Below, one piece after another: positions 1 to 64,000 of a DNA stretch of 64,000 bases; the stretch's first letter is position 1, and each line of letters begins with the position of its first letter. The DNA is taken from the NCBI RefSeq assembly GCF_009176705.1, contig NZ_AP021846.1, forward strand, positions 3,654,001 through 3,718,000, read 5' to 3'. The stretch is from Pseudoalteromonas sp. A25. Its GTDB lineage: Bacteria > Pseudomonadota > Gammaproteobacteria > Enterobacterales > Alteromonadaceae. A program made the translations under genes and the position numbers. Under the pieces are notes generated by a model. That model did not search any database and had not been told where the DNA came from. It saw only the letters and a program-made list of their open reading frames with translations.

Positions 1-87
1 GCACCTGTAACTTATTACTGGCTCTGAATACGCTTTTCGGGAGAGGGATGTATCAATAAAAGTTGCATCTTAAGTAATGAAGTAATT

Positions 88-280
88 AACCTCAGCTGCG
101 GATAAGAGTTTTGATAGCTCAGAATAGAGACATTGCAACCCCTTCAATATCCAATGACGATATTTCGCTCACTATCAAGGCATTTTCGTGAAGTAATAGC
201 GAGCTATTACAAATGAAAATAACGAAGAGAGTGGGTGAAATAGCTTTATTGGGCAAATTCTCTTATGTGCAGCTGAGGTT
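88..280. repeat. MITE-like repeat family A, copy 1 (193 bp)
   Basis: A 193-bp noncoding element begins with AACCTCAGCTGC and ends with its reverse complement; 19 of the first 21 bases match the other end. A second copy of the same length lies at 9479-9671. AATT flanks both sides and could be a target duplication or an extension of the palindrome. It has no ORF of its own, so any movement would need a transposase supplied from elsewhere. It lies downstream of the acnB terminator. Confidence 0.8.
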
Positions 281-352
281 AATTAATAAGATGAGTATTA
301 GCTATGAGATGAACGAGAAGAAGGTTGTGGGAACAATTAGCAAACGCACACA

Positions 353-382
353 AAAAAGCCGGTGAATTCACCGGCCTTTTTA
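353..382 (-). terminator. Rho-independent terminator of acnB
   Basis: The inverted repeat GCCGGTGAATTCACCGGC is followed on the minus strand by a run of T. It sits about 15 bases past the acnB stop codon. Confidence 0.85.
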
Positions 383-395
383 GCAAACTAGGGTA

Positions 396-2993
396 TTAAA
401 CCGCTTGCTGAATGATCACACCGTCAGCCTTTTTAGTGTACTGAGGCATTTTGTGGAAGTTCAAGTAACGGTATGTATCTGCCGCCGTTGCATTGATCTT
501 CGCAGCATACTCTTGGTATTCAGCAGGAGTAGGTAGTTTACCTAAAATTGCCGCTACTGCCGCAAGCTCTGCTGACGCTAAGAATACGTTAGCGCCTGTA
601 CCTAGACGGTTAGGGAAGTTACGCGTAGAGGTAGAGACAACCGTTGCTTTGTCAGCAACACGTGCTTGGTTACCCATACATAGTGAACACCCTGGTGTTT
701 CGATACGCGCACCAACACGACCAAAGATACCGTAGTAACCTTCGTCAGTTAGCTGATCTTTATCCATCTTAGTTGGTGGTGCAACCCAAAGTTGAGTTGG
801 GATACGACCAGTGAAACCATCAAGTAGTTTACCTGCGGCACGGAAGTGACCAATGTTAGTCATACAAGAACCAATGAATACTTCATCGATTTTCTCGCCC
901 GTAACGTCCGAAAGTAAACGTGCATCATCAGGATCGTTCGGTGCACACAAGATAGGCTCTTTGATTTCAGCAAGATCGATTTCTAGTACGTGCTTGTACT
1001 CAGCATCTTTATCCGCTTCCATCAATTCAGGGTTCGCTAACCACTCTTGCATTGCAGTAATACGACGTTCAATCGTACGTACATCACCGTAACCTTCAGA
1101 GATCATCCACTTGAGCATCACGATGTTTGACTCAAGATACTCAGAGATAGACTCTTTAGATAGCTTAACGGTACAACCTGCCGCTGAACGCTCTGCTGAA
1201 GCGTCTGATAATTCAAATGCTTGTTCAACTGTTAGGTGCTCAACACCTTCGATTTCTAGAACACGGCCAGAGAATTCGTTGATCTTGCCTTTTTTCTCAA
1301 CCGTTAATAAGCCTTCTTTGATACCGTAGTAAGGGATAGCATGTACTAGGTCACGTAATGTGATACCCGGCTGCATTTCACCTTTAAAACGAACCAAAAT
1401 TGATTCAGGCATATCCAGTGGCATTACACCTGTTGCTGCTGCGAATGCAACCGCACCAGAACCCGCTGGGAATGAAATACCTAGTGGGAAACGCGTATGA
1501 GAGTCACCACCAGTACCTACTGTATCTGGCAATAACATACGGTTTAACCAAGAGTGGATAACACCGTCACCTGGACGTAGTGATACACCGCCACGGTTCA
1601 TGATGAAATCAGGTAATGTGTGGTGTGTGTTTACGTCGATTGGTTTTGGATATGCTGACGTGTGACAGAATGACTGCATCGTTAAATCAGCAGAGAAACC
1701 TAAACATGCTAAATCTTTTAACTCATCACGTGTCATAGGACCGGTGGTATCTTGTGAACCAACAGTCGTCATTTTCGGCTCACAGTATTGACCTGGGCGT
1801 ACGCCTGGCATGTTACACGCTTTACCTACCATCTTCTGAGCAAGGGTAAAGCCTTTGCCTGAATCAGTAATAAGTGCAGGTTTACGGAAAATATCTTCAG
1901 CTTCCATACCTAAAGATGTACGTGCTTTATCAGTTAAACCACGACCGATGATCAATGGAATACGGCCACCTGCGCGTACTTCGTCTAGGATCACATCTGA
2001 CTTAAGTGAGAACGTTGAAATCACTTCATCAGTACCGTGGCGTTTAACAACACCTTCGTACGGGTAAATGTCTATTTGATCGCCCATATTGAACTCATCA
2101 ACATTTAGCTCAATAGGTAATGCACCTGAATCTTCCATAGTGTTGAAGAAAATAGGTGCAATTTTGCCACCTAGGCATATACCACCAACGCGCTTGTTTG
2201 GTACGAATGGGATATCATCTCCCATGAACCAAAGTACTGAGTTAGTTGCTGATTTACGAGAAGAACCAGTACCAACTACATCACCAACGTAAGCCAGTGG
2301 TAAGCCTTTACCTTTTAACTCTTCTAATTGTGAAATTGGACCAACTTCACCGTCTTTTTCAGGATTGATGCCATCACGCGCGTTTTTAAGCATTGCTAAT
2401 GCGTGTAGTGGGATATCCGGACGAGACCATGCATCTGGTGCTGGTGAAAGGTCATCCGTATTCGTCTCACCTGTTACTTTAAATACAGTCACAGAGATTT
2501 TTTCAGCAACTGCAGGTTTGTTTAAGAACCACTCTGCATTTGCCCATGATTCAATAACCTGTTGCGCGAACTTGTTGCCAGCTTTTGCTTTTTCTTCTAC
2601 ATCGTAGAACGCATCAAACATCAATAATGTGTTTGAAAGACCTTTAACAACGATAGGTGCAAGTGCTTCGTCGTCAAGTAGCTCAACCATAGGTGCGATG
2701 TTATAACCACCTAGCATAGTACCTAGCAACTCAGCTGCATACTCTTTACTTACCAATGGTGATGTTGCCTCGCCTTTTGCAACAGCGGCTAAAAAGCCAG
2801 CTTTAATATAAGCGGCATCATCTACACCTGGTGGTACGCGATTTACTAAAAGGTCTAAGATAAATTCTTCTTCACCTGCTACAGGTGATTTTACTAATTC
2901 AATAAGATCTGCAGTTTGTTGTGCGTCTAACGGCTTAGGAACGATCCCTTGCTGTGCGCGCTCTTCTACATGTTTACGATATTCTTGAAGCAC
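396..2993 (-). CDS. acnB: Bifunctional aconitate hydratase B / 2-methylisocitrate dehydratase
   Basis: AcnB interconverts citrate and isocitrate in the TCA cycle and can dehydrate 2-methylisocitrate in the methylcitrate cycle; it is cytosolic and carries a [4Fe-4S] cluster. The 865-residue product has the same length as E. coli AcnB and opens with the HEAT-like N-terminal domain. The cluster cysteines are visible in the C-terminal part, in GSCMTNIGH and in PGCSLCMGN. The start is a GTG preceded by GAGG with an 8-base spacer, which gives the usual family N-terminus ([12 protein letters not shown]). The gene is monocistronic, with its own promoter candidate and terminator. AcnB proteins of enterics also bind mRNA when iron is short; nothing here shows whether this one does. 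Confidence 0.97.
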
Positions 2994-3072
2994 AATTTTG
3001 CCCTCTTGGTGACGTGAATCGGACTGCCATTATGTTAACTAAACAGCAAAACCCGATAAATTCCGGTGACTA

Positions 3073-3101
3073 ATTATAAAGCCTTTGAGTATAGATGAAA
3101 A
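3073..3101 (-). promoter_or_regulatory. Candidate sigma70 promoter of acnB
   Basis: On the minus strand TTTTCA and a perfect TATAAT are separated by 17 bases, about 80 bases upstream of the acnB GTG. The rest of the 330-base gap between acnB and the small gene at 3325 is AT-rich and shows nothing else I can name. Confidence 0.5.
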
Positions 3102-3324
3102 TCTCGCAACTGAAACGACTCTAAATAGTCACTATAAATACTATGAATGGCTAACTACAAACAAGTATATTTTCATGAATATTTAGTAAGTAGTAATCAT
3201 TCGCAATAAAAAATTCTAAAAAGGTTTCCTTTTGATTACTCAATATTTATTTTTTCATTTTTTTCTAGGTTAGGGTTATTTAGGTACAAAGGCACTGTAT
3301 CTATCAACACAAAAGGAAGTCGTT

Positions 3325-3471
3325 ATGAAACTAAAAAAGAAACAACTTAAATCACTAACACAACAACAGTCAGCTTTGGTGAAAGGCGCTTGCAATTCTA
3401 ACGTACCGCCGCCTAATGCGCGATATCAAGCACAGCAAATTATCACAGAGCCACCGCTTCAATCGCGTTAA
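3325..3471 (+). CDS. Small peptide with leader-like N-terminus (48 aa), possible exported or modified peptide precursor
   Basis: The 48-codon frame starts at an ATG with AAGGAAG at ribosome-binding distance and ends just before a terminator, so it looks like a complete single-gene unit. The N-terminus is Lys/Leu-rich (MKLKKKQLKSL), followed by a Gln/Ser stretch and ALVKGAC. The Gly-Ala before a Cys resembles the Gly-Gly/Gly-Ala cleavage site of bacteriocin-like or RiPP leader peptides. The remainder (about 26 residues) is Pro/Gln/Asn-rich with one Cys (residue 23). I recognise no named family, and no modification or ABC-peptidase export gene lies next to it. The precursor role is inference from leader-like composition only. 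It is transcribed away from acnB and towards the 3560-9375 cluster. Confidence 0.65.
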   Translation: MKLKKKQLKSLTQQQSALVKGACNSNVPPPNARYQAQQIITEPPLQSR

Positions 3472-3490
3472 CGATTTAATTGATTTATAC

Positions 3491-3527
3491 AAAAGACAGT
3501 AAAGCATTCCCTTGTGCTGTCTTTTTG
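3491..3527. terminator. Terminator between the small peptide gene and the 3560-9375 cluster
   Basis: AAAAGACAG and CTGTCTTTT form a 9-bp stem, with T-runs on both strands. It can end the rightward small gene at 3325 and the leftward cluster ending at 3560. Confidence 0.75.
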
Positions 3528-3559
3528 TTGTCAGAAAATTCACTGCCTCAGTGCTGGGC

Positions 3560-3877
3560 TTAGCTAAATTTGGCCTGCTCAATAAGCAATTCGGCAACGC
3601 GCTGCTTAACCGCGCGCTTATCATCGGCAGGCACTTCAAACCTCGCCGCTAACAGTTCAATCTCTTCGTTGCTTAAATTAAAGGATAAGCGTTGGCGAGT
3701 CTTTTTTGATTTTACTTCGAGACCGAGAATTTTTCGGATCATATCCGATGGCGTAAGCTCTTGATCAATCGCTTGCTTTTTAATTGATTTTTGCACTTCG
3801 CTACTGAGATCAAACGCCATTTGCGTTGCCCTGACGGCTTGCTCCTGACGCTGCCACTTGGCTTTCGCATCACTCAC
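3560..3877 (-). CDS. Uncharacterised protein with two ribbon-helix-helix-like segments
   Basis: This 105-residue product is the last gene of the minus-strand cluster. Its GTG start directly follows the TGA of the upstream gene, which implies translational coupling. Two stretches (about residues 20-53 and 62-98) each look like a short strand followed by two helices. The first, AFDLSSEVQK followed by TPSDMIRKIL, resembles a CopG/Arc-type ribbon-helix-helix DNA-binding fold. The protein is charged and has no membrane segment. I do not recognise a named family. A DNA-binding or autoregulatory role is inference, but would fit the paired palindromes inside the cluster at 5721-5773. Confidence 0.75.
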   Translation of the reverse strand: MSDAKAKWQRQEQAVRATQMAFDLSSEVQKSIKKQAIDQELTPSDMIRKILGLEVKSKKTRQRLSFNLSNEEIELLAARFEVPADDKRAVKQRVAELLIEQAKFS

Positions 3878-4513
3878 TCAATCGCTCCCAGGGAATAGCT
3901 CAACAATATCTGATACCGGCCTTGTAAGAGTCAACGACACATCCGTTTCGCCCCCTTCCCAAATTTCAATATTGAGCGCGTGTTTTCCATCATCAGATGC
4001 CAAGCTGATCACCTCACAAGGTTCGCCACCTTGTTGTTCAAATTGGGGAAGTGACTGACCACGGTAGTCTCTTTCATGGAAGTAACTCACATACGGTGCT
4101 TCCGTTTGCTTGTAACTGGTCGCTAAAAACTGACTAAACTGCTCAGGGGTATTGGCAACGGTAATTTCGGTTAAAGACTCTTCGTCAAAAATTCTCGCAA
4201 ATTCGTCTAATGTAAAGATAGCCTCGACATCATTACGCTGTATTTTTATGGATAAATTAGCCCATTGCTCGCCATCTTCTTGTTCAATCTGTAAAAAAAC
4301 AATTTGACCAGAGTTACTTTCAAGTACCATTTCATACTCAGCATTGTGCTCATACTGGTACGTATTGACCGAAACAACTCTCAATGTTTGTCCTTTTAAC
4401 CATTGAGGGTAAGCAAACGAATCTATCAAAGTCAGCATATCGCCCACTTTTAATTGACTTGGTTCACTTAGCTGCCTTGTAGGCTTAGACTTTTTTTTGA
4501 AAAAATTAAACAT
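3878..4513 (-). CDS. DUF4178-like protein of the PspA/polyamine cluster
   Basis: The 211-residue soluble protein begins with a Lys/Phe-rich stretch, then LKVGDMLTLI and a beta-rich region of about 90 residues reminiscent of the DUF4178 fold, followed by an acidic C-terminal half. DUF4178-type proteins are known to co-occur with PspA homologues, DUF350 membrane proteins and spermidine synthase-like enzymes, which is the context here. Biochemical function is unknown. It lies 59 bases downstream of the PspA-like gene and abuts the gene at 3560. The family call rests on motif resemblance plus context, so the domain name is tentative. The gene occupies the place YjfK (DUF2491) holds in enteric yjf operons. 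Confidence 0.7.
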   Translation of the reverse strand: MFNFFKKKSKPTRQLSEPSQLKVGDMLTLIDSFAYPQWLKGQTLRVVSVNTYQYEHNAEYEMVLESNSGQIVFLQIEQEDGEQWANLSIKIQRNDVEAIFTLDEFARIFDEESLTEITVANTPEQFSQFLATSYKQTEAPYVSYFHERDYRGQSLPQFEQQGGEPCEVISLASDDGKHALNIEIWEGGETDVSLTLTRPVSDIVELFPGSD

Positions 4514-4572
4514 ATTGTCACCTATAAAAAAGCAAAAGAGGTAATCTAGTTACCTATTTGACGTGGCTTAAA

Positions 4573-5265
4573 TTAACCGCCTTTTTTTGCTTTAATGCGG
4601 GCTAATATATCTGCACTGTTGGAACTCGTCGCACCAATGCCTGCATCAGCCAGTTTTGCTTTTAGGTCGTCACCGTTGGTTTCAGCTTCTAGCGATTTCG
4701 CAGCACCAAGTTGATCTTGACGGTCTTGCTGACGCTGTCTGATCCTCTCTAAAGACGCTTTTGCAGAGGTCATTGAAGAGCTATTGGTGTTTAAAGTGCT
4801 ATTCACCGCCATGGTTGCTTGTTGAACACTTTCTGTGGTTTTTACCATGCTTAACTGACGCTGGTTTTCTTTAATCGACTTTTCGGCATCTTTAATTTGC
4901 TGCTTCAGAACCACAATGTGTTGGCTAAAACCGTTTAGCACTTCTTCATGCTCCGCTTTTTCTGTTTCGAAATCACCAATTTTTTCAGCGATTTCCAGCG
5001 CCAATGCTTCATTACCTTTTTCAAGCGCCTGACCAGCATAGTTTTCATGCTCTGCTATAGAGTCATTCAATGCGCTGATCTTACGGGTTGTCTGCATTTC
5101 CTTCGCCATAACTTCAGTGAGACTGCGCTTTGCTTTTTGTAAGGCATTTTTGGCATCAGCGATTTCTTGTTCAAAAATACGGATCCCATTAGCATCTACG
5201 ATGGCTTCACCAACCTCACGTGCACCACCTCGAACTGCTGTAAATAATTTTTTCAAAATACTCAT
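4573..5265 (-). CDS. PspA/IM30 family protein (YjfJ-like)
   Basis: PspA/IM30 (bacterial ESCRT-III-like) proteins are peripheral membrane coiled-coil proteins that oligomerise on stressed membranes. This 230-residue protein starts MSILKKLFTAVRGGAREV, an amphipathic N-terminal helix, followed by a long predicted coiled coil (about residues 25-190). It ends in a segment with LADAGIG and ILARIK, as in E. coli YjfJ; classical PspA lacks that tail. The ATG has GGAG 8 bases upstream. It sits 25 bases downstream of the DUF2170 gene, matching the E. coli yjfI-yjfJ order. No pspB, pspC or pspF genes are nearby, so this is the Yjf-type branch and not the phage-shock operon. Confidence 0.88.
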   Translation of the reverse strand: MSILKKLFTAVRGGAREVGEAIVDANGIRIFEQEIADAKNALQKAKRSLTEVMAKEMQTTRKISALNDSIAEHENYAGQALEKGNEALALEIAEKIGDFETEKAEHEEVLNGFSQHIVVLKQQIKDAEKSIKENQRQLSMVKTTESVQQATMAVNSTLNTNSSSMTSAKASLERIRQRQQDRQDQLGAAKSLEAETNGDDLKAKLADAGIGATSSNSADILARIKAKKGG

Positions 5266-5290
5266 AATCTTAACTCCTAAAAATACCTAT

Positions 5291-5704
5291 TTAGTCATTT
5301 AAATAAGGCGTAACAGCATCCAGTGCTTCAATCGCATTATCAGCAAGGGTGACTAACTCATGGGTAATATCATCAAATGAAGAGTTAACAGATAACGCAC
5401 CAAATATGGCATAACGGTTATCTATTTTCGCAAATGCACTCAGTGGAATTGGCAAATTTAAGCGCAATAATGTCTCGTTTAACTCATTTTTAAGATCATC
5501 TTTCACTTCTTCGTCTGCGAATAAGTAACTAATACATAATAATTGCTCTTCTGTTTTGGTAACAAAAATAGGCAACTCATCATTACCATCTACAATTACT
5601 TGCAATACGTCTTGCTCACCAGGGTTCGCTATCATAAAAGATTCAAAGCCTACCCCTTCTGTTTCAAAAGAGGCTAGTTTTATTGAAAGTTCATCTAATT
5701 CCAT
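5291..5704 (-). CDS. DUF2170 family protein (YjfI-like)
   Basis: This acidic 137-residue cytosolic protein matches the DUF2170/YjfI pattern: a central LPIPLSAF segment, then YAIFGALSVNSSFDDI and a helical end with an LADNAIEAL stretch. Its function is unknown; in E. coli yjfI precedes the PspA-like gene yjfJ, as here. Its start has GGTGAT upstream. The 75-base gap to the spermidine synthase-like gene holds two 16-19-bp palindromes, so transcription of this gene and the four after it may be adjusted separately from the three upstream genes. Confidence 0.82.
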   Translation of the reverse strand: MELDELSIKLASFETEGVGFESFMIANPGEQDVLQVIVDGNDELPIFVTKTEEQLLCISYLFADEEVKDDLKNELNETLLRLNLPIPLSAFAKIDNRYAIFGALSVNSSFDDITHELVTLADNAIEALDAVTPYLND

Positions 5705-5720
5705 TTTATCACCTTATTAA

Positions 5721-5773
5721 GTTGACATATTATGTCTTAGTTAAGATTTGCACGGTTGACATAATATGTCAAC
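5721..5773. promoter_or_regulatory. Pair of palindromic operator-like sites inside the cluster
   Basis: GTTGACATAATATGTCAAC at 5755-5773 is a 19-base palindrome (two 9-base arms around one base). At 5721-5736 the same motif recurs as GTTGACATATTATGTC, with centres 34 bases apart. They lie between the spermidine synthase-like gene and the DUF2170 gene, the nearer one 17 bases from the DUF2170 start. This is the geometry of two dimer sites for a repressor or activator; the protein is unknown. Confidence 0.6.
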
Positions 5774-5779
5774 CATAAA

Positions 5780-7501
5780 CTAATTTTTATACAATTCACT
5801 TTCTAATTGCCACGCTTGTCGATAGTAATCATACAGCCTGCCCGAACCTAACTGGTTCGCTTCAATTGTGTTCTCTAGCTCAAAAAAACGGTTTGGAAAA
5901 ATAAAGGCGGCCAGTAAATAATCTCGACTAGCCCAGCGAGATGATACTGGCAGTTGTGCTACTCTGGCGATCCGAGTGCTCGCAGCGCCCCCTGCTTTAG
6001 TGGCAATCGTCCACCCCCACTGCCCAAATGACGGAACATTTTGCTGATACTGCTCAACAAAACTAAAACCAGCCGCTTTTACCGTTTTCGCGATACTGAT
6101 AAAGGCTCTTTTAGCGTGATAAGGCGAGGTAGATTGCACCACCATTGCTCCATCTGCCGCGAGTAATTGCCGTAAATGATTATAAAAATAATCACTGTAC
6201 AACTTGTTAAGATCAGGGTGATTGGGGTCTGGTAAGTCAACAATGATGGTATCAAACAGCTCACCTTGTGCCAGTAAGCGCTCCACCTCTAAAAATGCAT
6301 CTGCTACCGTTATCTTTGCTCTTGGGTCTAACATGGCATAATTGTTGAGTTTACTGAGTCGCTGCACAATATCGTCAGCCGGTTCATAACGTGAGTCTGG
6401 ATGACCAAACAAACTCAATAATTGCGCGTCTAAATCGACCAATGTAGCCTTTTTTACAGGCCATTTTAAAACATCTCGCAGTGCCAACCCATCTCCACCG
6501 CCAATAATCAGCACGTTGTCATGCCGGTTTGAAGCAAGCATCGCGGGATAGACGAGCATGGTATGATAAATTTGCTCATCAACGCTTGAAAACTGCAGGC
6601 GACCATTTAGATATAAGTCGGTAATAGGCTCGCTTTGGTTGCGACTTAAACGCTCTGTCAACACGACATGCTGATACTTAGTCGCTTGTGAATAAATAAC
6701 TTTATCTTTATAAAGCACATTACTGAGCTCTTTCATCCAATTGCTGCCAAAGTGCAAAATAAAGGCAAACAACACTAGCAATAACGCATGACAAAACACC
6801 AGCAAACGAGCAAAACGCACATGCTGGTGATATCGCCAAAGAAACACTAACCCTGCAATAATATTAAACAAAGCCGTCCATGCAGCGGCCTGCATAATCG
6901 GCATGGCCAACATAATGCTCACCCAAATTGCGGCACCAATACCCGCGCCAATATAATCAGCGCCATAAATGGTTCCAGCATTATTTTCCAAAAATCGACC
7001 ATAAACCTGCTGACGAATACGCGCGATCAGAGGAATTTCCATCCCAATGAGCATTCCCAGCAGTAACCCAAATACATAAGGCAAAAAGCGCGACACCGCT
7101 TGTAGTTGTTCAAATACGTAGCCATTTAATATGACATCTGGAGGTAAGTTGAAGATTTCGGAAAACATATGCGGCAAAGAATAGCTCACCGCTATCACAC
7201 TGGCGATTGCTAAAATACAACCCATGCCAAGCAACGCGATAATACTTTCTAACCAGGCAAAAGCAGTGAACGCGTCTTTAAACCAACGCGCCATAAATGC
7301 ACCAATTCCCATCGCGACAATCATAGTGCCAATCATGGCATAAATCGCACTTTCTACGGAGCCCAGTACCCGGCCAGCATAATGAGAAAGTAAGTACTCA
7401 TAAATAAGGCCACACCCAGCAAGTACAGCCATCACAGAAATAAGTAAAATATCATGCCCAAGCAAGCCACGCCGGCTTGGGCTAAGAATAGGCTCAGACA
7501 A
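5780..7501 (-). CDS. Membrane-anchored spermidine synthase-like aminopropyltransferase
   Basis: The 573-residue protein combines about seven to eight hydrophobic membrane segments (residues about 15-265) with a C-terminal spermidine synthase-type Rossmann domain. That domain shows the cofactor loop GGGDGLALRDVL, the acidic ATLVDLD strand end, and TIIVDLPDPNHP, where the D and P positions match polyamine aminopropyltransferases. Known soluble homologues transfer an aminopropyl group from decarboxylated SAM to a diamine; the substrate here is unknown. The start is a TTG two bases after the stop of the DUF350 gene, with AGGTG 8 bases upstream, so the two are co-translated. No SAM decarboxylase gene is adjacent. 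Fusions of this kind are known alongside PspA and DUF350 genes. Confidence 0.88.
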   Translation of the reverse strand: MSEPILSPSRRGLLGHDILLISVMAVLAGCGLIYEYLLSHYAGRVLGSVESAIYAMIGTMIVAMGIGAFMARWFKDAFTAFAWLESIIALLGMGCILAIASVIAVSYSLPHMFSEIFNLPPDVILNGYVFEQLQAVSRFLPYVFGLLLGMLIGMEIPLIARIRQQVYGRFLENNAGTIYGADYIGAGIGAAIWVSIMLAMPIMQAAAWTALFNIIAGLVFLWRYHQHVRFARLLVFCHALLLVLFAFILHFGSNWMKELSNVLYKDKVIYSQATKYQHVVLTERLSRNQSEPITDLYLNGRLQFSSVDEQIYHTMLVYPAMLASNRHDNVLIIGGGDGLALRDVLKWPVKKATLVDLDAQLLSLFGHPDSRYEPADDIVQRLSKLNNYAMLDPRAKITVADAFLEVERLLAQGELFDTIIVDLPDPNHPDLNKLYSDYFYNHLRQLLAADGAMVVQSTSPYHAKRAFISIAKTVKAAGFSFVEQYQQNVPSFGQWGWTIATKAGGAASTRIARVAQLPVSSRWASRDYLLAAFIFPNRFFELENTIEANQLGSGRLYDYYRQAWQLESELYKN

Positions 7502-7503
7502 GA

Positions 7504-8403
7504 TTACGCACCTAGCAATGATGCCATTGTTACGCCAATTGCAAACGAAACCGCTGCGGAAATGGTCGCAACACCAACATTTTTCTGTCGATTCACTTCA
7601 TCAGAAATATCACATCCGGATAAAATGATCTTAATGGTGACTAAATGCAACAAAATGAATGCCAAACTACTAACGGCCGCACAAACAGCCCAATACCCCA
7701 AACTTGCAACTAAGTTATCTGGCGCGTAAGGGGCTAATCCCGACGCAGCAGTGATAGCCAGTGCACTACCTATCAAAAAGCCAGCATACCGAATACCAAC
7801 AGCCAAATTATCTTCCAATATGGCTTGCGCTAAACAGTCTCCGCTGCGATTCGTGCGTTTAAACAATTGCACTCGATACTGGCTCACCGCCAATAACACA
7901 ATGTTAGCAATAATAAATGATGCTACCACCACTGGCAGACCATGCCAGCCCTCTGTTGCCACCCAAAATAGCGCCGAGCGGATCACGATGGCGACGCTGA
8001 CTACATGACCAAAATCAATCAACGACGCGGTTGTATTACCTTTTACAATTTCATTATGTAAACTCACTTTTCTCAATGCGACTTTATCTTGAAAAAAGTG
8101 ACCTAGTTTAATCAACACAATAGCCAATAACCCATAACCGCCCATTTGCAATGCTTCTTGCTGCAATGTGGGTGCGAACGCCCCGCTGCTGATCCCTGTT
8201 AACACTATTGCTAAAGCGACCAACCCACCGGCAAAACTTATTCCAAACGCAAAGTTGTCACGCTCTGTGATCTCATCATTGGCGTGCAAATTAGATACCC
8301 AGCCTTTAATAAATTTGAGGCTAACAAATAACGCGATAATAATCGCAAAGTCTATGGCCAACGCTTGTAAAGACCACATGGTTATTCCATTAAATTCATA
8401 CAT
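7504..8403 (-). CDS. DUF350 integral membrane protein, internally duplicated (YjfL-like)
   Basis: DUF350/YjfL proteins are small membrane proteins of about 130 residues; this one is 299 residues and holds two units. The signature of an Asp-Asn pair followed by a Gly-rich helix recurs as DNFAFGISFAGG and DNLAVGIRYAGF, and about eight membrane helices are evident. Function is unknown. An in-frame TTG at 8409 exists, but the ATG at 8403 has GGAG 8 bases upstream and is preferred. It is coupled to the downstream spermidine synthase-like gene. The context suggests a membrane-stress or polyamine-linked complex with the PspA-like protein. Confidence 0.85.
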   Translation of the reverse strand: MYEFNGITMWSLQALAIDFAIIIALFVSLKFIKGWVSNLHANDEITERDNFAFGISFAGGLVALAIVLTGISSGAFAPTLQQEALQMGGYGLLAIVLIKLGHFFQDKVALRKVSLHNEIVKGNTTASLIDFGHVVSVAIVIRSALFWVATEGWHGLPVVVASFIIANIVLLAVSQYRVQLFKRTNRSGDCLAQAILEDNLAVGIRYAGFLIGSALAITAASGLAPYAPDNLVASLGYWAVCAAVSSLAFILLHLVTIKIILSGCDISDEVNRQKNVGVATISAAVSFAIGVTMASLLGA

Positions 8404-8439
8404 TTTCAAAACTCCAATCGCTGTTCTTTACACAACACA

Positions 8440-9375
8440 TTATTTACCTCGACTCACACCACGAGAGGTCCGACTGCTGCTATTGCGCACCGTTCCTGCA
8501 TTACGCTTACTATATGAGCTACTTGTTGCATAACTACTACGGGTGCTCGTTGGGGTGTAACTACTACGACTTAAACCTGATGCGCCACTGCGCCGCTTTG
8601 CATATGGGCTGGTAAATTGCTTTCCTTGACGCGCATAAGACTGACGCGTGCGCGTTTCTAACGCAGTTTGCGCTTTGATTTGTTTTGGACTGGAATACCG
8701 ATAACGGCCATAGTCATTGTAATAGCTGTATTTACGGCGCTTGCTCCAACGGCCATATTCTACAGCATCGAAAACATCACCGAGAATTCGATACATGCCG
8801 TACCATTGCCAAAAACTGATGCCATCGTTGTTAGTCTGCCATTGGCCATAATTTGGGTTACCGACGAGTTGATTGCCTTCCCCCGCCCCCTGCGCAGCTT
8901 GGCTGATCGCTCCAACTCTGGCCAACTCACCATTAGACATATCAGCAAGCATATTAATTGGATCGGTTAAAGCATCACCAAACAAACTGGGCTTCATTGC
9001 TTCGCGCAATACCTCTAAGCGTTGCAAAGTTTGCACGTCAGGGGGTGAAGTAGGTAGACTTTTTATTTCCTCAAGGCGTTTGGCGAGTCCCTGAAAAAGA
9101 GGTCCATTGGTGGTCGCATCTTGCGCAATAACGTTGCTTATCTGAGCAAGCTCAGGTCGTTGCTCCTTTAAAACTTTACTGTACTCTTTTAGCAAATAAG
9201 CGTTACGGATCTGACCTTGTGAGAGTTCACGCTCAAGCTGGCTGAGTTCTTGTTCTGCATTTTGTATGGCTTGTGCAATAGATTGCTGCAGTTGCTCTTC
9301 TTTTGAAGAGCAACCACTTACTAAGCAAACTATGCAAAACAAGCAGATTAATTCCCATACTTTTATTTTCGACAT
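8440..9375 (-). CDS. Ser/Arg/Tyr-rich lipoprotein, first gene of the PspA/DUF350 cluster
   Basis: The 311-residue product has a lipoprotein signal peptide with lipobox LVSGC (Cys22), a Gln/Glu-rich coiled coil (about 28-65), and a middle region with GQWQ and FWQWYGMYRIL. The tail of about 95 residues is low-complexity Ser, Arg and Tyr without acidic residues, so it is strongly basic and may touch peptidoglycan, LPS or another polyanion. I recognise no named family. It lies 36 bases upstream of the DUF350 gene on the same strand and probably starts the transcript. MITE copy 2 lies upstream of its start, beyond about 100 bases. Confidence 0.8.
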   Translation of the reverse strand: MSKIKVWELICLFCIVCLVSGCSSKEEQLQQSIAQAIQNAEQELSQLERELSQGQIRNAYLLKEYSKVLKEQRPELAQISNVIAQDATTNGPLFQGLAKRLEEIKSLPTSPPDVQTLQRLEVLREAMKPSLFGDALTDPINMLADMSNGELARVGAISQAAQGAGEGNQLVGNPNYGQWQTNNDGISFWQWYGMYRILGDVFDAVEYGRWSKRRKYSYYNDYGRYRYSSPKQIKAQTALETRTRQSYARQGKQFTSPYAKRRSGASGLSRSSYTPTSTRSSYATSSSYSKRNAGTVRNSSSRTSRGVSRGK

Positions 9376-9478
9376 TCATGTCACCGTTTGATTAAAAAAA
9401 TCATGTTAAATGAATTCCCTATGTTAGTGTCACATAGGTTCTTAGTGATGCCAAGCGAGGAATTGCAATAAAATAAGT

Positions 9479-9671
9479 CACCTAAGCTGTGGATAAGCGT
9501 TTTGATAGTTCACAATAGAGACGTTGTAACCTCTTCAACATCCAATGATGATATTTTGCTCAATATCAAGGCCTTTTCGCAAAGTAATAGCGCGCTATTA
9601 CAAGTAAAAATAACGCAGAGAGTGAGCGGAATAGCTTTATTGGGCAAATTCACTTATGTGCAGCTGAGGTT
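9479..9671. repeat. MITE-like repeat family A, copy 2 (193 bp)
   Basis: It aligns over its full 193 bases with the element at 88-280. The right end keeps GCAGCTGAGGTT exactly, while the left end has drifted to CACCTAAGCTGTGG. It sits in the 426-base gap between the lipoprotein start and the DUF2489 terminator. Confidence 0.8.
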
Positions 9672-9761
9672 ACGCACATAAAGAAGAAACTAATGATTTA
9701 TAAAGCCGGGGGTTGCCACTAGTTAGCAACGACTATGTTGCCTCCAACCTATGCACAGATG

Positions 9762-9785
9762 TAAAAAAAGCGACCTTGCGGTCGC
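9762..9785 (-). terminator. Terminator of the methyltransferase-yihI-DUF2489 operon
   Basis: GCGACC TTGC GGTCGC forms a 6-bp GC-rich stem, followed on the minus strand by seven T. It lies 17 bases after the DUF2489 stop. Confidence 0.85.
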
Positions 9786-9801
9786 CTTCGCTATGCTGCT
9801 G

Positions 9802-10317
9802 TTATTGAAACACGATGTTTTCACTGCCAGGCAAAGATTGAAACTCTTTGACTAGGCGTTCACAGTCATCGAGAATTTCTTGCTCTAACCGTTGCTCCGC
9901 ACGCCACCGTTCGTTGTCCATTTTGAATATTTCTTTTTTAGAGTATTTTTTACGGGCATCATGCGTGGGCATGTCTTTTACAACTTCGTACATCTGATGA
10001 ACACCAGGATAAACACTGTGTAATTCGATTTCTTCAGAAAAACTATATTGGGAGATCAACACCCACACTCTGAGGCACCCTTCGGAATACTCACATTGCT
10101 TTTCTTTCATCGCTCTAGCGAGCAAGTTGATGCTATCGGCCAGCTTAGCATTACGCTGCTGGCGGGCTTTTATTTGCTTTTCATTATGCTCAGCCTGGCG
10201 CTTCGCTAGCATTTGCTTTTGTGCTTTTACTTGCCACAGTAATTTGCCCGCATAAAACGATAGTCCAGCAATGATCAGTGCACCTAAAGTGACCGCTATC
10301 ACCAACCACATAGACAT
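9802..10317 (-). CDS. DUF2489 family membrane-anchored protein
   Basis: The 171-residue protein has one N-terminal transmembrane helix (about residues 4-26), a basic Gln-rich coiled region, and the DUF2489 body with EKQCEYSEGCLRVW, a DMPTHDARKKY segment and MDNERWRAEQR. Function is unknown; the family commonly follows yihI in marine gammaproteobacteria. Its start overlaps the end of yihI by one base, and a terminator follows it, so it is the last gene of a three-gene operon. The single helix and coiled coil suggest an inner-membrane protein facing the cytoplasm. Confidence 0.85.
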   Translation of the reverse strand: MSMWLVIAVTLGALIIAGLSFYAGKLLWQVKAQKQMLAKRQAEHNEKQIKARQQRNAKLADSINLLARAMKEKQCEYSEGCLRVWVLISQYSFSEEIELHSVYPGVHQMYEVVKDMPTHDARKKYSKKEIFKMDNERWRAEQRLEQEILDDCERLVKEFQSLPGSENIVFQ

Positions 10318-10904
10318 TATTTCTCCTCATCCTCGTCATCCGCTAACCATTCATCAGCAAGGTCATTACTCATAAAAGTCGCAAGTGGATCATCATCGAT
10401 GATATCTTGCTCCTCAAACTCGTCATCCTCCAAGCCCAGTTGCTCACATAACTCTTGGTGACGCGCCACACAACGATTAAAGTATTTTGCATCTTTACCG
10501 GTCAACAACTCACCTCGTTCATGACGCTCGAGCAAAGCCATCAAACGTTCATCGTTTTCAAGTTGCTCTAATTCTTGTTCAGGCGTTAGTGTCTCTTTGA
10601 CCTTTTTCAACTCTACTTGCGGTTGCAAATGGCGCTGTAATACCGGCTGATGTGACTCTTGCGTTTGCTCTGTAGCAAGCAGTGCGACAGGTTTTTTACT
10701 ACCGACACGACTATCTTTAACAACGTTAGCACCGCTCTTTTCTTGATTTACTTTCGCTTCTTGCGCATTGCGAGAACCAGGCTTTGCACCTTTCTTCTTT
10801 TTGGTGCGCTGCTCTTTCATTGCTCTTAATTCTTGCAACTTGTCTTTGCTGAGTCTGGGTGTACCATTACTAGCAACTTTACGGGTTTTCTTCTTTCTGG
10901 TCAT
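10317..10904 (-). CDS. yihI: Der GTPase-activating protein YihI
   Basis: YihI stimulates the GTPase Der (EngA), which is needed for 50S ribosome maturation. The 195-residue protein has the family layout: a Lys/Arg-rich N-terminus (MTRKKKTRKV), a KPGSRNAQ motif, SRVGSKKPV (compare the E. coli PRIGSKTPI stretch), then a conserved helical core with LEQLENDERLMALLER and an acidic tail. It is slightly longer than E. coli YihI (169 residues), mostly in the linker. The start overlaps the end of the upstream methyltransferase gene by four bases (ATGA). Confidence 0.92.
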   Translation of the reverse strand: MTRKKKTRKVASNGTPRLSKDKLQELRAMKEQRTKKKKGAKPGSRNAQEAKVNQEKSGANVVKDSRVGSKKPVALLATEQTQESHQPVLQRHLQPQVELKKVKETLTPEQELEQLENDERLMALLERHERGELLTGKDAKYFNRCVARHQELCEQLGLEDDEFEEQDIIDDDPLATFMSNDLADEWLADDEDEEK

Positions 10905-11578
10905 AATGCTTCTTCACTCGGTGCTGCTTGCACCTCAGGTTTTGTTAAGACAATGACATCGTTGCCGATAAACTCGACCTCGCTATCATAAATTTGTGCC
11001 ACATAATCGAATGTCTTACGACTAAAAAAAGCGATATGCGTTAAATCATTTTTATAGTGCCAAGTGCGAAATCGCTCTCTATCAATTACCAACTTCGTCA
11101 TTAACACCAATGGTGCACCGGGTTTCAATAAACTAAACAGCTGTGTTAATACTTTTTCAGGCTCTGCAATATGCTCTATCACTTCTGTGCAAGTAATAAA
11201 ATCATACTGTCCTGTCAGCACCTCTGGTTTATTAGCATAGTATAGGTCATAGAGTGCCACTTCATGCCCAGCTTCTTTGAGCATCTTTGCCAGTAAGGGA
11301 CCGGGACCACAGCCAAAATCAAGGCCACTGCTAGGTGCCTCTAAACGAGCCAATAATGGTTCACTCACGCGAGATAAAAAGCGCCTATAGCCTAAGTCAG
11401 CCAAATCATTTTCGTGACTATCATAGATTTCTTTCTCTTGTTGCGCTGTTAGATGCTCGCTGGCATCTACAAACACCAAGCCACACTGATGACACTGCCA
11501 ATAGTGCCTATATTTGTCTTGATGATAGTGAAATACCTTTACACTAGCGCATAAACCACAAGATGGGCTCGATTGCAC
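10901..11578 (-). CDS. Class I SAM-dependent methyltransferase with N-terminal zinc ribbon
   Basis: The 225-residue protein opens with two Cys pairs (CGLC and CHQC, within the first 35 residues), a probable zinc ribbon. A Rossmann methyltransferase domain of the Methyltransf_23 type follows, with motif I GLDFGCGPGPLL, acidic EVALYDLYY, and TCTEVIEHI followed by LKPGAPLVLMT. The substrate is unknown. Proteins of this design occur next to yihI in related bacteria. It is the first gene of the operon with yihI and DUF2489. The CsrB-like RNA gene ends 62 bases upstream of it on the same strand, separated by a strong terminator. Confidence 0.88.
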   Translation of the reverse strand: MQSSPSCGLCASVKVFHYHQDKYRHYWQCHQCGLVFVDASEHLTAQQEKEIYDSHENDLADLGYRRFLSRVSEPLLARLEAPSSGLDFGCGPGPLLAKMLKEAGHEVALYDLYYANKPEVLTGQYDFITCTEVIEHIAEPEKVLTQLFSLLKPGAPLVLMTKLVIDRERFRTWHYKNDLTHIAFFSRKTFDYVAQIYDSEVEFIGNDVIVLTKPEVQAAPSEEAL

Positions 11579-11640
11579 GGCAAACTCACAGGACGTTATT
11601 ATTGGAGGGGTATTGTAGCAGGTCTATGGATAGGCATAAA

Positions 11641-11673
11641 TAAAAAGACGGTAGAGATTGCTCCCTACCGTCT
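11641..11673 (-). terminator. Terminator of the CsrB-like RNA gene
   Basis: AGACGGTAG and CTACCGTCT form a 9-bp stem, followed on the minus strand by five T. No protein gene ends here, so it marks the 3' end of a noncoding transcript. One GGA motif lies in its loop. Confidence 0.85.
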
Positions 11674-11948
11674 ACTAATCTGAGCGTCTCAAACTGGACA
11701 CTTCTCCCTTCGACTTTTAAGTCTTTATTATTTTTATTATGCTGTGTTCCATTTTGTTTTTATTTTTACTTCCATGCGCCTTTCCATATTGTTTTTATTT
11801 TTAAACTTCCATGGGGCTTTTATTATTCTCGGTCAATCCTGACACTTTATTGTTATTTCCATGATAAAAGTACCAAATTTAGTACTAAACTTGTCACCTA
11901 CGCTTCCATCGCGAAATTTCCATGTTGTTTTGTTGTCTTGGCGACACC
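11641..11948 (-). ncRNA. CsrB/RsmZ-type small RNA, predicted CsrA sponge
   Basis: The 640-base gap between cytochrome c4 and the methyltransferase gene has no credible ORF. On the minus strand it carries seven ATGGAA motifs (reverse complements at 11747, 11770, 11782, 11807, 11857, 11904 and 11918) plus one AGGA and two GGGA. That makes ten GGA sites in about 308 bases, separated by A/U-rich spacers and ending in a strong terminator. CsrB, CsrC and RsmX/Y/Z RNAs are built this way: each GGA, often in a hairpin loop, binds the CsrA/RsmA translational regulator and titrates it. Part of the array is a direct repeat of about 28 bases (11747-11775 and 11782-11812). The 5' end is inferred from the promoter candidate. 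I am confident in the repeat pattern; the family name is inference. Confidence 0.72.
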
Positions 11949-11952
11949 GAAT

Positions 11953-11980
11953 AATCTACGCCTTAATGAAATAGTTACAA
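11953..11980 (-). promoter_or_regulatory. Candidate promoter of the CsrB-like RNA
   Basis: On the minus strand TTGTAA and TAGATT are separated by 16 bases, placing the start near 11946. About 70 bases further upstream (12047-12052) is a TGTAAG half-site, which matches half of the TGTAAG-N6-CTTACA box used by the GacA/UvrY response regulators at csrB and rsm genes. The second half is not conserved. Confidence 0.45.
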
Positions 11981-12147
11981 CTGGTTAATAGTAAATTTCC
12001 TAAAGTTTCTCATAAGAAAATATTGTAATACCACTCATTACAAATACTTACAATTCAAAAAAAATCAAAATTAGGAAAATTCTCACATTTTTATATGGCA
12101 AATGTCTCACAAAGGAAAAAGGTAATATCGCAATTAAAAAGCAGGAT

Positions 12148-12176
12148 CAAAAAAGGCAGCGTCAGCTGCCTTTTTG
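12148..12176 (-). terminator. Terminator of cytochrome c4 gene
   Basis: GGCAGC GTCA GCTGCC stem, with six T following on the minus strand. It lies about 50 bases past the cytochrome c4 stop. Confidence 0.85.
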
Positions 12177-12223
12177 CTCTATCTGAACAGTTTACAATCA
12201 AATAATAAACTGACAATCAGACT

Positions 12224-12856
12224 TTAGTGGAGTCCACCTAAATACTTAGAGAGTACCTCGATGTCTTTATCTGTCAGCTTTTTCGCAATATCTTGCATCA
12301 TGCCGTTCAGATCATTCGCACGCGTACCGTCGCGGAACTTTTCGAGCTGAGCCTTAATATACTCTGGGTGTTGGAACGAAATTTTAGGGAATTTAGATAA
12401 CGAAGTGCCATTACCTCGAGGACCATGACACGCAGCACATGATGGAATACCACGCTCAGCGTCACCAGCTTTGAAAAGCTTTTGTCCAACTTCTACCACA
12501 TCTTCTGGTGTCGTACCTTCACTCATATTTAGTGATGCAAAATATGCTGATAAGTCTTTCATATCTTGATCAGACAAAGGCATAGCCATTCCGCTCATTA
12601 CTGGATCCATACGACCTTCACTACCGCCAGAAGTCATACCAAGCTTAAATTCTTTCAATTGCTTGTAAAGGTACTCAGCATGTTGACCTGCAATTTTTGG
12701 ATACATAGTCACAGGTGCATTGCCATCCGGGCCGTGACATGCTGCACATGTTGCAGACTTTGCTTTACCCGCTTCTGCGTCGCCATCAAATGCTGTTGCG
12801 TTGCTTGCTGACAACGTACCAAGCAACATTGTTAAAGTTAATGCTATTTTTTTCAT
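12224..12856 (-). CDS. Cytochrome c4 (periplasmic dihaem c-type cytochrome)
   Basis: Cytochrome c4 carries electrons from the bc1 complex to terminal oxidases in the periplasm. The 210-residue precursor has a Sec signal peptide (about 22 residues) and two homologous haem domains, each with a CAACH site (Cys37-His41 and Cys140-His144) and downstream Met-containing segments (GMAMPLS; GMMQDIAKKL). Length and the two-domain design match the family. It is transcribed divergently from engB, a pairing common in gammaproteobacteria, and has its own terminator. Confidence 0.94.
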   Translation of the reverse strand: MKKIALTLTMLLGTLSASNATAFDGDAEAGKAKSATCAACHGPDGNAPVTMYPKIAGQHAEYLYKQLKEFKLGMTSGGSEGRMDPVMSGMAMPLSDQDMKDLSAYFASLNMSEGTTPEDVVEVGQKLFKAGDAERGIPSCAACHGPRGNGTSLSKFPKISFQHPEYIKAQLEKFRDGTRANDLNGMMQDIAKKLTDKDIEVLSKYLGGLH

Positions 12857-13031
12857 GGTAAATTCTCTGTTTCGACCCTGTAATATTTTCGTCCCAAGAC
12901 ACGATGATACACAATTTCAGCGTAGCTTGATTAGACAATCTATCTATTTACGTTGCAATTTTTACATTCTACACGATATTAAATTTTCTGGCACGTTTTC
13001 TGCCCACATTAAGCTTATAAATTATGGGGTT

Positions 13032-13061
13032 TTGACATAGATTAAGTTGTAGCAATGCTAA
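13032..13061 (+). promoter_or_regulatory. Candidate engB promoter in the cytochrome c4/engB gap
   Basis: TTGACA and TGCTAA are separated by 18 bases, 109 bases before the engB start. The rest of the 313-base divergent gap (12857-13169) is AT-rich with no further recognisable element. Confidence 0.35.
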
Positions 13062-13169
13062 AAATCAACTTTTTGAGCACGGCGATTCAATAATGCCTGC
13101 TTTTGCAATGTAGTTAAGTGTTATAAACTACGCTTGTTTTAGCCATTTGTCTTATTGTTAGGAGAGCCA

Positions 13170-13823
13170 GTGCTCAAATCTCGAATTAAATACCACACTG
13201 CAAGTTTTATCACCAGTGCCCCCGATATTTCTAAGTTACCCGCCGACGAGGGTATCGAAGTTGCATTTGCTGGTCGCTCTAATGCGGGTAAATCGAGCGC
13301 TTTGAATGCCCTAACAGATCAAAAACTGGCACGCACCAGTAAAACCCCTGGTCGAACCCAATTAATTAATACATTTGAACTTGATGCGCAAAGAAGGCTT
13401 ATTGACCTACCCGGATATGGCTTTGCAAAAGTGCCTATCGAAATGAAAAAGAAATGGCAGCGTTCATTAGGTGAATACCTACAAAAGCGAAAGAGCTTAA
13501 AGGGGCTAGTTGTATTAATGGACATTCGTCACCCTCTGAAGGATCTAGATATGGACCTGATCAATTGGGCTGTCGATAGTGAGATCCCCATACTCGCATT
13601 GCTCACCAAAGCCGATAAATTGAAGCAAGGCAAACGCAAGGCTGAAGTACTGCAAGTGAGAAAAGCGTTAGCTGATTTAGATGCCGATATCACGGTACAT
13701 GCTTTTTCTTCTTTAAAAGGCATAGGTTTGAATGAGCTTGCTTGGAAACTGGATGACTGGTATCTCGGTCCATTTATCAAGCCTGAAGCAAACCAAGATG
13801 AAGATGAAACACACAGCGAGTAA
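13170..13823 (+). CDS. engB: Ribosome biogenesis GTP-binding protein EngB (YsxC/YihA)
   Basis: EngB is an essential GTPase of large-subunit ribosome assembly. The 217-residue product shows the G1 loop [10 protein letters not shown]2-region [10 protein letters not shown]3 [10 protein letters not shown] and G4 TKADKL. The GTG at 13170 is chosen because AGGAG lies 5 bases upstream; a TTG 15 bases earlier is in frame but has no better site. It is single, convergent with the DUF1285 gene and divergent from cytochrome c4. In E. coli the Spot 42 RNA gene lies between polA and engB; no Spot 42-like sequence is evident here, where the DUF1285 and YceI genes intervene. Confidence 0.95.
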
Positions 13824-13829
13824 CGTGCT

Positions 13830-14357
13830 TTAAACTTCGCCTAGATAAAAGTTGATCCCTGCTGAGCGAATATAAACGCCCTGTTTATCTTGCTCAGCAA
13901 GCTCCTCTATCCACTGATAATAGACATTTCGAGCAACTCGGGCTTGTAAACCATTTCCGACATTAACATATGGCAGTAGCTGCCCCTGAAAACATTTCAA
14001 TTGCACTGAAAACCGCTCACAGATGGGCCATTTGCGTCCTAAGTTATCCTCTACAACAATAACCGTACTTTTATCTAGCGAATGGTGGTACCAGCTACAA
14101 ATCATAAACGCAACATCAGCCACTTGCACTTCACATCGCTCAACAGGAGTTGTTAACCAATGACGTTGCTGTTCACAACTTAATACACTGGCAAAAAGCC
14201 GAAGTAGCCCCAGCCGTTTTATTTCTCCGCCTTGATGAAACCAACGTCCCTGCTCATCAATGTGCATATCGAGCATACCGCACTCTTGCCCCGACCATTG
14301 TTCCGTCGGAGCATGTGGTGTCACTAATTCCGCGATTAGATCAGTCAGGCTGCTCAT
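13830..14357 (-). CDS. DUF1285 domain-containing protein
   Basis: The 175-residue soluble protein matches DUF1285, with LDMHIDEQGRWFHQGGEIKR, then LGLLRLFASVL and HWLTTPVERCEVQV. Members are small beta-rich proteins with a PH-like fold; cellular role unknown. Its first 17 bases overlap the 3' end of the YceI-family gene upstream, so the two are an operon. It ends 6 bases from the convergent engB stop, with no room for a terminator between them. Confidence 0.88.
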   Translation of the reverse strand: MSSLTDLIAELVTPHAPTEQWSGQECGMLDMHIDEQGRWFHQGGEIKRLGLLRLFASVLSCEQQRHWLTTPVERCEVQVADVAFMICSWYHHSLDKSTVIVVEDNLGRKWPICERFSVQLKCFQGQLLPYVNVGNGLQARVARNVYYQWIEELAEQDKQGVYIRSAGINFYLGEV

Positions 14358-14913
14358 TGAAAACCAAACTAAAAGTCACTGGCACAGCTGTGGCAATACT
14401 ATCTAGACCCGCAACTTTACGAAGCGCTTCAATACCAGCTCCCAAGTTATAGTCACTTGCATTAATTAATACAGCTCTCAAAGAAGTGACATGAAGCTGA
14501 TCCATTTGTTTATTCACCACCAAGTCTAGCTTCAATGCTTTGTGCTGGCCATGTAATGACAGCTCTACTGGTATCGATTTCAAGACTTGCACACCCGTAT
14601 TCAGCGCTTTGAGATATGAAGAAAGATCAGCGGTCACTTGCGCTTGTGGGAATTGAGCAACATTAAATAGCAAAGACTGCATACGCTGGTTTCGGATCGG
14701 GATTAAGGTTTCGATACTACTTAGCTCGATGCTGAAGGTAAGTTTTCCCTCATCAGACAAGTGACCCGAGAGCTGTTTAAAATGATGGTTTTCAGCAATG
14801 CTATTTTTCTTTATCGAGGTGATACTTAATTCACTTTGAGCATTATCTAATTGCCAAGCCGCAAATGCGGAAGAAGAAAGCAAACTTGCACAGAGTAACA
14901 AAGGCTTAAGCAT
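14341..14913 (-). CDS. YceI-family periplasmic lipid-binding-like protein
   Basis: YceI proteins are lipocalin-like beta-barrels that bind polyisoprenoid-type lipids in the periplasm. This 190-residue precursor has a Sec signal peptide ending SSSAFA before AWQLD, and YceI-like features: LTFSIELSSIET, IPIRNQRMQSLLF and FPQAQVTADL, then ELSLHGQHKALKL. It is followed with a 17-base overlap by the DUF1285 gene. The exact ligand cannot be told from the sequence. Some YceI proteins act in osmotic or alkaline stress. Confidence 0.88.
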   Translation of the reverse strand: MLKPLLLCASLLSSSAFAAWQLDNAQSELSITSIKKNSIAENHHFKQLSGHLSDEGKLTFSIELSSIETLIPIRNQRMQSLLFNVAQFPQAQVTADLSSYLKALNTGVQVLKSIPVELSLHGQHKALKLDLVVNKQMDQLHVTSLRAVLINASDYNLGAGIEALRKVAGLDSIATAVPVTFSLVFNEQPD

Positions 14914-14982
14914 AAAGAGATCCTTTTAAAAACTGAGAGTACTAATACTAACATGCAATTTAAGTGGATACTAAAAGAGAAG

Positions 14983-15014
14983 AAAAACACGGCTCACTAA
15001 GTTATGTGAGCCGT
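14983..15014 (-). terminator. Terminator of a transcript between polA and the YceI gene
   Basis: ACGGCTCAC and GTGAGCCGT form a 9-bp stem, followed on the minus strand by five T. polA already has its own terminator at 15221-15246, so this one belongs to a separate transcript starting between the two. Confidence 0.8.
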
Positions 15015-15105
15015 TATAGCAATCTGGGGAGAAGCTATCAATACGCTGTATCCTCTTGCGAGAGATACATCATCAACAGGATGTCCTACAGGATGAGGAC
15101 GCGCG
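14983..15105 (-). ncRNA. Candidate structured small RNA downstream of polA
   Basis: Between the polA terminator and the terminator at 14983-15014 the minus strand can form successive hairpins. These are GTCCT/AGGAC (15074-15092), a bulged GTATC/GATAC stem with the loop CGCA, an ATAGC/GCTAT stem, then the terminator. TACAGT at about 15107-15112 could be a -10 element. It occupies the position of Spot 42 in enterics, but no Spot 42 sequence is recognisable. A 60-codon frame runs through it, so a coding role is the alternative. Confidence 0.4.
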
Positions 15106-15179
15106 CACTGTAACAAAACCCAAACTAGAAATAAATGCCCGAACGCAAAAACTGGGCCAATTTGATGTTTTTTAAACAT
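14997..15179 (-). CDS. Possible 60-residue hydrophobic peptide downstream of polA
   Basis: The frame starts at an ATG with AGGA 8 bases upstream and encodes a peptide with a basic start (MFKKHQ), a hydrophobic core (FAFGHLFLVWVLLQC), then 35 residues with no recognised motif. The stop codon lies inside the loop of the terminator at 14983-15014, which is unusual for a protein gene. It may therefore be a chance frame within a small RNA. A signal-anchored small membrane protein is the alternative. Confidence 0.3.
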   Translation of the reverse strand: MFKKHQIGPVFAFGHLFLVWVLLQCARPHPVGHPVDDVSLARGYSVLIASPQIAITAHIT

Positions 15180-15220
15180 TCCATTGTTCCTATTTACGCT
15201 TTCTTTACGCAAAGACCAAT

Positions 15221-15246
15221 AAAAAAGGGCGCTACACGCCCTTTTA
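15221..15246 (-). terminator. Terminator of polA
   Basis: GGGCG CTACA CGCCC, followed on the minus strand by six T, 20 bases after the polA stop. Confidence 0.85.
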
Positions 15247-15265
15247 TAAAAATATTAATTTTTCA

Positions 15266-18031
15266 TCAATGGGCCTGTTCCCAGTTTTCGCCATAGTCTG
15301 CTTCAACCAATAAAGGCACATCCAACGTTGCTGCTTGGCTCATCAGTTCACAAATTATTTCACTGAATTGCGCCACTTTGTCCGCAGCCACTTCAAATAC
15401 CAATTCATCGTGCACCTGCATCAATAACTTAATATCGTCACTAGATTGGGTATGTAACCAGTCACTTACCTTAAGCATTGCTTTTTTGATGATATCAGCA
15501 GCAGTTCCTTGCATCGGCGCATTGATAGCCGCACGTTCGGCCGCTTTGCGACGTGCACCATTACGCGCTTTAATATCTGGTAAATGTAGTCGACGTCCAA
15601 ATAACGTTTCCACATAACCTTTCTCACCGGCCTCTTCACGAGTACGCTCCATATATTCCAATACACCGGGGAAGCGCTCGAAGTACTTATCCATATAATG
15701 TTGCGCCTCATGACGCGGAATATCAAGCTGTCTAGACAAGCCAAATGCGCTCATGCCGTAAATAAGACCAAAGTTTACTGCTTTCGCTTTACGACGCATA
15801 TCAGAGGTAACATCATCAAGCGGCACAGAGAATACCTCTGATGCTGTTGCACTGTGCACATCTTTGCCTTGTGCAAACGCACTAAGTAGCCCTTGATCTT
15901 GAGACAGATGCGCCATAATACGCAGCTCAATTTGGCTATAATCGGCAGCCAGAATTTGCTTACCTTCATCCGCTATAAACGCTTGACGGATACGACGACC
16001 AGCTTCATTACGGATCGGAATGTTTTGCAAATTAGGATCACTTGAGCTAAGTCGCCCAGTGGCCGTCACAGCTTGATGATATGAAGTATGAACACGTCCG
16101 GTTACAGGGTTAACCAATTTTGGTAACTTGTCTGTATAGGTTGACTTGAGCTTTGCTAACCCTCGATGCTCTATAATGAGCTTAGGTAAAGGGTAATCAT
16201 GTGCCAATTCTTGCAGTACTTCTTCAGCCGTAGAAGGCGCTCCCTTGGGCGTTTTCTTGATAACAGGTAAGCCCTGCTTTTCAAACAATATTACCTGTAA
16301 CTGTTTTGGTGAGCTCAAATTGAACTCTTCTCCCGCCAGCTCAAATGCTTCTTTTTCTATCTCTGCTAAACGTTTAGTTAATTCAACGCTCTGTTTGGCA
16401 AGCATGTCAGAATCGATTTTAACACCGGTGCGCTCTATCTCTGAAAGAACAGCGAGTAGGGGTAATTCAATATCATTGAAAACCGTTAATAACTCTTCAT
16501 GCTGTTGTAAAAGCGGCCATAAATGTTGATGCAAACGCAAAGTAATATCTGCATCTTCAGCTGCATAAGGTGCTGCTTTTTCTAACTCAATTTGGTTAAA
16601 TGTCAGTTGGCTTTTACCTTTACCTGCAATATCTTCAAAGCTGATATTTTTGTGCCCTAAAAATTTAAGTGCCAAAGAGTCCATATCATGACGCGTGCCT
16701 ACACTGTTAAATACATAAGACTCGAGCATAGTATCAAACGCAATGCCATTTAATTCCAAACCTGCACGCGCTAAGACACTTTTGTCATATTTAAGGTTCT
16801 GACCCACCTTTTTCACCGCAGGGTCGGCCAATACGGCCCCTATTTTTTCAAATACTAGCGCTTTTGAAAGTTGCTCAGGAGCACCCACATAATCGTGGGC
16901 AATAGGAAGATAAGCCGCTTCTCCTGGCTCGACGGCAAAGCTCATACCGACCAAATCAGCTTGCATATAATCAAGACTCGTGGTTTCAGTATCAAATGCC
17001 ATCAAATTTGACGAACGTAACTTTGCGATCCAGTTATCAAGTTGCGCTTCGGTTAAAATCGTTTCATAGTGCGCCTCCACCTGATTAATCGCTGGTGCAC
17101 TACTTTGACTCTCTATATCTGTAATATCAGCTGTTGCTTTAGCTGTTGCACCATCGAGCAATTCACTTAGCCAACGCTTAAATTCACATTCTGCGTAAAG
17201 CTCAATTAGCTTGTCTTTGTTCACTTCACCAATGGCGAACTGTTCTAAATCTTGTTCAACATCAACATCTAATTTGATAGTGGCTAGCTCATAAGACAAC
17301 ACAAGTTGCTCTTTGTGTTCTTCGAGTTTTTTAGCCATTGTTTTAGAGCCTCTAAAACCCAAACCTGCAATATCATCAAGACGTTCATAGAGTGAGTCTA
17401 TTGAGCCAATTCCCTGCAGCATAGCCAGTGCGGTTTTTTCACCTACACCTGGTACGCCGGGAATATTATCCACCTTGTCGCCCATCAAAGCTAAGTAGTC
17501 AATAATAAGCTCTGGACCAATACCAAACTTTTCAACCACGCCATTGGGGTCAAGCACTGTATTCGTCATAGTATTGATCAACGTGACATGTTCATTCACC
17601 AACTGCGCCATATCTTTATCACCGGTACTGATTAAAACATGACGCTTTTGCTCTGATGCAATACGCGCAAATGTACCAATAACATCGTCAGCTTCTACCC
17701 CGCTGATACTAACAAGTGGTAGGCCCATCGCTTCAATAATGTCGTGGATCGGTTTGATCTGAGTGCGCAGATCGTCTGGCATCGGTGGTCGATGTGCTTT
17801 GTACTCACTGTACATTTCGTTTCGAAAAGTTGGCCCTTTCGCGTCAAACACCACTACCATGTGACTAGGCTGATACTGCTTTAACAAACTTTTTAGCATG
17901 TTTACCACGCCATAAATGGCCCCCGTGGCTTCACCTTTTGAATTGGTAAGGTGGGGTGGCGCATGATAGGCACGAAAAAGATAAGAAGAACCATCAACCA
18001 AGATCAAGGGATTTTCAGGGATCGAAGACAT
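15266..18031 (-). CDS. polA: DNA polymerase I
   Basis: PolA fills gaps and removes RNA primers in replication and repair. The 921-residue protein has all three domains: 5'-3' exonuclease (about 1-290, [11 protein letters not shown] start and [10 protein letters not shown]), an apparently active 3'-5' exonuclease with [11 protein letters not shown], and the polymerase domain. The last shows motif [14 protein letters not shown], motif [17 protein letters not shown] and motif [11 protein letters not shown]. Length is close to E. coli Pol I (928). It is monocistronic, with its own terminator. A perfect DnaA box lies upstream at 18144-18152. Confidence 0.97.
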
Positions 18032-18143
18032 AATAAAGGGGATCCTAAATGAGCTTTAAAAAAACAGCATAAGCATGCCATAAGGGCACAGATAAAACGA
18101 GGGATAAAAATAACTCACACAAAACTTGTTATATCTAATAAAC

Positions 18144-18152
18144 TGTGGATAA
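18144..18152 (-). promoter_or_regulatory. DnaA box in the polA/elbB divergent gap
   Basis: TTATCCACA on the minus strand is a perfect 9-base DnaA box, about 115 bases upstream of polA. It is single, so it is not an origin. DnaA control of polA has been proposed in E. coli. The remaining 18032-18461 gap is AT-rich; a TATAAT at 18390-18395 could be a -10 for elbB, but no convincing -35 precedes it. Confidence 0.5.
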
Positions 18153-18461
18153 CTTTGTAGATAAACACGAAAAATTGCAGCGGGTATTTTCAAAAACACT
18201 CACTGTAAAAGTTAAAGTACTGATAGTATTGAAGAAAAAACAGTCTTTTATTATTGTTATTTGGGCGCAAAATGTGGAAAAACATTCTGACGCTCACAAA
18301 GATTAGAACACTTTGTACAAAAATCAAGCGCTCAATTTTGAGCGGACGGGTATACTAACACATTTGATCAAAGATCAAATAAGATCCTTTATAATATTTT
18401 TCTTCTGGCTTAATGACGATTAAGCATAAGCCAATTAATACCGATACTAGAGGGAGTAAAA

Positions 18462-19112
18462 ATGAAAAAAATTGCAATAATTTTGAGTGGTTGTGGAGTC
18501 TTTGATGGAGCAGAGATCCATGAGTCAGTTTTAACACTGTTACATTTGGAGCAACTCGGAGCGAGTTATCAGTGTTTTGCACCCGATATCCCACAGCATC
18601 ATGTTGTCAACCACTTAACAGGCGAAGAACAAGCTCAACAACGTAACGTTTTAGAAGAATCAGCCCGCATTGCCAGAGGCAACATTAAAGCATTATCACA
18701 ACTTAATGCTGATGACTTTGACGCTTTGGTGTTACCTGGGGGATTTGGTGTAGCTAAAAACCTCAGCAGTTTCGCATTTGAAGGCGCTGACTCTCATATT
18801 CATGAACCACTCAAACAGTGCTGCCAACTGTTTGCACAACAGCAAAAACCAATCGCTTACTTGTGTATCGCACCTGCCCTAATCGGTCATATTCACCCAG
18901 CAGGTACGCTTGCGACAATTGGTAACGATGAACAAACAGCCGCAGCCGTTAACCAACTAGGCGCGAAACATGTTGTTTGTACTGTTGAAGACATTGTCGT
19001 CGACGCTGAGCAAAAAGTCATCAGCACACCTGCATATATGCTCGCCCAATCGGTCAGTGATGCCTCTAAAGGTATTCAAAAAGCAATGCAGGCGTTGCTT
19101 GAAATGGCGTAA
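18462..19112 (+). CDS. elbB: Glyoxalase ElbB (DJ-1/PfpI family)
   Basis: ElbB belongs to the class I glutamine amidotransferase-like/DJ-1 superfamily and has weak glyoxalase activity; an early link to isoprenoid synthesis named the gene. The 216-residue protein shows ILSGCGVFDGAEIHE, NHLTGE, LPGGFGVAKNLS and the nucleophile elbow YLCIAPA (Cys135), then STPAYMLAQ, all family signatures, with length as in E. coli. Its ATG has AGAGGGAG upstream. It is divergent from polA and followed by cytochrome c5. Confidence 0.94.
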   Translation: MKKIAIILSGCGVFDGAEIHESVLTLLHLEQLGASYQCFAPDIPQHHVVNHLTGEEQAQQRNVLEESARIARGNIKALSQLNADDFDALVLPGGFGVAKNLSSFAFEGADSHIHEPLKQCCQLFAQQQKPIAYLCIAPALIGHIHPAGTLATIGNDEQTAAAVNQLGAKHVVCTVEDIVVDAEQKVISTPAYMLAQSVSDASKGIQKAMQALLEMA

Positions 19113-19276
19113 TGACACCATGTCCAATTTTAAATTTGCGCCATCGCAATAAATTGGCCATTTTTAAGCGAATATGTGCAAGATTAGTTTTATAAATTAA
19201 TTGGTGGCGTTATAATCGCTAGAAATTCCGTCATCTTATCGTGATTGATCACGCCCAAATGAAGTGAGCTAGACAC

Positions 19277-19669
19277 ATGAAAAAACTTTCGGCAGCACTT
19301 TTATTGCTATCAACGGCCGCTGTTGCGCAGCCTTATGACAACGCTTTAACTGAAGAAGCAATCCAAAAACGCATCGCTCCTGTTGGTGACGTTTACTTAG
19401 CTGGCGCAGCAAGCGCAGCCGAAGCGGCTCCAACAGGACCACGCTCTGGTGAACAAGTATATCAAGCCTCATGTTTTGCATGTCACGGCACAGGAGCGCT
19501 AGGCGCACCAAAAACAACCGAAGATTGGGCTGCTCGTTTAAGCAAAGGCAATGATGTGCTACTCGACCACGCTATTAATGGTTTCAATGCAATGCCGCCA
19601 CGTGGTACATGTATGGATTGTTCTGATGACGAAATTGCGGCCGCAATTGATTTTATGACATCTCAATAA
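19277..19669 (+). CDS. Cytochrome c5 family protein
   Basis: This is a small periplasmic monohaem cytochrome. The 130-residue precursor has a signal peptide (about 17 residues), an Ala-rich linker, one haem site CFACH (Cys66-His70) and the c5-type C-terminal MPPRGTC...C segment with an extra Cys pair and the likely Met ligand. Cytochrome c5 proteins pass electrons to oxidases or nitrite/nitrate-respiration enzymes; the partner is not evident here. A strong terminator follows directly. Confidence 0.92.
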   Translation: MKKLSAALLLLSTAAVAQPYDNALTEEAIQKRIAPVGDVYLAGAASAAEAAPTGPRSGEQVYQASCFACHGTGALGAPKTTEDWAARLSKGNDVLLDHAINGFNAMPPRGTCMDCSDDEIAAAIDFMTSQ

Positions 19670-19677
19670 CGCTAATT

Positions 19678-19715
19678 AATCCGAAGGGAACAATTTATTC
19701 CCTTCGGATTATTCT
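19678..19715 (+). terminator. Terminator of cytochrome c5 gene
   Basis: AATCCGAAGGGAA and TTCCCTTCGGATT form a 13-bp perfect stem with a 7-base loop, followed by a short T-rich stretch. Confidence 0.85.
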
Positions 19716-19829
19716 AGTGTATTAAAAAAGCTCAACTACCACCTGCCAGATTGCACTTGACCCCTAACAATAAAAATGAAAATATACGAATAATAATTGA
19801 GCAAATAATAATAACTATGGGTTAAATCA

Positions 19830-22403
19830 TTGGAAGATCCCGCGTCTTTGCTTCGTAAGCTTGAGCGTAATAACAAAAGACTCAAGTTTCTACTAAAAAA
19901 GCACAAGCAGAACAATAACCTACAACACGCCCTGATCTTGCTGTCAGAGCGAGCAAGCACCGTTGCTGAGCTGACTTTGCTCTACCCTGCCATTCATGAC
20001 ATCTTGGTACAATATCTTCCTAGCCGCAGTTTTTATGTTGTTTTACAAAATCAATATACCCAAGCATTAGAACTATCCTATTTTGTTGACGAAAAAGATG
20101 GTATCGCTGTCCCACTAAACGAGAAAAGCCACTTTTCTGAGGGGGTGACGGGCTATGTATTTAGAACAGGTAAAACTGTTTACCTAACCAAAGAAACGAT
20201 GCTTGAACAGACCCAGAAAGGCTTTTTTAAAGCACTTGGTAGCCAAGCTGAACATTGGGTGGGCGTACCCATTTATCGTGATAATCACATCATTGGTGTG
20301 ATGGTGTCACAAAGCTATCAAGCTCAGCAAGGTTATAGCGAGCAACAGATCGAGCTGCTTGAAGTTATGTCACTTTATTTAGCGACGGCAATTGAACGAG
20401 TGAAAAAGCGTGAATTGCTAGAGTCTGAAGTTAAAATTCGTACACGTGCATTAATGCAAAGTAATGAAGCGCTCAATAAAGAAATCGAACATCGTAAAAA
20501 GGCCCTAGAACGCCAACAAATCTTGTTCAAAATATCCGAACTGGCGACTCAGTTTAATGACATTGACGATGTGTACAAACAAGTACACTACATTATTCGC
20601 TCTATTACGTTTGCCGAGAACTTGTATATTGCATTGTATGACAAACATGCTGGCTGGTTAAGCTTTCCTTACAGTGTGGATGAAGTAACGCAGTACAAAC
20701 CTCGTCCGTTTGCCAAAGGGTACAGTGAATTGGTAATACGCACGGAACAAAGCCAGTTAATCGATACTAATCGTGCCAAGACACTGATCAGCGATGGTAC
20801 TGTTGAGCGAGCAAAAGACTATAATAAAATTCAATTAGCAACCAGCTGGATGGGCGCCCCCCTGAAAACCGCTAATGGAGTCATTGGACTTATAGCATGC
20901 CAAGCATACAACCATAAATATGAATTTGATTATGATGATGTTGAGTTAATTTCCTTTGTATCTAATCAAATTGCTTCGGTATTACAAACCCACTTGGCTA
21001 ATCAGGCGTTAAAAACCAGCCACCAAGAGCTTGAGCATCGCGTTGCAGAAAAAACCAAGGCACTGCAACAAACCAACTTGCATCTACAAATGCAAATTGA
21101 AGAACGTAAAAAAATAGAGCAGCAGCTGTACCATGATGCCCATCATGATCCGTTAACCAGTTTACCTAATAGAAGCTTATTCCTCACACAATTAGAAAAA
21201 ACACTGCATAAATACCAGCGCCACCCTGATCACCATTTTGCGGTCTTATTTATTGATCTAGACAAGTTTAAAATGATCAATGATGAATTAGGGCATCAGG
21301 CTGGCGATCAGTTTTTAATTTGGGTCAGTAAAGCCTTCTCTGATTGTATTAGAGATCATGACCTATTAGCACGTTTAGCCGGCGATGAATTTGTTATTTT
21401 ACTTGATCACTTGAGTGATAAGCAGCAAGCTGAAGATGTAGCCAAGCGCATTATTAGTATCATGCAACAACCATTTTGTATGAAAGGGATCTGCGTTCAA
21501 AGTGGCGCAAGTATTGGCATTACATACAGTAATAAACGCTACAATAATATCGATGAAATTATTCGTGATGCCGATGCTGCTATGTATTATGCAAAAAATG
21601 CAGGTCGAGGCCGTTATGAGTTTTATCACCCTTTGTTAACGGCAGGAAATAACAATAACAAACATATCGAGCATCATCATTTAGGGGCCCTCCCAACACA
21701 CTTCAGACGTACTGAAGTGATTTCAATGACTGATAAAGCAGATAATATAAGCCTGTTGAATGCTTTTGGTGAGCATCCAGTGCTGGGCAGTACGAGCTTC
21801 GACATATTGAAAAAATTTGCCGCAGAAAGCGCAGAACAATTAGAGATTGAGTTACAACTTATTCAGCAGGTTATTCAAATTGGTAACACCCAGTCGCAAA
21901 ATTTATTGTTTTCCTGTTCGGTGAGTGTGTTGGACCATCAAGCCTTTTCACCTCTATGCAAATTGTTAAAAACGGCAACACAACAACTGTGCTTACTATT
22001 TGATGAAGCTGAATTACGCCATGCATCCAGCCAACAACTAGAGAATTTAAAAAGTCTCAGTGATATGGGTAGCTCCATAGGGCTTAATGATTTTGCTAAA
22101 GATCGCTGTGACTTAGCGATGCTGACCCAGTTTGACTTTAGCTATGTGCTATTAAGCTCAACATTCAGTAAACGCGTACTTCAACAACACAGTTATGATT
22201 TACAGCTGCAAGGCATCTTGGCCGTCACAAAATTAAAACACACTCAAGTCATTGCCAAAGGTCCTGCTATTTTAAACTTTCGCGGATTACTTGAGAGCCA
22301 TGGCATTAGGTTATTTTTTGGCAAACAGCACACGATTGGCCATGAGCCTGAGCTGTCTTGCAAAAAGCTTCAGGGTATCAACCAAGAAACGCTATCGTTT
22401 TAA
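19830..22403 (+). CDS. GAF-GAF-GGDEF protein with degenerate EAL domain
   Basis: The 857-residue soluble protein begins with a basic coiled coil (1-30), then two GAF sensory domains (about 45-190 and 230-390), a coiled linker and a GGDEF diguanylate cyclase domain (about 435-595). The active-site motif is AGDEF (517-521), a variant normally compatible with activity. An inhibitory RxxD site (Arg508-Asp511) is present. The C-terminal 230 residues resemble an EAL phosphodiesterase fold but have lost EAL, the DDFG metal site (IGLNDF stands there) and other catalytic residues, so it should not hydrolyse c-di-GMP. No membrane segment is seen. The start is TTG, since the only nearby ATG frame stops at once. 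Its last 12 bases overlap the convergent rep gene. Confidence 0.88.
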
Positions 22404-24407
22404 CATAGCCCTTAAATTAGCCACCCTCGCTTGGCCTTTCTCCATTCGTTCAGATTGCGAAGCGATGGTTTTTTTCTGCCCTTCATAGCTCAAGTCATCT
22501 TGTGGAAGCTCTTGTACAAAACGACTGATTTCAGGGGTTGCAACTTCACCAAATTGTCGACGGTTTTTTGCATGAGTCAACGTCAATGTTTGTTGCGCGC
22601 GAGTGATACCAACGTAAGCAAGACGGCGCTCCTCTTCAACGTTATCCTCATCTATGCTGGTTTGATGCGGCAAAAACCCTTCTTCCATTCCCACCATAAA
22701 TACATGCGGATATTCCAGGCCTTTGGACGCATGCAAAGTGAGTAACTGCACCGCATCCGAATCATCTTCCTCTTCATTACGCTCTAGCATGTCTCTAAGC
22801 GTTAATTTACTGACAACCTCAGGCAATGTCATAGCTGGATTATCAGCATCCCCCGTAAGCATATCTGTGATCCAACGATACAGCTCCGAGACATTTTTCA
22901 TACGCATTTCTGCAGCTTTAGCGCTTGGCGACGACTCATATAAATAGGCTTCATAATGCGTCTGACGAACCATGTCTTTCACCGCCTCTAATGTGTCACC
23001 GCGAGCCGCTCTATCAGACAATTCGACTACCCAACGAGCAAAGCCCATTAACGCATTCAAACCTCGACCAGCTAAACGTTCAGCCAATTGCGAGTCAAAG
23101 CACGCTTCAAACAAGCTGATGTGTTTTTCATTTGCCAAGCTGCCCAATTTCTCCAAGGTCACGGGACCTATTTCTCGCCTTGGCGTGTTCACGATCCGCA
23201 AAAATGCGTTGTCATCATCTTGGTTAACCAATAACCGCAGGTAAGCCATAATATCTTTAATTTCACTGCGCGAGAAAAACGACATACCACCACTGATCTT
23301 ATACGGAATACGGTTGCTCATTAGAGATTTTTCAAACACTCTAGCTTGGTGGTTACCTCGATATAAAATCGCATAATCTTTATAGCTCGTACGCTTCATG
23401 AATTTATGGGAGATGATCTCGGCCACCACCCGCTCAGCTTCGTGCTCTTCATCACGTGTTGCGATCACACGAATTGGCTCACCATTTTCAAGCTCACTAA
23501 ATAATTGTTTATCAAATTCATGCGGATTATTCGCGATAAGAATATTCGCTGCTTTTAAAATACGTTTAAAACTACGATAGTTTTGTTCTAATTTGATCAA
23601 CCGTAATCCGGGAAAGTCTTTAGACAGTAACACCAAGTTTTGGGGTTTTGCACCACGCCATGAATAAATAGATTGGTCATCGTCACCGACTACAGTAAAG
23701 CGTGCTCGCTCACCAACTAATAGTTTAACCAGTTGATACTGACTCGTATTCGTGTCTTGATATTCATCCACCAGCAAGTAACGAAAGCGCGCTTGCCAGC
23801 GCTCCCTGACATCTGCACTTTGCGACAATAATAATGTGGGTACCATGATCAAATCATCAAAATCGAAGGCATTGTAAGCCCTCAATTGAGTTTGATAACG
23901 GGCATATAATTGTGCAAATAAGGCTTTTTGTGGCTCTCTGGCTTGAGCAATCGCTTGCTGCGGTAAAATAAGTTCATTTTTCCAATTGCCAATTTGCATC
24001 TTAAGCAAGTTGAGTAAGTCTTTATCTTTTTCTAGCTCTTTTTCCGTCAGTTCACTGAGCAATTGGTTGGTATCTTGGTCGTCCAATAAAGAGAAATTCG
24101 CTTTATATCCAAGTGTTTTAAGCTCTTTCTTTATAATTTCTAAGCCCAAAGTATGAAATGTCGAAACCCACAACCCCTTAGATTCTCGCTTACCTAATGT
24201 CTGCGCTACGCGCTCGCGCATTTCTTTAGCTGCTTTATTAGTAAAAGTTACCGCCGCGATATTTTTTGCTTGGTACTCACATTGCTGCACTAGGTAGGCA
24301 ATTTTATTTGTAATTACACGTGTTTTGCCCGACCCAGCACCTGCTAGGACTAAACAGGGGCCACTGATATACTTAACGGCTTCATCTTGTTTGGGGTTGA
24401 GTTTCAT
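22392..24407 (-). CDS. rep: ATP-dependent DNA helicase Rep (UvrD/Rep superfamily 1A)
   Basis: Rep is a 3'-5' helicase that clears protein roadblocks ahead of the replication fork and restarts forks with PriA/PriC. The 671-residue protein shows Walker [11 protein letters not shown], motif [10 protein letters not shown], motif [21 protein letters not shown] (motif IV), [14 protein letters not shown] and [12 protein letters not shown]. Length matches E. coli Rep (673). The 3' end overlaps the convergent GGDEF gene by 12 bases. UvrD is the main alternative, but the length and C-terminus favour Rep. Confidence 0.94.
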
Positions 24408-24524
24408 TATTGCGCCAGTTGAACTACCAAACCACTATTTTAACGCAAAGCACAATGCGCGCCTAGGCGCTAAGCAAAGCATTTGCTAATATGGTTGCAA
24501 GCCTATTTGAATAAGGGATCTAAA

Positions 24525-24788
24525 GTGATTAACCCAGCAAAAATTGAAGAAATCGCCAAGCAAATTTCCAGCAACATGCCACAAGGTGTGAAAAATTTAG
24601 CCGACACATTTGAAGCAAAGACCAAACAGGTCATTCAGAATAAACTGGCGGAGATGGACTTTGTTAGCCGAGAAGAGTTTGATATTCAAAGTAAAGTGCT
24701 TATTCGCACCCGTGAAAAATTAACAGAATTAGAAGCAAAAGTCGCTGCTCTAGAAGCTAAACTAGAGCAAGCTGACGATTCAGAGTAA
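24525..24788 (+). CDS. ubiK: Ubiquinone biosynthesis accessory factor UbiK (BMFP family)
   Basis: UbiK assists aerobic ubiquinone synthesis together with UbiJ and can bind or fuse membranes. The 87-residue protein has an amphipathic N-terminal helix (INPAKIEEIAKQISSNMP) and a C-terminal coiled coil (about 50-82) with EFDIQSKVLIRTREKL. The GTG at 24525 with AGGGA upstream gives the family N-terminus; an earlier in-frame ATG would add 14 residues not found in homologues. Slightly shorter than E. coli UbiK. It is convergent with the carbonic anhydrase gene. Confidence 0.9.
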   Translation: MINPAKIEEIAKQISSNMPQGVKNLADTFEAKTKQVIQNKLAEMDFVSREEFDIQSKVLIRTREKLTELEAKVAALEAKLEQADDSE

Positions 24789-24794
24789 GTCGTA

Positions 24795-25448
24795 CTATAA
24801 GTATCGTTTTGCCACTTGCTCAACTGCTTGAGTATATCCTGCATTGATATGCTCTGGCAGTGACGTTTGCGCTTGCACCTCATGTAATAAGCCATCTTCT
24901 AGGCCATACACCCAGCCGTGAATAGTTAAGGCTTGCTCACGAGCCCATGCGTCTTGCACCACATTGGTCAAACAAACATTGCGTACTTGATCAATCACAT
25001 TAAGCTCACACAAGGCCGCACAACGCTTACGTTGTGTAATTGATGTCAGTAATGCTTGATGTTTCTCTTTTACATCTGCCACATGACGCAACCAATTGTC
25101 GATAAGACCAAAGCGCGCTTCATCTAAAACCGCTTGCACACCGCCACACCCATAGTGCCCTACCACCATAATGTGCTCAACTTTAAGCACTTCAACGGCA
25201 TACTGCATAACAGACAAACAGTTATGATCTGTGTGCACAACCACATTAGCAACATTACGGTGCACAAATAACTCGCCAGGCATTAAGTCAACGATTTCAT
25301 TGGCAGGCACGCGAGAGTCAGAGCAGCCAATCCATAGATAATCAGGGTTCTGCTGCCTAGAGAGCTTTGTAAAAAACTCAGGATCTCTTTGCTGGGTGCG
25401 TTTTGCCCATTGTTGATTATTACTTAAAAGATGATCTAGCGAGCACAT
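24795..25448 (-). CDS. can: Beta-class carbonic anhydrase
   Basis: It catalyses reversible hydration of CO2 to bicarbonate in the cytosol. The 217-residue protein has the zinc ligands and catalytic dyad of beta-carbonic anhydrases: Cys42, Asp44 and Arg46 in GCSDSRVPANE, and His98 with Cys101 in VGHYGCGGV. It resembles E. coli Can (220 residues). The start overlaps the end of the upstream methyltransferase gene by 13 bases, so the two form an operon. Confidence 0.94.
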   Translation of the reverse strand: MCSLDHLLSNNQQWAKRTQQRDPEFFTKLSRQQNPDYLWIGCSDSRVPANEIVDLMPGELFVHRNVANVVVHTDHNCLSVMQYAVEVLKVEHIMVVGHYGCGGVQAVLDEARFGLIDNWLRHVADVKEKHQALLTSITQRKRCAALCELNVIDQVRNVCLTNVVQDAWAREQALTIHGWVYGLEDGLLHEVQAQTSLPEHINAGYTQAVEQVAKRYL

Positions 25449-26659
25449 CGGCTTTCCTTATCTTTAGCCTTCGCTTGGATCAAAATATTCCTCGGCGTTA
25501 GCTGTTTATCACAAAATTCTCTAAGAGCAACATCATACCCTGATGCCTCTAAATATAAAGCCCTATCAAGGACTAGCCATATCTCAATGGCACGTCGAAA
25601 AGCATGACGTACGAGCTCAATTCTATCTGTTATTTTTTTACGTTGCTGGCCCTTTTGAAGATACAACTCATAGTTACACTCACGAGGCAGTACCACTTTC
25701 TTCTGTTTGGCCGCCCACTGACAAAATTGCTCAAACGACCCTGAGAAAATAGCTTTATTCACAGAAGGTACGCTGACATACTCGCTTATTCCTGTTATAT
25801 CGCGGCGCAAAGCATCAAAACCTAAGCGCCAAGTAACTTCCTTTTTGCGCACTTTTGCGACCCGCCCAGGGGCTGTCACAGTTTCTTGTAATGCCAGTTT
25901 CATATCACTATGCGTTAGCGCCAATGTGCTATGCTTGCCCACTTCACTCATGGCTTGATAGCTATCATCAGTGAACAAATGATAACAACATGGCGATAAG
26001 CTGATTTTTTCACAGCCAGCTTGTACCGCGTTCGCCATGAAAACTTGATGCAGTCGCCCACAGGCGTGCAGGGCTACAGCATGCTGTTCAGGTTCAAAAC
26101 ATGTTCGAGTGTCATCTTTTAACACATCAGCGCAACTAAAAGTCATTGCTAAATTTTGTGTTTCAGCACTGTGTCGACCTTGCTCACACAAAGCCGCCTG
26201 TAGCTCAATACTATGAACATGTGGCGCACCATTGAATGCGAGAATACGCCCTAAATGCCCCTTTCCAGCACACCACTCCAAAACTGGTAGCTGTTGCTCA
26301 TCAATGTGGTTAACAAAGTCCTGCAACTGCAGTAACTTTCTTCCTTTGATCCCATTGCTTAACCAAAACGGTAACGGCATTACATCGCGCTTTTGATAAG
26401 GTAATTGCAGCAACGAATTCAATTGAGCAAGCTCTGGTATGAAAGCGATTAAAGCATGTTGCAACTGAGTCGGATCATTATCTAATTGAGAGACTTGCTC
26501 ATCACTGAGCGACATCAACCAAGCGTTTAACTGACCACTCCATGGTAAATCATATGCTTCAAAAGCCACTAGTTGCCAGAAAGCTTTCGTCTTAGAAAGT
26601 AAGGCATCGAGGCTATTAAATCGGGTCTGTAACTGCATACTCAAAGGCGTAAAACACAC
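25436..26659 (-). CDS. Methyltransferase-domain protein of the METTL25/Methyltransf_32 type
   Basis: The 407-residue cytosolic protein has a Rossmann methyltransferase core with VLEWCAGKGHLGRIL (SAM-binding motif I), VHSIELQ and AVALHACGRL, followed by SLSPCCYHLF. The CCYH signature is typical of the METTL25/RRNAD1-type family. Substrate unknown; some eukaryotic relatives act on rRNA or ribosomal proteins. It is followed by the carbonic anhydrase gene with a 13-base overlap and preceded 12 bases away by the NMT1-type gene. Operon membership with carbonic anhydrase gives no clear functional clue. Confidence 0.82.
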   Translation of the reverse strand: MCFTPLSMQLQTRFNSLDALLSKTKAFWQLVAFEAYDLPWSGQLNAWLMSLSDEQVSQLDNDPTQLQHALIAFIPELAQLNSLLQLPYQKRDVMPLPFWLSNGIKGRKLLQLQDFVNHIDEQQLPVLEWCAGKGHLGRILAFNGAPHVHSIELQAALCEQGRHSAETQNLAMTFSCADVLKDDTRTCFEPEQHAVALHACGRLHQVFMANAVQAGCEKISLSPCCYHLFTDDSYQAMSEVGKHSTLALTHSDMKLALQETVTAPGRVAKVRKKEVTWRLGFDALRRDITGISEYVSVPSVNKAIFSGSFEQFCQWAAKQKKVVLPRECNYELYLQKGQQRKKITDRIELVRHAFRRAIEIWLVLDRALYLEASGYDVALREFCDKQLTPRNILIQAKAKDKESRCAR

Positions 26660-26671
26660 ATTGCAAAAACG

Positions 26672-27757
26672 CTATTCTACCTCTTTTTTGCCCGGTTGTG
26701 TTTTATGCTTGAGGCGGTACTTCAAATTACGCGAAAAAATCAAATGCAGATATAAAGGAATACACAAAAAAGTCAAAATAGAGGCTGCTATCAGCATCCA
26801 TGACCACTGATTAGATTCTTGATTGGTTTTTGGATGATACACGAAATTATCCAAAAGGCTTTCATCACTGCCTTGTGAGTAACCATAGAGCTGTGCAATC
26901 CACTGCCAGCGAGCCACAGACATACTACCTATTGAAATACCCGCTTGAGTAATAAAGGGGCGCAACGTATCCGCTTCATAGGCAAGCTGCTCCTTACTCT
27001 TGTCGGGGTTATACTTACTTCTGATCACATCAATGCTTTCATTCATATTCAGCATCGCGTAACGCCAACCTCTTAAACTTGCCTGACGAAATTTTTCTAC
27101 CATCGCGGGCTTTTGTGCAATGAGGTTTTGGCTGGTAAACAAGATATCGCCATAAACATTGATACCATATTGTTTTGGACATATCTGCCGTGTTGCAACC
27201 CCCTTTTGCCGCATCTTAAATGGCTCATTGGTCACATAAACTTGCAAGGCATCAAAGAGTCCTTTTTCAAAGTCTGCCATTGGATACAAGCCAGAATAAA
27301 GTGGCAACTGCGCAATATCGACTCCAGCCTGCCTTAGCATCACTATCAATTCAGCATTTTCAGCCTTACCCAAATAACTGATACGCTTACCTTTGAAATC
27401 TTTAGGTGTATATATCTGAGAGTCTTCTTTGACCATCCAACAATAGGGCGAAGATTGTAAAATAGCAGCCAGTGCGACCAATGGCTTACCTTGTATGCGT
27501 GATTGTAATATGCCTGAGTGTGTCACTCCAAAGTGCGCTTGACCTGCTAGTACTTTAAAGTGCGTATCTGGACTGCTGGTATCGGCTGGCAGAATAGTTA
27601 CGTTTAGCCCTGCCTGCTCGTAAAAGCCTTTCTCTTTGGCCATGTAATACCCTGCAAATTGAAATTGATGAACCCACTTCAATTGCAGCACGACGTTTTC
27701 CTTGGCACTGCTAAAGCAGCTGAATAGCAGTACCATAATATACGCTAAGCCGCGCAT
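26672..27757 (-). CDS. NMT1/THI5-type periplasmic binding domain with C-terminal membrane anchor
   Basis: The 361-residue protein has a signal peptide (about 18 residues) and an NMT1/THI5-like solute-binding domain (about 20-270, LQLKWVHQFQFAGYYMAKEKGFY then AGLNVTILPAD). A linker and one transmembrane helix near the end (WMLIAASILTFLCIPLYLHLIF) are followed only by a short basic tail of about 25 residues. NMT1 domains usually serve ABC pyrimidine/thiamine-precursor importers. The same domain plus a membrane helix also heads histidine kinases and GGDEF sensors, where an output domain follows; here none does. No ABC permease or ATPase is adjacent. It may be a truncated sensor or an accessory sensor that pairs with another kinase. 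Confidence 0.85.
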   Translation of the reverse strand: MRGLAYIMVLLFSCFSSAKENVVLQLKWVHQFQFAGYYMAKEKGFYEQAGLNVTILPADTSSPDTHFKVLAGQAHFGVTHSGILQSRIQGKPLVALAAILQSSPYCWMVKEDSQIYTPKDFKGKRISYLGKAENAELIVMLRQAGVDIAQLPLYSGLYPMADFEKGLFDALQVYVTNEPFKMRQKGVATRQICPKQYGINVYGDILFTSQNLIAQKPAMVEKFRQASLRGWRYAMLNMNESIDVIRSKYNPDKSKEQLAYEADTLRPFITQAGISIGSMSVARWQWIAQLYGYSQGSDESLLDNFVYHPKTNQESNQWSWMLIAASILTFLCIPLYLHLIFSRNLKYRLKHKTQPGKKEVE

Positions 27758-27821
27758 ACTCTTCCTTGCTTTGTTATGATGGTGTAATCATAACTATAGA
27801 AAAGCACACCTTAATTGCAAA

Positions 27822-29363
27822 CTAACCCGCTTTTCTTTGTGCTGCGACAGGCTTTTGCAAATACCGCGCAAAACACGGGTTATACGTTTCTTCGCTGTAG
27901 TGATACCCAAGCTTTGAGAGGTGACTATCAAACAAGGCATAATCTTGAGTCGGAACATCAAAAGCAGCCAATACATTCCCCTCAGCGGCGCCATGATTAC
28001 GATAATGAAACAGCGTAATATTCCATTCACTACCCAACGTATCTAAAAACCGTGCCAACGCGCCAGGATATTCAGGAAAATCAAAACGGAACAATCGCTC
28101 ATGAATGGCGACGGGCGGTTTACCACCGACCATATAACGCAAGTGCAGCTTGGCCAACTCATTGTCAGAAAAGTCCTCAAATGCATAGCCATTTTTATAA
28201 AGTTGACTCTTTAGTTCATCTAATTCTATCTGCCCACCACGTAAACCAACACCCACAAAAATTTGTGCGTCCCCTTCACCGGCATAGCGATAATTGAACT
28301 CTGTGATTGAACGACCACCTAAAGATTGGCAAAAGCGCTTAAAGCTGCCTTTTTCTTCGGCAATAGTCACCCCGAACAACGCCTCATTTTTTGCACCAAG
28401 CGCTGTGCGCTCCGCGATGTAGCGTAACCTATCAAAGTTCAAATTGGCACCAGAAAGCACCGCGGCCAAATTAAGGCCTGCACGTTTACCTTGTTGGCTC
28501 CATTTTTTTAAACCAGCCAGAGATAACGCTCCTGATGGCTCTGCTATGGCGCGTGTTTCTACAAAAATATCTTGTACGGCAGCACAGATCTCATCACTGG
28601 TTACGGTAACCACCTGATCGCAAAACTTCTGAGCGAGCCGAAAAGTCTCACTACCGATAATTTTTACTGCAACACCATCCGCAAACCCCCCGACTTGCTC
28701 AAGTTCAACAGGCTCTCCCGCTTCCATCGCCGCTTTCAAGCAGGCGCTTTCTTGCGCCTCTACACCGATAACTTGGATATCGGGTCGTAATGACTTGATG
28801 TATACCGCCATTCCCGCCAGTAAGCCTCCGCCGCCAACAGGCACAAATACGGCATCAAGTTCATGTAACTGCTGCATTAATTCACGGGCCACCGTACCTT
28901 GGCCGACAATCACATCTTTGTCATCAAAAGGAGGGATAAACACCGCCCCATACTCTTCAATTAACTCAAACGCATGCGCTTTGGCAGCATCAAAGTTATG
29001 ACCATGCAGCACAACTTCTCCCCCCAAATTACGTACTGAGTTCACCTTGATCTCTGGGGTGGTTACTGGCATCACTATAATTGCTCTATGCCCTAAATGC
29101 GCAGCACTAAGCGCGACGCCTTGTGCATGATTTCCCGCTGACGCGGTGATCACTAAGCTATTTTCGGGTAACTGGCGAAGCTTGTTATATGCGCCACGCA
29201 GTTTAAAAGAATACACAGGTTGCTGATCTTCACGCTTAAGCCATACCTGTTGACCTAAACGCTCTGACAAGCCTTTCATTTCGCTAACTTCTGTGACTTT
29301 AGCCAAAGGCGACATATCCGCTTGGATAATCGCTCTAAAGTAATCTAATTCTTGCGATACCAT
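27822..29363 (-). CDS. ilvA: Biosynthetic threonine ammonia-lyase
   Basis: IlvA deaminates L-threonine to 2-oxobutanoate, the committed step to isoleucine, using PLP. The 513-residue protein has the catalytic domain with the PLP lysine in YSFKLRGAYNK and the phosphate loop VGGGGLLAG, then two C-terminal ACT-like domains (about 330-500) that mediate isoleucine inhibition and valine activation. Length equals that of E. coli IlvA (514). It is the last gene of the ilv operon, 2 bases after ilvD. No clear terminator follows before the NMT1-type gene. Confidence 0.96.
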   Translation of the reverse strand: MVSQELDYFRAIIQADMSPLAKVTEVSEMKGLSERLGQQVWLKREDQQPVYSFKLRGAYNKLRQLPENSLVITASAGNHAQGVALSAAHLGHRAIIVMPVTTPEIKVNSVRNLGGEVVLHGHNFDAAKAHAFELIEEYGAVFIPPFDDKDVIVGQGTVARELMQQLHELDAVFVPVGGGGLLAGMAVYIKSLRPDIQVIGVEAQESACLKAAMEAGEPVELEQVGGFADGVAVKIIGSETFRLAQKFCDQVVTVTSDEICAAVQDIFVETRAIAEPSGALSLAGLKKWSQQGKRAGLNLAAVLSGANLNFDRLRYIAERTALGAKNEALFGVTIAEEKGSFKRFCQSLGGRSITEFNYRYAGEGDAQIFVGVGLRGGQIELDELKSQLYKNGYAFEDFSDNELAKLHLRYMVGGKPPVAIHERLFRFDFPEYPGALARFLDTLGSEWNITLFHYRNHGAAEGNVLAAFDVPTQDYALFDSHLSKLGYHYSEETYNPCFARYLQKPVAAQRKAG

Positions 29364-29365
29364 GG

Positions 29366-31222
29366 CTAGCTTAGCTCCTCTAACTTAGCCAAATCACGTA
29401 CCGCACCTTTATCTGCACTGGTTGCTAATAATGCATAAGCCTTCAAGGCCGACGACACTACACGCTGACGGTCTAATGGCTTGTATGCATCTTTACCACG
29501 CGCTTCTTGTTTTGCTCTACGCTGCGCCATTTGCTGCTCGTCAAGCAATAGGTGGATCCCACGATTAGGTATGTCAATTTGAATTAAGTCCCCATCTTCC
29601 ACCAATGCCAATGCACCACCACTGGCAGCCTCTGGAGAAGCATGACCAATAGATAACCCTGATGTACCACCAGAAAAACGGCCATCGGTTAACAGAGCAC
29701 AGTCTTTATCTAATCCCATAGACTTGAGGTAACTGGTAGGATAGAGCATTTCTTGCATGCCTGGTCCGCCTTTTGGACCTTCGTAACGAATAACAACCAC
29801 ATCGCCTTTTTTCACACGGCCATTTAAAATGCCATCTACAGCGTCATCTTGTGACTCAAATACCACGGCCGGCCCGGTGAAATTTAGCATTTCATCTACC
29901 ACACCCGCGCTTTTTACAATACACCCATCGGGAGTGAGGTTACCCGACAGCACAGCAAGGCCACCATCTTGTCTAAATGCATGCTCAATACTGCGTATGC
30001 AGCCATTTTCTCGGTCTAAATCTAACTCATCCCAACGGTACTCTTGGCTCATCGCTTTGGTTGTACGAATCCCCGCAGGACCCGCGCGATAAAACGTTTG
30101 CGCTTTGCTATTGCTGCTGTCTGAGGCGTCCCAACGTTTGATCACCTCGCCCAAAGTGCCTCCAGCAACATGACCCACACTTAAATCAAGTCGCTCACCT
30201 TTTGCAAGCTCGTTTAACAGCCCCATGATGCCACCTGCACGGTGTACATCTTCAATGTGATATTGCTGGGTGGCTGGGGCAACTTTACATAAAAATGGGG
30301 TATTTCGAGATAGTCGGTCAATATCACTCATATCAAAATCGACACCACCTTCTTGTGCCGCAGCGAGTAAATGCAGCACCGTATTCGAAGATCCGCCCAT
30401 CGCAATGTCTAACGTCATCGCATTCACAAAAGCGGCTTGGTTCGCTATGTTTCTTGGTAATACGCCATCATTATCTTTGCGATAATATTCATCGCAAAGT
30501 GCCAAAATACGTTTGCCAGCGGCTTCATAAAGTTGCTGTCTGTCTTTGTGAGTGGCCAGTGTTGTGCCATTACCCGGTAATGCGAGACCCAGAGCCTCTA
30601 ACAAACAATTCATAGAGTTAGCAGTAAACATTCCTGAGCATGAACCGCACGTCGGGCAGGCTGAGCGCTCTACTTGATCGGAATCTTCATCGCTAACACT
30701 CGGATCAGCGCCTTTCACCATCGCGTCGACTAAATCTAGTTTGATATCAATATCTGCTAGACGTGTCTTTCCTGCTTCCATTGGTCCACCAGAAACAAAC
30801 ACCACTGGAATATTTAAACGCAGCGCAGCAAGTAACATCCCCGGCGTGATTTTGTCGCAGTTAGAGATACAGACCATGGCATCGGCACAATGAGCATTGA
30901 CCATGTATTCAACTGAGTCGGCAATCAAGTCTCTAGAGGGAAGAGAATAAAGCATACCGCCGTGGCCCATTGCGATACCATCATCTATCGCGATGGTATT
31001 AAACTCTCTAGGTACACCGCCTGCGTCTCGAATCGTTTCTGCCATTAGTTCACTGAGCTGGTTTAAATGAACGTGGCCTGGTACAAATTGGGTATACGAA
31101 TTCACCACGGCTATAATTGGTTTTTCAAAGTCACTATCGGTCATCCCGGTTGCTCGCCACAGGGCGCGAGCACCTGCACGTTGTCTGCCTTCAGTGGTGG
31201 TTTTGCTTCTCAATTTAGCCAT
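29366..31222 (-). CDS. ilvD: Dihydroxy-acid dehydratase
   Basis: IlvD dehydrates 2,3-dihydroxy acids to the branched 2-oxo acids of valine and isoleucine synthesis, using a [4Fe-4S] cluster and Mg2+. The 618-residue protein shows [14 protein letters not shown] and [18 protein letters not shown] with the cluster cysteines, and [14 protein letters not shown] with the catalytic serine. It follows the E. coli enzyme (616 residues) throughout. It lies 97 bases downstream of ilvE, across a terminator-like hairpin, and 2 bases upstream of ilvA. Confidence 0.97.
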
Positions 31223-31279
31223 GGTTTTTACCCTTTAATTATGCGATGCCTCACTTAGCAACGACTTTTCCTCATTCCC

Positions 31280-31306
31280 AAAAAGTGGGTCACCCGATGA
31301 TGACCC
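31280..31306 (-). terminator. Terminator-like hairpin between ilvE and ilvD
   Basis: GGGTCA and TGACCC form a 6-bp stem followed by five T on the minus strand, in the 97-base gap. It may cause partial termination or protect the upstream mRNA, lowering ilvDA output relative to ilvGME. Confidence 0.5.
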
Positions 31307-31319
31307 TACCAATTTTTTA

Positions 31320-32243
31320 TTACTCGTTGATATAGTCTAACCAGCCATTGCTGTCTTCGCTTTGGCCTTTCACTAAATCAAAATATGCTTGTTGTAGCTC
31401 TGCGGTGATAGGTCCGCGCTTACCGTCACCAATTTGAATTTGGTCAACGCTACGTACTGGTGTCACCTCTGCCGCGGTACCTGTCATAAAGAACTCATCT
31501 GCAAGATACAGTGCTTCACGTGCAATCGCTTCTTCACGCACTTCATAGCCACGCGCTCTTGCAAGTTGCATAATAGTGTCACGCGTTAAACCAGGTAAGA
31601 TACAAGCCGTAGTTGGTGGAGTGAATAGCACGCCATTTTTAATAACAAATAGATTTTCGCCCGCCCCCTCACTTAAGTAACCGTTGACGTCAAGGGCGAT
31701 ACCTTCAACATAACCGTGGCGCTTTGCTTCAGCCGTAATAAGTTGTGATGACAAATAATTACCACCCGCTTTAGCACCTGTAGGCATGGTATTTGGCGCA
31801 AGTCGTGTCCACGATGAAATACACGCATCCACCCCTTCTTCTAAGCTTCCATCACCTAAGTATGTGCCCCACTCCATTGCAGCAACGCTTACATCCGCTT
31901 TATGAGATTTAGGATGAACTCCTAAACCCACATTACCCAAAAATGCGAAAGGACGTAAATAAGCGTTAGTAAAACCGTTGGCTTTTACTGCATCTTTACA
32001 TGCCTGCATCAGTTCATCTTCAGTGAACGGGATCTCAATGCGGTAGATTTTCGCTGAATCATAAAGACGCTTAATGTGATCTTTAAGACGGAAAATCGCC
32101 GGACCTTTTGGCGTATCATATGCGCGAACGCCTTCAAACACTGAGCTACCATAATGTATCGCATGGCTTAAAATATGTGTTGTTGCTTGCTCATATGGGA
32201 TCATCTCACCGTTATGCCAAATTAATTCCGATGTTTTTGTCAT
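31320..32243 (-). CDS. ilvE: Branched-chain amino acid aminotransferase
   Basis: IlvE is a PLP fold-type IV transaminase that makes valine, leucine and isoleucine from their 2-oxo acids with glutamate. The 307-residue protein has LIWHNGEMIPY, HYGSSVFEGVRAY, FLGNVGLGVHPK, PTGAKAGGNYL with the PLP lysine, and EGAGENLFV, all family signatures. It lies 39 bases after ilvM in the ilv operon. Confidence 0.96.
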   Translation of the reverse strand: MTKTSELIWHNGEMIPYEQATTHILSHAIHYGSSVFEGVRAYDTPKGPAIFRLKDHIKRLYDSAKIYRIEIPFTEDELMQACKDAVKANGFTNAYLRPFAFLGNVGLGVHPKSHKADVSVAAMEWGTYLGDGSLEEGVDACISSWTRLAPNTMPTGAKAGGNYLSSQLITAEAKRHGYVEGIALDVNGYLSEGAGENLFVIKNGVLFTPPTTACILPGLTRDTIMQLARARGYEVREEAIAREALYLADEFFMTGTAAEVTPVRSVDQIQIGDGKRGPITAELQQAYFDLVKGQSEDSNGWLDYINE

Positions 32244-32282
32244 TATGTAATACCTTGATTATTCTTTTCTGAAATAAATTAT

Positions 32283-32525
32283 TTAAATTGCCTGTTGCTG
32301 TAGTGTGTGCAAATTCACATGCTGCACCTCTACAAGCTTACTCAGTTGTGACGTCAATAGATAGATAGGCCTGTCACTATCTACAGTCATTTTGACTTGA
32401 AATTGTTCATCTTTTGTCTCTAACTCTAAATGCGTAAGACGAAAGCCACGATGTCGTGCCACACGCAAAAAGCGCTCTACCGCGATGGCTTGGTTCTTTA
32501 CTGCAACAGTTAATTGGTGTTTCAT
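32283..32525 (-). CDS. ilvM: Acetolactate synthase II small subunit
   Basis: IlvM is the ACT-domain regulatory subunit that pairs with IlvG to form acetohydroxyacid synthase II. The 80-residue protein is a single ACT domain (beta-alpha-beta-beta-alpha-beta; [15 protein letters not shown] near the start), as in E. coli (87 residues). Its start overlaps the ilvG stop by four bases (ATGA). Confidence 0.92.
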
Positions 32526-34171
32526 TGGGCTTTCTCCGTCATCATTTCATCATTTGCAGCGCCCGGTGGAACCAGAGGCCATACATTTTCTTTATCATCA
32601 ATACAGGCATGCAATATATAAGGCCCCTTACTGCTAACTAGCGCATCTATCGCATCATCAACCTCATTAGCATGAGTAATAGTTTGACCTGGAATACCAA
32701 AAACAGCAGCTAATGCCACAAAGTCAGGGTTATCAGATAAATTGGTTTCGCTATAACGCTCTTCAAAAAAGAGCTGTTGCCACTGACGAACCATTCCCAA
32801 CCGTTGATTATCCAAAATCACAATTTTTACCGGTAAATTATTACGGCGAATAGTCGCTAGTTCTTGAATGTTCATCATGATTGAGCCATCGCCAGACACC
32901 GTGATCACCATGTCATCGGGGCGAGCGATTTGAGCACCAATTGCAGCGGGTAGGCCGAAACCCATGGTGCCCGCGCCACCACTGCTTAAGTGATTAGATG
33001 GATGGGTAAACTTCATATGCTGTGCAACCCACATCTGGTGCTGGCCTACATCACAGCAAACCACACCAGTATTGGGCATTTTTTGGCTCAGCTGATTCAG
33101 TAAACGCGGTGCAAATACGCGCTCGCCTGGGTAGTCGTAACGCCACGCGTGCTGCTTTTTAAGATCAGAAATTGTGGCTAACCACTGGCTGTCGGTCACA
33201 AAACAAGCAAGCTGAGGGATAGACTCTTTAAGATCAGCGATCAGTGACGCTTGCGCAGGCTTACGTTTACCAACTTCAGCGGGGTCTATATCCAAGTGAA
33301 TAACATCCGCTTTGGCTGCAAACTTTGCTAAGTTACCAGTGACACGGTCATCAAAACGCGCACCAATACACACCAATAAATCGCACTCTTGCACAGCAAT
33401 ATTTGCCGCTTGACCCCCATGCATACCCAGCATACCTAAGTCGTATTCGTAATCGGGGAGTACACTGCCAAGGGCTTTGAGTGTCGACACTGCTGGCATA
33501 TGTGTTTTTTCTAAAAATTGCATAAGTTGCGCTTGTGCATCTGCATTTTGTACGCCGCCGCCAACATACGCCACGGGCCTTTTAGCTTGCGATAATAGTG
33601 ACTCTGCTTTTTGCACTTCTAAAGCAGACACCTTTGGAAGCGACTCGTCAAGCGCCAACCAGGGATGAAATGGCACTTGTGCCAGCTGGATATCTTTTGG
33701 GATATCAACCAGTACTGGTCCTGGTCTACCTGACTGCGCAAGATGCATTGCCTCTTGTAACACCTCAGCCAAGTCTTCTGCTTTTTCAACCATGTAGCTG
33801 TGTTTCGTACACGATAATGACATCCCCAGTACATCCACTTCTTGAAACGCATCGGAGCCGATAGCCGCTGTAGGTACCTGACCGGTGATAGCAAGTAATG
33901 GCACAGAGTCCAGCATCGCATCAGCAAGCGCGGTGACTAGGTTAGTTGCTCCTGGGCCTGAAGTTGCAAAACACACTCCTAATTTACCCGTACTGCGAGC
34001 GTAGCCTACAGCTGCAAACCCAGCCCCTTGCTCATGACGCGTCAGATAGTGCTTTACAGGCGCACCATACAAAGCGTCATAAATTGGCATGATCGCGCCA
34101 CCTGGATAGCCGAATACCTCTTTAACGCCATGCTTGGCTAATAAATCGATTAAAAGTTGTGCGCCTGTCAT
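32522..34171 (-). CDS. ilvG: Acetolactate synthase II large subunit
   Basis: IlvG condenses pyruvate with pyruvate or 2-oxobutanoate, with ThDP, Mg2+ and FAD as cofactors, at the first common step to branched-chain amino acids. It has [13 protein letters not shown] with the catalytic glutamate region RHEQGAGF, and the ThDP-binding [14 protein letters not shown], followed by LDNQRLGMV. The frame is intact, unlike the frameshifted ilvG of E. coli K-12. The ATG at 34171 is preferred over an upstream TTG (34189) because it gives MTGAQLL, matching E. coli, with GTGGGG upstream. That start gives 549 residues. ilvM overlaps its end. Confidence 0.95.
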
Positions 34172-34225
34172 TGTCATCCCCACTGCCAATTGCTTGCTGA
34201 TTGTTAACTTAATTTTTGCCTTAAA

Positions 34226-34262
34226 ACAAAAAAGCCCCCCGAACTTTTCAGTGCGGGGGGCT
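34226..34262 (-). terminator. Attenuator terminator of the ilv operon
   Basis: On the minus strand CCCCCC and GGGGGG form a GC stem (34234-34261) followed by six or more T, between the leader peptide stop and ilvG. The 3' part of the leader gene contains GCGGGGG, which can pair with the 5' arm to make an antiterminator when ribosomes stall. Its AGTGCTGT can pair with ACAGCACT early in the leader when they do not. Confidence 0.85.
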
Positions 34263-34286
34263 TTTACTAATACTTTTCTTACAGCA

Positions 34287-34358
34287 CTAGTTCGCCCCCG
34301 CGGTAATAATAATCACCACGTTGATAATCACGACTAGAGTAAGTGCTGTGTTTAGCAT
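34287..34358 (-). CDS. ilvL: ilv operon leader peptide
   Basis: A 23-codon frame precedes the attenuator. Fifteen of its residues are Ile (5), Val (4), Leu (3) or Thr (3), arranged in runs including VVII and VVIII, as in E. coli IlvL. Ribosome stalling at these codons when any charged branched-chain tRNA is scarce should favour the antiterminator and switch the operon on. The ribosome site is weak (GGTGAT). Confidence 0.85.
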
Positions 34359-34433
34359 TCTTTGTATCACCAAATAAATTTTTTACTACAGGCAACTCTT
34401 CGTATTGTAGAGCCCATCCTGTTCCTTTTTCTA

Positions 34434-34462
34434 TTAGTAACCCGCACACACTTTTAAGTCAA
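34434..34462 (-). promoter_or_regulatory. Sigma70 promoter of the ilv operon
   Basis: TTGACT and TACTAA lie on the minus strand with 17 bases between, 75 bases upstream of the leader peptide. Nothing else is recognised in the gap up to the TraB-type gene. Confidence 0.7.
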
Positions 34463-34689
34463 CCATAAATACTATGCTTATTTAAAATGAAAAATAACAA
34501 AAACTAGTAAATAATTCCAAATATTGAGCCCAAAGAGAATTGATTAACCCAAGCGGGGCTGCATTGTTTAATAATTACTTGTAAAAGCTAGGTTTACGGC
34601 AGAGCTAATTTTACAAAAATAAAATGATTTTTATGCACTTTCCCGCTATATGCGTAAGATACTTCTACTATCAAATTGTCAGGACGCTT

Positions 34690-35574
34690 ATGTTTTACAG
34701 GTTACGTAGAAGCTGTTTTATCAGCCTCATGTTTTTTGGGTTGCTATTTAGTCAACTGAGCAATGCGACCCCAGCACTTTTTCAAGTTGAAAAAAATGGT
34801 ATCAAGTCACACTTATTCGGCACTGTCCATGTTGGTACTGCAGATATGCAAAAATTACCAAAACAGGTACTAAAAGCCATTGAGTCGAGTGAACTTATTG
34901 CCGTAGAGGTTGACCTTGACTCACTTAGCGCCTCTCAAATACAGCAGATTTCCGCTCCTTTTATGTTGCTGCCTGAAGGAACTGCGCTAGCTGATGTGAT
35001 GAATCCTACGCACTATCAAAAATTAAAACATTACTTGAGCACAGCAGGCCTCAGTATCTCACGCTTTCATCGGCACCGCCCTTGGGCCGTGATGATCACT
35101 CTTCTACAAATGGAGTATAAGAAGCTAGGCTTTAGTGAACAATATGGTATCGATAAGCAAGTACTCACCTACTCAAAAAAATTGCGTAAAAAAGTAATCG
35201 GGCTAGAAACCTTACAACAACAATTGGCCATGCTGAGCGCACTCGAAATACAAAACGAGGCTATGTTTGAAGAAACGTTTGAGCACTTAGACGATATTAA
35301 CTTCTACTTTCTTGATTTAGTAAATGCTTGGAAAGCGGGTGATATGAACAAGTTATCACAATACTACGCACGCAGTTTTGACGACTCTACATATGGTAAA
35401 TACTCCGAGCAGGTCATGCTGGTTGAGCGTAATAAGCAATGGCTTGAAACGCTCAGCGCTTTACTCCGAAAGCAACCTACTTTTATAGCTGTTGGTGCAC
35501 TACATCTACCAGAACAACACGGACTAATTAACTTACTAAAACAAGCGGGCTTTAAAGTAAGTAAATTAAATTAA
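34690..35574 (+). CDS. TraB/GumN family protein (haem-binding/protease-like, TIKI-type fold)
   Basis: The 294-residue secreted protein has a signal peptide (MFYRLRRSCFISLMFFGLL then LSNA) and the TraB/GumN domain. It carries the first metal-binding-like motif LFGTVHVG near the N-terminus, DKQVLTYSKKL and GLETLQQQ in the middle, and AVGALHLP near the C-terminus. The two GxxH motifs are conserved with TIKI metalloproteases; bacterial members are little studied. The ATG at 34690 is preferred (AGGA 5 bases upstream) over an earlier ATG with a longer, less signal-like start. It is convergent with the sensor kinase gene and shows no operon partner. Confidence 0.88.
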   Translation: MFYRLRRSCFISLMFFGLLFSQLSNATPALFQVEKNGIKSHLFGTVHVGTADMQKLPKQVLKAIESSELIAVEVDLDSLSASQIQQISAPFMLLPEGTALADVMNPTHYQKLKHYLSTAGLSISRFHRHRPWAVMITLLQMEYKKLGFSEQYGIDKQVLTYSKKLRKKVIGLETLQQQLAMLSALEIQNEAMFEETFEHLDDINFYFLDLVNAWKAGDMNKLSQYYARSFDDSTYGKYSEQVMLVERNKQWLETLSALLRKQPTFIAVGALHLPEQHGLINLLKQAGFKVSKLN

Positions 35575-35603
35575 TATAAACAAGCATTTAGATTACTAAA
35601 CTT

Positions 35604-37340
35604 TTAAGCTGCCGTTAAAAATCCCATGTCACTTAATACTTTAATAAGGGCTTCTTGTTGCAGCGGTTTGATCAGGTGTTCATCAGCACCAAGCGCTATA
35701 GCTTTAGCTAAATCTTGCTGCTCATCATTGGCTGTTACAACAATGATTATCGTGTCGAGATGAAGCTGTGTGCGTATATGCGCTATTGCTTGATAACCGT
35801 CCATATGGGGCATGTTCAGATCCATAAAAATGATATCAAAAGACTGTGATGTCAAAACATCCACCGCTTCTTTGCCATGATGAACATGCAGTACGTTAAA
35901 GCCCAGAGTGTCTAACTGTCTAGACAGTACAAGCGCATTCACTTTATTATCTTCAACTAATAACGCAGTTTTTCCATCAGCACTAAGCTGTTTCTCTGCG
36001 ACGCTTGGCGCTTTAGTAGAAACGGGAATACGAAAACTCACGCAGGCACCACCTTGAGCCAAGTTATTAAATGTAATCTCACCAGATAGCGCATTAACCA
36101 GCCATTGGCACCGAACAAGGCCCAACTGCATACCTTGAAAGTGATTATTACCCTCTTCGTAGACTTCCAATGATGTAAGTAGCTCTTTTCCAAACCCAGG
36201 CCCATGATCTCTTACTTGCACAAACAAATGCGCGGGCAAAGGGCTGAGATGCAATTCGACGATTAGTTCAATTTCACCTTTATCATTAAATTTAATTGCA
36301 TTATCAATTAGCTGGGAGCATACCCACGCTAAGTGATGGTGGTCACACAACAAATGTATATCATCTTTTTGCGACAATTTTACGGTGAGAGACAGACCTT
36401 TTTGATGCGCCGCAAACCGATAAGGTGCAACAACTGTTTCAAGCGTATCACCCAAACTGGCATAGCTATTTTGAATTTTAATTTTCTCGTTAGACCAACG
36501 GCTAAAATCTTGCATTTCATTAATTAAAATATGTAGTTGGTTAACCGATGTAACGGCCTGCTCTAACTGATAGGTTTGCCGCTCTTTTTTATACAGATCA
36601 AGATACCCTAAAATGGATTGCAGTGGCGTACGCAACTCATGACTGGCGCGAGCCAAAAAACGAGACTTCATACCCAGTGCTTGTTCCGTTTTGGCTTTCT
36701 GTTGCTTTAGTTCATTGAGTCCATCCAGAACTTGCTGCTCCATCGGGCGAAAGATGAACTTCGCCTCCAGTAGTAGCAATAACATGGCGAGAGCCCAAAT
36801 AGCGATCTCAATATACCGCAAACGCTCAATCCCCAGATTTGAGCGCGCTTCAAATAACGTAACGGCATGATCAAGGTCAGCTAAAAGTGTTTGTGATACC
36901 AAATACAAATCATGCAGCTCTGCGGGGTCTTTAAGTTGAATTTCTCGGATACGCTCAACAAACAGCTTACTGCGCTGGTTAAGCATCGTCGGCTCAGAAA
37001 AATACCAAGCACTTAAACTTTTAGAAGAAAACTGCTGCTTAACTAACAAATCAGTTAAAAAGTCATGATTTTGCGAGAACAGATCAATAGCTGCTTGTAA
37101 CTGATTGTAAACTTCACTGGATGAGTCGGGTTGGCCCTCAAGCGTCTCTAGCCGATAGGCATGAAGCAGCACTTTTTGCGATAGCATCCGTTGCATACCC
37201 GCTACATTTATAACTTCGGCATCTATTTGTTTTTTATATAATAGTGCCTGCATTAACCCGGCAGCTATAGAAACCAATAGTGCCATAGCCAGCAGTGCAA
37301 AAATGTACCGGAATCGAATAGATTTAATAAGTTTTAACAT
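35604..37340 (-). CDS. Hybrid sensor histidine kinase with PilJ-type sensor and receiver domain
   Basis: The protein has an N-terminal transmembrane helix, a periplasmic four-helix PilJ/NarX-like sensor (VAGMQRMLSQK, about residues 45-170), a second helix, a HisKA domain with the phospho-accepting His in ARASHELRTPL, an HATPase domain (N box DNAIKFN, DHGPGFG) and a C-terminal receiver with the acceptor Asp in IIFMDLNMPHMDG. The partner output domain or response regulator is not encoded here. The ATG at 37340 (578 residues) is chosen over a GTG at 37361; neither ribosome site is strong. Its signal is unknown; PilJ-type sensors elsewhere detect nitrate or surface contact. Confidence 0.9.
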   Translation of the reverse strand: MLKLIKSIRFRYIFALLAMALLVSIAAGLMQALLYKKQIDAEVINVAGMQRMLSQKVLLHAYRLETLEGQPDSSSEVYNQLQAAIDLFSQNHDFLTDLLVKQQFSSKSLSAWYFSEPTMLNQRSKLFVERIREIQLKDPAELHDLYLVSQTLLADLDHAVTLFEARSNLGIERLRYIEIAIWALAMLLLLLEAKFIFRPMEQQVLDGLNELKQQKAKTEQALGMKSRFLARASHELRTPLQSILGYLDLYKKERQTYQLEQAVTSVNQLHILINEMQDFSRWSNEKIKIQNSYASLGDTLETVVAPYRFAAHQKGLSLTVKLSQKDDIHLLCDHHHLAWVCSQLIDNAIKFNDKGEIELIVELHLSPLPAHLFVQVRDHGPGFGKELLTSLEVYEEGNNHFQGMQLGLVRCQWLVNALSGEITFNNLAQGGACVSFRIPVSTKAPSVAEKQLSADGKTALLVEDNKVNALVLSRQLDTLGFNVLHVHHGKEAVDVLTSQSFDIIFMDLNMPHMDGYQAIAHIRTQLHLDTIIIVVTANDEQQDLAKAIALGADEHLIKPLQQEALIKVLSDMGFLTAA

Positions 37341-37486
37341 AAATGGGCTTACCCTATACACGCTCTCAAAGTGTAGTCTAATTTATATCGAATGGGATTT
37401 AGCCACTTGACACCCAGACGGCTAAAATGTTTCAATGCGCGCTCACCCTATTTTAAGGCCAAGAGACAGAGTCGCTTGGCCTAGGG

Positions 37487-37682
37487 CTGGAAGAGGTGCG
37501 TTATTCAGGTAATTGTGTGGAGGGGAGCAAACCCTAATGATACACAATGAGGGGAATTAACGCCGAGAAGTTTAGCGTATTTGCGTTGCGTTAACTTCGG
37601 GCGACTGGGCTGAATCCCAGCGACTGTCACCAATTATTTTGTGTTAAACACAAAATAACTCAGTTTGGTGGAGAGCTTCTGG
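37487..37682 (+). ncRNA. Lysine riboswitch aptamer (L box)
   Basis: The 196-base leader carries the conserved L-box elements in order: AGAGGTGCG (37492-37500), GGGGAA with CGCCGAG (37551-37567), the GGGCTGAATCCCAG hairpin then CTGTCACC (37608-37631), and GGTGGAGAGCTTCTGG (37667-37682). The closing P1 stem CTGGAAG/CTTCTGG contains G-U pairs. Lysine binding should shut down the dapA-dapD-lysA-desuccinylase operon. A perfect 7-bp inverted repeat (GGCCAAG/CTTGGCC) just upstream is not part of the aptamer core. Confidence 0.92.
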
Positions 37683-37693
37683 TCTTAGAATAA

Positions 37694-37761
37694 TAAGGCC
37701 ATTTGCCTTGTCATTTTTAAGTCCATTGCTCTTCGAATTTTAACTGTTCGAAGTTTGGACT
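37694..37761 (+). promoter_or_regulatory. Riboswitch expression platform: candidate terminator and a downstream stem-loop
   Basis: AAGGC CATTT GCCTT (37694-37708), followed by TTTTTA, is a weak terminator candidate. It is followed by a long stem, AGTCCA with CTTCGAA pairing TTCGAAG and TGGACT (37720-37761), without a T-run. Lysine control could act by termination, by access to the dapA ribosome site, or both. I cannot decide from sequence. Confidence 0.4.
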
Positions 37762-37799
37762 CCCTCCAAAACTCCGGACACGATATAAGTTCGGTAGAG

Positions 37800-38684
37800 A
37801 TGAAATCACAATTCGATTTATCCAACTATCCGTTATGGACGGCTTTAGTAACGCCTTTTGACGCGCAAGGTCAAGTTGACTATGACACTTTAAGCACACT
37901 GGTCGCAGAGCAGCAAAGTGCCAACAATGGTCTATTAATTTTAGGCAGCACGGGGGAAGGGCTTGCGCTTAGCCAAGGTGAGCAACGTACGATTGTTGAA
38001 CATGTTTGCGCTTTATCTCCGTCAGTACCCATTATGGTCGCTGTGGGCGGCTTTAACCTAGCAGAGCAACTTGAGTGGCTCGCATTTTGCGATACTTTAC
38101 CGATTGATGCCTACTTACTTGGCTCCCCACTTTACGCAAAACCAGGCATCGTTGGGCAAACTCAGTGGTTTGATGCCTTGCTTGGTGCAACAGAACGCCC
38201 ATGTATGATTTACAACGTACCGGGGCGCAGTGCAGTCGCAATCAGTCCACAAGTCCTAAACAACCTAAAACATCACCACAACCTTTGGGCTGTAAAAGAA
38301 GCCAGTGGTGACATTGCCACCTTTGAAGCGTTTCGCCAAGCTGCGCCCAATGTAGCCATTTTTAGTGGCGACGATGCGCTTATGCCCTACTTTGCCCAAG
38401 CGGGTGCTGCGGGTTTAGTATCAGTGGCTGCCAATGCTTGGCCAGAACAAACTGCCGAATTTGTGCGACGCTCATTAGCAGGCACTTTCCCAAACTTATT
38501 CGCAACCTGGACGGACGCGGTTAACAGCCTATTTGCTGTGGCAAACCCAATTCCCGTTAAAGTGCTGATGCATGCGCAAGGTAAATTGGCCACGCCAAAC
38601 CTACGCCCTCCTTTGACACACCTTGAGCTGCCTTGCAGCCAAGCACTGAACAACGCAAACGAATCAATTTTATCTTGGAACTAA
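37800..38684 (+). CDS. dapA: 4-hydroxy-tetrahydrodipicolinate synthase
   Basis: DapA condenses pyruvate with aspartate semialdehyde, the first committed step of lysine synthesis. The 294-residue TIM barrel has LGSTGEGLALS, MIYNVPGRSA with the catalytic Tyr, and WAVKEASGDI with the Schiff-base Lys. The ATG at 37800 gives the family N-terminus before NYPLWTALVTPF; an upstream in-frame start at 37755 would fall in the leader stem. It is the first gene of the riboswitch operon, 10 bases before dapD. It is probably a lysine-dedicated copy, because the genome should also need an unregulated source of meso-DAP. Confidence 0.93.
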   Translation: MKSQFDLSNYPLWTALVTPFDAQGQVDYDTLSTLVAEQQSANNGLLILGSTGEGLALSQGEQRTIVEHVCALSPSVPIMVAVGGFNLAEQLEWLAFCDTLPIDAYLLGSPLYAKPGIVGQTQWFDALLGATERPCMIYNVPGRSAVAISPQVLNNLKHHHNLWAVKEASGDIATFEAFRQAAPNVAIFSGDDALMPYFAQAGAAGLVSVAANAWPEQTAEFVRRSLAGTFPNLFATWTDAVNSLFAVANPIPVKVLMHAQGKLATPNLRPPLTHLELPCSQALNNANESILSWN

Positions 38685-38694
38685 GGCAATCATT

Positions 38695-39435
38695 ATGAGC
38701 TGGTTAGAACTATTAAATAATTTAGAAAACGGCAGTGTGCGTGCTGCAACGCAAGACGAAAATGGCAATTGGCACGCCAACGTAGAAGTAAAGCAAGGTA
38801 TTTTAGAGGCATTCAAAAACGGCACTAATACCGAGTTTCCGGGTGGCTTTGTTGATAAGCACAATTTAGCACCGCAAGGCTTTGCTGCCGATGCAGGTGT
38901 GCGTATGGTACCAGGTGGCACCAGTGTACGTCGTGGCGCTCATGTTGCTGCGGGCACCATTATCATGCCACCAGCGTACGTAAACATCGGTGCGTTCATT
39001 GATGAGGGCACGATGGTGGATAGCCACGCGTTAGTCGGCTCATGTGCACAAGTAGGTAAAAATGTGCATTTAAGCGCCGCTGTACAACTAGGTGGAGTAT
39101 TAGAGCCAATCGGTGCAAGCCCAGTAGTGATTGAAGACGATGCTTTTATTGGCGCGGGTTGTGTGATTGTTGAGGGCGTAGTCGTTAAAAAAGGCGCGGT
39201 ACTGGCGCCGGGTGTACGTTTGTCGGCAACTATTCCAGTATACGACTGCGTGAATGAACGAGTGCTGGACAAAGGCGAGCCAATTCCAGAAAACGCCATT
39301 GTGATCCCAGGCTCTCGCCCATCATCAAGTGCATGGGGCCGCGAGCAAGGCTTAAGCATGTCATGTGCACTTATCGTCAAATACCGCGATGAGAAAAGTG
39401 ATGCCTCACTAGAGCTGGAAGAGGTATTACGCTAA
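38695..39435 (+). CDS. dapD: Tetrahydrodipicolinate N-succinyltransferase
   Basis: DapD transfers succinate from succinyl-CoA to tetrahydrodipicolinate, giving N2-succinyl-2-amino-6-oxopimelate. The 246-residue protein is a left-handed beta-helix built of hexapeptide repeats (about 75-190) and has the family motif VNIGAFIDEGTMVDSHALVGS. It is about 28 residues shorter than E. coli DapD, mostly at the N-terminus. Its stop shares a base with the lysA-like start (TAATG). It sits in a lysine-riboswitch operon, so its product is probably meant for lysine. Confidence 0.93.
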   Translation: MSWLELLNNLENGSVRAATQDENGNWHANVEVKQGILEAFKNGTNTEFPGGFVDKHNLAPQGFAADAGVRMVPGGTSVRRGAHVAAGTIIMPPAYVNIGAFIDEGTMVDSHALVGSCAQVGKNVHLSAAVQLGGVLEPIGASPVVIEDDAFIGAGCVIVEGVVVKKGAVLAPGVRLSATIPVYDCVNERVLDKGEPIPENAIVIPGSRPSSSAWGREQGLSMSCALIVKYRDEKSDASLELEEVLR

Positions 39436-40640
39436 TGCCCTTTTTGAGCACCGCCCATCGTCAGGTGATTGAAAATATCACCCAAACCGAGCAAACACCG
39501 TTTTTTATTTACGACTTAGATGCGCTATTGGCACACCTAAAACCACTTACAGAGCAATCGGTAGTGAAGTTATGGTACGCCGTAAAGGCCAACCCATTGT
39601 CAAAAATAGTGCAAACGTTGGATAAAGCAGGGTTTGATTTTGACGTAGCAAGTTCTGGCGAGTTAAACCAAGTTTTAGCTCAAGGTGTTTGCCCCTCACG
39701 CGTGCTCAACACTGGACCTGCCAAATCTAAAAGGCAGATCCAACACTTTTTGTCACAAGGGGTTCGCACCTTTGTGGCAGAAAGTCACAATCAAGTGGCT
39801 TGGCTCAACCAAGCTGCCAGCGACCATAATATTCAGTTACGTGTTTTACTGCGCGTGCAATTACGCTGGCCAGAAGGCGAAAAAAACCCATTAGGTGGTG
39901 ATAGCTTAACGCCATTTGGGCTCGGTACAGAGCAATGGCAATCTTTGGATATTACCTCATTCAGCTCACTTGAGTTTGTTGGCCTACATATTTTCCAATG
40001 GGGTAATATGCTCAGCACCGATAAACTAGCAAGCCTGTGGTCACAAATGGTGCCACCTCTAACTCAGCTGGCTGACGACCTTGGCTTTAAGTTACGCATT
40101 TTAGATTTGGGCGGCGGTTTAGGCATTCCTTATACTAAAGATGAACCTGCTCTTGCGTGGCCGCAATTAGTTGATGCCCTAGCCACCATCAAAGCCTCAT
40201 CGGGTGTTGAAGAGTTATGGATGGAGCTTGGCCGCTATGCCGTAGGCGAATGCGGTCATTATGTAAATTCAGTTGTAGAACAAAAACAAAACTACAATGA
40301 ACACCAATTGATCGTTGCAGGCGGCATTAACCATATTCTGCGCCCCGCAGTGACCAATCAAGCTTTTCCATGCACCTTATTGCGTGAATCAAACGCCCAT
40401 GCGAGAAGCTATCTGATCCATGGGCCATTGTGTACTGCACTCGATCATCTTGGCCGCCACACTTTACCCTGTGATATCAATGAAGATGACTGGCTAGTGT
40501 TCAGCCAATGTGGTGCCTACGGCTTTACCGAAAGTATGCCGTACTTTTTGTGTCACGAATTGCCAGCTGAATATGTGATAGAGCAAGGCCAAATAACGTG
40601 CGTTCGCGCATCACAAGCGGCCAGTGAGTACTTGAGGTAA
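39435..40640 (+). CDS. Diaminopimelate decarboxylase-like PLP enzyme (fold type III)
   Basis: The 401-residue protein is an alanine racemase-fold decarboxylase of the LysA group, with PLP Lys51 in LWYAVKANP, LDLGGGLGIPY for the phosphate, and GAYGFTE. It departs from canonical LysA at several positions. The LysA CESxD signature is replaced by CTALD (Cys333-Asp337), the usual HIGS-type loop reads HIFQWGN, and ELGRYAVGECG stands where LysA has EPGR. Those variants occur in relatives such as BtrK-type decarboxylases that act on blocked L-amino acid substrates. Its place between dapD and an AstE-like desuccinylase suggests it could decarboxylate N-succinyl-LL-diaminopimelate; this is inference. 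Ordinary LysA activity on meso-DAP remains possible. Confidence 0.85.
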   Translation: MPFLSTAHRQVIENITQTEQTPFFIYDLDALLAHLKPLTEQSVVKLWYAVKANPLSKIVQTLDKAGFDFDVASSGELNQVLAQGVCPSRVLNTGPAKSKRQIQHFLSQGVRTFVAESHNQVAWLNQAASDHNIQLRVLLRVQLRWPEGEKNPLGGDSLTPFGLGTEQWQSLDITSFSSLEFVGLHIFQWGNMLSTDKLASLWSQMVPPLTQLADDLGFKLRILDLGGGLGIPYTKDEPALAWPQLVDALATIKASSGVEELWMELGRYAVGECGHYVNSVVEQKQNYNEHQLIVAGGINHILRPAVTNQAFPCTLLRESNAHARSYLIHGPLCTALDHLGRHTLPCDINEDDWLVFSQCGAYGFTESMPYFLCHELPAEYVIEQGQITCVRASQAASEYLR

Positions 40641-40647
40641 TCAGAAC

Positions 40648-41760
40648 ATGAACCAAATCAGCCAAGAAAATATCCTAGTGGGCGAAATCGCCAATGGCTT
40701 ACCGCTGACCATTCCTGTTTATCGACTAACAGGAAACGGCAGTGGTCCAAAAGTGTATATTCAGGCCAATATGCATGGTGCTGAGGTGCAAGGTAACGCG
40801 GTTATTTACCAATTGCTTGAGCAGCTAAAGCAACAAACACTGGCCAGCGATATCACCTTAGTACCGTATGCCAACCCAATTGGCTGTAACCAAAAATCAG
40901 GGGAGTTTACCCTCGGTCGATTTGACCCCATAACGGGCACCAACTGGAACCGCATGTACCACAACCACACCAAGCTGGTTGATGAATTTGTTACAACGCA
41001 CTTAAATAGCTCGCTTGCAGAAATCAAACAAGCATTTAAGCACTTACTCGTGCAAAGCACTCAAGCTGTATTAGATGGCCCAGCCCACAGTATCAATACC
41101 GGCAAACGTATTGCACTTAATTTGCAGCGCTTGGCACACGAGGCAGATATTGTGCTCGACTTACACACCGGACCAATTTCAGCAAAACACTTATACTGTC
41201 CTGAATATGCTAAACCAAGCGCAAGTTATTTTGATATTGAGCATGTCTTATTGATCCCTAACGAATTTGACGGCGCAATGGACGAAGCCTGCTTTTGTCC
41301 ATGGTGGTCACTCAGTGAAGCGTTTAAGCAGCATGGCCGCGATATCCCCGTATTGGTGGAGGCGTTCACTGTGGAACTAGGCTCACAAGAAAAAATCGAC
41401 TTAGCTGAGGCCAAAAACGACGCCAACAGTATACTTAGTTACTTAACCCACAAAGAGGCATTGCTTAATTCACCCTACCAGCCAAAAGCAATGGCCCGCT
41501 ATGGCTGTATGTTGACAGATTACTTAGCCTTTTATGCGCCAATGGGCGGCATGGTAGAGTATGTGGCGCCTTTAGGTGCGCATATTAAAGCGGGTGATAC
41601 CATCGCACATATTTTGCGTATGGAGCGCTATTTAAGCGAGCAACCACTGCAAGTCATTACTCTAGATACAGATGCCATCGCTATTTTGCATTTTGCCTCA
41701 GCATCGGTGAATCAAGGCACCGAGCTCTATAAGTTTTTTACCAACTACTTTGAACTCTAG
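40648..41760 (+). CDS. AstE/aspartoacylase-type N-acyl deacylase (M14 zinc hydrolase)
   Basis: The 370-residue protein belongs to the succinylglutamate desuccinylase/aspartoacylase group of M14 zinc carboxypeptidase-like enzymes. Zinc ligands are visible at NMHGAEVQGN (His43, Glu46) and DLHTGP (His173), and the catalytic Glu in VELG (about 243). AstE removes succinate from N2-succinyl-L-glutamate. The gene sits 7 bases after the lysA-like gene in the lysine-riboswitch operon, where a desuccinylase (DapE role) is expected, yet DapE itself belongs to a different family (M20). It is therefore either a substitute for DapE or the enzyme that releases lysine from N2-succinyl-lysine. A terminator follows at 41816. 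Confidence 0.85.
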   Translation: MNQISQENILVGEIANGLPLTIPVYRLTGNGSGPKVYIQANMHGAEVQGNAVIYQLLEQLKQQTLASDITLVPYANPIGCNQKSGEFTLGRFDPITGTNWNRMYHNHTKLVDEFVTTHLNSSLAEIKQAFKHLLVQSTQAVLDGPAHSINTGKRIALNLQRLAHEADIVLDLHTGPISAKHLYCPEYAKPSASYFDIEHVLLIPNEFDGAMDEACFCPWWSLSEAFKQHGRDIPVLVEAFTVELGSQEKIDLAEAKNDANSILSYLTHKEALLNSPYQPKAMARYGCMLTDYLAFYAPMGGMVEYVAPLGAHIKAGDTIAHILRMERYLSEQPLQVITLDTDAIAILHFASASVNQGTELYKFFTNYFEL

Positions 41761-41815
41761 TTGGCACCCTTTTATTGCGTGAGAGTAAGCAGGCTTTGGC
41801 AAGCTTACTAAGGTA

Positions 41816-41842
41816 TGGCGGCATTCGCCGCCAGCCTTTTTC
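41816..41842 (+). terminator. Terminator of the lysine operon
   Basis: TGGCGGC and GCCGCCA form a 7-bp GC stem, followed by CTTTTTCTT, 56 bases after the desuccinylase gene. Confidence 0.85.
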
Positions 41843-41948
41843 TTGCTAATTTCTACTACCACCTTTACTCACGGCACTATTTGGTTAACCGCAATTTCAT
41901 TTAAAAAGTGTATACTATTGCGACAACCACCAAATAAAACAAGCAATT

Positions 41949-42971
41949 ATGAAACTGCATTCAATACTATACAGTCTTGTTATGAGCGCTATCGCTTTCA
42001 GTTCAAAGGGTTTTGCCCAAGAAGAGCAACAAGATGAAATCGATTTGGTACAACAATGCATAATGAATGAAATATTAGCAGGAGACCAGAGTAGAACCGT
42101 TGCACAACTTAGAAAAGCCTGTGCTAAGGTAACTAAAAAGCTCAGCGTACTTGATAAAAGAATGGCCCGAGAGAGAGTCACACAGACTAATCGTAATGTG
42201 ATCACGCCACACCATCGCAATTATATTCTACCCGTTTCATATATCACCAACCCCAATAGCCGCCCTTTCAGTGGCTTAAAAGCGCTCAATGACAAACAGG
42301 GCGAGCCACTTGATAATTTTGAAGTAAAATACCAAATATCGTTAAAAGTGCCGATTTACACGGGGTTTGCAGACAAAGATCAAGCCGTGTATCTAGGTTT
42401 TACACTGCAATCTTTTTGGCAATTTTATAATAAAGAGATCTCTTCACCATTTCGTGAAACCAACTATGAGCCCGAGCTATTTTGGCTCAACTTTTTAGAT
42501 GATGACAATGTCTTGTGGGGCGATGAAATGGCCTTTGCCCTAGGCATTAGTCACCAATCAAACGGCCGCAGTCAACCCAACTCTCGCTCTTGGAACCGCA
42601 TTTTCGCCAACTTTATCTGGGAAAACCGCGGTTTTGTATTTAGCTTTAAACCTTGGTATCGACTACCTGAAGATAAAAAAACAGACGTACTCGCGGCTAA
42701 AGGCGACGATAACCCAGATATCTACAAATATATGGGCTATTTTGAGCTCCGTGGCGTTTATCGCTATGAAGAACATGAATTTGGCTTTATGACCCGCAAC
42801 AACCTAAATAGTGATAACAAAGGTGCGATTCAATTAGATTGGTCCTTTCCAATTTGGGGCAGACTGCGCGGTTATGCCCAATATTTTAACGGCTACGGCG
42901 AAAGCATGATTGACTATAACGCCCATATTCAGCGCTTTGGTGTAGGGATTTTGCTTACTGACATCCTCTAG
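41949..42971 (+). CDS. pldA: Outer-membrane phospholipase A (OMPLA)
   Basis: OMPLA is a 12-stranded outer-membrane barrel that hydrolyses misplaced phospholipids, using a Ser-His-Asn triad and calcium. The 340-residue precursor has a signal peptide ending SSKGFA and a Glu/Gln-rich linker (about 25-95), then the barrel. The catalytic segment ISHQSNGRSQPN followed by SRSWNR keeps His, Ser two residues later and Asn 14 residues after the His, the spacing of E. coli OMPLA (142/144/156). It is separated from the lysine operon by that operon's terminator and has no evident partner gene. Confidence 0.92.
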   Translation: MKLHSILYSLVMSAIAFSSKGFAQEEQQDEIDLVQQCIMNEILAGDQSRTVAQLRKACAKVTKKLSVLDKRMARERVTQTNRNVITPHHRNYILPVSYITNPNSRPFSGLKALNDKQGEPLDNFEVKYQISLKVPIYTGFADKDQAVYLGFTLQSFWQFYNKEISSPFRETNYEPELFWLNFLDDDNVLWGDEMAFALGISHQSNGRSQPNSRSWNRIFANFIWENRGFVFSFKPWYRLPEDKKTDVLAAKGDDNPDIYKYMGYFELRGVYRYEEHEFGFMTRNNLNSDNKGAIQLDWSFPIWGRLRGYAQYFNGYGESMIDYNAHIQRFGVGILLTDIL

Positions 42972-43004
42972 CAAAACGGTGCAATGCGTATAGTTTGTTG
43001 CAAC

Positions 43005-44117
43005 TCATACCTCTAACCCTTGCATCCAAAAATCTTTCAATTGGCTAGGTGAAGCGCTAGATAATGACAGAGCAAATTTTTCACTATGAAAAATTTGCTC
43101 TGCAATCTGCCTACCGATTGTTTGTATAGTGGTTGTTTTGTGAATTCTCAGCTGATAAAACGCACGTAACTTGTGTTCTAGTATTCCCGGTCCACTAAGT
43201 AACCGAGCTAAATGCCACGCATCTTCAAGCGCTTGACATGCCCCTTGCCCTGAGGTTGGCAAAGGCCCATGAGCCGCATCACCAATGATGACTAAATTAT
43301 CTTGATGCCAGTAAGGCAAAGGCTCCACATCGTGCACAAAAATGCGTTTGAGAGATTGTGGATGATAATGACTAAGCACATGCTGCACGGGTTTAGCCCA
43401 ATGTGCAAATCGCTGCTGCATGTCATCCAACCAGCTCGATTCGTTGCGTGTTCGGTCCATTGGTGTCTGCCACCCCGCCGCCCAATAGCACAACCCCGGT
43501 TTGGCTGGCACTACACCAAATCGCATGTGGGGCGCTCGATAATCTGCAATGGCATGACCCATTGTGCCGCCCAAACAGTCACTGATACCAATAATATTAA
43601 TAAAGTGGTGATAACGCAGCGGCCGACTATTTGGGAATAATAGCGCTCGGGTGCAAGACGCCATGCGCCCATCAGCGCCGACTACTAGGTCATACTCTTG
43701 CTGCAGTTCTTTAAGCTCGACAACGGATACTGAGCGATTAAATTGTGGGTAAATGCCCAACTTTTCGAGCCTTTGTGCTATGAGATACGCCAAATCGCGG
43801 CGCAATATGGTGACGCATGGGTAACCACTATTATCGGCAATCGCAGATAAATCCAACTCCCCCAGTAGCTGACCTTGGCTATCATACTGCTTGAGCTGCA
43901 ATGGTTGCCCACCTAAACGCAACGCCATGCTAGAGAGGCCCATCTTATCGAGCACCCACATTGCATTAGGCCACAACGTCACCCCTGCGCCCATCACAGA
44001 AATTTGGCTGTGCCGCTCAAATAATGTTACTGCCATTCCTTGTTGTTTAGCTAAAATAGCCAGTGCCATCCCAGCAACACCGGCCCCCACAATTGCTATA
44101 CTACAGCTCTTTCTCAT
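43005..44117 (-). CDS. FAD-dependent monooxygenase (salicylate hydroxylase-like)
   Basis: The 370-residue flavoprotein has the N-terminal dinucleotide loop VGAGVAGMALAILAK, an Arg-containing LRRDLAYL stretch, VVGADGRMA and the C-terminal FAD loop VIIGDAAHGPLPTSGQGACQALEDA. Members hydroxylate aromatic acids, ubiquinone precursors or xenobiotics using NAD(P)H and O2; the substrate cannot be told. The ATG at 44117 has AGGA 6 bases upstream and is preferred over an ATG 33 bases earlier. It is divergent from a LysR-type gene 103 bases away, which is the usual layout for a regulated catabolic or detoxification enzyme. Confidence 0.88.
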   Translation of the reverse strand: MRKSCSIAIVGAGVAGMALAILAKQQGMAVTLFERHSQISVMGAGVTLWPNAMWVLDKMGLSSMALRLGGQPLQLKQYDSQGQLLGELDLSAIADNSGYPCVTILRRDLAYLIAQRLEKLGIYPQFNRSVSVVELKELQQEYDLVVGADGRMASCTRALLFPNSRPLRYHHFINIIGISDCLGGTMGHAIADYRAPHMRFGVVPAKPGLCYWAAGWQTPMDRTRNESSWLDDMQQRFAHWAKPVQHVLSHYHPQSLKRIFVHDVEPLPYWHQDNLVIIGDAAHGPLPTSGQGACQALEDAWHLARLLSGPGILEHKLRAFYQLRIHKTTTIQTIGRQIAEQIFHSEKFALSLSSASPSQLKDFWMQGLEV

Positions 44118-44220
44118 CACCAATCCTGCAACAAATAAATTGATAGTCATTGTTACAAAACCAATTATTGAGATAAATTAGAGAATATTACGTTGTTAAT
44201 CCCATTTTTTGGGAGAATAT

Positions 44221-45111
44221 ATGATTGAGAAAGTAGAACTTCCGTGGCTGCTGAGCTTTTTATCGGTATATAACAAACTGAGCTTCAAGCAAGCAGCCTG
44301 TGATTTACAGTTGCCTACCTCCAATGTGAGTCGTCATGTTGCCCTACTCGAAGAGCAGTTGGCGGTAAGGTTGTTCGAGCGCACGACACGCAAAATGGTC
44401 GCCACAGAGGCAGGCATACGTTTATATGATGCAGTTGCACCACTGCTGCAAACACTCAACGACAGCCTCAACTTAGTCTCAAAACAAGGTCAAACGCTAT
44501 CAGGGCCTTTAAAGCTCATCATGCCAGATTTACCTTTTTTGGCACAGTGTATTGCTGATTTTTGCGCTGAGCACCCTTTGTTGGAACTGCGTTGTGATAC
44601 GCAGCTGGTGCCTTCCCAAGGATTACTGGATGGTTTTGATCTAGTGCTAAGCTTTGCCCGAGGTGCTTTGCCTGACTCTAACTGGGTAGCTAAAGAGCTA
44701 GCCCGCTGGCCAAGTGTGATAGTGGCATCCCCAGCGCTTTTAGCCAATCACCCAGCGCCTGATAATCTTGCTGCGCTCAGTCAAAGCCCCTGCATCACCA
44801 CGTTTACAGCGTTGCAGGGTATGCCTTGGAAGTTTAAGCAAAAGCGCACTGTTCACGTTCATTCGAGTTTTAAAGTAAACAGTGGCCATATGGCAAAAGC
44901 CGCGGCGCTGCGTGGTTTAGGGTTTGCCATATTACCCTTACATACTTGTCACACACAGCTTAAAAATGGTCAGTTGCAGCGCATAAACTTAGAACTGGAG
45001 CCAGAAGATCTGGTGCTTTATGCCTACTACTCAGGCAGACATTACCCACAGTTTAAAATCCAAGCCCTCATAACTCATCTCTGTAAACAATTTGAGAAAA
45101 ACGTTCTATAA
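44221..45111 (+). CDS. LysR-type transcriptional regulator
   Basis: The 296-residue protein has the N-terminal winged helix-turn-helix (SFLSVYNKLSFKQAACDLQ, then SNVSRHVALLEEQLAVRLFERTTRK) and a C-terminal effector domain of the periplasmic-binding type (about 95-290). GGAG lies 5 bases before the ATG at 44221. It lies divergent to the flavin monooxygenase gene and probably controls it and itself, with an effector unknown. The shared 103-base gap is the likely binding region; I did not see a clear T-N11-A site. Confidence 0.9.
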   Translation: MIEKVELPWLLSFLSVYNKLSFKQAACDLQLPTSNVSRHVALLEEQLAVRLFERTTRKMVATEAGIRLYDAVAPLLQTLNDSLNLVSKQGQTLSGPLKLIMPDLPFLAQCIADFCAEHPLLELRCDTQLVPSQGLLDGFDLVLSFARGALPDSNWVAKELARWPSVIVASPALLANHPAPDNLAALSQSPCITTFTALQGMPWKFKQKRTVHVHSSFKVNSGHMAKAAALRGLGFAILPLHTCHTQLKNGQLQRINLELEPEDLVLYAYYSGRHYPQFKIQALITHLCKQFEKNVL

Positions 45112-45113
45112 AC

Positions 45114-45143
45114 AAAAAGGCCATCAATCAAATTGATGGCCTA
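45114..45143 (-). terminator. Terminator of the malic enzyme gene
   Basis: GGCCATCAAT CAA ATTGATGGCC is a perfect 10-bp stem followed by five T on the minus strand. The convergent LysR gene ends 3 bases beyond it. Confidence 0.85.
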
Positions 45144-45163
45144 TAAGCTTAAATAAGCGGGTG

Positions 45164-46420
45164 TTATTGCGCTTTATGGTGTGCCATATAATTGTCTGGC
45201 AAATCGATTTGTGCAACACCTGATTCAATTGCAGCATGCGCTACCGCTTTGGCAATACGTGGCAGTAAACGCGGATCCATTGGTTTTGGAATAATATACT
45301 CTGGTCCAAACTCTAAGCTTTCAACATCCGCAGCTTTTAGCACCTCCGCAGATACTGGCTCTTTGGCAATACTACGAATAGCTTCTACCGCGGCTATTTT
45401 CATCTCATCGTTAATTGTCGTTGCACGCACATCAAGCGCACCACGGAAAATAAACGGAAAACACAATACGTTGTTCACTTGGTTTGGATAGTCAGAACGA
45501 CCGGTTGCCATGATCAAGTCTTGACGCGCACTATGCGCCACTTCTGGATTAATTTCAGGATCAGGATTTGAGCAAGCAAACACAACTGGCTTATCGGCCA
45601 TCAACTTTAACTCTTCTGGCTTTAATAAGTCAGGTCCAGATACCCCCACAAATACATCCGCTTCGGCAATCACGTCCTGCAAAGTACGTTTATCAGTGTT
45701 GTTGGCAAACAGTTTTTTATACTCGTTTAAATCATCGCGACGGGTATGAATAACGCCTTTACGGTCAAGCATATAAATATGCTCACGCTGAGCACCACAC
45801 TTAATCAATAACTCCATACAGGCAATCGCTGCAGCACCGGCACCCAAACAAACAATAATCGCATCGTGAATATCTTTGCCTTGAATTTCCAACGCATTCA
45901 ACATACCAGCGGCAGTAACAATGGCTGTACCGTGTTGGTCATCATGAAACACCGGAATATCACAACGTTCAATCAACGCCTTTTCGATTTCAAAACACTC
46001 TGGCGCTTTAATGTCTTCTAGGTTAATACCACCAAAGGTATCCGCGATATTGGCAACCGTATTGATAAAGTCTTCCGTTGTACGGTGTTTTACTTCAATA
46101 TCAATCGAATCAAGGCCAGCAAAACGCTTAAATAATAACGCCTTTCCTTCCATTACAGGCTTTGAAGCTAACGGGCCTAAATTACCTAAACCAAGGATCG
46201 CCGTACCATTACTGATCACCGCGACCATATTACCTTTACCTGTATACTGATAGGCAGCAGCGGGATCGGCGGCAATTTCTCGAACTGGTTCAGCCACACC
46301 TGGGCTATAAGCCAGCGCTAAGTCCTTGACGGTTTCCGCAGGCTTGGTCAACTCAACGCTGATTTTACCTGGAACGGGATGAGCATGATAATGTAGTGCT
46401 TTTTCACGAAAGTCTGACAT
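45164..46420 (-). CDS. Malic enzyme (oxaloacetate-decarboxylating), short form
   Basis: The enzyme oxidatively decarboxylates malate to pyruvate with NAD(P)+. The 418-residue protein has YSPGVAEPVREIA, the Rossmann loop GAGAAAIACM, FHDDQHGTAIVTAAG and ACSNPDPEI, as in the malic domain of MaeB. It lacks the C-terminal phosphotransacetylase-like domain of long MaeB proteins, so it is the compact form. Cofactor preference cannot be judged safely. A strong terminator follows and a 630-base AT-rich gap precedes it. Confidence 0.92.
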   Translation of the reverse strand: MSDFREKALHYHAHPVPGKISVELTKPAETVKDLALAYSPGVAEPVREIAADPAAAYQYTGKGNMVAVISNGTAILGLGNLGPLASKPVMEGKALLFKRFAGLDSIDIEVKHRTTEDFINTVANIADTFGGINLEDIKAPECFEIEKALIERCDIPVFHDDQHGTAIVTAAGMLNALEIQGKDIHDAIIVCLGAGAAAIACMELLIKCGAQREHIYMLDRKGVIHTRRDDLNEYKKLFANNTDKRTLQDVIAEADVFVGVSGPDLLKPEELKLMADKPVVFACSNPDPEINPEVAHSARQDLIMATGRSDYPNQVNNVLCFPFIFRGALDVRATTINDEMKIAAVEAIRSIAKEPVSAEVLKAADVESLEFGPEYIIPKPMDPRLLPRIAKAVAHAAIESGVAQIDLPDNYMAHHKAQ

Positions 46421-47011
46421 GACGCGATTTTTTCCTGCAAGAAGTTAAAAGTGAGAGTGAGATAAAATTCGCTAACTGGGTTAAACCATACCTACTTTAT
46501 AAATATATTCAAGCAATTTGAGGTCGATCCACTTAAACACATTTTAGCTGCAGATCACCGCCATTTTACCGACATTTAACTTAAATTAATCAAATTAAAG
46601 CCATGATAAAGAAGCTTAACATTGCTCTTTTTTGCCTAGTTCATGTGCAATTTTATTTAATTTTGTAAAAACCCATCAAAAATAACAAGAAGACAATATA
46701 TAATGAACTTTAGCAGCTAGATAACCAACTTTAGTAACATTTAACACATAAATTCAGCTTAAAAGAACCATTTTAACTGGAATTTTTATGCAATAAACGA
46801 TTTTAGCTAAGCAAATTTAACCCCGTGCAACGCTTAAAATATAGCCTCACAAGATAAGAAAACAAATGCATAACTGTGAATAATGGAGATAAAAGCAAGA
46901 AATTAGAGTTAAAACTCTACTCACGATATCTTGTCAAAACCTTTTAGGAAGTGCAGAGCGAGTAATTATTTATGATGTTGATAAAGTTAAATAATAGAAT
47001 GAAGTAGGCAC
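46421..47011. other. AT-rich intergenic region upstream of malic enzyme; no gene identified
   Basis: The gap between malic enzyme and the bL31 terminator has no ORF with a ribosome site. TTGCTT and TAGGTA, 16 bases apart, at about 46495 could be a weak malic enzyme promoter on the minus strand. Loosely repeated TTTAGC and TTTAAC stretches recur, but no element with defined ends is visible. Confidence 0.4.
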
Positions 47012-47038
47012 AAAAAAAGCACCCGAAGGTGCTTTTTT
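47012..47038 (-). terminator. Terminator of rpmE
   Basis: GCACC CGAA GGTGC stem, with T-runs on both strands, 13 bases after the rpmE stop. Confidence 0.85.
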
Positions 47039-47051
47039 AGTCAAACATTTC

Positions 47052-47267
47052 TTATTTTTTGCTGCTAAGCGCACCGAAACGTTTGTTGAAGCGGTCAACA
47101 CGACCACCTGTATCAAGAATTTTTTGCTTACCAGTATAGAACGGGTGACACTCAGAACATACGTCTAAGTGAATGTCTTTACATAGTGTTGAACGAGTTT
47201 GGAACTTGTTACCACATGAACAAGTAGCGTTAATCGTTTCGTAATTAGGGTGAATACCTTCTTTCAT
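47052..47267 (-). CDS. rpmE: 50S ribosomal protein bL31, zinc-binding form
   Basis: The 71-residue protein is the type A bL31, with zinc ligands in CSCG and CSECHPF and the [11 protein letters not shown] end, as in E. coli. The zinc form is normally expressed when zinc is plentiful, while a Cys-less paralogue (ykgM) takes over in zinc starvation; no such paralogue is in this window. It has its own terminator and is divergent from priA. Confidence 0.96.
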
Positions 47268-47497
47268 AGCAACCTCTGGTTAGGCCGTATCGCTCTCCAA
47301 ACCCGAAGTTTGGCACCATACGTAGTTTATACAAATTAGTGGACGCGTATTTTAAGTAACTCTAAAACGATCCACAAGCAATAAATCACCGATTTTGGTA
47401 TTTTTTGTACAACTAAAACGCTAGCAACGCTATTACGCTAGGTTTTTTGGTGCGCCTTTAGTACATTACTCGTATATATCGTCTACCACAAAGGCTC

Positions 47498-49669
47498 ATG
47501 ATGTTTGCTGAAGTTGCCATTAAAGTGCCTTTATTTCGCACTTTTGACTACCAAATCCCCGATAACTGCAACGTTCAAGCGGGCTGTCGTGTCAAAGTGC
47601 CATTTGGTAACCGCAAACTACTGGCCATTGTTATGGCTGTCAAACCTGATACGCAAATACCCCAAAGCAAGTTAAAGTCGCTTTGCGATGTGTTAGACAA
47701 CACTCCCATTTTGTCACACCAACATCTGCAATTTTTGCGTTTTTGCGCCCAGTATTACTCACACCCTATTGGCGAGACACTGTTTACCGCGTTACCTGGT
47801 GCACTGCGCGATGGAGAGCACCCAGATAAAACAACTGTTGCAACCTATTCACTGACTGACGCTGGTAAACAATTACCCACACTTAGGGCTAAAAAACAAA
47901 TGGCCCTACTCAAACAACTCAGTGGCTCTGGTGAGTCGAGCTTAACAGAGCTCAAAGCGTTAGGTTTTAGTAAACAACAGATCAATGCCTTACTCGAAAA
48001 AAAACTCATCTGTGAACAGGTCAAGCATGACACACAGTGGCAAAGTCAGGCCATTGCGATTGCTCAGAAGCCGCGCTTAAATGAAGAGCAAGCAACAGCA
48101 TGCAGTGCCATCAACCAGCAACCTGGTTATCGATGCTTCTTACTTGAGGGGATCACTGGTAGCGGTAAAACTGAAGTATACCTGCAAAGTTTAGAGCGTA
48201 TTGTAGAAAGTGGAAAACAAGCACTGATCTTGGTGCCAGAGATAGGCTTAACACCGCAAACCGTCAATCGTTTTAGACGCCGCTTCGCCAACCTGCCTAT
48301 CGACCTGTGGCATTCGAACTTGACCGATAACGAACGTTTGCATACCTGGCGACGCGCAGAGCAAGGCAGTAGTGCATTAGTGATTGGCACGCGCTCCAGC
48401 GTTTTTCTGCCTTTTAAGAACTTAGGTATGATAATTGTTGATGAAGAGCATGACGGCTCTTTTAAACAGCAAGAAGGGTTGCGCTACCATGCCCGAGATT
48501 TAGCGGCATACCGTTGTGCTAACTTGCACCTTCCCTTAGTACTGGGTACCGCCACCCCGGCCTTGGAAACACTACAAAAAGCAATCGCGGGGAAGTATCA
48601 GCTACTCACTCTAAGTCAGCGGGCACAAACTGCCACGGATAATCAGTTTTTGTTAGTTGATATGAAAGGCCAAAAAGAGCAAGCAGGTATCGCACCAAAC
48701 ACGCTCCAGCATATTGAAGCAACGCTTAAGCGTGCTAAGCAAGTGATGATATTTTTGAATCGTCGCGGCTTCGCTCCCACATTATTGTGTCATGAATGCG
48801 GCTGGCTTAGTCAGTGCCAACATTGCAGCGCCAGTGCCACATATCACCGCGCAATGAATCGGTTGGTATGTCATCACTGTGGCGAGCAAACGTTCATTCC
48901 ACCGCAATGTCCTGATTGCGGTAGTACACAAATCATGCCAACTGGAATGGGTACCGAGCAACTCGAGAGTTTCTTTTCTGAACACTTTCCCGATACCCCT
49001 CTAAGTCGTATAGACCGAGACACAACGAGGCGAAAAGGTGCCTTAGAAGATGCGCTGGAAGACATTAATCAAGGTGGCGCTCGCATTTTGATAGGCACGC
49101 AAATGTTGGCCAAAGGCCATCACTTTGCCGATGTGAATTTAGTGGTTATTTTGGATGTGGACAGCGGCTTATACTCAAGTGATTTTCGCGCAACCGAACA
49201 CATGGCACAATTAATCACTCAAGTGGCCGGCCGAGCTGGGCGCAGTGGCGAAGCAGGTAAAGTACTGTTGCAGACTCACTTTCCCGAACACCCTCTATTG
49301 CAAGATTTAGTAAATAATGGTTATCAAGACTTTGCTCGGTTCGCTTTAAAAGAACGAGAAGAAGTACAACTACCGCCGTTTAGTCATTTAGCCATACTTA
49401 GAGCGCAGGCCACCAATGCCAAGCTGGTATTCGACTTTTTATCAGATCTTATTCCCGCTACCCCCTTCAGTGGTATACAATTGCTCGGGCCGATACCTGC
49501 ACCTATGGAGCGGCTAGCGGGTAAGTATCGCTATCAATTACATATTCAGGCTTCGCAGCGAGTAGTTTTGCATAACTATATCAGTCAGTTAATGCAATAC
49601 ATTAGCGACCATAAACTGGCCAATCGCGTGCGCTGGAGCATAGACATCGATCCTATGGATACCTACTAA
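47498..49669 (+). CDS. priA: Primosomal protein N' (PriA helicase)
   Basis: PriA recognises stalled forks and D-loops and reloads DnaB through PriB/DnaT. The 723-residue protein has the 3'-DNA-binding N-terminus, Walker A GITGSGKTEVYL, DEEHDGSFKQQ (motif II), a zinc-binding insert with eight cysteines (from CHECGWLSQCQHC to CPDCGS), and the helicase end with QVAGRAGRSG. The start is the first of two adjacent ATG codons. It lies 7 bases before ftsN, followed by hslVU, an order close to that of E. coli. Confidence 0.96.
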   Translation: MMFAEVAIKVPLFRTFDYQIPDNCNVQAGCRVKVPFGNRKLLAIVMAVKPDTQIPQSKLKSLCDVLDNTPILSHQHLQFLRFCAQYYSHPIGETLFTALPGALRDGEHPDKTTVATYSLTDAGKQLPTLRAKKQMALLKQLSGSGESSLTELKALGFSKQQINALLEKKLICEQVKHDTQWQSQAIAIAQKPRLNEEQATACSAINQQPGYRCFLLEGITGSGKTEVYLQSLERIVESGKQALILVPEIGLTPQTVNRFRRRFANLPIDLWHSNLTDNERLHTWRRAEQGSSALVIGTRSSVFLPFKNLGMIIVDEEHDGSFKQQEGLRYHARDLAAYRCANLHLPLVLGTATPALETLQKAIAGKYQLLTLSQRAQTATDNQFLLVDMKGQKEQAGIAPNTLQHIEATLKRAKQVMIFLNRRGFAPTLLCHECGWLSQCQHCSASATYHRAMNRLVCHHCGEQTFIPPQCPDCGSTQIMPTGMGTEQLESFFSEHFPDTPLSRIDRDTTRRKGALEDALEDINQGGARILIGTQMLAKGHHFADVNLVVILDVDSGLYSSDFRATEHMAQLITQVAGRAGRSGEAGKVLLQTHFPEHPLLQDLVNNGYQDFARFALKEREEVQLPPFSHLAILRAQATNAKLVFDFLSDLIPATPFSGIQLLGPIPAPMERLAGKYRYQLHIQASQRVVLHNYISQLMQYISDHKLANRVRWSIDIDPMDTY

Positions 49670-49676
49670 ATAAGTT

Positions 49677-50204
49677 ATGGCACAACACGATTACATAAAT
49701 AGAAAGCCGAAGAATAACAAAGGTGGCAAGAACACAGCCGCCAAAAAACCATTTCCAATTTTTTTGTCACTTGCGGCTTTCGTACTGGTTGGCGGCTTTG
49801 CGTATGGCTTGTGGTACATAAAGAATAATGCCGAGCCAAGCAAACTTGAAGCCGTCAACAAGCCAGTCAAAAAAGAACCGCAAAAACTAGAAAAACCCGT
49901 GATTAAGCCTTTCCTTGAAGAAATCAAACAACATGAGGTTAAGGTTGAAGTTAAAGAGATCAAGAGCAAGGGTCCTTATCAAATGCAGTGCGGCTCTTTC
50001 AGAACGCATGAGCAAGCCGAAGAAATGAAAGCAAAAATGGCTTTTTCGGGCTTAATTGCAGAAATTCGTCGTACCGAAGGCAGCAATGGTGTTTGGTATC
50101 GTGTCCGCCTAGGTCCATACGAAACATTGCGACAAGCAGAGAGTGACAAAAATAAACTCAAGCGTATCAAAATTGTCGGATGTGGTATCTGGGGCTGGAC
50201 TTGA
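49677..50204 (+). CDS. ftsN: Cell division protein FtsN-like, short SPOR protein
   Basis: FtsN activates septal peptidoglycan synthesis and binds denuded glycan through its SPOR domain. The 175-residue protein has a basic cytosolic N-terminus (MAQHDYINRKPK), one membrane helix (about 28-48), a Lys/Glu/Pro-rich linker and a C-terminal SPOR domain (about 97-170, YQMQCGSFRTHEQAEEMKA and RVRLGPYETLRQAE). It is much shorter than E. coli FtsN (319), mainly through a short linker. The gene order priA-ftsN-hslVU supports FtsN rather than a generic SPOR protein. Confidence 0.88.
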   Translation: MAQHDYINRKPKNNKGGKNTAAKKPFPIFLSLAAFVLVGGFAYGLWYIKNNAEPSKLEAVNKPVKKEPQKLEKPVIKPFLEEIKQHEVKVEVKEIKSKGPYQMQCGSFRTHEQAEEMKAKMAFSGLIAEIRRTEGSNGVWYRVRLGPYETLRQAESDKNKLKRIKIVGCGIWGWT

Positions 50205-50225
50205 TTTTAGCGCATTAGCCCATAT
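50200..50225 (+). promoter_or_regulatory. Candidate heat-shock (sigma32) promoter of hslVU
   Basis: CTTGAT and CCCATAT are separated by 13 bases, matching the sigma32 pattern CTTGAA-N13-17-CCCCAT. The -35 element covers the ftsN stop codon. It would start transcription about 50 bases before hslV. Confidence 0.6.
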
Positions 50226-50246
50226 CTTTTAACAATCTCATATTAA

Positions 50247-50272
50247 AAGGCGCCCAGAGCGCCTTCGTTTTT
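50247..50272 (+). promoter_or_regulatory. Stem-loop in the hslVU leader
   Basis: AAGGCGC CCAGA GCGCCTT forms a 7-bp stem, followed by CGTTTTT. It looks like a terminator for ftsN but lies just before the hslV ribosome site, inside the transcript expected from the heat-shock promoter. In E. coli an inverted repeat in the hslVU 5'-UTR stabilises the mRNA; this may do the same. Confidence 0.6.
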
Positions 50273-50282
50273 AAGGAATACT

Positions 50283-50801
50283 ATGACTACCATCGTAAGC
50301 GTACGTCGTGACAATAAAGTTGTCATTGGTGGAGATGGCCAAGTATCGCTTGGTAACACAGTAATGAAGGGCAATGCCCGTAAAGTTCGCCGCTTGTATA
50401 ACGGCAAAGTATTAGCAGGGTTTGCCGGTGGCACCGCAGATGCATTTACGTTATTTGAACGCTTTGAAAGCAAACTAGAAATGCACCAAGGGCACCTCAC
50501 CAAAGCTGCCGTTGAAATGGCCAAAGATTGGCGCAGTGACCGCGCCCTGCGTAAACTTGAAGCACTGTTAGCGGTGGCCGACGAAACGGCATCGTTGATT
50601 ATCACCGGAAATGGTGATGTGGTGCAGCCAGAGAACGACTTAATTGCCATTGGCAGTGGTGGCAATTTTGCGCAATCAGCCGCCATCGCTTTGCTAGAAA
50701 ATACTGATTTAAGCGCCCGTGAAATTGTTGAGAAAAGCCTGAAAATTGCGGGTGATATCTGCGTATTTACCAATAATTTCCAAACTATCGAAGAATTGTA
50801 A
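50283..50801 (+). CDS. hslV: ATP-dependent protease peptidase subunit HslV
   Basis: HslV is the threonine peptidase of the HslVU (ClpQY) heat-shock protease. The 172-residue protein exposes Thr2 after removal of Met (MTTIVSVRR) and has [22 protein letters not shown], as in E. coli (176). TAAGGA precedes the ATG. It is followed after 11 bases by hslU. Confidence 0.97.
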
Positions 50802-50812
50802 GAGGAATTGCC

Positions 50813-52141
50813 ATGACAGCAATGACCCCAAGAGAAATCGTCCACGAATTAGATCAACACATTATTGGCCAAGACAAGGCAAAAAAAGCCGTTGCCATTG
50901 CTCTACGTAATCGCTGGCGTCGTATGCAGCTAGAAGATGATTTGCGCGCAGAAGTTACCCCAAAAAATATCTTGATGATAGGTCCCACCGGTGTCGGTAA
51001 AACAGAAATTGCACGCCGTTTAGCAAAGCTTGCTAATGCGCCATTTATTAAGGTAGAAGCCACTAAATTCACCGAAGTCGGTTATGTAGGTAAAGAAGTA
51101 GAATCTATCATCAAAGACTTGGTCGACATTTCGTTCAAAATGACTCGTGAGCAGCAAGCCAAAAAGCACCAACACCGTGCCGAAGAGGCGGCTGAAGAGC
51201 GTATTCTTGATGCACTATTACCACCTGCAAAAGACGCATGGGGTGAATCGCAGCCAAACGAAAATAACTCAACTCGCCAAGTTTTTCGTAAAAAACTGCG
51301 CGAAGGCCAGCTAGACGACAAAGAAATCGACATTGATATCGCTGAAGCCGCGCCTAATGTGGAGATCATGGCCCCTCCTGGCATGGAAGAAATGACCAAT
51401 CAGTTGCAAGGCATGTTTCAAAACATGACTGGCGAGAAAAAGAAAAAGCGCAAGCTAAAAATCAAAGATGCATTTAAGCTACTAGTTGAAGAAGAAGCCG
51501 CTCGCATGGTCAACCCAGAGGAGCTTAAAGAGCAAGCTGTCTTCTCGGTTGAACAAAATGGTATCGTCTTTATCGACGAAATTGACAAGATCTGTAAACG
51601 TGGTGAAGCGCAAGGTCCTGATGTGAGCCGTGAAGGCGTGCAACGTGACCTACTGCCATTAATTGAAGGTTCTACCGTCAATACCAAGCATGGCATGGTT
51701 AAAACAGACCACATCTTGTTTATTGCCTCAGGCGCATTCCAAATGGCGAAACCTTCGGATCTCATCCCTGAGTTACAAGGTCGTTTGCCTATTCGTGTTG
51801 AACTTGAAGCATTAAGCGCGGGTGATTTCAAACGCATTCTCACAGAACCGCATGCATCTCTAAGTGAGCAACAAGAAGCCTTAATGAAAACCGAACAAGT
51901 TGATATTAGCTTCACCGATGATGCAATTACACGCCTTGCGGAAGCTGCATGGCAAGTAAATGAAAAAACAGAAAACATTGGTGCTCGTCGTCTTCACACC
52001 ATCATGGAAAAACTGATGGAAGAGTTATCTTACGACGCGTCAGAAAAGGCAGGTGAAAGTTTTGTGATTGATGCAGCTTATGTAGAAAAGCACTTAGATG
52101 CATTAGTACAAGACGAGGACTTGTCTCGCTTTATCCTATAA
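50813..52141 (+). CDS. hslU: ATP-dependent protease ATPase subunit HslU
   Basis: HslU is the AAA+ unfoldase that feeds HslV. The 442-residue protein shows Walker [14 protein letters not shown], Walker [10 protein letters not shown], the pore motif near GYVGKE, and the sensor-2 IGARRLHT, with the I domain inserted between. Length is one residue less than E. coli. The operon ends at the hairpin 52147-52175. Confidence 0.97.
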
Positions 52142-52146
52142 CACAC

Positions 52147-52175
52147 ATAAAGCGGAGCTGTGTGCTCCGCTTTAT
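52147..52175 (+). terminator. Hairpin after hslU, likely terminator
   Basis: ATAAAGCGGAG and CTCCGCTTTAT form an 11-bp stem just past the hslU stop. The T-run is short. Its right end touches the MITE B copy at 52174. Confidence 0.7.
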
Positions 52176-52334
52176 GCCAATCCGCTTAACTAAGTGGTCT
52201 ATTTTGAGGCAAGAAAACCTTGTCGATAGCAAAGCAAAAATTTTGTGATTTAGTTGTTCTAAATAAGAAATTTTTAACCAGCTAGCGTCAGGTGTAATCC
52301 CCAAAAATGATTAAGTGTTATTGCGGATTGGTAT
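52174..52334. repeat. MITE-like repeat family B, copy 1 (161 bp)
   Basis: The ends are ATGCCAATCCGC and GCGGATTGGTAT, inverted copies of a 12-base terminal repeat. The interior aligns with the element at 61477-61638 over its full length. It has no coding capacity. It fills the gap between hslU and the DUF971 gene and ends 15 bases before that start codon. Confidence 0.82.
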
Positions 52335-52349
52335 TACTCTAGGCCAGTT

Positions 52350-52721
52350 ATGTATATAGTCACCAAATTACACTACCATCGAAAGAGTAAAAAGCTGGAT
52401 ATCGTATTTGACGATGGTCTAGAGTGCTCATTAACCAGTGAGTTTTTGCGCACGCACTCACCCAGTGCACAAGTGCAAGGCCACGGTACGGGTATGAAGT
52501 TAGTGTTGAATAAACAGCATGTGGCAATTACTAAACTTGAGCCTGTCGGTCACTATGCTGTACGTTTGAGCTTTGATGATGGCCATAATAGTGGCTTATA
52601 CAGCTGGCAATATCTCAGAACCTTATCTACTGATCATGACACTCTTTGGGAAAGCTATCAGCAACGCGTTCAAGAGCACAACGAAACCGAGCATACCGTT
52701 CCCATTAAGTTTGTACCTTAG
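52350..52721 (+). CDS. DUF971 family protein
   Basis: The 123-residue protein is a single DUF971 domain, related to the N-terminal domain of gamma-butyrobetaine hydroxylase. It shows LDIVFDDGLECSLTSEFLRTHSPSA, then LSFDDGHNSGLYSWQYLRTL. Stand-alone DUF971 proteins often lie beside hslVU; function is unknown, and links to Fe-S or iron biology have been proposed for relatives. MITE B copy 1 lies immediately upstream, so its promoter, if separate, is inside the element or further back in hslU. Confidence 0.85.
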   Translation: MYIVTKLHYHRKSKKLDIVFDDGLECSLTSEFLRTHSPSAQVQGHGTGMKLVLNKQHVAITKLEPVGHYAVRLSFDDGHNSGLYSWQYLRTLSTDHDTLWESYQQRVQEHNETEHTVPIKFVP

Positions 52722-52748
52722 TAACGCTTCCACCCGCGCCATAGTCTA

Positions 52749-53549
52749 CTATGGCGTTATCGTGTCCATATAAGACTCAATAATAGAAAAAAACGCCCCT
52801 TGCGGATCACAAATGACGGCATAACGTCCAACATCAGGCACATCAGTTGGCGGCACACATACTTTTGCCCCTAAACCCGCGGCTTTCTTAGCCACTCTAT
52901 CACAGTCCAGTACAGCAAAGTACATCATCCAATGGGGTGGCGTTTTTGACCCCCATGCCTCATTCATTTCAATCATTCCAGCCAATGCATGGTCGTCGTT
53001 ACTGAAAATTACATAATCCACACCCAGTACATTCTGATGGATAGAATGCCAACCAAATAGGGCACTATAAAACGCCTCTTTAACATCTCGGTTGCGACAA
53101 GCCAGTTCATGCCAGTAGGGAGTATTCGCTTCAAACGCTCTGCGACTGCCAATATGCTGCTTTGCTTGCCAAAGCGTGAGCTGCGCACCACCTGGGTCGG
53201 CAATAATGGCCATGCTGCCCGCTTCTCCAATATCATACGGTCCACGAACCAGCGCCCCACCCAACGCCTGTGCTGTGGCAACTGACGCCTCAACATCTAA
53301 TACAGCGACATAAGCTTGCCAAACACTTTGCTCTCGCGCTGCCTTCTTATTCTCACCCATTTCATACATGCCAGCGATAATGTCGCCTTGTTTGTTGAAG
53401 TTAGTATAAAAATCCCCATTGGCAGCACGCTCATCCTCAAACTCCCAACCGAATAATGCGCAATAGAATGGCTTGGCAATACGCCAATCTGCAGCCCGTA
53501 ACTCCGCCCAGCAAAACTCATGGGTGTGTGCATAGGTTAATTTACTCAT
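52749..53549 (-). CDS. VOC family protein, two glyoxalase/bleomycin-resistance-type domains
   Basis: The 266-residue protein has two vicinal-oxygen-chelate domains, each starting near a phrase ending FYCALFGWEFED and FYSALFGWHSIH, and ending in VADPGGAQLTLW-type and CDPQGAFFSII segments. VOC proteins bind a metal or small ligand and serve as lyases, dioxygenases or resistance proteins; substrate unknown. The ATG at 53549 with AGGCGGA upstream gives MSKLTYAHTHEFCW; a longer frame extends 60 residues upstream with no family match. It is convergent with DUF971, separated by 27 bases. Confidence 0.87.
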   Translation of the reverse strand: MSKLTYAHTHEFCWAELRAADWRIAKPFYCALFGWEFEDERAANGDFYTNFNKQGDIIAGMYEMGENKKAAREQSVWQAYVAVLDVEASVATAQALGGALVRGPYDIGEAGSMAIIADPGGAQLTLWQAKQHIGSRRAFEANTPYWHELACRNRDVKEAFYSALFGWHSIHQNVLGVDYVIFSNDDHALAGMIEMNEAWGSKTPPHWMMYFAVLDCDRVAKKAAGLGAKVCVPPTDVPDVGRYAVICDPQGAFFSIIESYMDTITP

Positions 53550-53708
53550 GTTTGTCCGCCTTTTAAGAGCACCTATATGGGTGATAGTAGAGATTATTGG
53601 AATATGCAATCTGAATACTTGATAGAGCAGAAAATTATAACTAGAGAACGCCGTTAAACTGGTTCTAACAGTGGCGAAAATAGAGAACAAAAAAACAGCA
53701 AGGTTATA

Positions 53709-53727
53709 AGGGCTACTATTGTAGCCC
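53709..53727 (-). terminator. Hairpin after the GNA1162-type gene, possible terminator
   Basis: GGGCTAC TATT GTAGCCC forms a 7-bp stem 11 bases past the stop, followed on the minus strand by a short T-containing stretch. Confidence 0.5.
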
Positions 53728-53737
53728 AAAACTAAAC

Positions 53738-54403
53738 TTATAGTTTTACTGGTTGACCATACTTTGGCGAGCGTGGTCCATGCAATATGCCATTATACAT
53801 ATCTGCAGACAGTAATCGTTGAGTTGCTAATACCGATACATTGAACCCAGCATCTGTGGTTGTTTCAATTATCTGAGTCAAAGCAGCAGACACCAATGCA
53901 CCCACAAGGCCACCCCCAGAGTTAGAGCGTTGTTCACTGCTCGCAGCTCGTGCACTGCCTTGCCATAGCAATGTACCTGTCTCTAAGTCGACCAACTTAG
54001 CATCCACTTGCACTACAGTATCACTAGAGATAACAACGTAGGATGTACCATATTCTTTAATATCTATGTATAAACCAGCATCAGCGCCGAAAATTTCGTG
54101 CAACTTCTGCGTAGGTACCGCATGGATATCTTGAGCAACTGTTAAACCATTGCTTTTAAATGTTTCATCTACTAAAGAAACAGGGAATACGTAATATCCT
54201 GATTCAGACAACGGCTTAACCACATTTGATAAAAGGCTATAAGGTGCAATCACTTCCGATGAATTATTAATAGGTGGAACCACTAGTACAGAACGTGGAT
54301 CACTATTCTTATATTCAGTGTAATCATATGGTTTAGACTTCGATGCACAACCACTCAGTGTTATCGCGACAATAAACGCAAATAGAGTCTTAATATTATT
54401 CAC
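53738..54403 (-). CDS. GNA1162/DUF799 family lipoprotein
   Basis: The 221-residue protein has a lipoprotein signal (lipobox ending TLSGC) and matches the DUF799/GNA1162 family, with SVLVVPPINNSSEV, ESGYYVFPVSLVDE and LGADAGLYIDIKEYG-like features. A homologue in Neisseria is an outer-membrane lipoprotein. The GTG at 54403 has AAGGAG 6 bases upstream and is preferred to an ATG 18 bases earlier; the start lies 8 bases inside the end of the DUF4810 gene. It is the last member of the CsgG-DUF4810-GNA1162 operon. Confidence 0.85.
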   Translation of the reverse strand: MNNIKTLFAFIVAITLSGCASKSKPYDYTEYKNSDPRSVLVVPPINNSSEVIAPYSLLSNVVKPLSESGYYVFPVSLVDETFKSNGLTVAQDIHAVPTQKLHEIFGADAGLYIDIKEYGTSYVVISSDTVVQVDAKLVDLETGTLLWQGSARAASSEQRSNSGGGLVGALVSAALTQIIETTTDAGFNVSVLATQRLLSADMYNGILHGPRSPKYGQPVKL

Positions 54404-54755
54404 CTTGCTCTCCTTTTGCATTTTTGATCAAAAAATCAATGTACTTTGCCGATTCAGGAAATAAGGTCTTCTCTTGTTCAAGGTAGCCAAACCCAGACTC
54501 CAAATTGCCTTGTTTTAGGTGTAGGTACCCAAGATGTGCAAGTATTCCAGGAGCAATTGGCATGCTGTTGTTCTCAGCCATCTGAACTGTCTCTTCAAGC
54601 TGATTAATTTGCTCGCCTACATCCGTTTCATCTGTTTTAAAATGTTGATATAGGTTCTGGTTATAGGAACCATGATAATAAAGTGGCTTAACTGTTTTAC
54701 AACCCGCCAGAGTAGCAGCTGCAATTACTGCTAATATTGTAACTGTATTTTTCAT
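54396..54755 (-). CDS. DUF4810 family lipoprotein
   Basis: The small lipoprotein (119 residues from the preferred ATG) has the lipobox ATLAGC, a short Tyr-rich segment (LYYHGSYNQNLYQHF) and a helical TPR-like remainder with ILAHLGYLHLKQGNLESGFGYL. DUF4810 proteins are known to be encoded with CsgG/HfaB-type and GNA1162-type lipoproteins, as here. An ATG 6 bases upstream and a TTG 12 bases upstream are alternatives; the chosen ATG has GAGA 6 bases before it. It is coupled to both neighbours. Confidence 0.82.
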   Translation of the reverse strand: MKNTVTILAVIAAATLAGCKTVKPLYYHGSYNQNLYQHFKTDETDVGEQINQLEETVQMAENNSMPIAPGILAHLGYLHLKQGNLESGFGYLEQEKTLFPESAKYIDFLIKNAKGEQGE

Positions 54756-54767
54756 CTTCATTCTCAA

Positions 54768-55439
54768 TTATGGCTGCCAGTGACCTGAGTTAATACCATT
54801 GACCAAATTGTTAACTGCTTCTCTGATTGCTAAATCTAACACTTTACCATTGAGTGTTGAATCATAGCCTGAGGTACCACCAAAACCTATTACTTCACGG
54901 CTTGATAAGCTGTATTCACCAGCACCTTGTACTGAATACACAACTTCTGACGTAGTTACATCAACAATATTCAGATTGACTTTTGCATATGCAATTTGCG
55001 ATTTTCCTTTGCCTAAAATACCAAACAGCTGCTTGTCACCTTGTTCTTTACGACCGAATTCACTTACATCGCCAGTGACAACAAAGTTTGCACCCGTAAT
55101 TTCTTGTTGGGCACCAGAAAAACCCGCCTCTTGTGCTATTTCAGACATATTTGCTCTGTCTAATACAGTAAAGCGGTTACTTTGCTGAAGGTGAGTTATT
55201 AGAATTGTTTTTGCTTGAGAGCCCAACTTGTCGACACCCGAGCTAAAAATACCGTTTTGAAAGTTAGAACGGTTTTGTAACTTTCCAACAGATAGTTTGC
55301 TTTTGGGTCCTGAGTAAGCCATTTGATATGACTGCACCTTAGGTGCCTCAATTGCTCTAGACGATTCAGTAGCAGCACATCCAGATAATAACAACGCAGC
55401 TACTGTTGCACTCAATATTACAAGCTTATTTTTAAGCAT
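54768..55439 (-). CDS. CsgG/HfaB-family lipoprotein, copy 1
   Basis: The 223-residue protein has the lipobox LLLSGC and a CsgG-type body. It includes KLSVGKLQNRSNF, LITHLQQSNRFTVLDRANMSEI, VVTGDVSEFGR and AYAKVNLNIVDVTTSEVVYSVQGAGEYSLS. CsgG-type lipoproteins form outer-membrane secretion pores in curli systems. No csgA/B/E/F genes occur here, and the DUF4810 and GNA1162 partners indicate a different, less-known envelope complex. AAGGAAG lies before the ATG. A paralogue of about 222 residues lies upstream at 55677. Confidence 0.87.
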   Translation of the reverse strand: MLKNKLVILSATVAALLLSGCAATESSRAIEAPKVQSYQMAYSGPKSKLSVGKLQNRSNFQNGIFSSGVDKLGSQAKTILITHLQQSNRFTVLDRANMSEIAQEAGFSGAQQEITGANFVVTGDVSEFGRKEQGDKQLFGILGKGKSQIAYAKVNLNIVDVTTSEVVYSVQGAGEYSLSSREVIGFGGTSGYDSTLNGKVLDLAIREAVNNLVNGINSGHWQP

Positions 55440-55461
55440 ACTTCTTCCTTTTAGTTAATTC

Positions 55462-55486
55462 CGCGGTTTTTGTACAAAAAACCGCG
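55462..55486. promoter_or_regulatory. Palindromic hairpin just upstream of CsgG copy 1
   Basis: CGCGGTTTTTGTAC with AAAAACCGCG forms a nearly perfect palindrome 22 bases before the start codon, between the two CsgG genes. It may be an operator, or a terminator for copy 2 that the downstream operon reads through; there is no T-run beyond the stem. Confidence 0.45.
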
Positions 55487-55676
55487 CCGAATGATAATGT
55501 ATGATTATCAACGATAGAACTATTTTATTGCTTTATTTGCAAAAAATAGATTTCTTTAACCTTGTCAGGAGTATATAGCGAAACTTTCAATAAGTTGTAT
55601 TACGAACATGCTGCGCCTAGATAATATGCATTTTTACGTTTACTTATACGCAAAAGTGGACTGTCCCTCGAACCAA

Positions 55677-56342
55677 CTAATTAGGCCGCCACTTGCCACT
55701 ATCAACACTCACAACCAAATTATCAACAGCTTCTCGAATAGCTAAATCAAGTATTTTGCCATTCAATGTTGAGTCGTAACTTGCTGTACTGCCAAACCCA
55801 ATAACTTCACGTGTAGACAAACTGTATTCACCAGCACCTTGTACTGAGTAGACAACCTCCGAGGTGGTAACATCAATAACATTTAAGTTTACCTTTGCAT
55901 AAGCAACTTGTGATTTGCCTTTTCCAAGAAGGCCAAACAATTGCCTGTCACCTTCTTGCTTTCGACCAAATTCAGATAAAGCTCCGGTCACCACATATTT
56001 GGCACCGGTAATATTTTGCTCTACGCCTGAAAAGTCAGCCTCTTGACTAATCTCGCTTAAATTAGTTCTTTCTAGAACGGAAAAACGATTACTTTGCTGT
56101 AAGTGAGTTAACAAAATAGTTTTTGCTTGTGAACCTAACCTATCTCCACTACTAAATATACCATTTTGGAAGCTAGACTGATTTTGAAACTTGCCCACTG
56201 ATAACTTACTTTTCTCACCGCTATAGACAGAGTTGAACGCTTTGACCTTTTTGGTTTCAAGTGCTCTTGATGATTCTGTTGCCGAACAACCACTGAGCAG
56301 TAAAGATACCACTACACCTAAGATTAGTTTATTTTGATACAT
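55677..56342 (-). CDS. CsgG/HfaB-family lipoprotein, copy 2
   Basis: The 221-residue paralogue of the gene at 54768 is alike through most of its length (shared LSVGKFQNQSSFQNGIFSSG, VVTGALSEFGR, SVQGAGEYSLSTREVIGFG) and has the lipobox LLLSGC. The main differences are near residues 25-35 and a two-residue deletion in GIFSSGDRLGSQ. The ATG at 56342 has AGGGTG upstream. It lies 237 bases upstream of copy 1 in the same orientation, so the pair is a tandem duplication of the CsgG gene only. Confidence 0.87.
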   Translation of the reverse strand: MYQNKLILGVVVSLLLSGCSATESSRALETKKVKAFNSVYSGEKSKLSVGKFQNQSSFQNGIFSSGDRLGSQAKTILLTHLQQSNRFSVLERTNLSEISQEADFSGVEQNITGAKYVVTGALSEFGRKQEGDRQLFGLLGKGKSQVAYAKVNLNVIDVTTSEVVYSVQGAGEYSLSTREVIGFGSTASYDSTLNGKILDLAIREAVDNLVVSVDSGKWRPN

Positions 56343-56534
56343 GGTTTCACCCTGATTAACGAGATCCAACTCACACATTTGTGAGCGATAAAACTGCCAA
56401 ACTTCTTAGATTCAAGTATAAGTACGCCACTCAAATTATCTGTAAGTTCATGTAATCGTTTGTGAGAACCATCCACACATACTTACATAAATATTGAGTA
56501 TCTGAGCGAAAATGAAATGGTAAACAGCCTAAAA

Positions 56535-56590
56535 GCGTGTACGTTAGGTGACGTTAGATTTAACCCACCAAAATGATTGAGTGTTCGTGC
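56535..56590. repeat. Degenerate remnant of MITE family B
   Basis: A stretch with ACGTTAG, then TTTAACCC, CCAAAATGATTGAGTGTT resembles the 3' part of the family B elements (AATCC, CCAAAAATGATTAAGTGTT), but neither terminal repeat is intact. The remaining 56379-56764 gap shows nothing else definable. Confidence 0.35.
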
Positions 56591-56764
56591 AAGTTGCTAC
56601 AATCTCGGTTCTAATGGCTCACGTGATTGAAGCAAAAATAGTTACTTTGCATCAGGTGAGGTGAGCTGGTTTACCGACTGGCGAGAAACTCACCGCTAAA
56701 ATAGATTCGCTTCAAGCGTTTGATGGCGCGCCGCTTATCCTACCTTGCCCCAAATTTCAGGCAT

Positions 56765-56793
56765 TAAAAAAGGCCACCGAAGTGACCTTTTTT
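56765..56793 (-). terminator. Terminator of the str operon (after tuf)
   Basis: AAAAAGG-CCAC and GTGACCTTTTTT form an imperfect stem with the loop CGAA, T-rich on the minus strand, 29 bases after the tuf stop. Confidence 0.75.
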
Positions 56794-56821
56794 ACAATGC
56801 TTATTGCATCACTATTGTTGA

Positions 56822-58006
56822 TTACTCAACGATAGTTGCTACAACACCAGCACCAACTGTACGGCCACCTTCACGGATAGCGAAACGTAGACCTTCGTCC
56901 ATCGCGATTGGTACGATTAGGTCAACAGTCATCTTGATGTTGTCACCTGGCATTACCATTTCTACGCCTTCTGGTAACTCAACGTTACCTGTTACGTCAG
57001 TTGTACGGAAGTAGAACTGTGGACGGTAGCCTTTGAAGAATGGCGTGTGACGACCACCTTCATCTTTAGAAAGTACGTATACTTCTGAAGTGAACTTCGT
57101 GTGAGGTGTGATTGAACCAGGCTTCGCTAGTACTTGACCACGCTCAACTTCGTCACGCTTAGTACCACGTAGAAGTGCACCAATGTTCTCACCCGCACGA
57201 CCTTCGTCTAGAAGCTTACGGAACATCTCAACACCTGTACAAGTTGTCTTCGTTGTATCTTTGATACCTACGATTTCAACTTCGTCGTTCACGTTGATGA
57301 TACCCGCTTCAACACGACCTGTTACTACTGTACCACGACCCTGGATTGAGAATACGTCTTCGATAGGCATGATGAATGGCTTATCGATGTCACGCTCTGG
57401 CTCTGGGATGTAAGTGTCTAGTGCTTCTGCAAGCTCAACAATTTTGTCTTCCCACTCTTTCTCGCCTTCTAACGCCTTAAGCGCAGAACCTTGGATTAGA
57501 GGTAGGTCATCACCTGGGAAGTCATACTCAGAAAGTAGTTCACGTACTTCCATCTCTACTAGCTCTAGAAGCTCTTCGTCGTCAACCATGTCACATTTGT
57601 TCATGAATACGATGATGTAAGGTACACCAACCTGACGAGAAAGTAGGATGTGCTCACGTGTTTGAGGCATAGGACCGTCAGTAGCAGCAACTACTAGGAT
57701 CGCGCCGTCCATCTGTGCAGCACCAGTGATCATGTTTTTAACATAGTCAGCGTGTCCTGGACAGTCTACGTGTGCGTAGTGACGAGTTGGTGTATCGTAC
57801 TCAACGTGTGAAGTTGAGATTGTGATACCACGCTCACGCTCTTCTGGAGCGTTATCGATTGATGCGAAGTCTTTTGCTTCACCACCGTATACTTTTGCAA
57901 GTACGTTAGTGATTGCTGCTGTTAGAGTTGTTTTACCGTGGTCAACGTGGCCGATTGTACCAACGTTTACGTGCGGTTTTACGCGTTCAAACTTTTCTTT
58001 TGCCAT
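56822..58006 (-). CDS. tuf: Elongation factor Tu
   Basis: EF-Tu carries aminoacyl-tRNA to the ribosome. The 394-residue protein has [34 protein letters not shown] and the three-domain length of the family. It is the last gene of the str operon, 60 bases after fusA. Codon use is strongly biased, as expected for a highly expressed gene. A second tuf copy is likely elsewhere in the genome. Confidence 0.98.
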
Positions 58007-58066
58007 CTTAAAAAATTCCTATAAAGAAATTAAAGTCCAGCCCTTAGAGACCGGACCGAACTAAAA

Positions 58067-60181
58067 TTACTTAACAGCGCGAGCTGCAATAATTGTATCG
58101 GCTACACTCTTTGCCGCTTCAGCGTACTTGGAAAATTCCATTGAGTACGATGCACGGCCCTGCGTAGCAGAACGAAGATCGGTTGCATAACCAAACATTT
58201 CTGAAAGCGGTACTTGTGCATTAACTTGCTTCAAGCCACCAAATGCTTCTTCCATGCCTTCGATTATGCCACGACGACGATTTAAATCACCTACTACATC
58301 ACCCATGTTACCTTCAGGGGTGATAACTTCAACCTTCATGATTGGTTCTAAAATAATTGGCTTTGCTTCAAGCGCACCATTTTTAAAACCAATTGAACCT
58401 GCGATTTTAAATGCCATCTCGTTTGAGTCTACGTCATGGAACGAGCCATCAAACAATGTTGCTTTAACACCCAATAGCGGATAGCCGGCAAGGACACCTT
58501 GTCGCATCTGCTCTTGAATACCTTTATCAACCGCTGGAATATACTCTTTTGGAACCGCACCACCGACGATTTCATTTACGAACTCGTATGTAGGTGCTTC
58601 ATCATCAGAAATATCCATCGGTTCAAGCTTAAGCCAAACATGACCATATTGACCACGACCACCAGATTGACGTACAAATTTACCCTCTGCTTTTACCGAG
58701 TTACGAATTGTCTCACGGTAAGCTACTTGAGGTTTACCAACGTTACATTCAACGCTGAATTCACGTTTCATACGATCAACAATGATGTCTAGGTGAAGCT
58801 CACCCATACCAGAGATAATCGTTTGACCTGATTCTTCATCCGTTTCTACACGGAATGATGGATCCTCTGCAGCTAGTTTACCTAGTGCAATACCCATTTT
58901 GTCTTGGTCGGCCACAGTTCTTGGCTCTACCGCAACCGAAATCACCGGCTCAGGAAATTCCATGCGCTCTAAAGTGATAACAGCTTCTTGTGAACATAAT
59001 GTGTCACCGGTGGTGACATCTTTAAGACCAATTGCTGCAGCGATGTCGCCAGCGCGTACTTCTTTGATCTCTTCACGAGAATTTGCGTGCATTTGAACAA
59101 TACGGCCCAAACGCTCTTTTTTGCTCTTAATCGGGTTGTATACCGCATCACCCTGCTTAACTGTACCAGAGTAAACACGGAAGAAAGTTAAAGTACCTAC
59201 AAATGGGTCTGTGGCAATTTTAAATGCCAACGCCGAGAACGGCGCATTATCATCTGCAGGACGGGTAGCCTCAGAGTCATCCTCTAAGATACCTTGGATT
59301 TCTTTAACTTCAGTAGGTGACGGCATGTACTCAATAACCGCGTCAAGCACTGCTTGAACGCCTTTGTTTTTGAATGCACTACCACAGGTCATTGGCACAA
59401 TTTCGTTGGCCAATGTCTGCTGACGAAGGGCTGATTTAATCTCAGCTTCGCTTAATTCGCCGCCTTCTAAATATTTATCCATTAGCTCTTCAGAAGCCTC
59501 AGCTGCACTCTCAACTAAGTGAGAGCGCCACTCTTCGGCTAAATCCTGAAGCTCTGCTGGGATCTCTTCATAATTAAACGTCATCCCCTGGTCATTATTA
59601 TTCCAGTTGATGGCTTTCATTTTGATGAGATCAATAACACCTTTAAATTCGTCTTCAGCACCAATTGGTAGCTGAATAGGCACAGGTGTGGCGCCCAGGC
59701 GAGATTTCACCTGTTCCACAACAGCAAGGAAGTCTGCGCCAGTGCGATCCATTTTATTTACGAAGACCATTCGAGGTACTGCGTATTTGTTCGCCTGACG
59801 CCAAACTGTTTCTGTCTGTGGCTGTACACCTGATGAAGCACACAACACGACAACCGCACCATCGAGTACACGTAAAGAACGTTCTACTTCGATAGTAAAG
59901 TCAACGTGTCCTGGAGTATCAATGATATTGATACGATGGTCGTCAAATTGCGCGTCCATTCCTTTCCAGAAACACGTGGTTGCAGCAGACGTGATAGTGA
60001 TACCACGCTCCTGCTCCTGCTCCATCCAGTCCATAGTTGCAGCACCATCGTGAACTTCACCGATCTTATGAGAAAGACCCGTGTAGAACAGAACACGTTC
60101 TGTCGTGGTGGTTTTACCTGCATCTACGTGAGCACAAATACCGATGTTACGATAGCGCTCAATAGGAGTTGTACGTGCCAT
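58067..60181 (-). CDS. fusA: Elongation factor G
   Basis: EF-G drives translocation on the ribosome and, with RRF, recycling. The 704-residue protein has the G1 loop [25 protein letters not shown] and NKMDRTGAD, and the five-domain architecture with domain [14 protein letters not shown]. Same length as E. coli EF-G. It lies 27 bases after rpsG. Confidence 0.98.
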
Positions 60182-60208
60182 ATTATCCTCTTAAAGGGTG
60201 TTAGCAGA

Positions 60209-60697
<489 letters not shown>

Positions 60698-60781
60698 TCA
60701 GGTTCGCATTAAAAGCGAATCCCCAAAACAAATTATTTAAAAATTAAAACTTAAGTGCTTGGCCTTACTAACGGAGAACCA

Positions 60782-61156
60782 TTAGCCCTTAGGGCGTTTT
60801 GCACCGTACTTAGAACGAGCCTGTCTACGGTCGTTTACGCCGGCACAGTCAAGTGCACCACGAACAGTGTGGAAACGTACACCTGGTAAGTCTTTAACAC
60901 GACCACCACGGATTAGGATTACACTGTGCTCTTGTAAGTTGTGACCTTCACCACCAATGTATGAAGTTACTTCGAAACCGTTCGTTAAACGTACACGCGC
61001 TACTTTACGTAATGCAGAGTTTGGTTTCTTAGGTGTAGTTGTATATACGCGAGTACATACACCACGCTTTTGCGGACAAGCTTTAAGCGCAGCTGAGTTA
61101 CTTTTTGTAACCTTGCTACGACGTGGCTTACGCACTAGCTGGTTAATAGTTGCCAT
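60782..61156 (-). CDS. rpsL: 30S ribosomal protein uS12
   Basis: The 124-residue decoding-centre protein has [19 protein letters not shown] and [13 protein letters not shown]. Both streptomycin-related lysines (positions 43 and 88 in E. coli numbering) are wild-type. It is the first gene of the str operon, behind a strong promoter. Confidence 0.98.
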
Positions 61157-61254
61157 TAAATAGCTCCTGATTAGTTAAAAATTACTACTGAAAAAATATA
61201 AAAATCGTCCCAAATCTTTCGCCACTTTCGTGGAACGAATAAATGGGTGGCCGA

Positions 61255-61283
61255 ATTTTAATGAGCAAAGATTAACCTGTCAA
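61255..61283 (-). promoter_or_regulatory. Strong sigma70 promoter of the str operon
   Basis: TTGACA and TAAAAT are separated by 17 bases, followed by a GC-rich discriminator (TCGGCC) typical of stringently controlled translation genes. It is 99 bases upstream of rpsL. In the leader, CCACGAAAGTGG can form a small hairpin. Confidence 0.8.
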
Positions 61284-61476
61284 TAAAAACCGCGCTTTGA
61301 GTGGAAAATTTGCAGTATTTAATCGTGATTTTAGCTTTATTGGTAAAAATCGCTTCTAACAGGTTAAGTAGATTTGGAATTTGATACGTTCCGATTGTAT
61401 TGCTTATGGATCATACTTAGAATAACATTTCTCGTAATTCGAAGCTATCAAACAAACGCAATTACCTCGGCCAATC

Positions 61477-61638
61477 ATACCAACCCGCTTAACTAAGTGG
61501 TCTATTTTGAAGCAAGAAAACCTTGTCGATAGCAAGGCTAAAATTTCGTTATTTAGTTGTTCTAAATGAGAAATTTTTAACGCAGCTGTCGTCAGGTTTA
61601 ATCCTTCAAAAGGATTAAGTGTTATTGCGGATTGGTAT
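61477..61638. repeat. MITE-like repeat family B, copy 2 (162 bp)
   Basis: The ends are ATACCAACCCGC and GCGGATTGGTAT. It aligns with the copy at 52174-52334 along its length, including GTTATTGCGGATTGGTAT. It lies between the str promoter and the rpoC terminator, with no ORF. Confidence 0.85.
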
Positions 61639-61654
61639 CAGTATAAAACACAGA

Positions 61655-61686
61655 CAAAAAAGCAGCTCTTATGAGCTGCTTTTAGT
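61655..61686 (-). terminator. Terminator of rpoC
   Basis: AGCAGCTC TTAT GAGCTGCT is an 8-bp stem followed by five T on the minus strand, 27 bases past the rpoC stop. Confidence 0.9.
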
Positions 61687-61712
61687 TTTTTACTTACCAA
61701 TGCGGTGACGAT

Positions 61713-64000
61713 TTAATCGTTGCCGCCGAGTAAATCAGCGTTCAGTGCATCAGTTAATGCTTGAGTTGCCTCTTCAGCACTTACTGTTTGCTCTTCAACT
61801 GGCATTTCAGGCTGCTTACGACGGTTGATGCGATCTTGGTGATATGCAAAACCAGTACCCGCCGGAATTAGACGACCTACGATTACGTTTTCTTTCAGAC
61901 CACGTAACTCATCGCTCTTACCATTTACAGCCGCTTCCGTAAGAACACGTGTTGTTTCTTGGAACGATGCAGCTGAGATAAACGACTCAGTCGCAAGTGA
62001 TGCTTTAGTAATACCCATCAGCTGAATTTCAAACTTCGCTGGGATCTTACCTTGCTTTTCAAGCTCACGGTTAGAAATGTTAACACGTGCTACTTCTACC
62101 TGCTCACCTGCTAAGAACTCAGTGTCGCCCCCATCTAGGATGATACACTTACGTAGCATCTGACGGATGATAGTCTCAATGTGCTTATCGTTAATCTTTA
62201 CACCCTGCAAACGATATACTTCTTGTACTTCGTTTACGATGTAGTTAGATACATCAGTCACACCTCGTAGACGCAAGATGTCATGTGGAGACTCAGGACC
62301 ATCGGCAATCACTTCACCTTTAGATACCTGCTCACCTTCGAACACGTTAAGCTGACGCCATTTAGGGATCATCTCTTCGTATGCATCACCCTGATCTGGT
62401 GTGATAACTAAACGCTTCTTACCCTTGGTCTCTTTACCGAAGCTGATAGTACCTGTGATCTCAGCAAGAATTGCAGGATCTTTAGGCTTACGAGCTTCGA
62501 ATAAGTCCGCAACGCGCGGTAGACCACCGGTGATGTCACGTGTTTTCGAACCTTCTTGAGGAATACGCGCAAGTACCGCACCAGGTAGTGCTTTCGCACC
62601 GTCGGTGATTTCAATCGTAGTAAACGAAGGAAGACGGATTTCTTGCAGACCACGCTCATCATTTTCAACGATTAGCTTAGGCTCTTTCGCATTTACCTTA
62701 GCAAGGTCTTTAACAACCACACGAGTCAAACCAGTTAATTCATCAGTTTGTGCTTCGGTGTTGCTATCATCGATGTCAGAGAAGGATACCTTAGACTCAT
62801 GCTCGATGATGATTGGGTGACTATGCGGGTCCCAAGTAGCGACAATGTCGTTACCTTTAACGTCTGCACCGTCTTGAACTGTTAATACCGCACCGTAAGG
62901 TACTTTATAACGTTCTTTCTCACGACCATGTTCATCAATGATAGTGATTTCGGTTGAACGCGAGGTAATAACAATCTTGCCATCAGTATTTAATACATAC
63001 TTAGCATTATGTAGTTTTAGACTACCGTTAGTCTTAACTTGTACGCTGTTCTCTGCTGATGCTCGTGATGCCGCACCACCGATGTGGAACGTACGCATCG
63101 TAAGCTGTGTACCCGGCTCACCGATTGATTGAGCAGCGATAACACCGACAGACTCACCCGCATTGATCAAGTGACCACGTGCTAGATCACGACCATAACA
63201 CTTAGCACATACACCAAAGTCGTTATCACAGGTGATAACTGAGCGTACACGAACTTCGTCCACTGAGTGCTCTTCTAAAAGGTCACACAGTTTTTCGTCA
63301 AGCATGATGTTACGCTCAACCAGTACATCATTAGTACCAGGTATAACCACATCTTCAGCAACAACACGACCTAATACACGCTCGCGCAGCGGCTCAACAA
63401 CATCACCACCTTCAATCAGCGGCTTCATTGTTAGACCGTCTAATGTGCCACAATCGTCATCATTGATAACTAAGTCTTGTGCCACGTCTACTAGACGACG
63501 AGTCAAGTAACCCGAGTTCGCTGTCTTAAGTGCCGTATCGGCAAGACCTTTACGCGCACCGTGGGTTGAGATGAAGTACTGTAGTACGTTTAGACCTTCA
63601 CGGAAGTTCGCCGTGATAGGTGTTTCGATGATTGAACCATCTGGACGTGCCATTAGACCACGCATACCAGCTAGCTGACGGATCTGAGCGGCACTACCAC
63701 GAGCACCCGAGTCGGCCATCATAAACACAGAGTTAAATGACGGTTGCTCTTCTTGTTCACCTTGCGCGTTGATAACAGTGTCTTTTGACAAGTTAGCCAT
63801 CATCTCACGTGATAAGTTTTCGTTAACACGTGACCAGATATCGATAACTTTGTTGTATTTCTCACCCGCAGTTACAAGACCAGATTGGAACTGTTGGTTA
63901 ATTTCGTTTACTTCTGCTTCGGCATTTTCAATGATTTCAGCTTTAATTGGCGGGATAACTAAGTCATCAATACCAATTGAAACACCAGACTTCATCGCAT
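61713..64000 (-). CDS. rpoC: DNA-directed RNA polymerase beta' subunit, C-terminal part (runs off window)
   Basis: The visible 760-odd residues are the C-terminal half of RpoC. They include the second zinc-binding site (CGTLDG and [15 protein letters not shown]) and the trigger-loop segment [21 protein letters not shown]. The frame is open at the window end, so the gene continues on the minus strand beyond position 64000; the Met codon at 63993-63995 is internal. rpoB and ribosomal protein genes are expected upstream. Confidence 0.97.

What the first reader, a model, noticed from the sequence alone, without database searches (positions are those of the whole stretch)
37487..41760. Lysine-riboswitch operon that may encode a meso-DAP-independent finish to lysine
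One riboswitch controls dapA, dapD, an atypical LysA-like decarboxylase and an AstE-like desuccinylase, with no dapE or dapF. DapD makes a 2-N-succinyl compound. If the decarboxylase acts on N-succinyl-LL-diaminopimelate (its CTALD and HIFQWGN motifs differ from normal LysA and recall enzymes acting on blocked L-substrates), the product is N2-succinyl-lysine. AstE-type enzymes cleave N2-succinyl amino acids, so the fourth gene would release lysine. This would let the cell make lysine without drawing on the meso-DAP needed for its wall. A simpler reading is DapE replacement by an M14 enzyme plus ordinary LysA. The motifs and gene order are seen; the pathway is inference.
Basis: partly seen in the sequence, partly recalled or inferred. 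Interest (0 to 1): 0.75.

Follow-up and report, generated by a model that had tools for sequence, protein, structure and literature searches.

The report
Second lysine route avoiding wall precursor
Some marine bacteria carry, beside the usual genes, a lysine-controlled gene set that probably makes lysine from a succinylated precursor without using the cell-wall building block meso-DAP; this would be an unrecognised ending of a textbook pathway, and it awaits an enzyme test.

Summary
In detail: a lysine riboswitch leads dapA, dapD, a LysA-like decarboxylase and an AstE/AspA-type hydrolase. The genome also has ordinary dapD, dapE, dapF and lysA elsewhere, so the operon is extra. The decarboxylase is not LysA: it fails the LysA model and forms its own clade. 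In 360 of 360 listed relatives (three capped lists) the glutamate that in LysA holds the free distal amine is threonine, while both arginines for the distal carboxylate remain. This fits N-succinyl-LL-DAP; in a published LysA the same Glu-to-Thr change lost most DAP activity. DapD precedes it in 20 of 20 fetched loci; the hydrolase follows in 18 of 19 judgeable. One Oceanisphaera-like genome keeps dapD-decarboxylase, has lost dapE and has a meso-DAP dehydrogenase, separating the succinyl branch from meso-DAP. Against: 46 of 65 genomes with the hydrolase lack the decarboxylase (it follows lysC in 12 of 23 examined), no carrier clearly lacks lysA, and stereochemistry and acyl group are untested. 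The operon is in print with its third gene called lysA; I found no proposal of this pathway.

The parts
37483..37686 (+). lysine riboswitch aptamer (RF00168)
   Evidence: 99.4 bits, E 1e-25; one of two in the genome, the other upstream of a gene that I named lysC by eye
37693..37711 (+). candidate terminator hairpin after the aptamer (possible expression platform)
   Evidence: pattern match only; not tested
37755..38684 (+). dapA-type gene (4-hydroxy-tetrahydrodipicolinate synthase); ATG alternative start at 37800
38695..39435 (+). divergent dapD (tetrahydrodipicolinate N-succinyltransferase type, 246 aa)
   Evidence: 43% identical to the canonical dapD of the same genome
39435..40640 (+). alanine-racemase-fold PLP decarboxylase; proposed N-succinyl-LL-diaminopimelate decarboxylase; K51, R267, R303, T334
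40648..41760 (+). AstE/AspA-family hydrolase (M14 type); proposed N2-succinyl-lysine desuccinylase
41816..41833 (+). terminator-like hairpin with T run after the operon
   Evidence: pattern match only

Best explanation
The operon encodes a second, lysine-repressed end of the succinylase DAP pathway that does not pass through meso-DAP. Inferred flow: DapA (operon copy) and the cell's DapB give tetrahydrodipicolinate; DapD (operon copy) succinylates it; the shared DapC/ArgD-type transaminase gives N-succinyl-LL-DAP; the decarboxylase removes the carboxyl at the free L-amino end to give N2-succinyl-L-lysine; the AstE/AspA-type hydrolase frees lysine. The canonical dapD-dapE-dapF-lysA genes remain for meso-DAP. 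Shown here: gene content, order, riboswitch, family and clade of the enzyme, and its aligned active-site residues. Inferred: substrate, stereochemistry, acyl group, order of the last two steps.
For: Residues: Thr replaces the distal-amine Glu, and both distal-carboxylate Arg are kept, in 360 of 360 relatives listed by three capped searches (the queries included). LysA has Glu in 31 of 31; nine exosortase-type rows and BtrK have Thr but lack the second Arg; SbnH has Thr, with an Arg one column off. Published E315T in Thermotoga LysA loses most DAP activity and prefers 2-aminopimelate, which has no distal amine (PMC8277567, passages). FigC, SbnH, AcsE and BtrK, which act on L-amino acids with a blocked far end, share a branch with LysA (PMC7857480, passages). 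Own clade, 100/100. dapD is the next gene upstream in 20 of 20 fetched loci; the hydrolase is adjacent in 18 of 20, the exceptions being a contig end and G380. Of 80 named loci, 77 read dapA-dapD-dec-hydrolase and 3 dapD-dec-hydrolase. Riboswitch in 16 of 20 and 9 of 9 Colwellia/Thalassotalea loci scanned. Among 21 carriers, canonical DapF passes in 21, LysA in 20, DapE in 19. G380: dapE gone from its site in a sister genome, Ddh present (469.9 bits, cut-off 180.6), dapD-dec kept.
Against: No enzyme assay. No carrier is shown to lack lysA (G096 misses it, probably at a contig end: its dapF hit starts at base 4 of a contig). The published E315T enzyme kept D-stereospecificity, so Thr alone does not give L-specificity. 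The hydrolase occurs without the decarboxylase in 46 of 65 genomes with a strong match, directly after lysC in 12 of 23 examined, with a lysine riboswitch in 6 of 6 of those scanned; it therefore has a role without the decarboxylase. G380 has no close hydrolase homologue, and its desuccinylase is unknown. The riboswitch was not found in 4 of 20 loci. The operon dapD differs from canonical DapD at 18 otherwise near-fixed positions, so its acyl donor may differ. No aminotransferase was seen in the operon.
Confidence: 0.6

Rival explanations
1. The hydrolase desuccinylates N-succinyl-LL-DAP first, and the decarboxylase then acts on the L-centre of free LL-DAP to give lysine. This also bypasses DapF and meso-DAP, but with the last two steps swapped.
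For: The hydrolase exists without the decarboxylase in lysine-regulated lysC operons, which suggests that it can act on a general pathway intermediate.
Against: The glutamate that recognises a free distal amine is absent in the 360 listed relatives; G380 keeps dapD-dec without a close hydrolase or DapE.
Confidence: 0.13
2. Simple reading: the hydrolase is a DapE substitute and the decarboxylase an ordinary, diverged LysA on meso-DAP; the operon only boosts lysine output.
For: Lysine riboswitch; the decarboxylase still scores 203 bits on the LysA model; the hydrolase family includes deacylases of N-acyl amino acids (established knowledge).
Against: Below the LysA cut-off, outside the LysA clade, distal-amine Glu absent. 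DapE is present in 12 of 12 lysC-hydrolase genomes and over the cut-off in 43 of 45 genomes. No dapF in the operon.
Confidence: 0.14
3. Same scheme with another acyl group (for example acetyl): DapD homologue as acetyltransferase, decarboxylase on N-acetyl-LL-DAP, hydrolase as deacetylase.
For: Operon DapD differs from canonical DapD at near-fixed sites; the hydrolase matches weakly a deacetylase model (DoeB, 37 bits against a cut-off of 403).
Against: DapD is much nearer to succinyltransferases (174 bits) than to acetyltransferases (85 bits) of known structure and passes the PRK11830 cut-off.
Confidence: 0.08
4. The genes make a side product (a secondary metabolite or an acylated lysine) rather than lysine for growth.
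For: BtrK- and siderophore-type relatives serve secondary pathways.
Against: Lysine riboswitch control, dapA or lysC in many of the same operons, and a hydrolase that would destroy an acylated product.
Confidence: 0.05

Closest known systems
Diaminopimelate decarboxylase LysA (TIGR01048)
   Same: Fold family, PLP lysine, the two arginines of the EPGR and LRP motifs, lysine context
   Different: CTxxD instead of CExxD, ELGR instead of EPGR, HIFQWGN instead of HIGSQ, separate clade, below the curated cut-off
BtrK / SbnH / FigC(FslC) / AcsE group of decarboxylases on blocked L-amino acids
   Same: Thr at the distal-amine position in BtrK and SbnH; nearest solved structure by sequence is BtrK
   Different: Keeps LysA's second distal-carboxylate arginine, which BtrK lacks (SbnH has one a column away); lysine operon
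Exosortase-A-associated decarboxylase (TIGR03099)
   Same: ELGR and CT..D motifs
   Different: These lack R303; the window protein is below that model's cut-off (200 vs 478 bits)
AstE/AspA family hydrolases (PF24827), PDB 3fmc and 3lwu
   Same: Strong match over the whole chain (433 and 428 bits)
   Different: Those structures carry only putative or family names; no succinylglutamate desuccinylase equivalog is matched
Succinylase DAP pathway (DapD, DapC, DapE, DapF, LysA)
   Same: Early steps and DapD
   Different: Proposed to leave the path before DapE and to skip DapF and meso-DAP
Riboswitch operon dapA-dapD-lysA-hypothetical1-hypothetical2 of Pseudoalteromonas haloplanktis (PMC5584792)
   Same: Apparently the same operon; a Bacteriovorax marinus operon lysC-dapB-dapA-dapD-lysA is listed too (passages)
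   Different: That paper calls the third gene lysA; the passages that I saw propose no alternative pathway

Membership tests
LysA (diaminopimelate decarboxylase) | Score above the NCBIfam cut-off TIGR01048 | tested here: not met
   203 vs 297.9 bits; the dec places of all 21 carriers score 152-215 bits
LysA (diaminopimelate decarboxylase) | Glu of CExxD for the distal amine | tested here: not met
   Thr in 360 of 360 listed relatives; Glu in 31 of 31 LysA rows
LysA (diaminopimelate decarboxylase) | Two arginines for the distal carboxylate | tested here: met
   R267 and R303, 360 of 360
LysA (diaminopimelate decarboxylase) | Placement inside the LysA clade | tested here: not met
   LysA 31 rows 100/100 and dec 28 rows 100/100 as separate groups; the LysA sample is 30 genomes of one order plus Aquifex, and the tree tool warned of long branches
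LysA (diaminopimelate decarboxylase) | Activity on the D-centre of meso-DAP | not testable with these tools
   needs an assay
Decarboxylases of blocked L-amino acids (BtrK/SbnH/FigC type) | Non-acidic residue at the distal-amine position | tested here: met
Decarboxylases of blocked L-amino acids (BtrK/SbnH/FigC type) | Common clade with BtrK/SbnH | tested here: inconclusive
   BtrK and SbnH are long branches and do not group with dec with firm support; FigC not included
Decarboxylases of blocked L-amino acids (BtrK/SbnH/FigC type) | L-stereospecificity on a distally blocked substrate | not testable with these tools
   needs an assay
Exosortase-A decarboxylase (TIGR03099) | Score above cut-off | tested here: not met
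   200 vs 478 bits
AstE/AspA hydrolase family (PF24827) | Catalytic domain and zinc-site residues | tested here: met
   100.8 bits; H43, E46, H173, E243 the same in 17 dec-linked, 12 lysC-linked and 11 other rows, the four most distant rows (L091, L110-L112) left out of that count; calling them zinc ligands and base is recalled
DapE (M20 desuccinylase) | TIGR01246 or M20 match | tested here: not met
   the operon hydrolase matches no M20 model
DapD N-succinyltransferase | Curated model cut-off | tested here: inconclusive
   PRK11830 passed, TIGR00965 failed; diverged at near-fixed sites
Lysine riboswitch RF00168 | Covariance score above gathering | tested here: met
   99.4 vs 30 bits

The most novel reading that the evidence does not exclude
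A meso-DAP-independent end of lysine biosynthesis, with a new enzyme activity (N-succinyl-LL-DAP decarboxylase), shared by Pseudoalteromonas, Colwellia and their relatives, an Oceanisphaera-like genome and, by protein, Bacteriovoracia. The cell runs two parallel DAP pathways, one for the wall and one, lysine-gated, for protein. In the Oceanisphaera-like genome the two are separated: Ddh makes meso-DAP for the wall, and DapD plus the decarboxylase make lysine.
Probability: 0.55. Interest if true: 0.87.

Novelty: new variant of a known kind. Interest (0 to 1): 0.75.

Why it matters
In the DAP routes described so far the common last step is LysA acting on meso-DAP (stated in PMC8277567), so lysine and peptidoglycan compete for one intermediate. 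A branch leaving before DapE would uncouple them, let riboswitch control of lysine spare the wall, and change the annotation of a gene now often called lysA (157 loci encoding a relative in a one-genome-per-species collection). It would also give a DapF- and LysA-independent lysine route for engineering. A small set of enzyme assays or one E. coli complementation test would settle it.

Tried and rejected
Rejected: ordinary LysA (model, clade and residues disagree). Rejected: hydrolase as DapE replacement in lysC-hydrolase genomes, because canonical DapE is present in 12 of 12. Judged unlikely: contamination as the source of the G029 operon; its contig carries DarP between two PmbA/TldD genes, and DarP and PmbA/TldD also stand beside the operon in L076 (G147, a contig of the same length as the Thalassotalea record), although the decarboxylase is of Bacteriovoracia type; base composition did not discriminate. 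Judged unlikely: the downstream phospholipase A1 gene as part of the unit, since a terminator-like hairpin precedes it and it follows the hydrolase in only 49 of 80 named loci.

Led nowhere: looking for ddh in the sister genome G335 by synteny (synteny not kept, so presence there is unknown); operon DapA against solved structures at E 1e-40 (none); structure prediction of the decarboxylase (not finished). DapL was not tested in G380 beyond unclassified aminotransferase hits. A canonical dapA in the window's genome was not searched. Literature: searches were seen as listings; I opened three papers (PMC5584792, PMC8277567, PMC7857480) and saw passages only. None of what I saw proposes the pathway; two searches returned zero papers for their terms. 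The library holds open-licence papers only.
Full report
What is there. The window lies in a genome held as two contigs whose decarboxylase is nearest to Pseudoalteromonas proteins. A lysine riboswitch at 37483-37686 is followed by four closely packed genes: dapA, dapD, a LysA-like decarboxylase ('dec') whose first base is the last base of dapD, and an AstE/AspA-type hydrolase. A terminator-like hairpin follows at 41816-41833 (pattern scan). The next gene, a phospholipase A1, seems separate. The genome has one other lysine riboswitch, upstream of a gene that I named lysC by eye.

The rest of the genome. Canonical lysA with CETGD sits beside dapF, a canonical dapE scores 556 bits, and a second dapD (43% identical to the operon copy) passes the canonical model. 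So the operon is a lysine-controlled addition to the succinylase pathway; I did not search for a second dapA or for dapB. 'No dapE or dapF' is true only of the operon.

The decarboxylase is not LysA. It scores 203 bits on the LysA model (cut-off 298). Its best solved-structure match is BtrK, then LysA and SbnH. In a tree of 63 rows the dec family (20 rows, 100/100) and LysA (31 rows, 97/98) are separate groups. With eight rows of the third homologue search added (six of them named Bacteriovorax, Halobacteriovorax or their families) and the two longest rows removed, both groups have 100/100 support. The tool warned in both runs that long branches meet, and which of BtrK, SbnH or the exosortase type is nearest is not resolved. 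The LysA rows were 30 from one order plus one Aquifex enzyme; of the nine exosortase-type rows one was checked by model (L066).

The active site. The paper on Thermotoga LysA (PMC8277567; passages seen) states from docking and mutants that Arg249 and Arg285 hold the distal carboxylate and Glu315 the distal amine of meso-DAP, and that E315T loses most DAP activity and prefers 2-aminopimelate, which has no distal amine. I mapped these by motif (EPGR, LRP, CExxD; the Thermotoga sequence itself was not aligned) to R267, R303 and T334 of dec. In 360 of 360 relatives, the best 120 of each of three searches with the queries included, all three are fixed. Exosortase-type enzymes and BtrK have the Thr but not the second Arg; SbnH has the Thr and an Arg one column off. 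A pocket that expects a distal carboxylate without a free amine is what N-succinyl-LL-DAP offers, and dapD stands next to it. The same paper reports that E315T stayed D-specific, so the expected L-specificity rests on analogy with FigC, SbnH, AcsE and BtrK (PMC7857480, passages seen) and on LL being the configuration made by this pathway (established knowledge).

Distribution. Of 394 genomes of the order, 21 in nine genera (my count) have dec at 340 bits or more, then a gap to 163. In the 20 fetched loci dapD is the next gene upstream in 20, dapA stands in the row in 14, and the hydrolase is adjacent in 18. The two without it are a contig that ends inside dec (G165) and G380. Eight loci of one genus read riboswitch, lysC (named by eye), dapA, dapD, dec, with the hydrolase in the seven that reach that far. 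The riboswitch is found in 16 of 20 loci; the four without are G380, G357, G194 and G029. A scan of named genomes kept 80 of 157 loci (69 Pseudoalteromonas, 11 Colwellia or Thalassotalea): 77 are dapA-dapD-dec-hydrolase and 3 dapD-dec-hydrolase. Nine of those 11 were scanned for the riboswitch and nine have it. The G029-type dec leads to Halobacteriovorax and Bacteriovorax proteins; their gene context was not seen here. Among the 21 carriers canonical LysA passes in 20, DapF in 21, two of them partial at contig ends, canonical DapD in 18 and DapE in 19.

A natural experiment. G380, a single-contig genome whose dec is 94% identical to an Oceanisphaera protein, has dapD and dec but no close hydrolase and no DapE (best 106 bits). 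Three of three sisters have DapE at 583-588 bits. At the dapE site of the one sister compared (G335; flanking genes named by eye as arsC-like and carboxypeptidase-like) the two flanking genes in G380 overlap and dapE is gone. G380 encodes a meso-DAP dehydrogenase (TIGR01921, 469.9 bits against 180.6; Pfam DAPDH_C). So its meso-DAP need not come through N-succinyl-LL-DAP, yet dapD-dec is kept. About 40% of G380 was read, where the only other hydrolase of this type found is a distant one (33% over 66 residues); an unknown desuccinylase or DapL elsewhere is not excluded, and its canonical lysA and dapF are intact. G029 also lacks canonical dapD and dapE but is a fragmented assembly (92% complete, 5% contamination), so I draw nothing from that.

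Results against. The hydrolase is wider than dec: 71 of 394 genomes match, 65 at 240 bits or more, and only 19 of these have dec. Of 23 of the 46 others whose loci I examined, it follows lysC directly in 12, with the riboswitch in all six of those scanned. Its conserved residues are the same there, and 12 of 12 of those genomes have DapE. So it has a lysine-linked role without dec, perhaps on N-succinyl-LL-DAP or on acylated lysine; the present scheme does not explain it. No carrier clearly lacks lysA. The operon dapD differs from canonical DapD at 18 near-fixed positions between residues 60 and 175, two of them insertions, so the acyl group is assumed.

What is known. PMC5584792 (passages seen) lists the Pseudoalteromonas operon as dapA-dapD-lysA-hypothetical1-hypothetical2 and a Bacteriovorax marinus operon lysC-dapB-dapA-dapD-lysA. 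The operon is therefore known. I found no proposal that it makes lysine without meso-DAP, and two searches for the enzyme or pathway by name returned nothing.

Verdict. Real, conserved and specific. The most likely mechanism is N-succinyl-LL-DAP decarboxylation followed by desuccinylation (0.6). A swapped order (LL-DAP decarboxylase) and an ordinary LysA booster are the main rivals.

Noticed in passing
L094-L099 (G089, G182, G159, G382, G171, G078): Lysine riboswitch-lysC-hydrolase operons without dapD or dec; the hydrolase has a lysine-linked role of its own for which the listing showed no explanation.
   Followed up: partly
G380:C1:3022576-3023565 (L295:2576-3565): A meso-DAP dehydrogenase gene in an Oceanisphaera-like gammaproteobacterium that has no dapE at the arsC-dapE site of its sister G335.
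   Followed up: partly
L091 (G029:C178): A divergent dapB (107 bits, below the cut-off of 122) leads dapD-dec-hydrolase; the dec is of Bacteriovoracia type on a contig with DarP and PmbA/TldD genes, suggesting transfer.
   Followed up: partly
window 38695-39435 and L073-L092: The operon DapD differs from canonical DapD at 18 near-fixed positions between residues 60 and 175, among them Gly155 where canonical DapD has Arg.
   Followed up: partly
G357, G194 and G321: In G357 and G194 the only lysA over the cut-off is on a contig other than dapF's; G321 has two lysA over the cut-off, one unlinked to dapF.
   Followed up: no
G000:C1:980864-981973 (L005): A second DapE-like M20 protein (353.6 bits, just below the cut-off of 361.8) in the window's genome.
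   Followed up: no
L064-L072: Exosortase-type decarboxylases with CTPLD; their substrate is unknown to me, and they share the Thr with dec.
   Followed up: no
window 47272-47322 (-): L31 ribosomal protein leader (RF03157).
   Followed up: no
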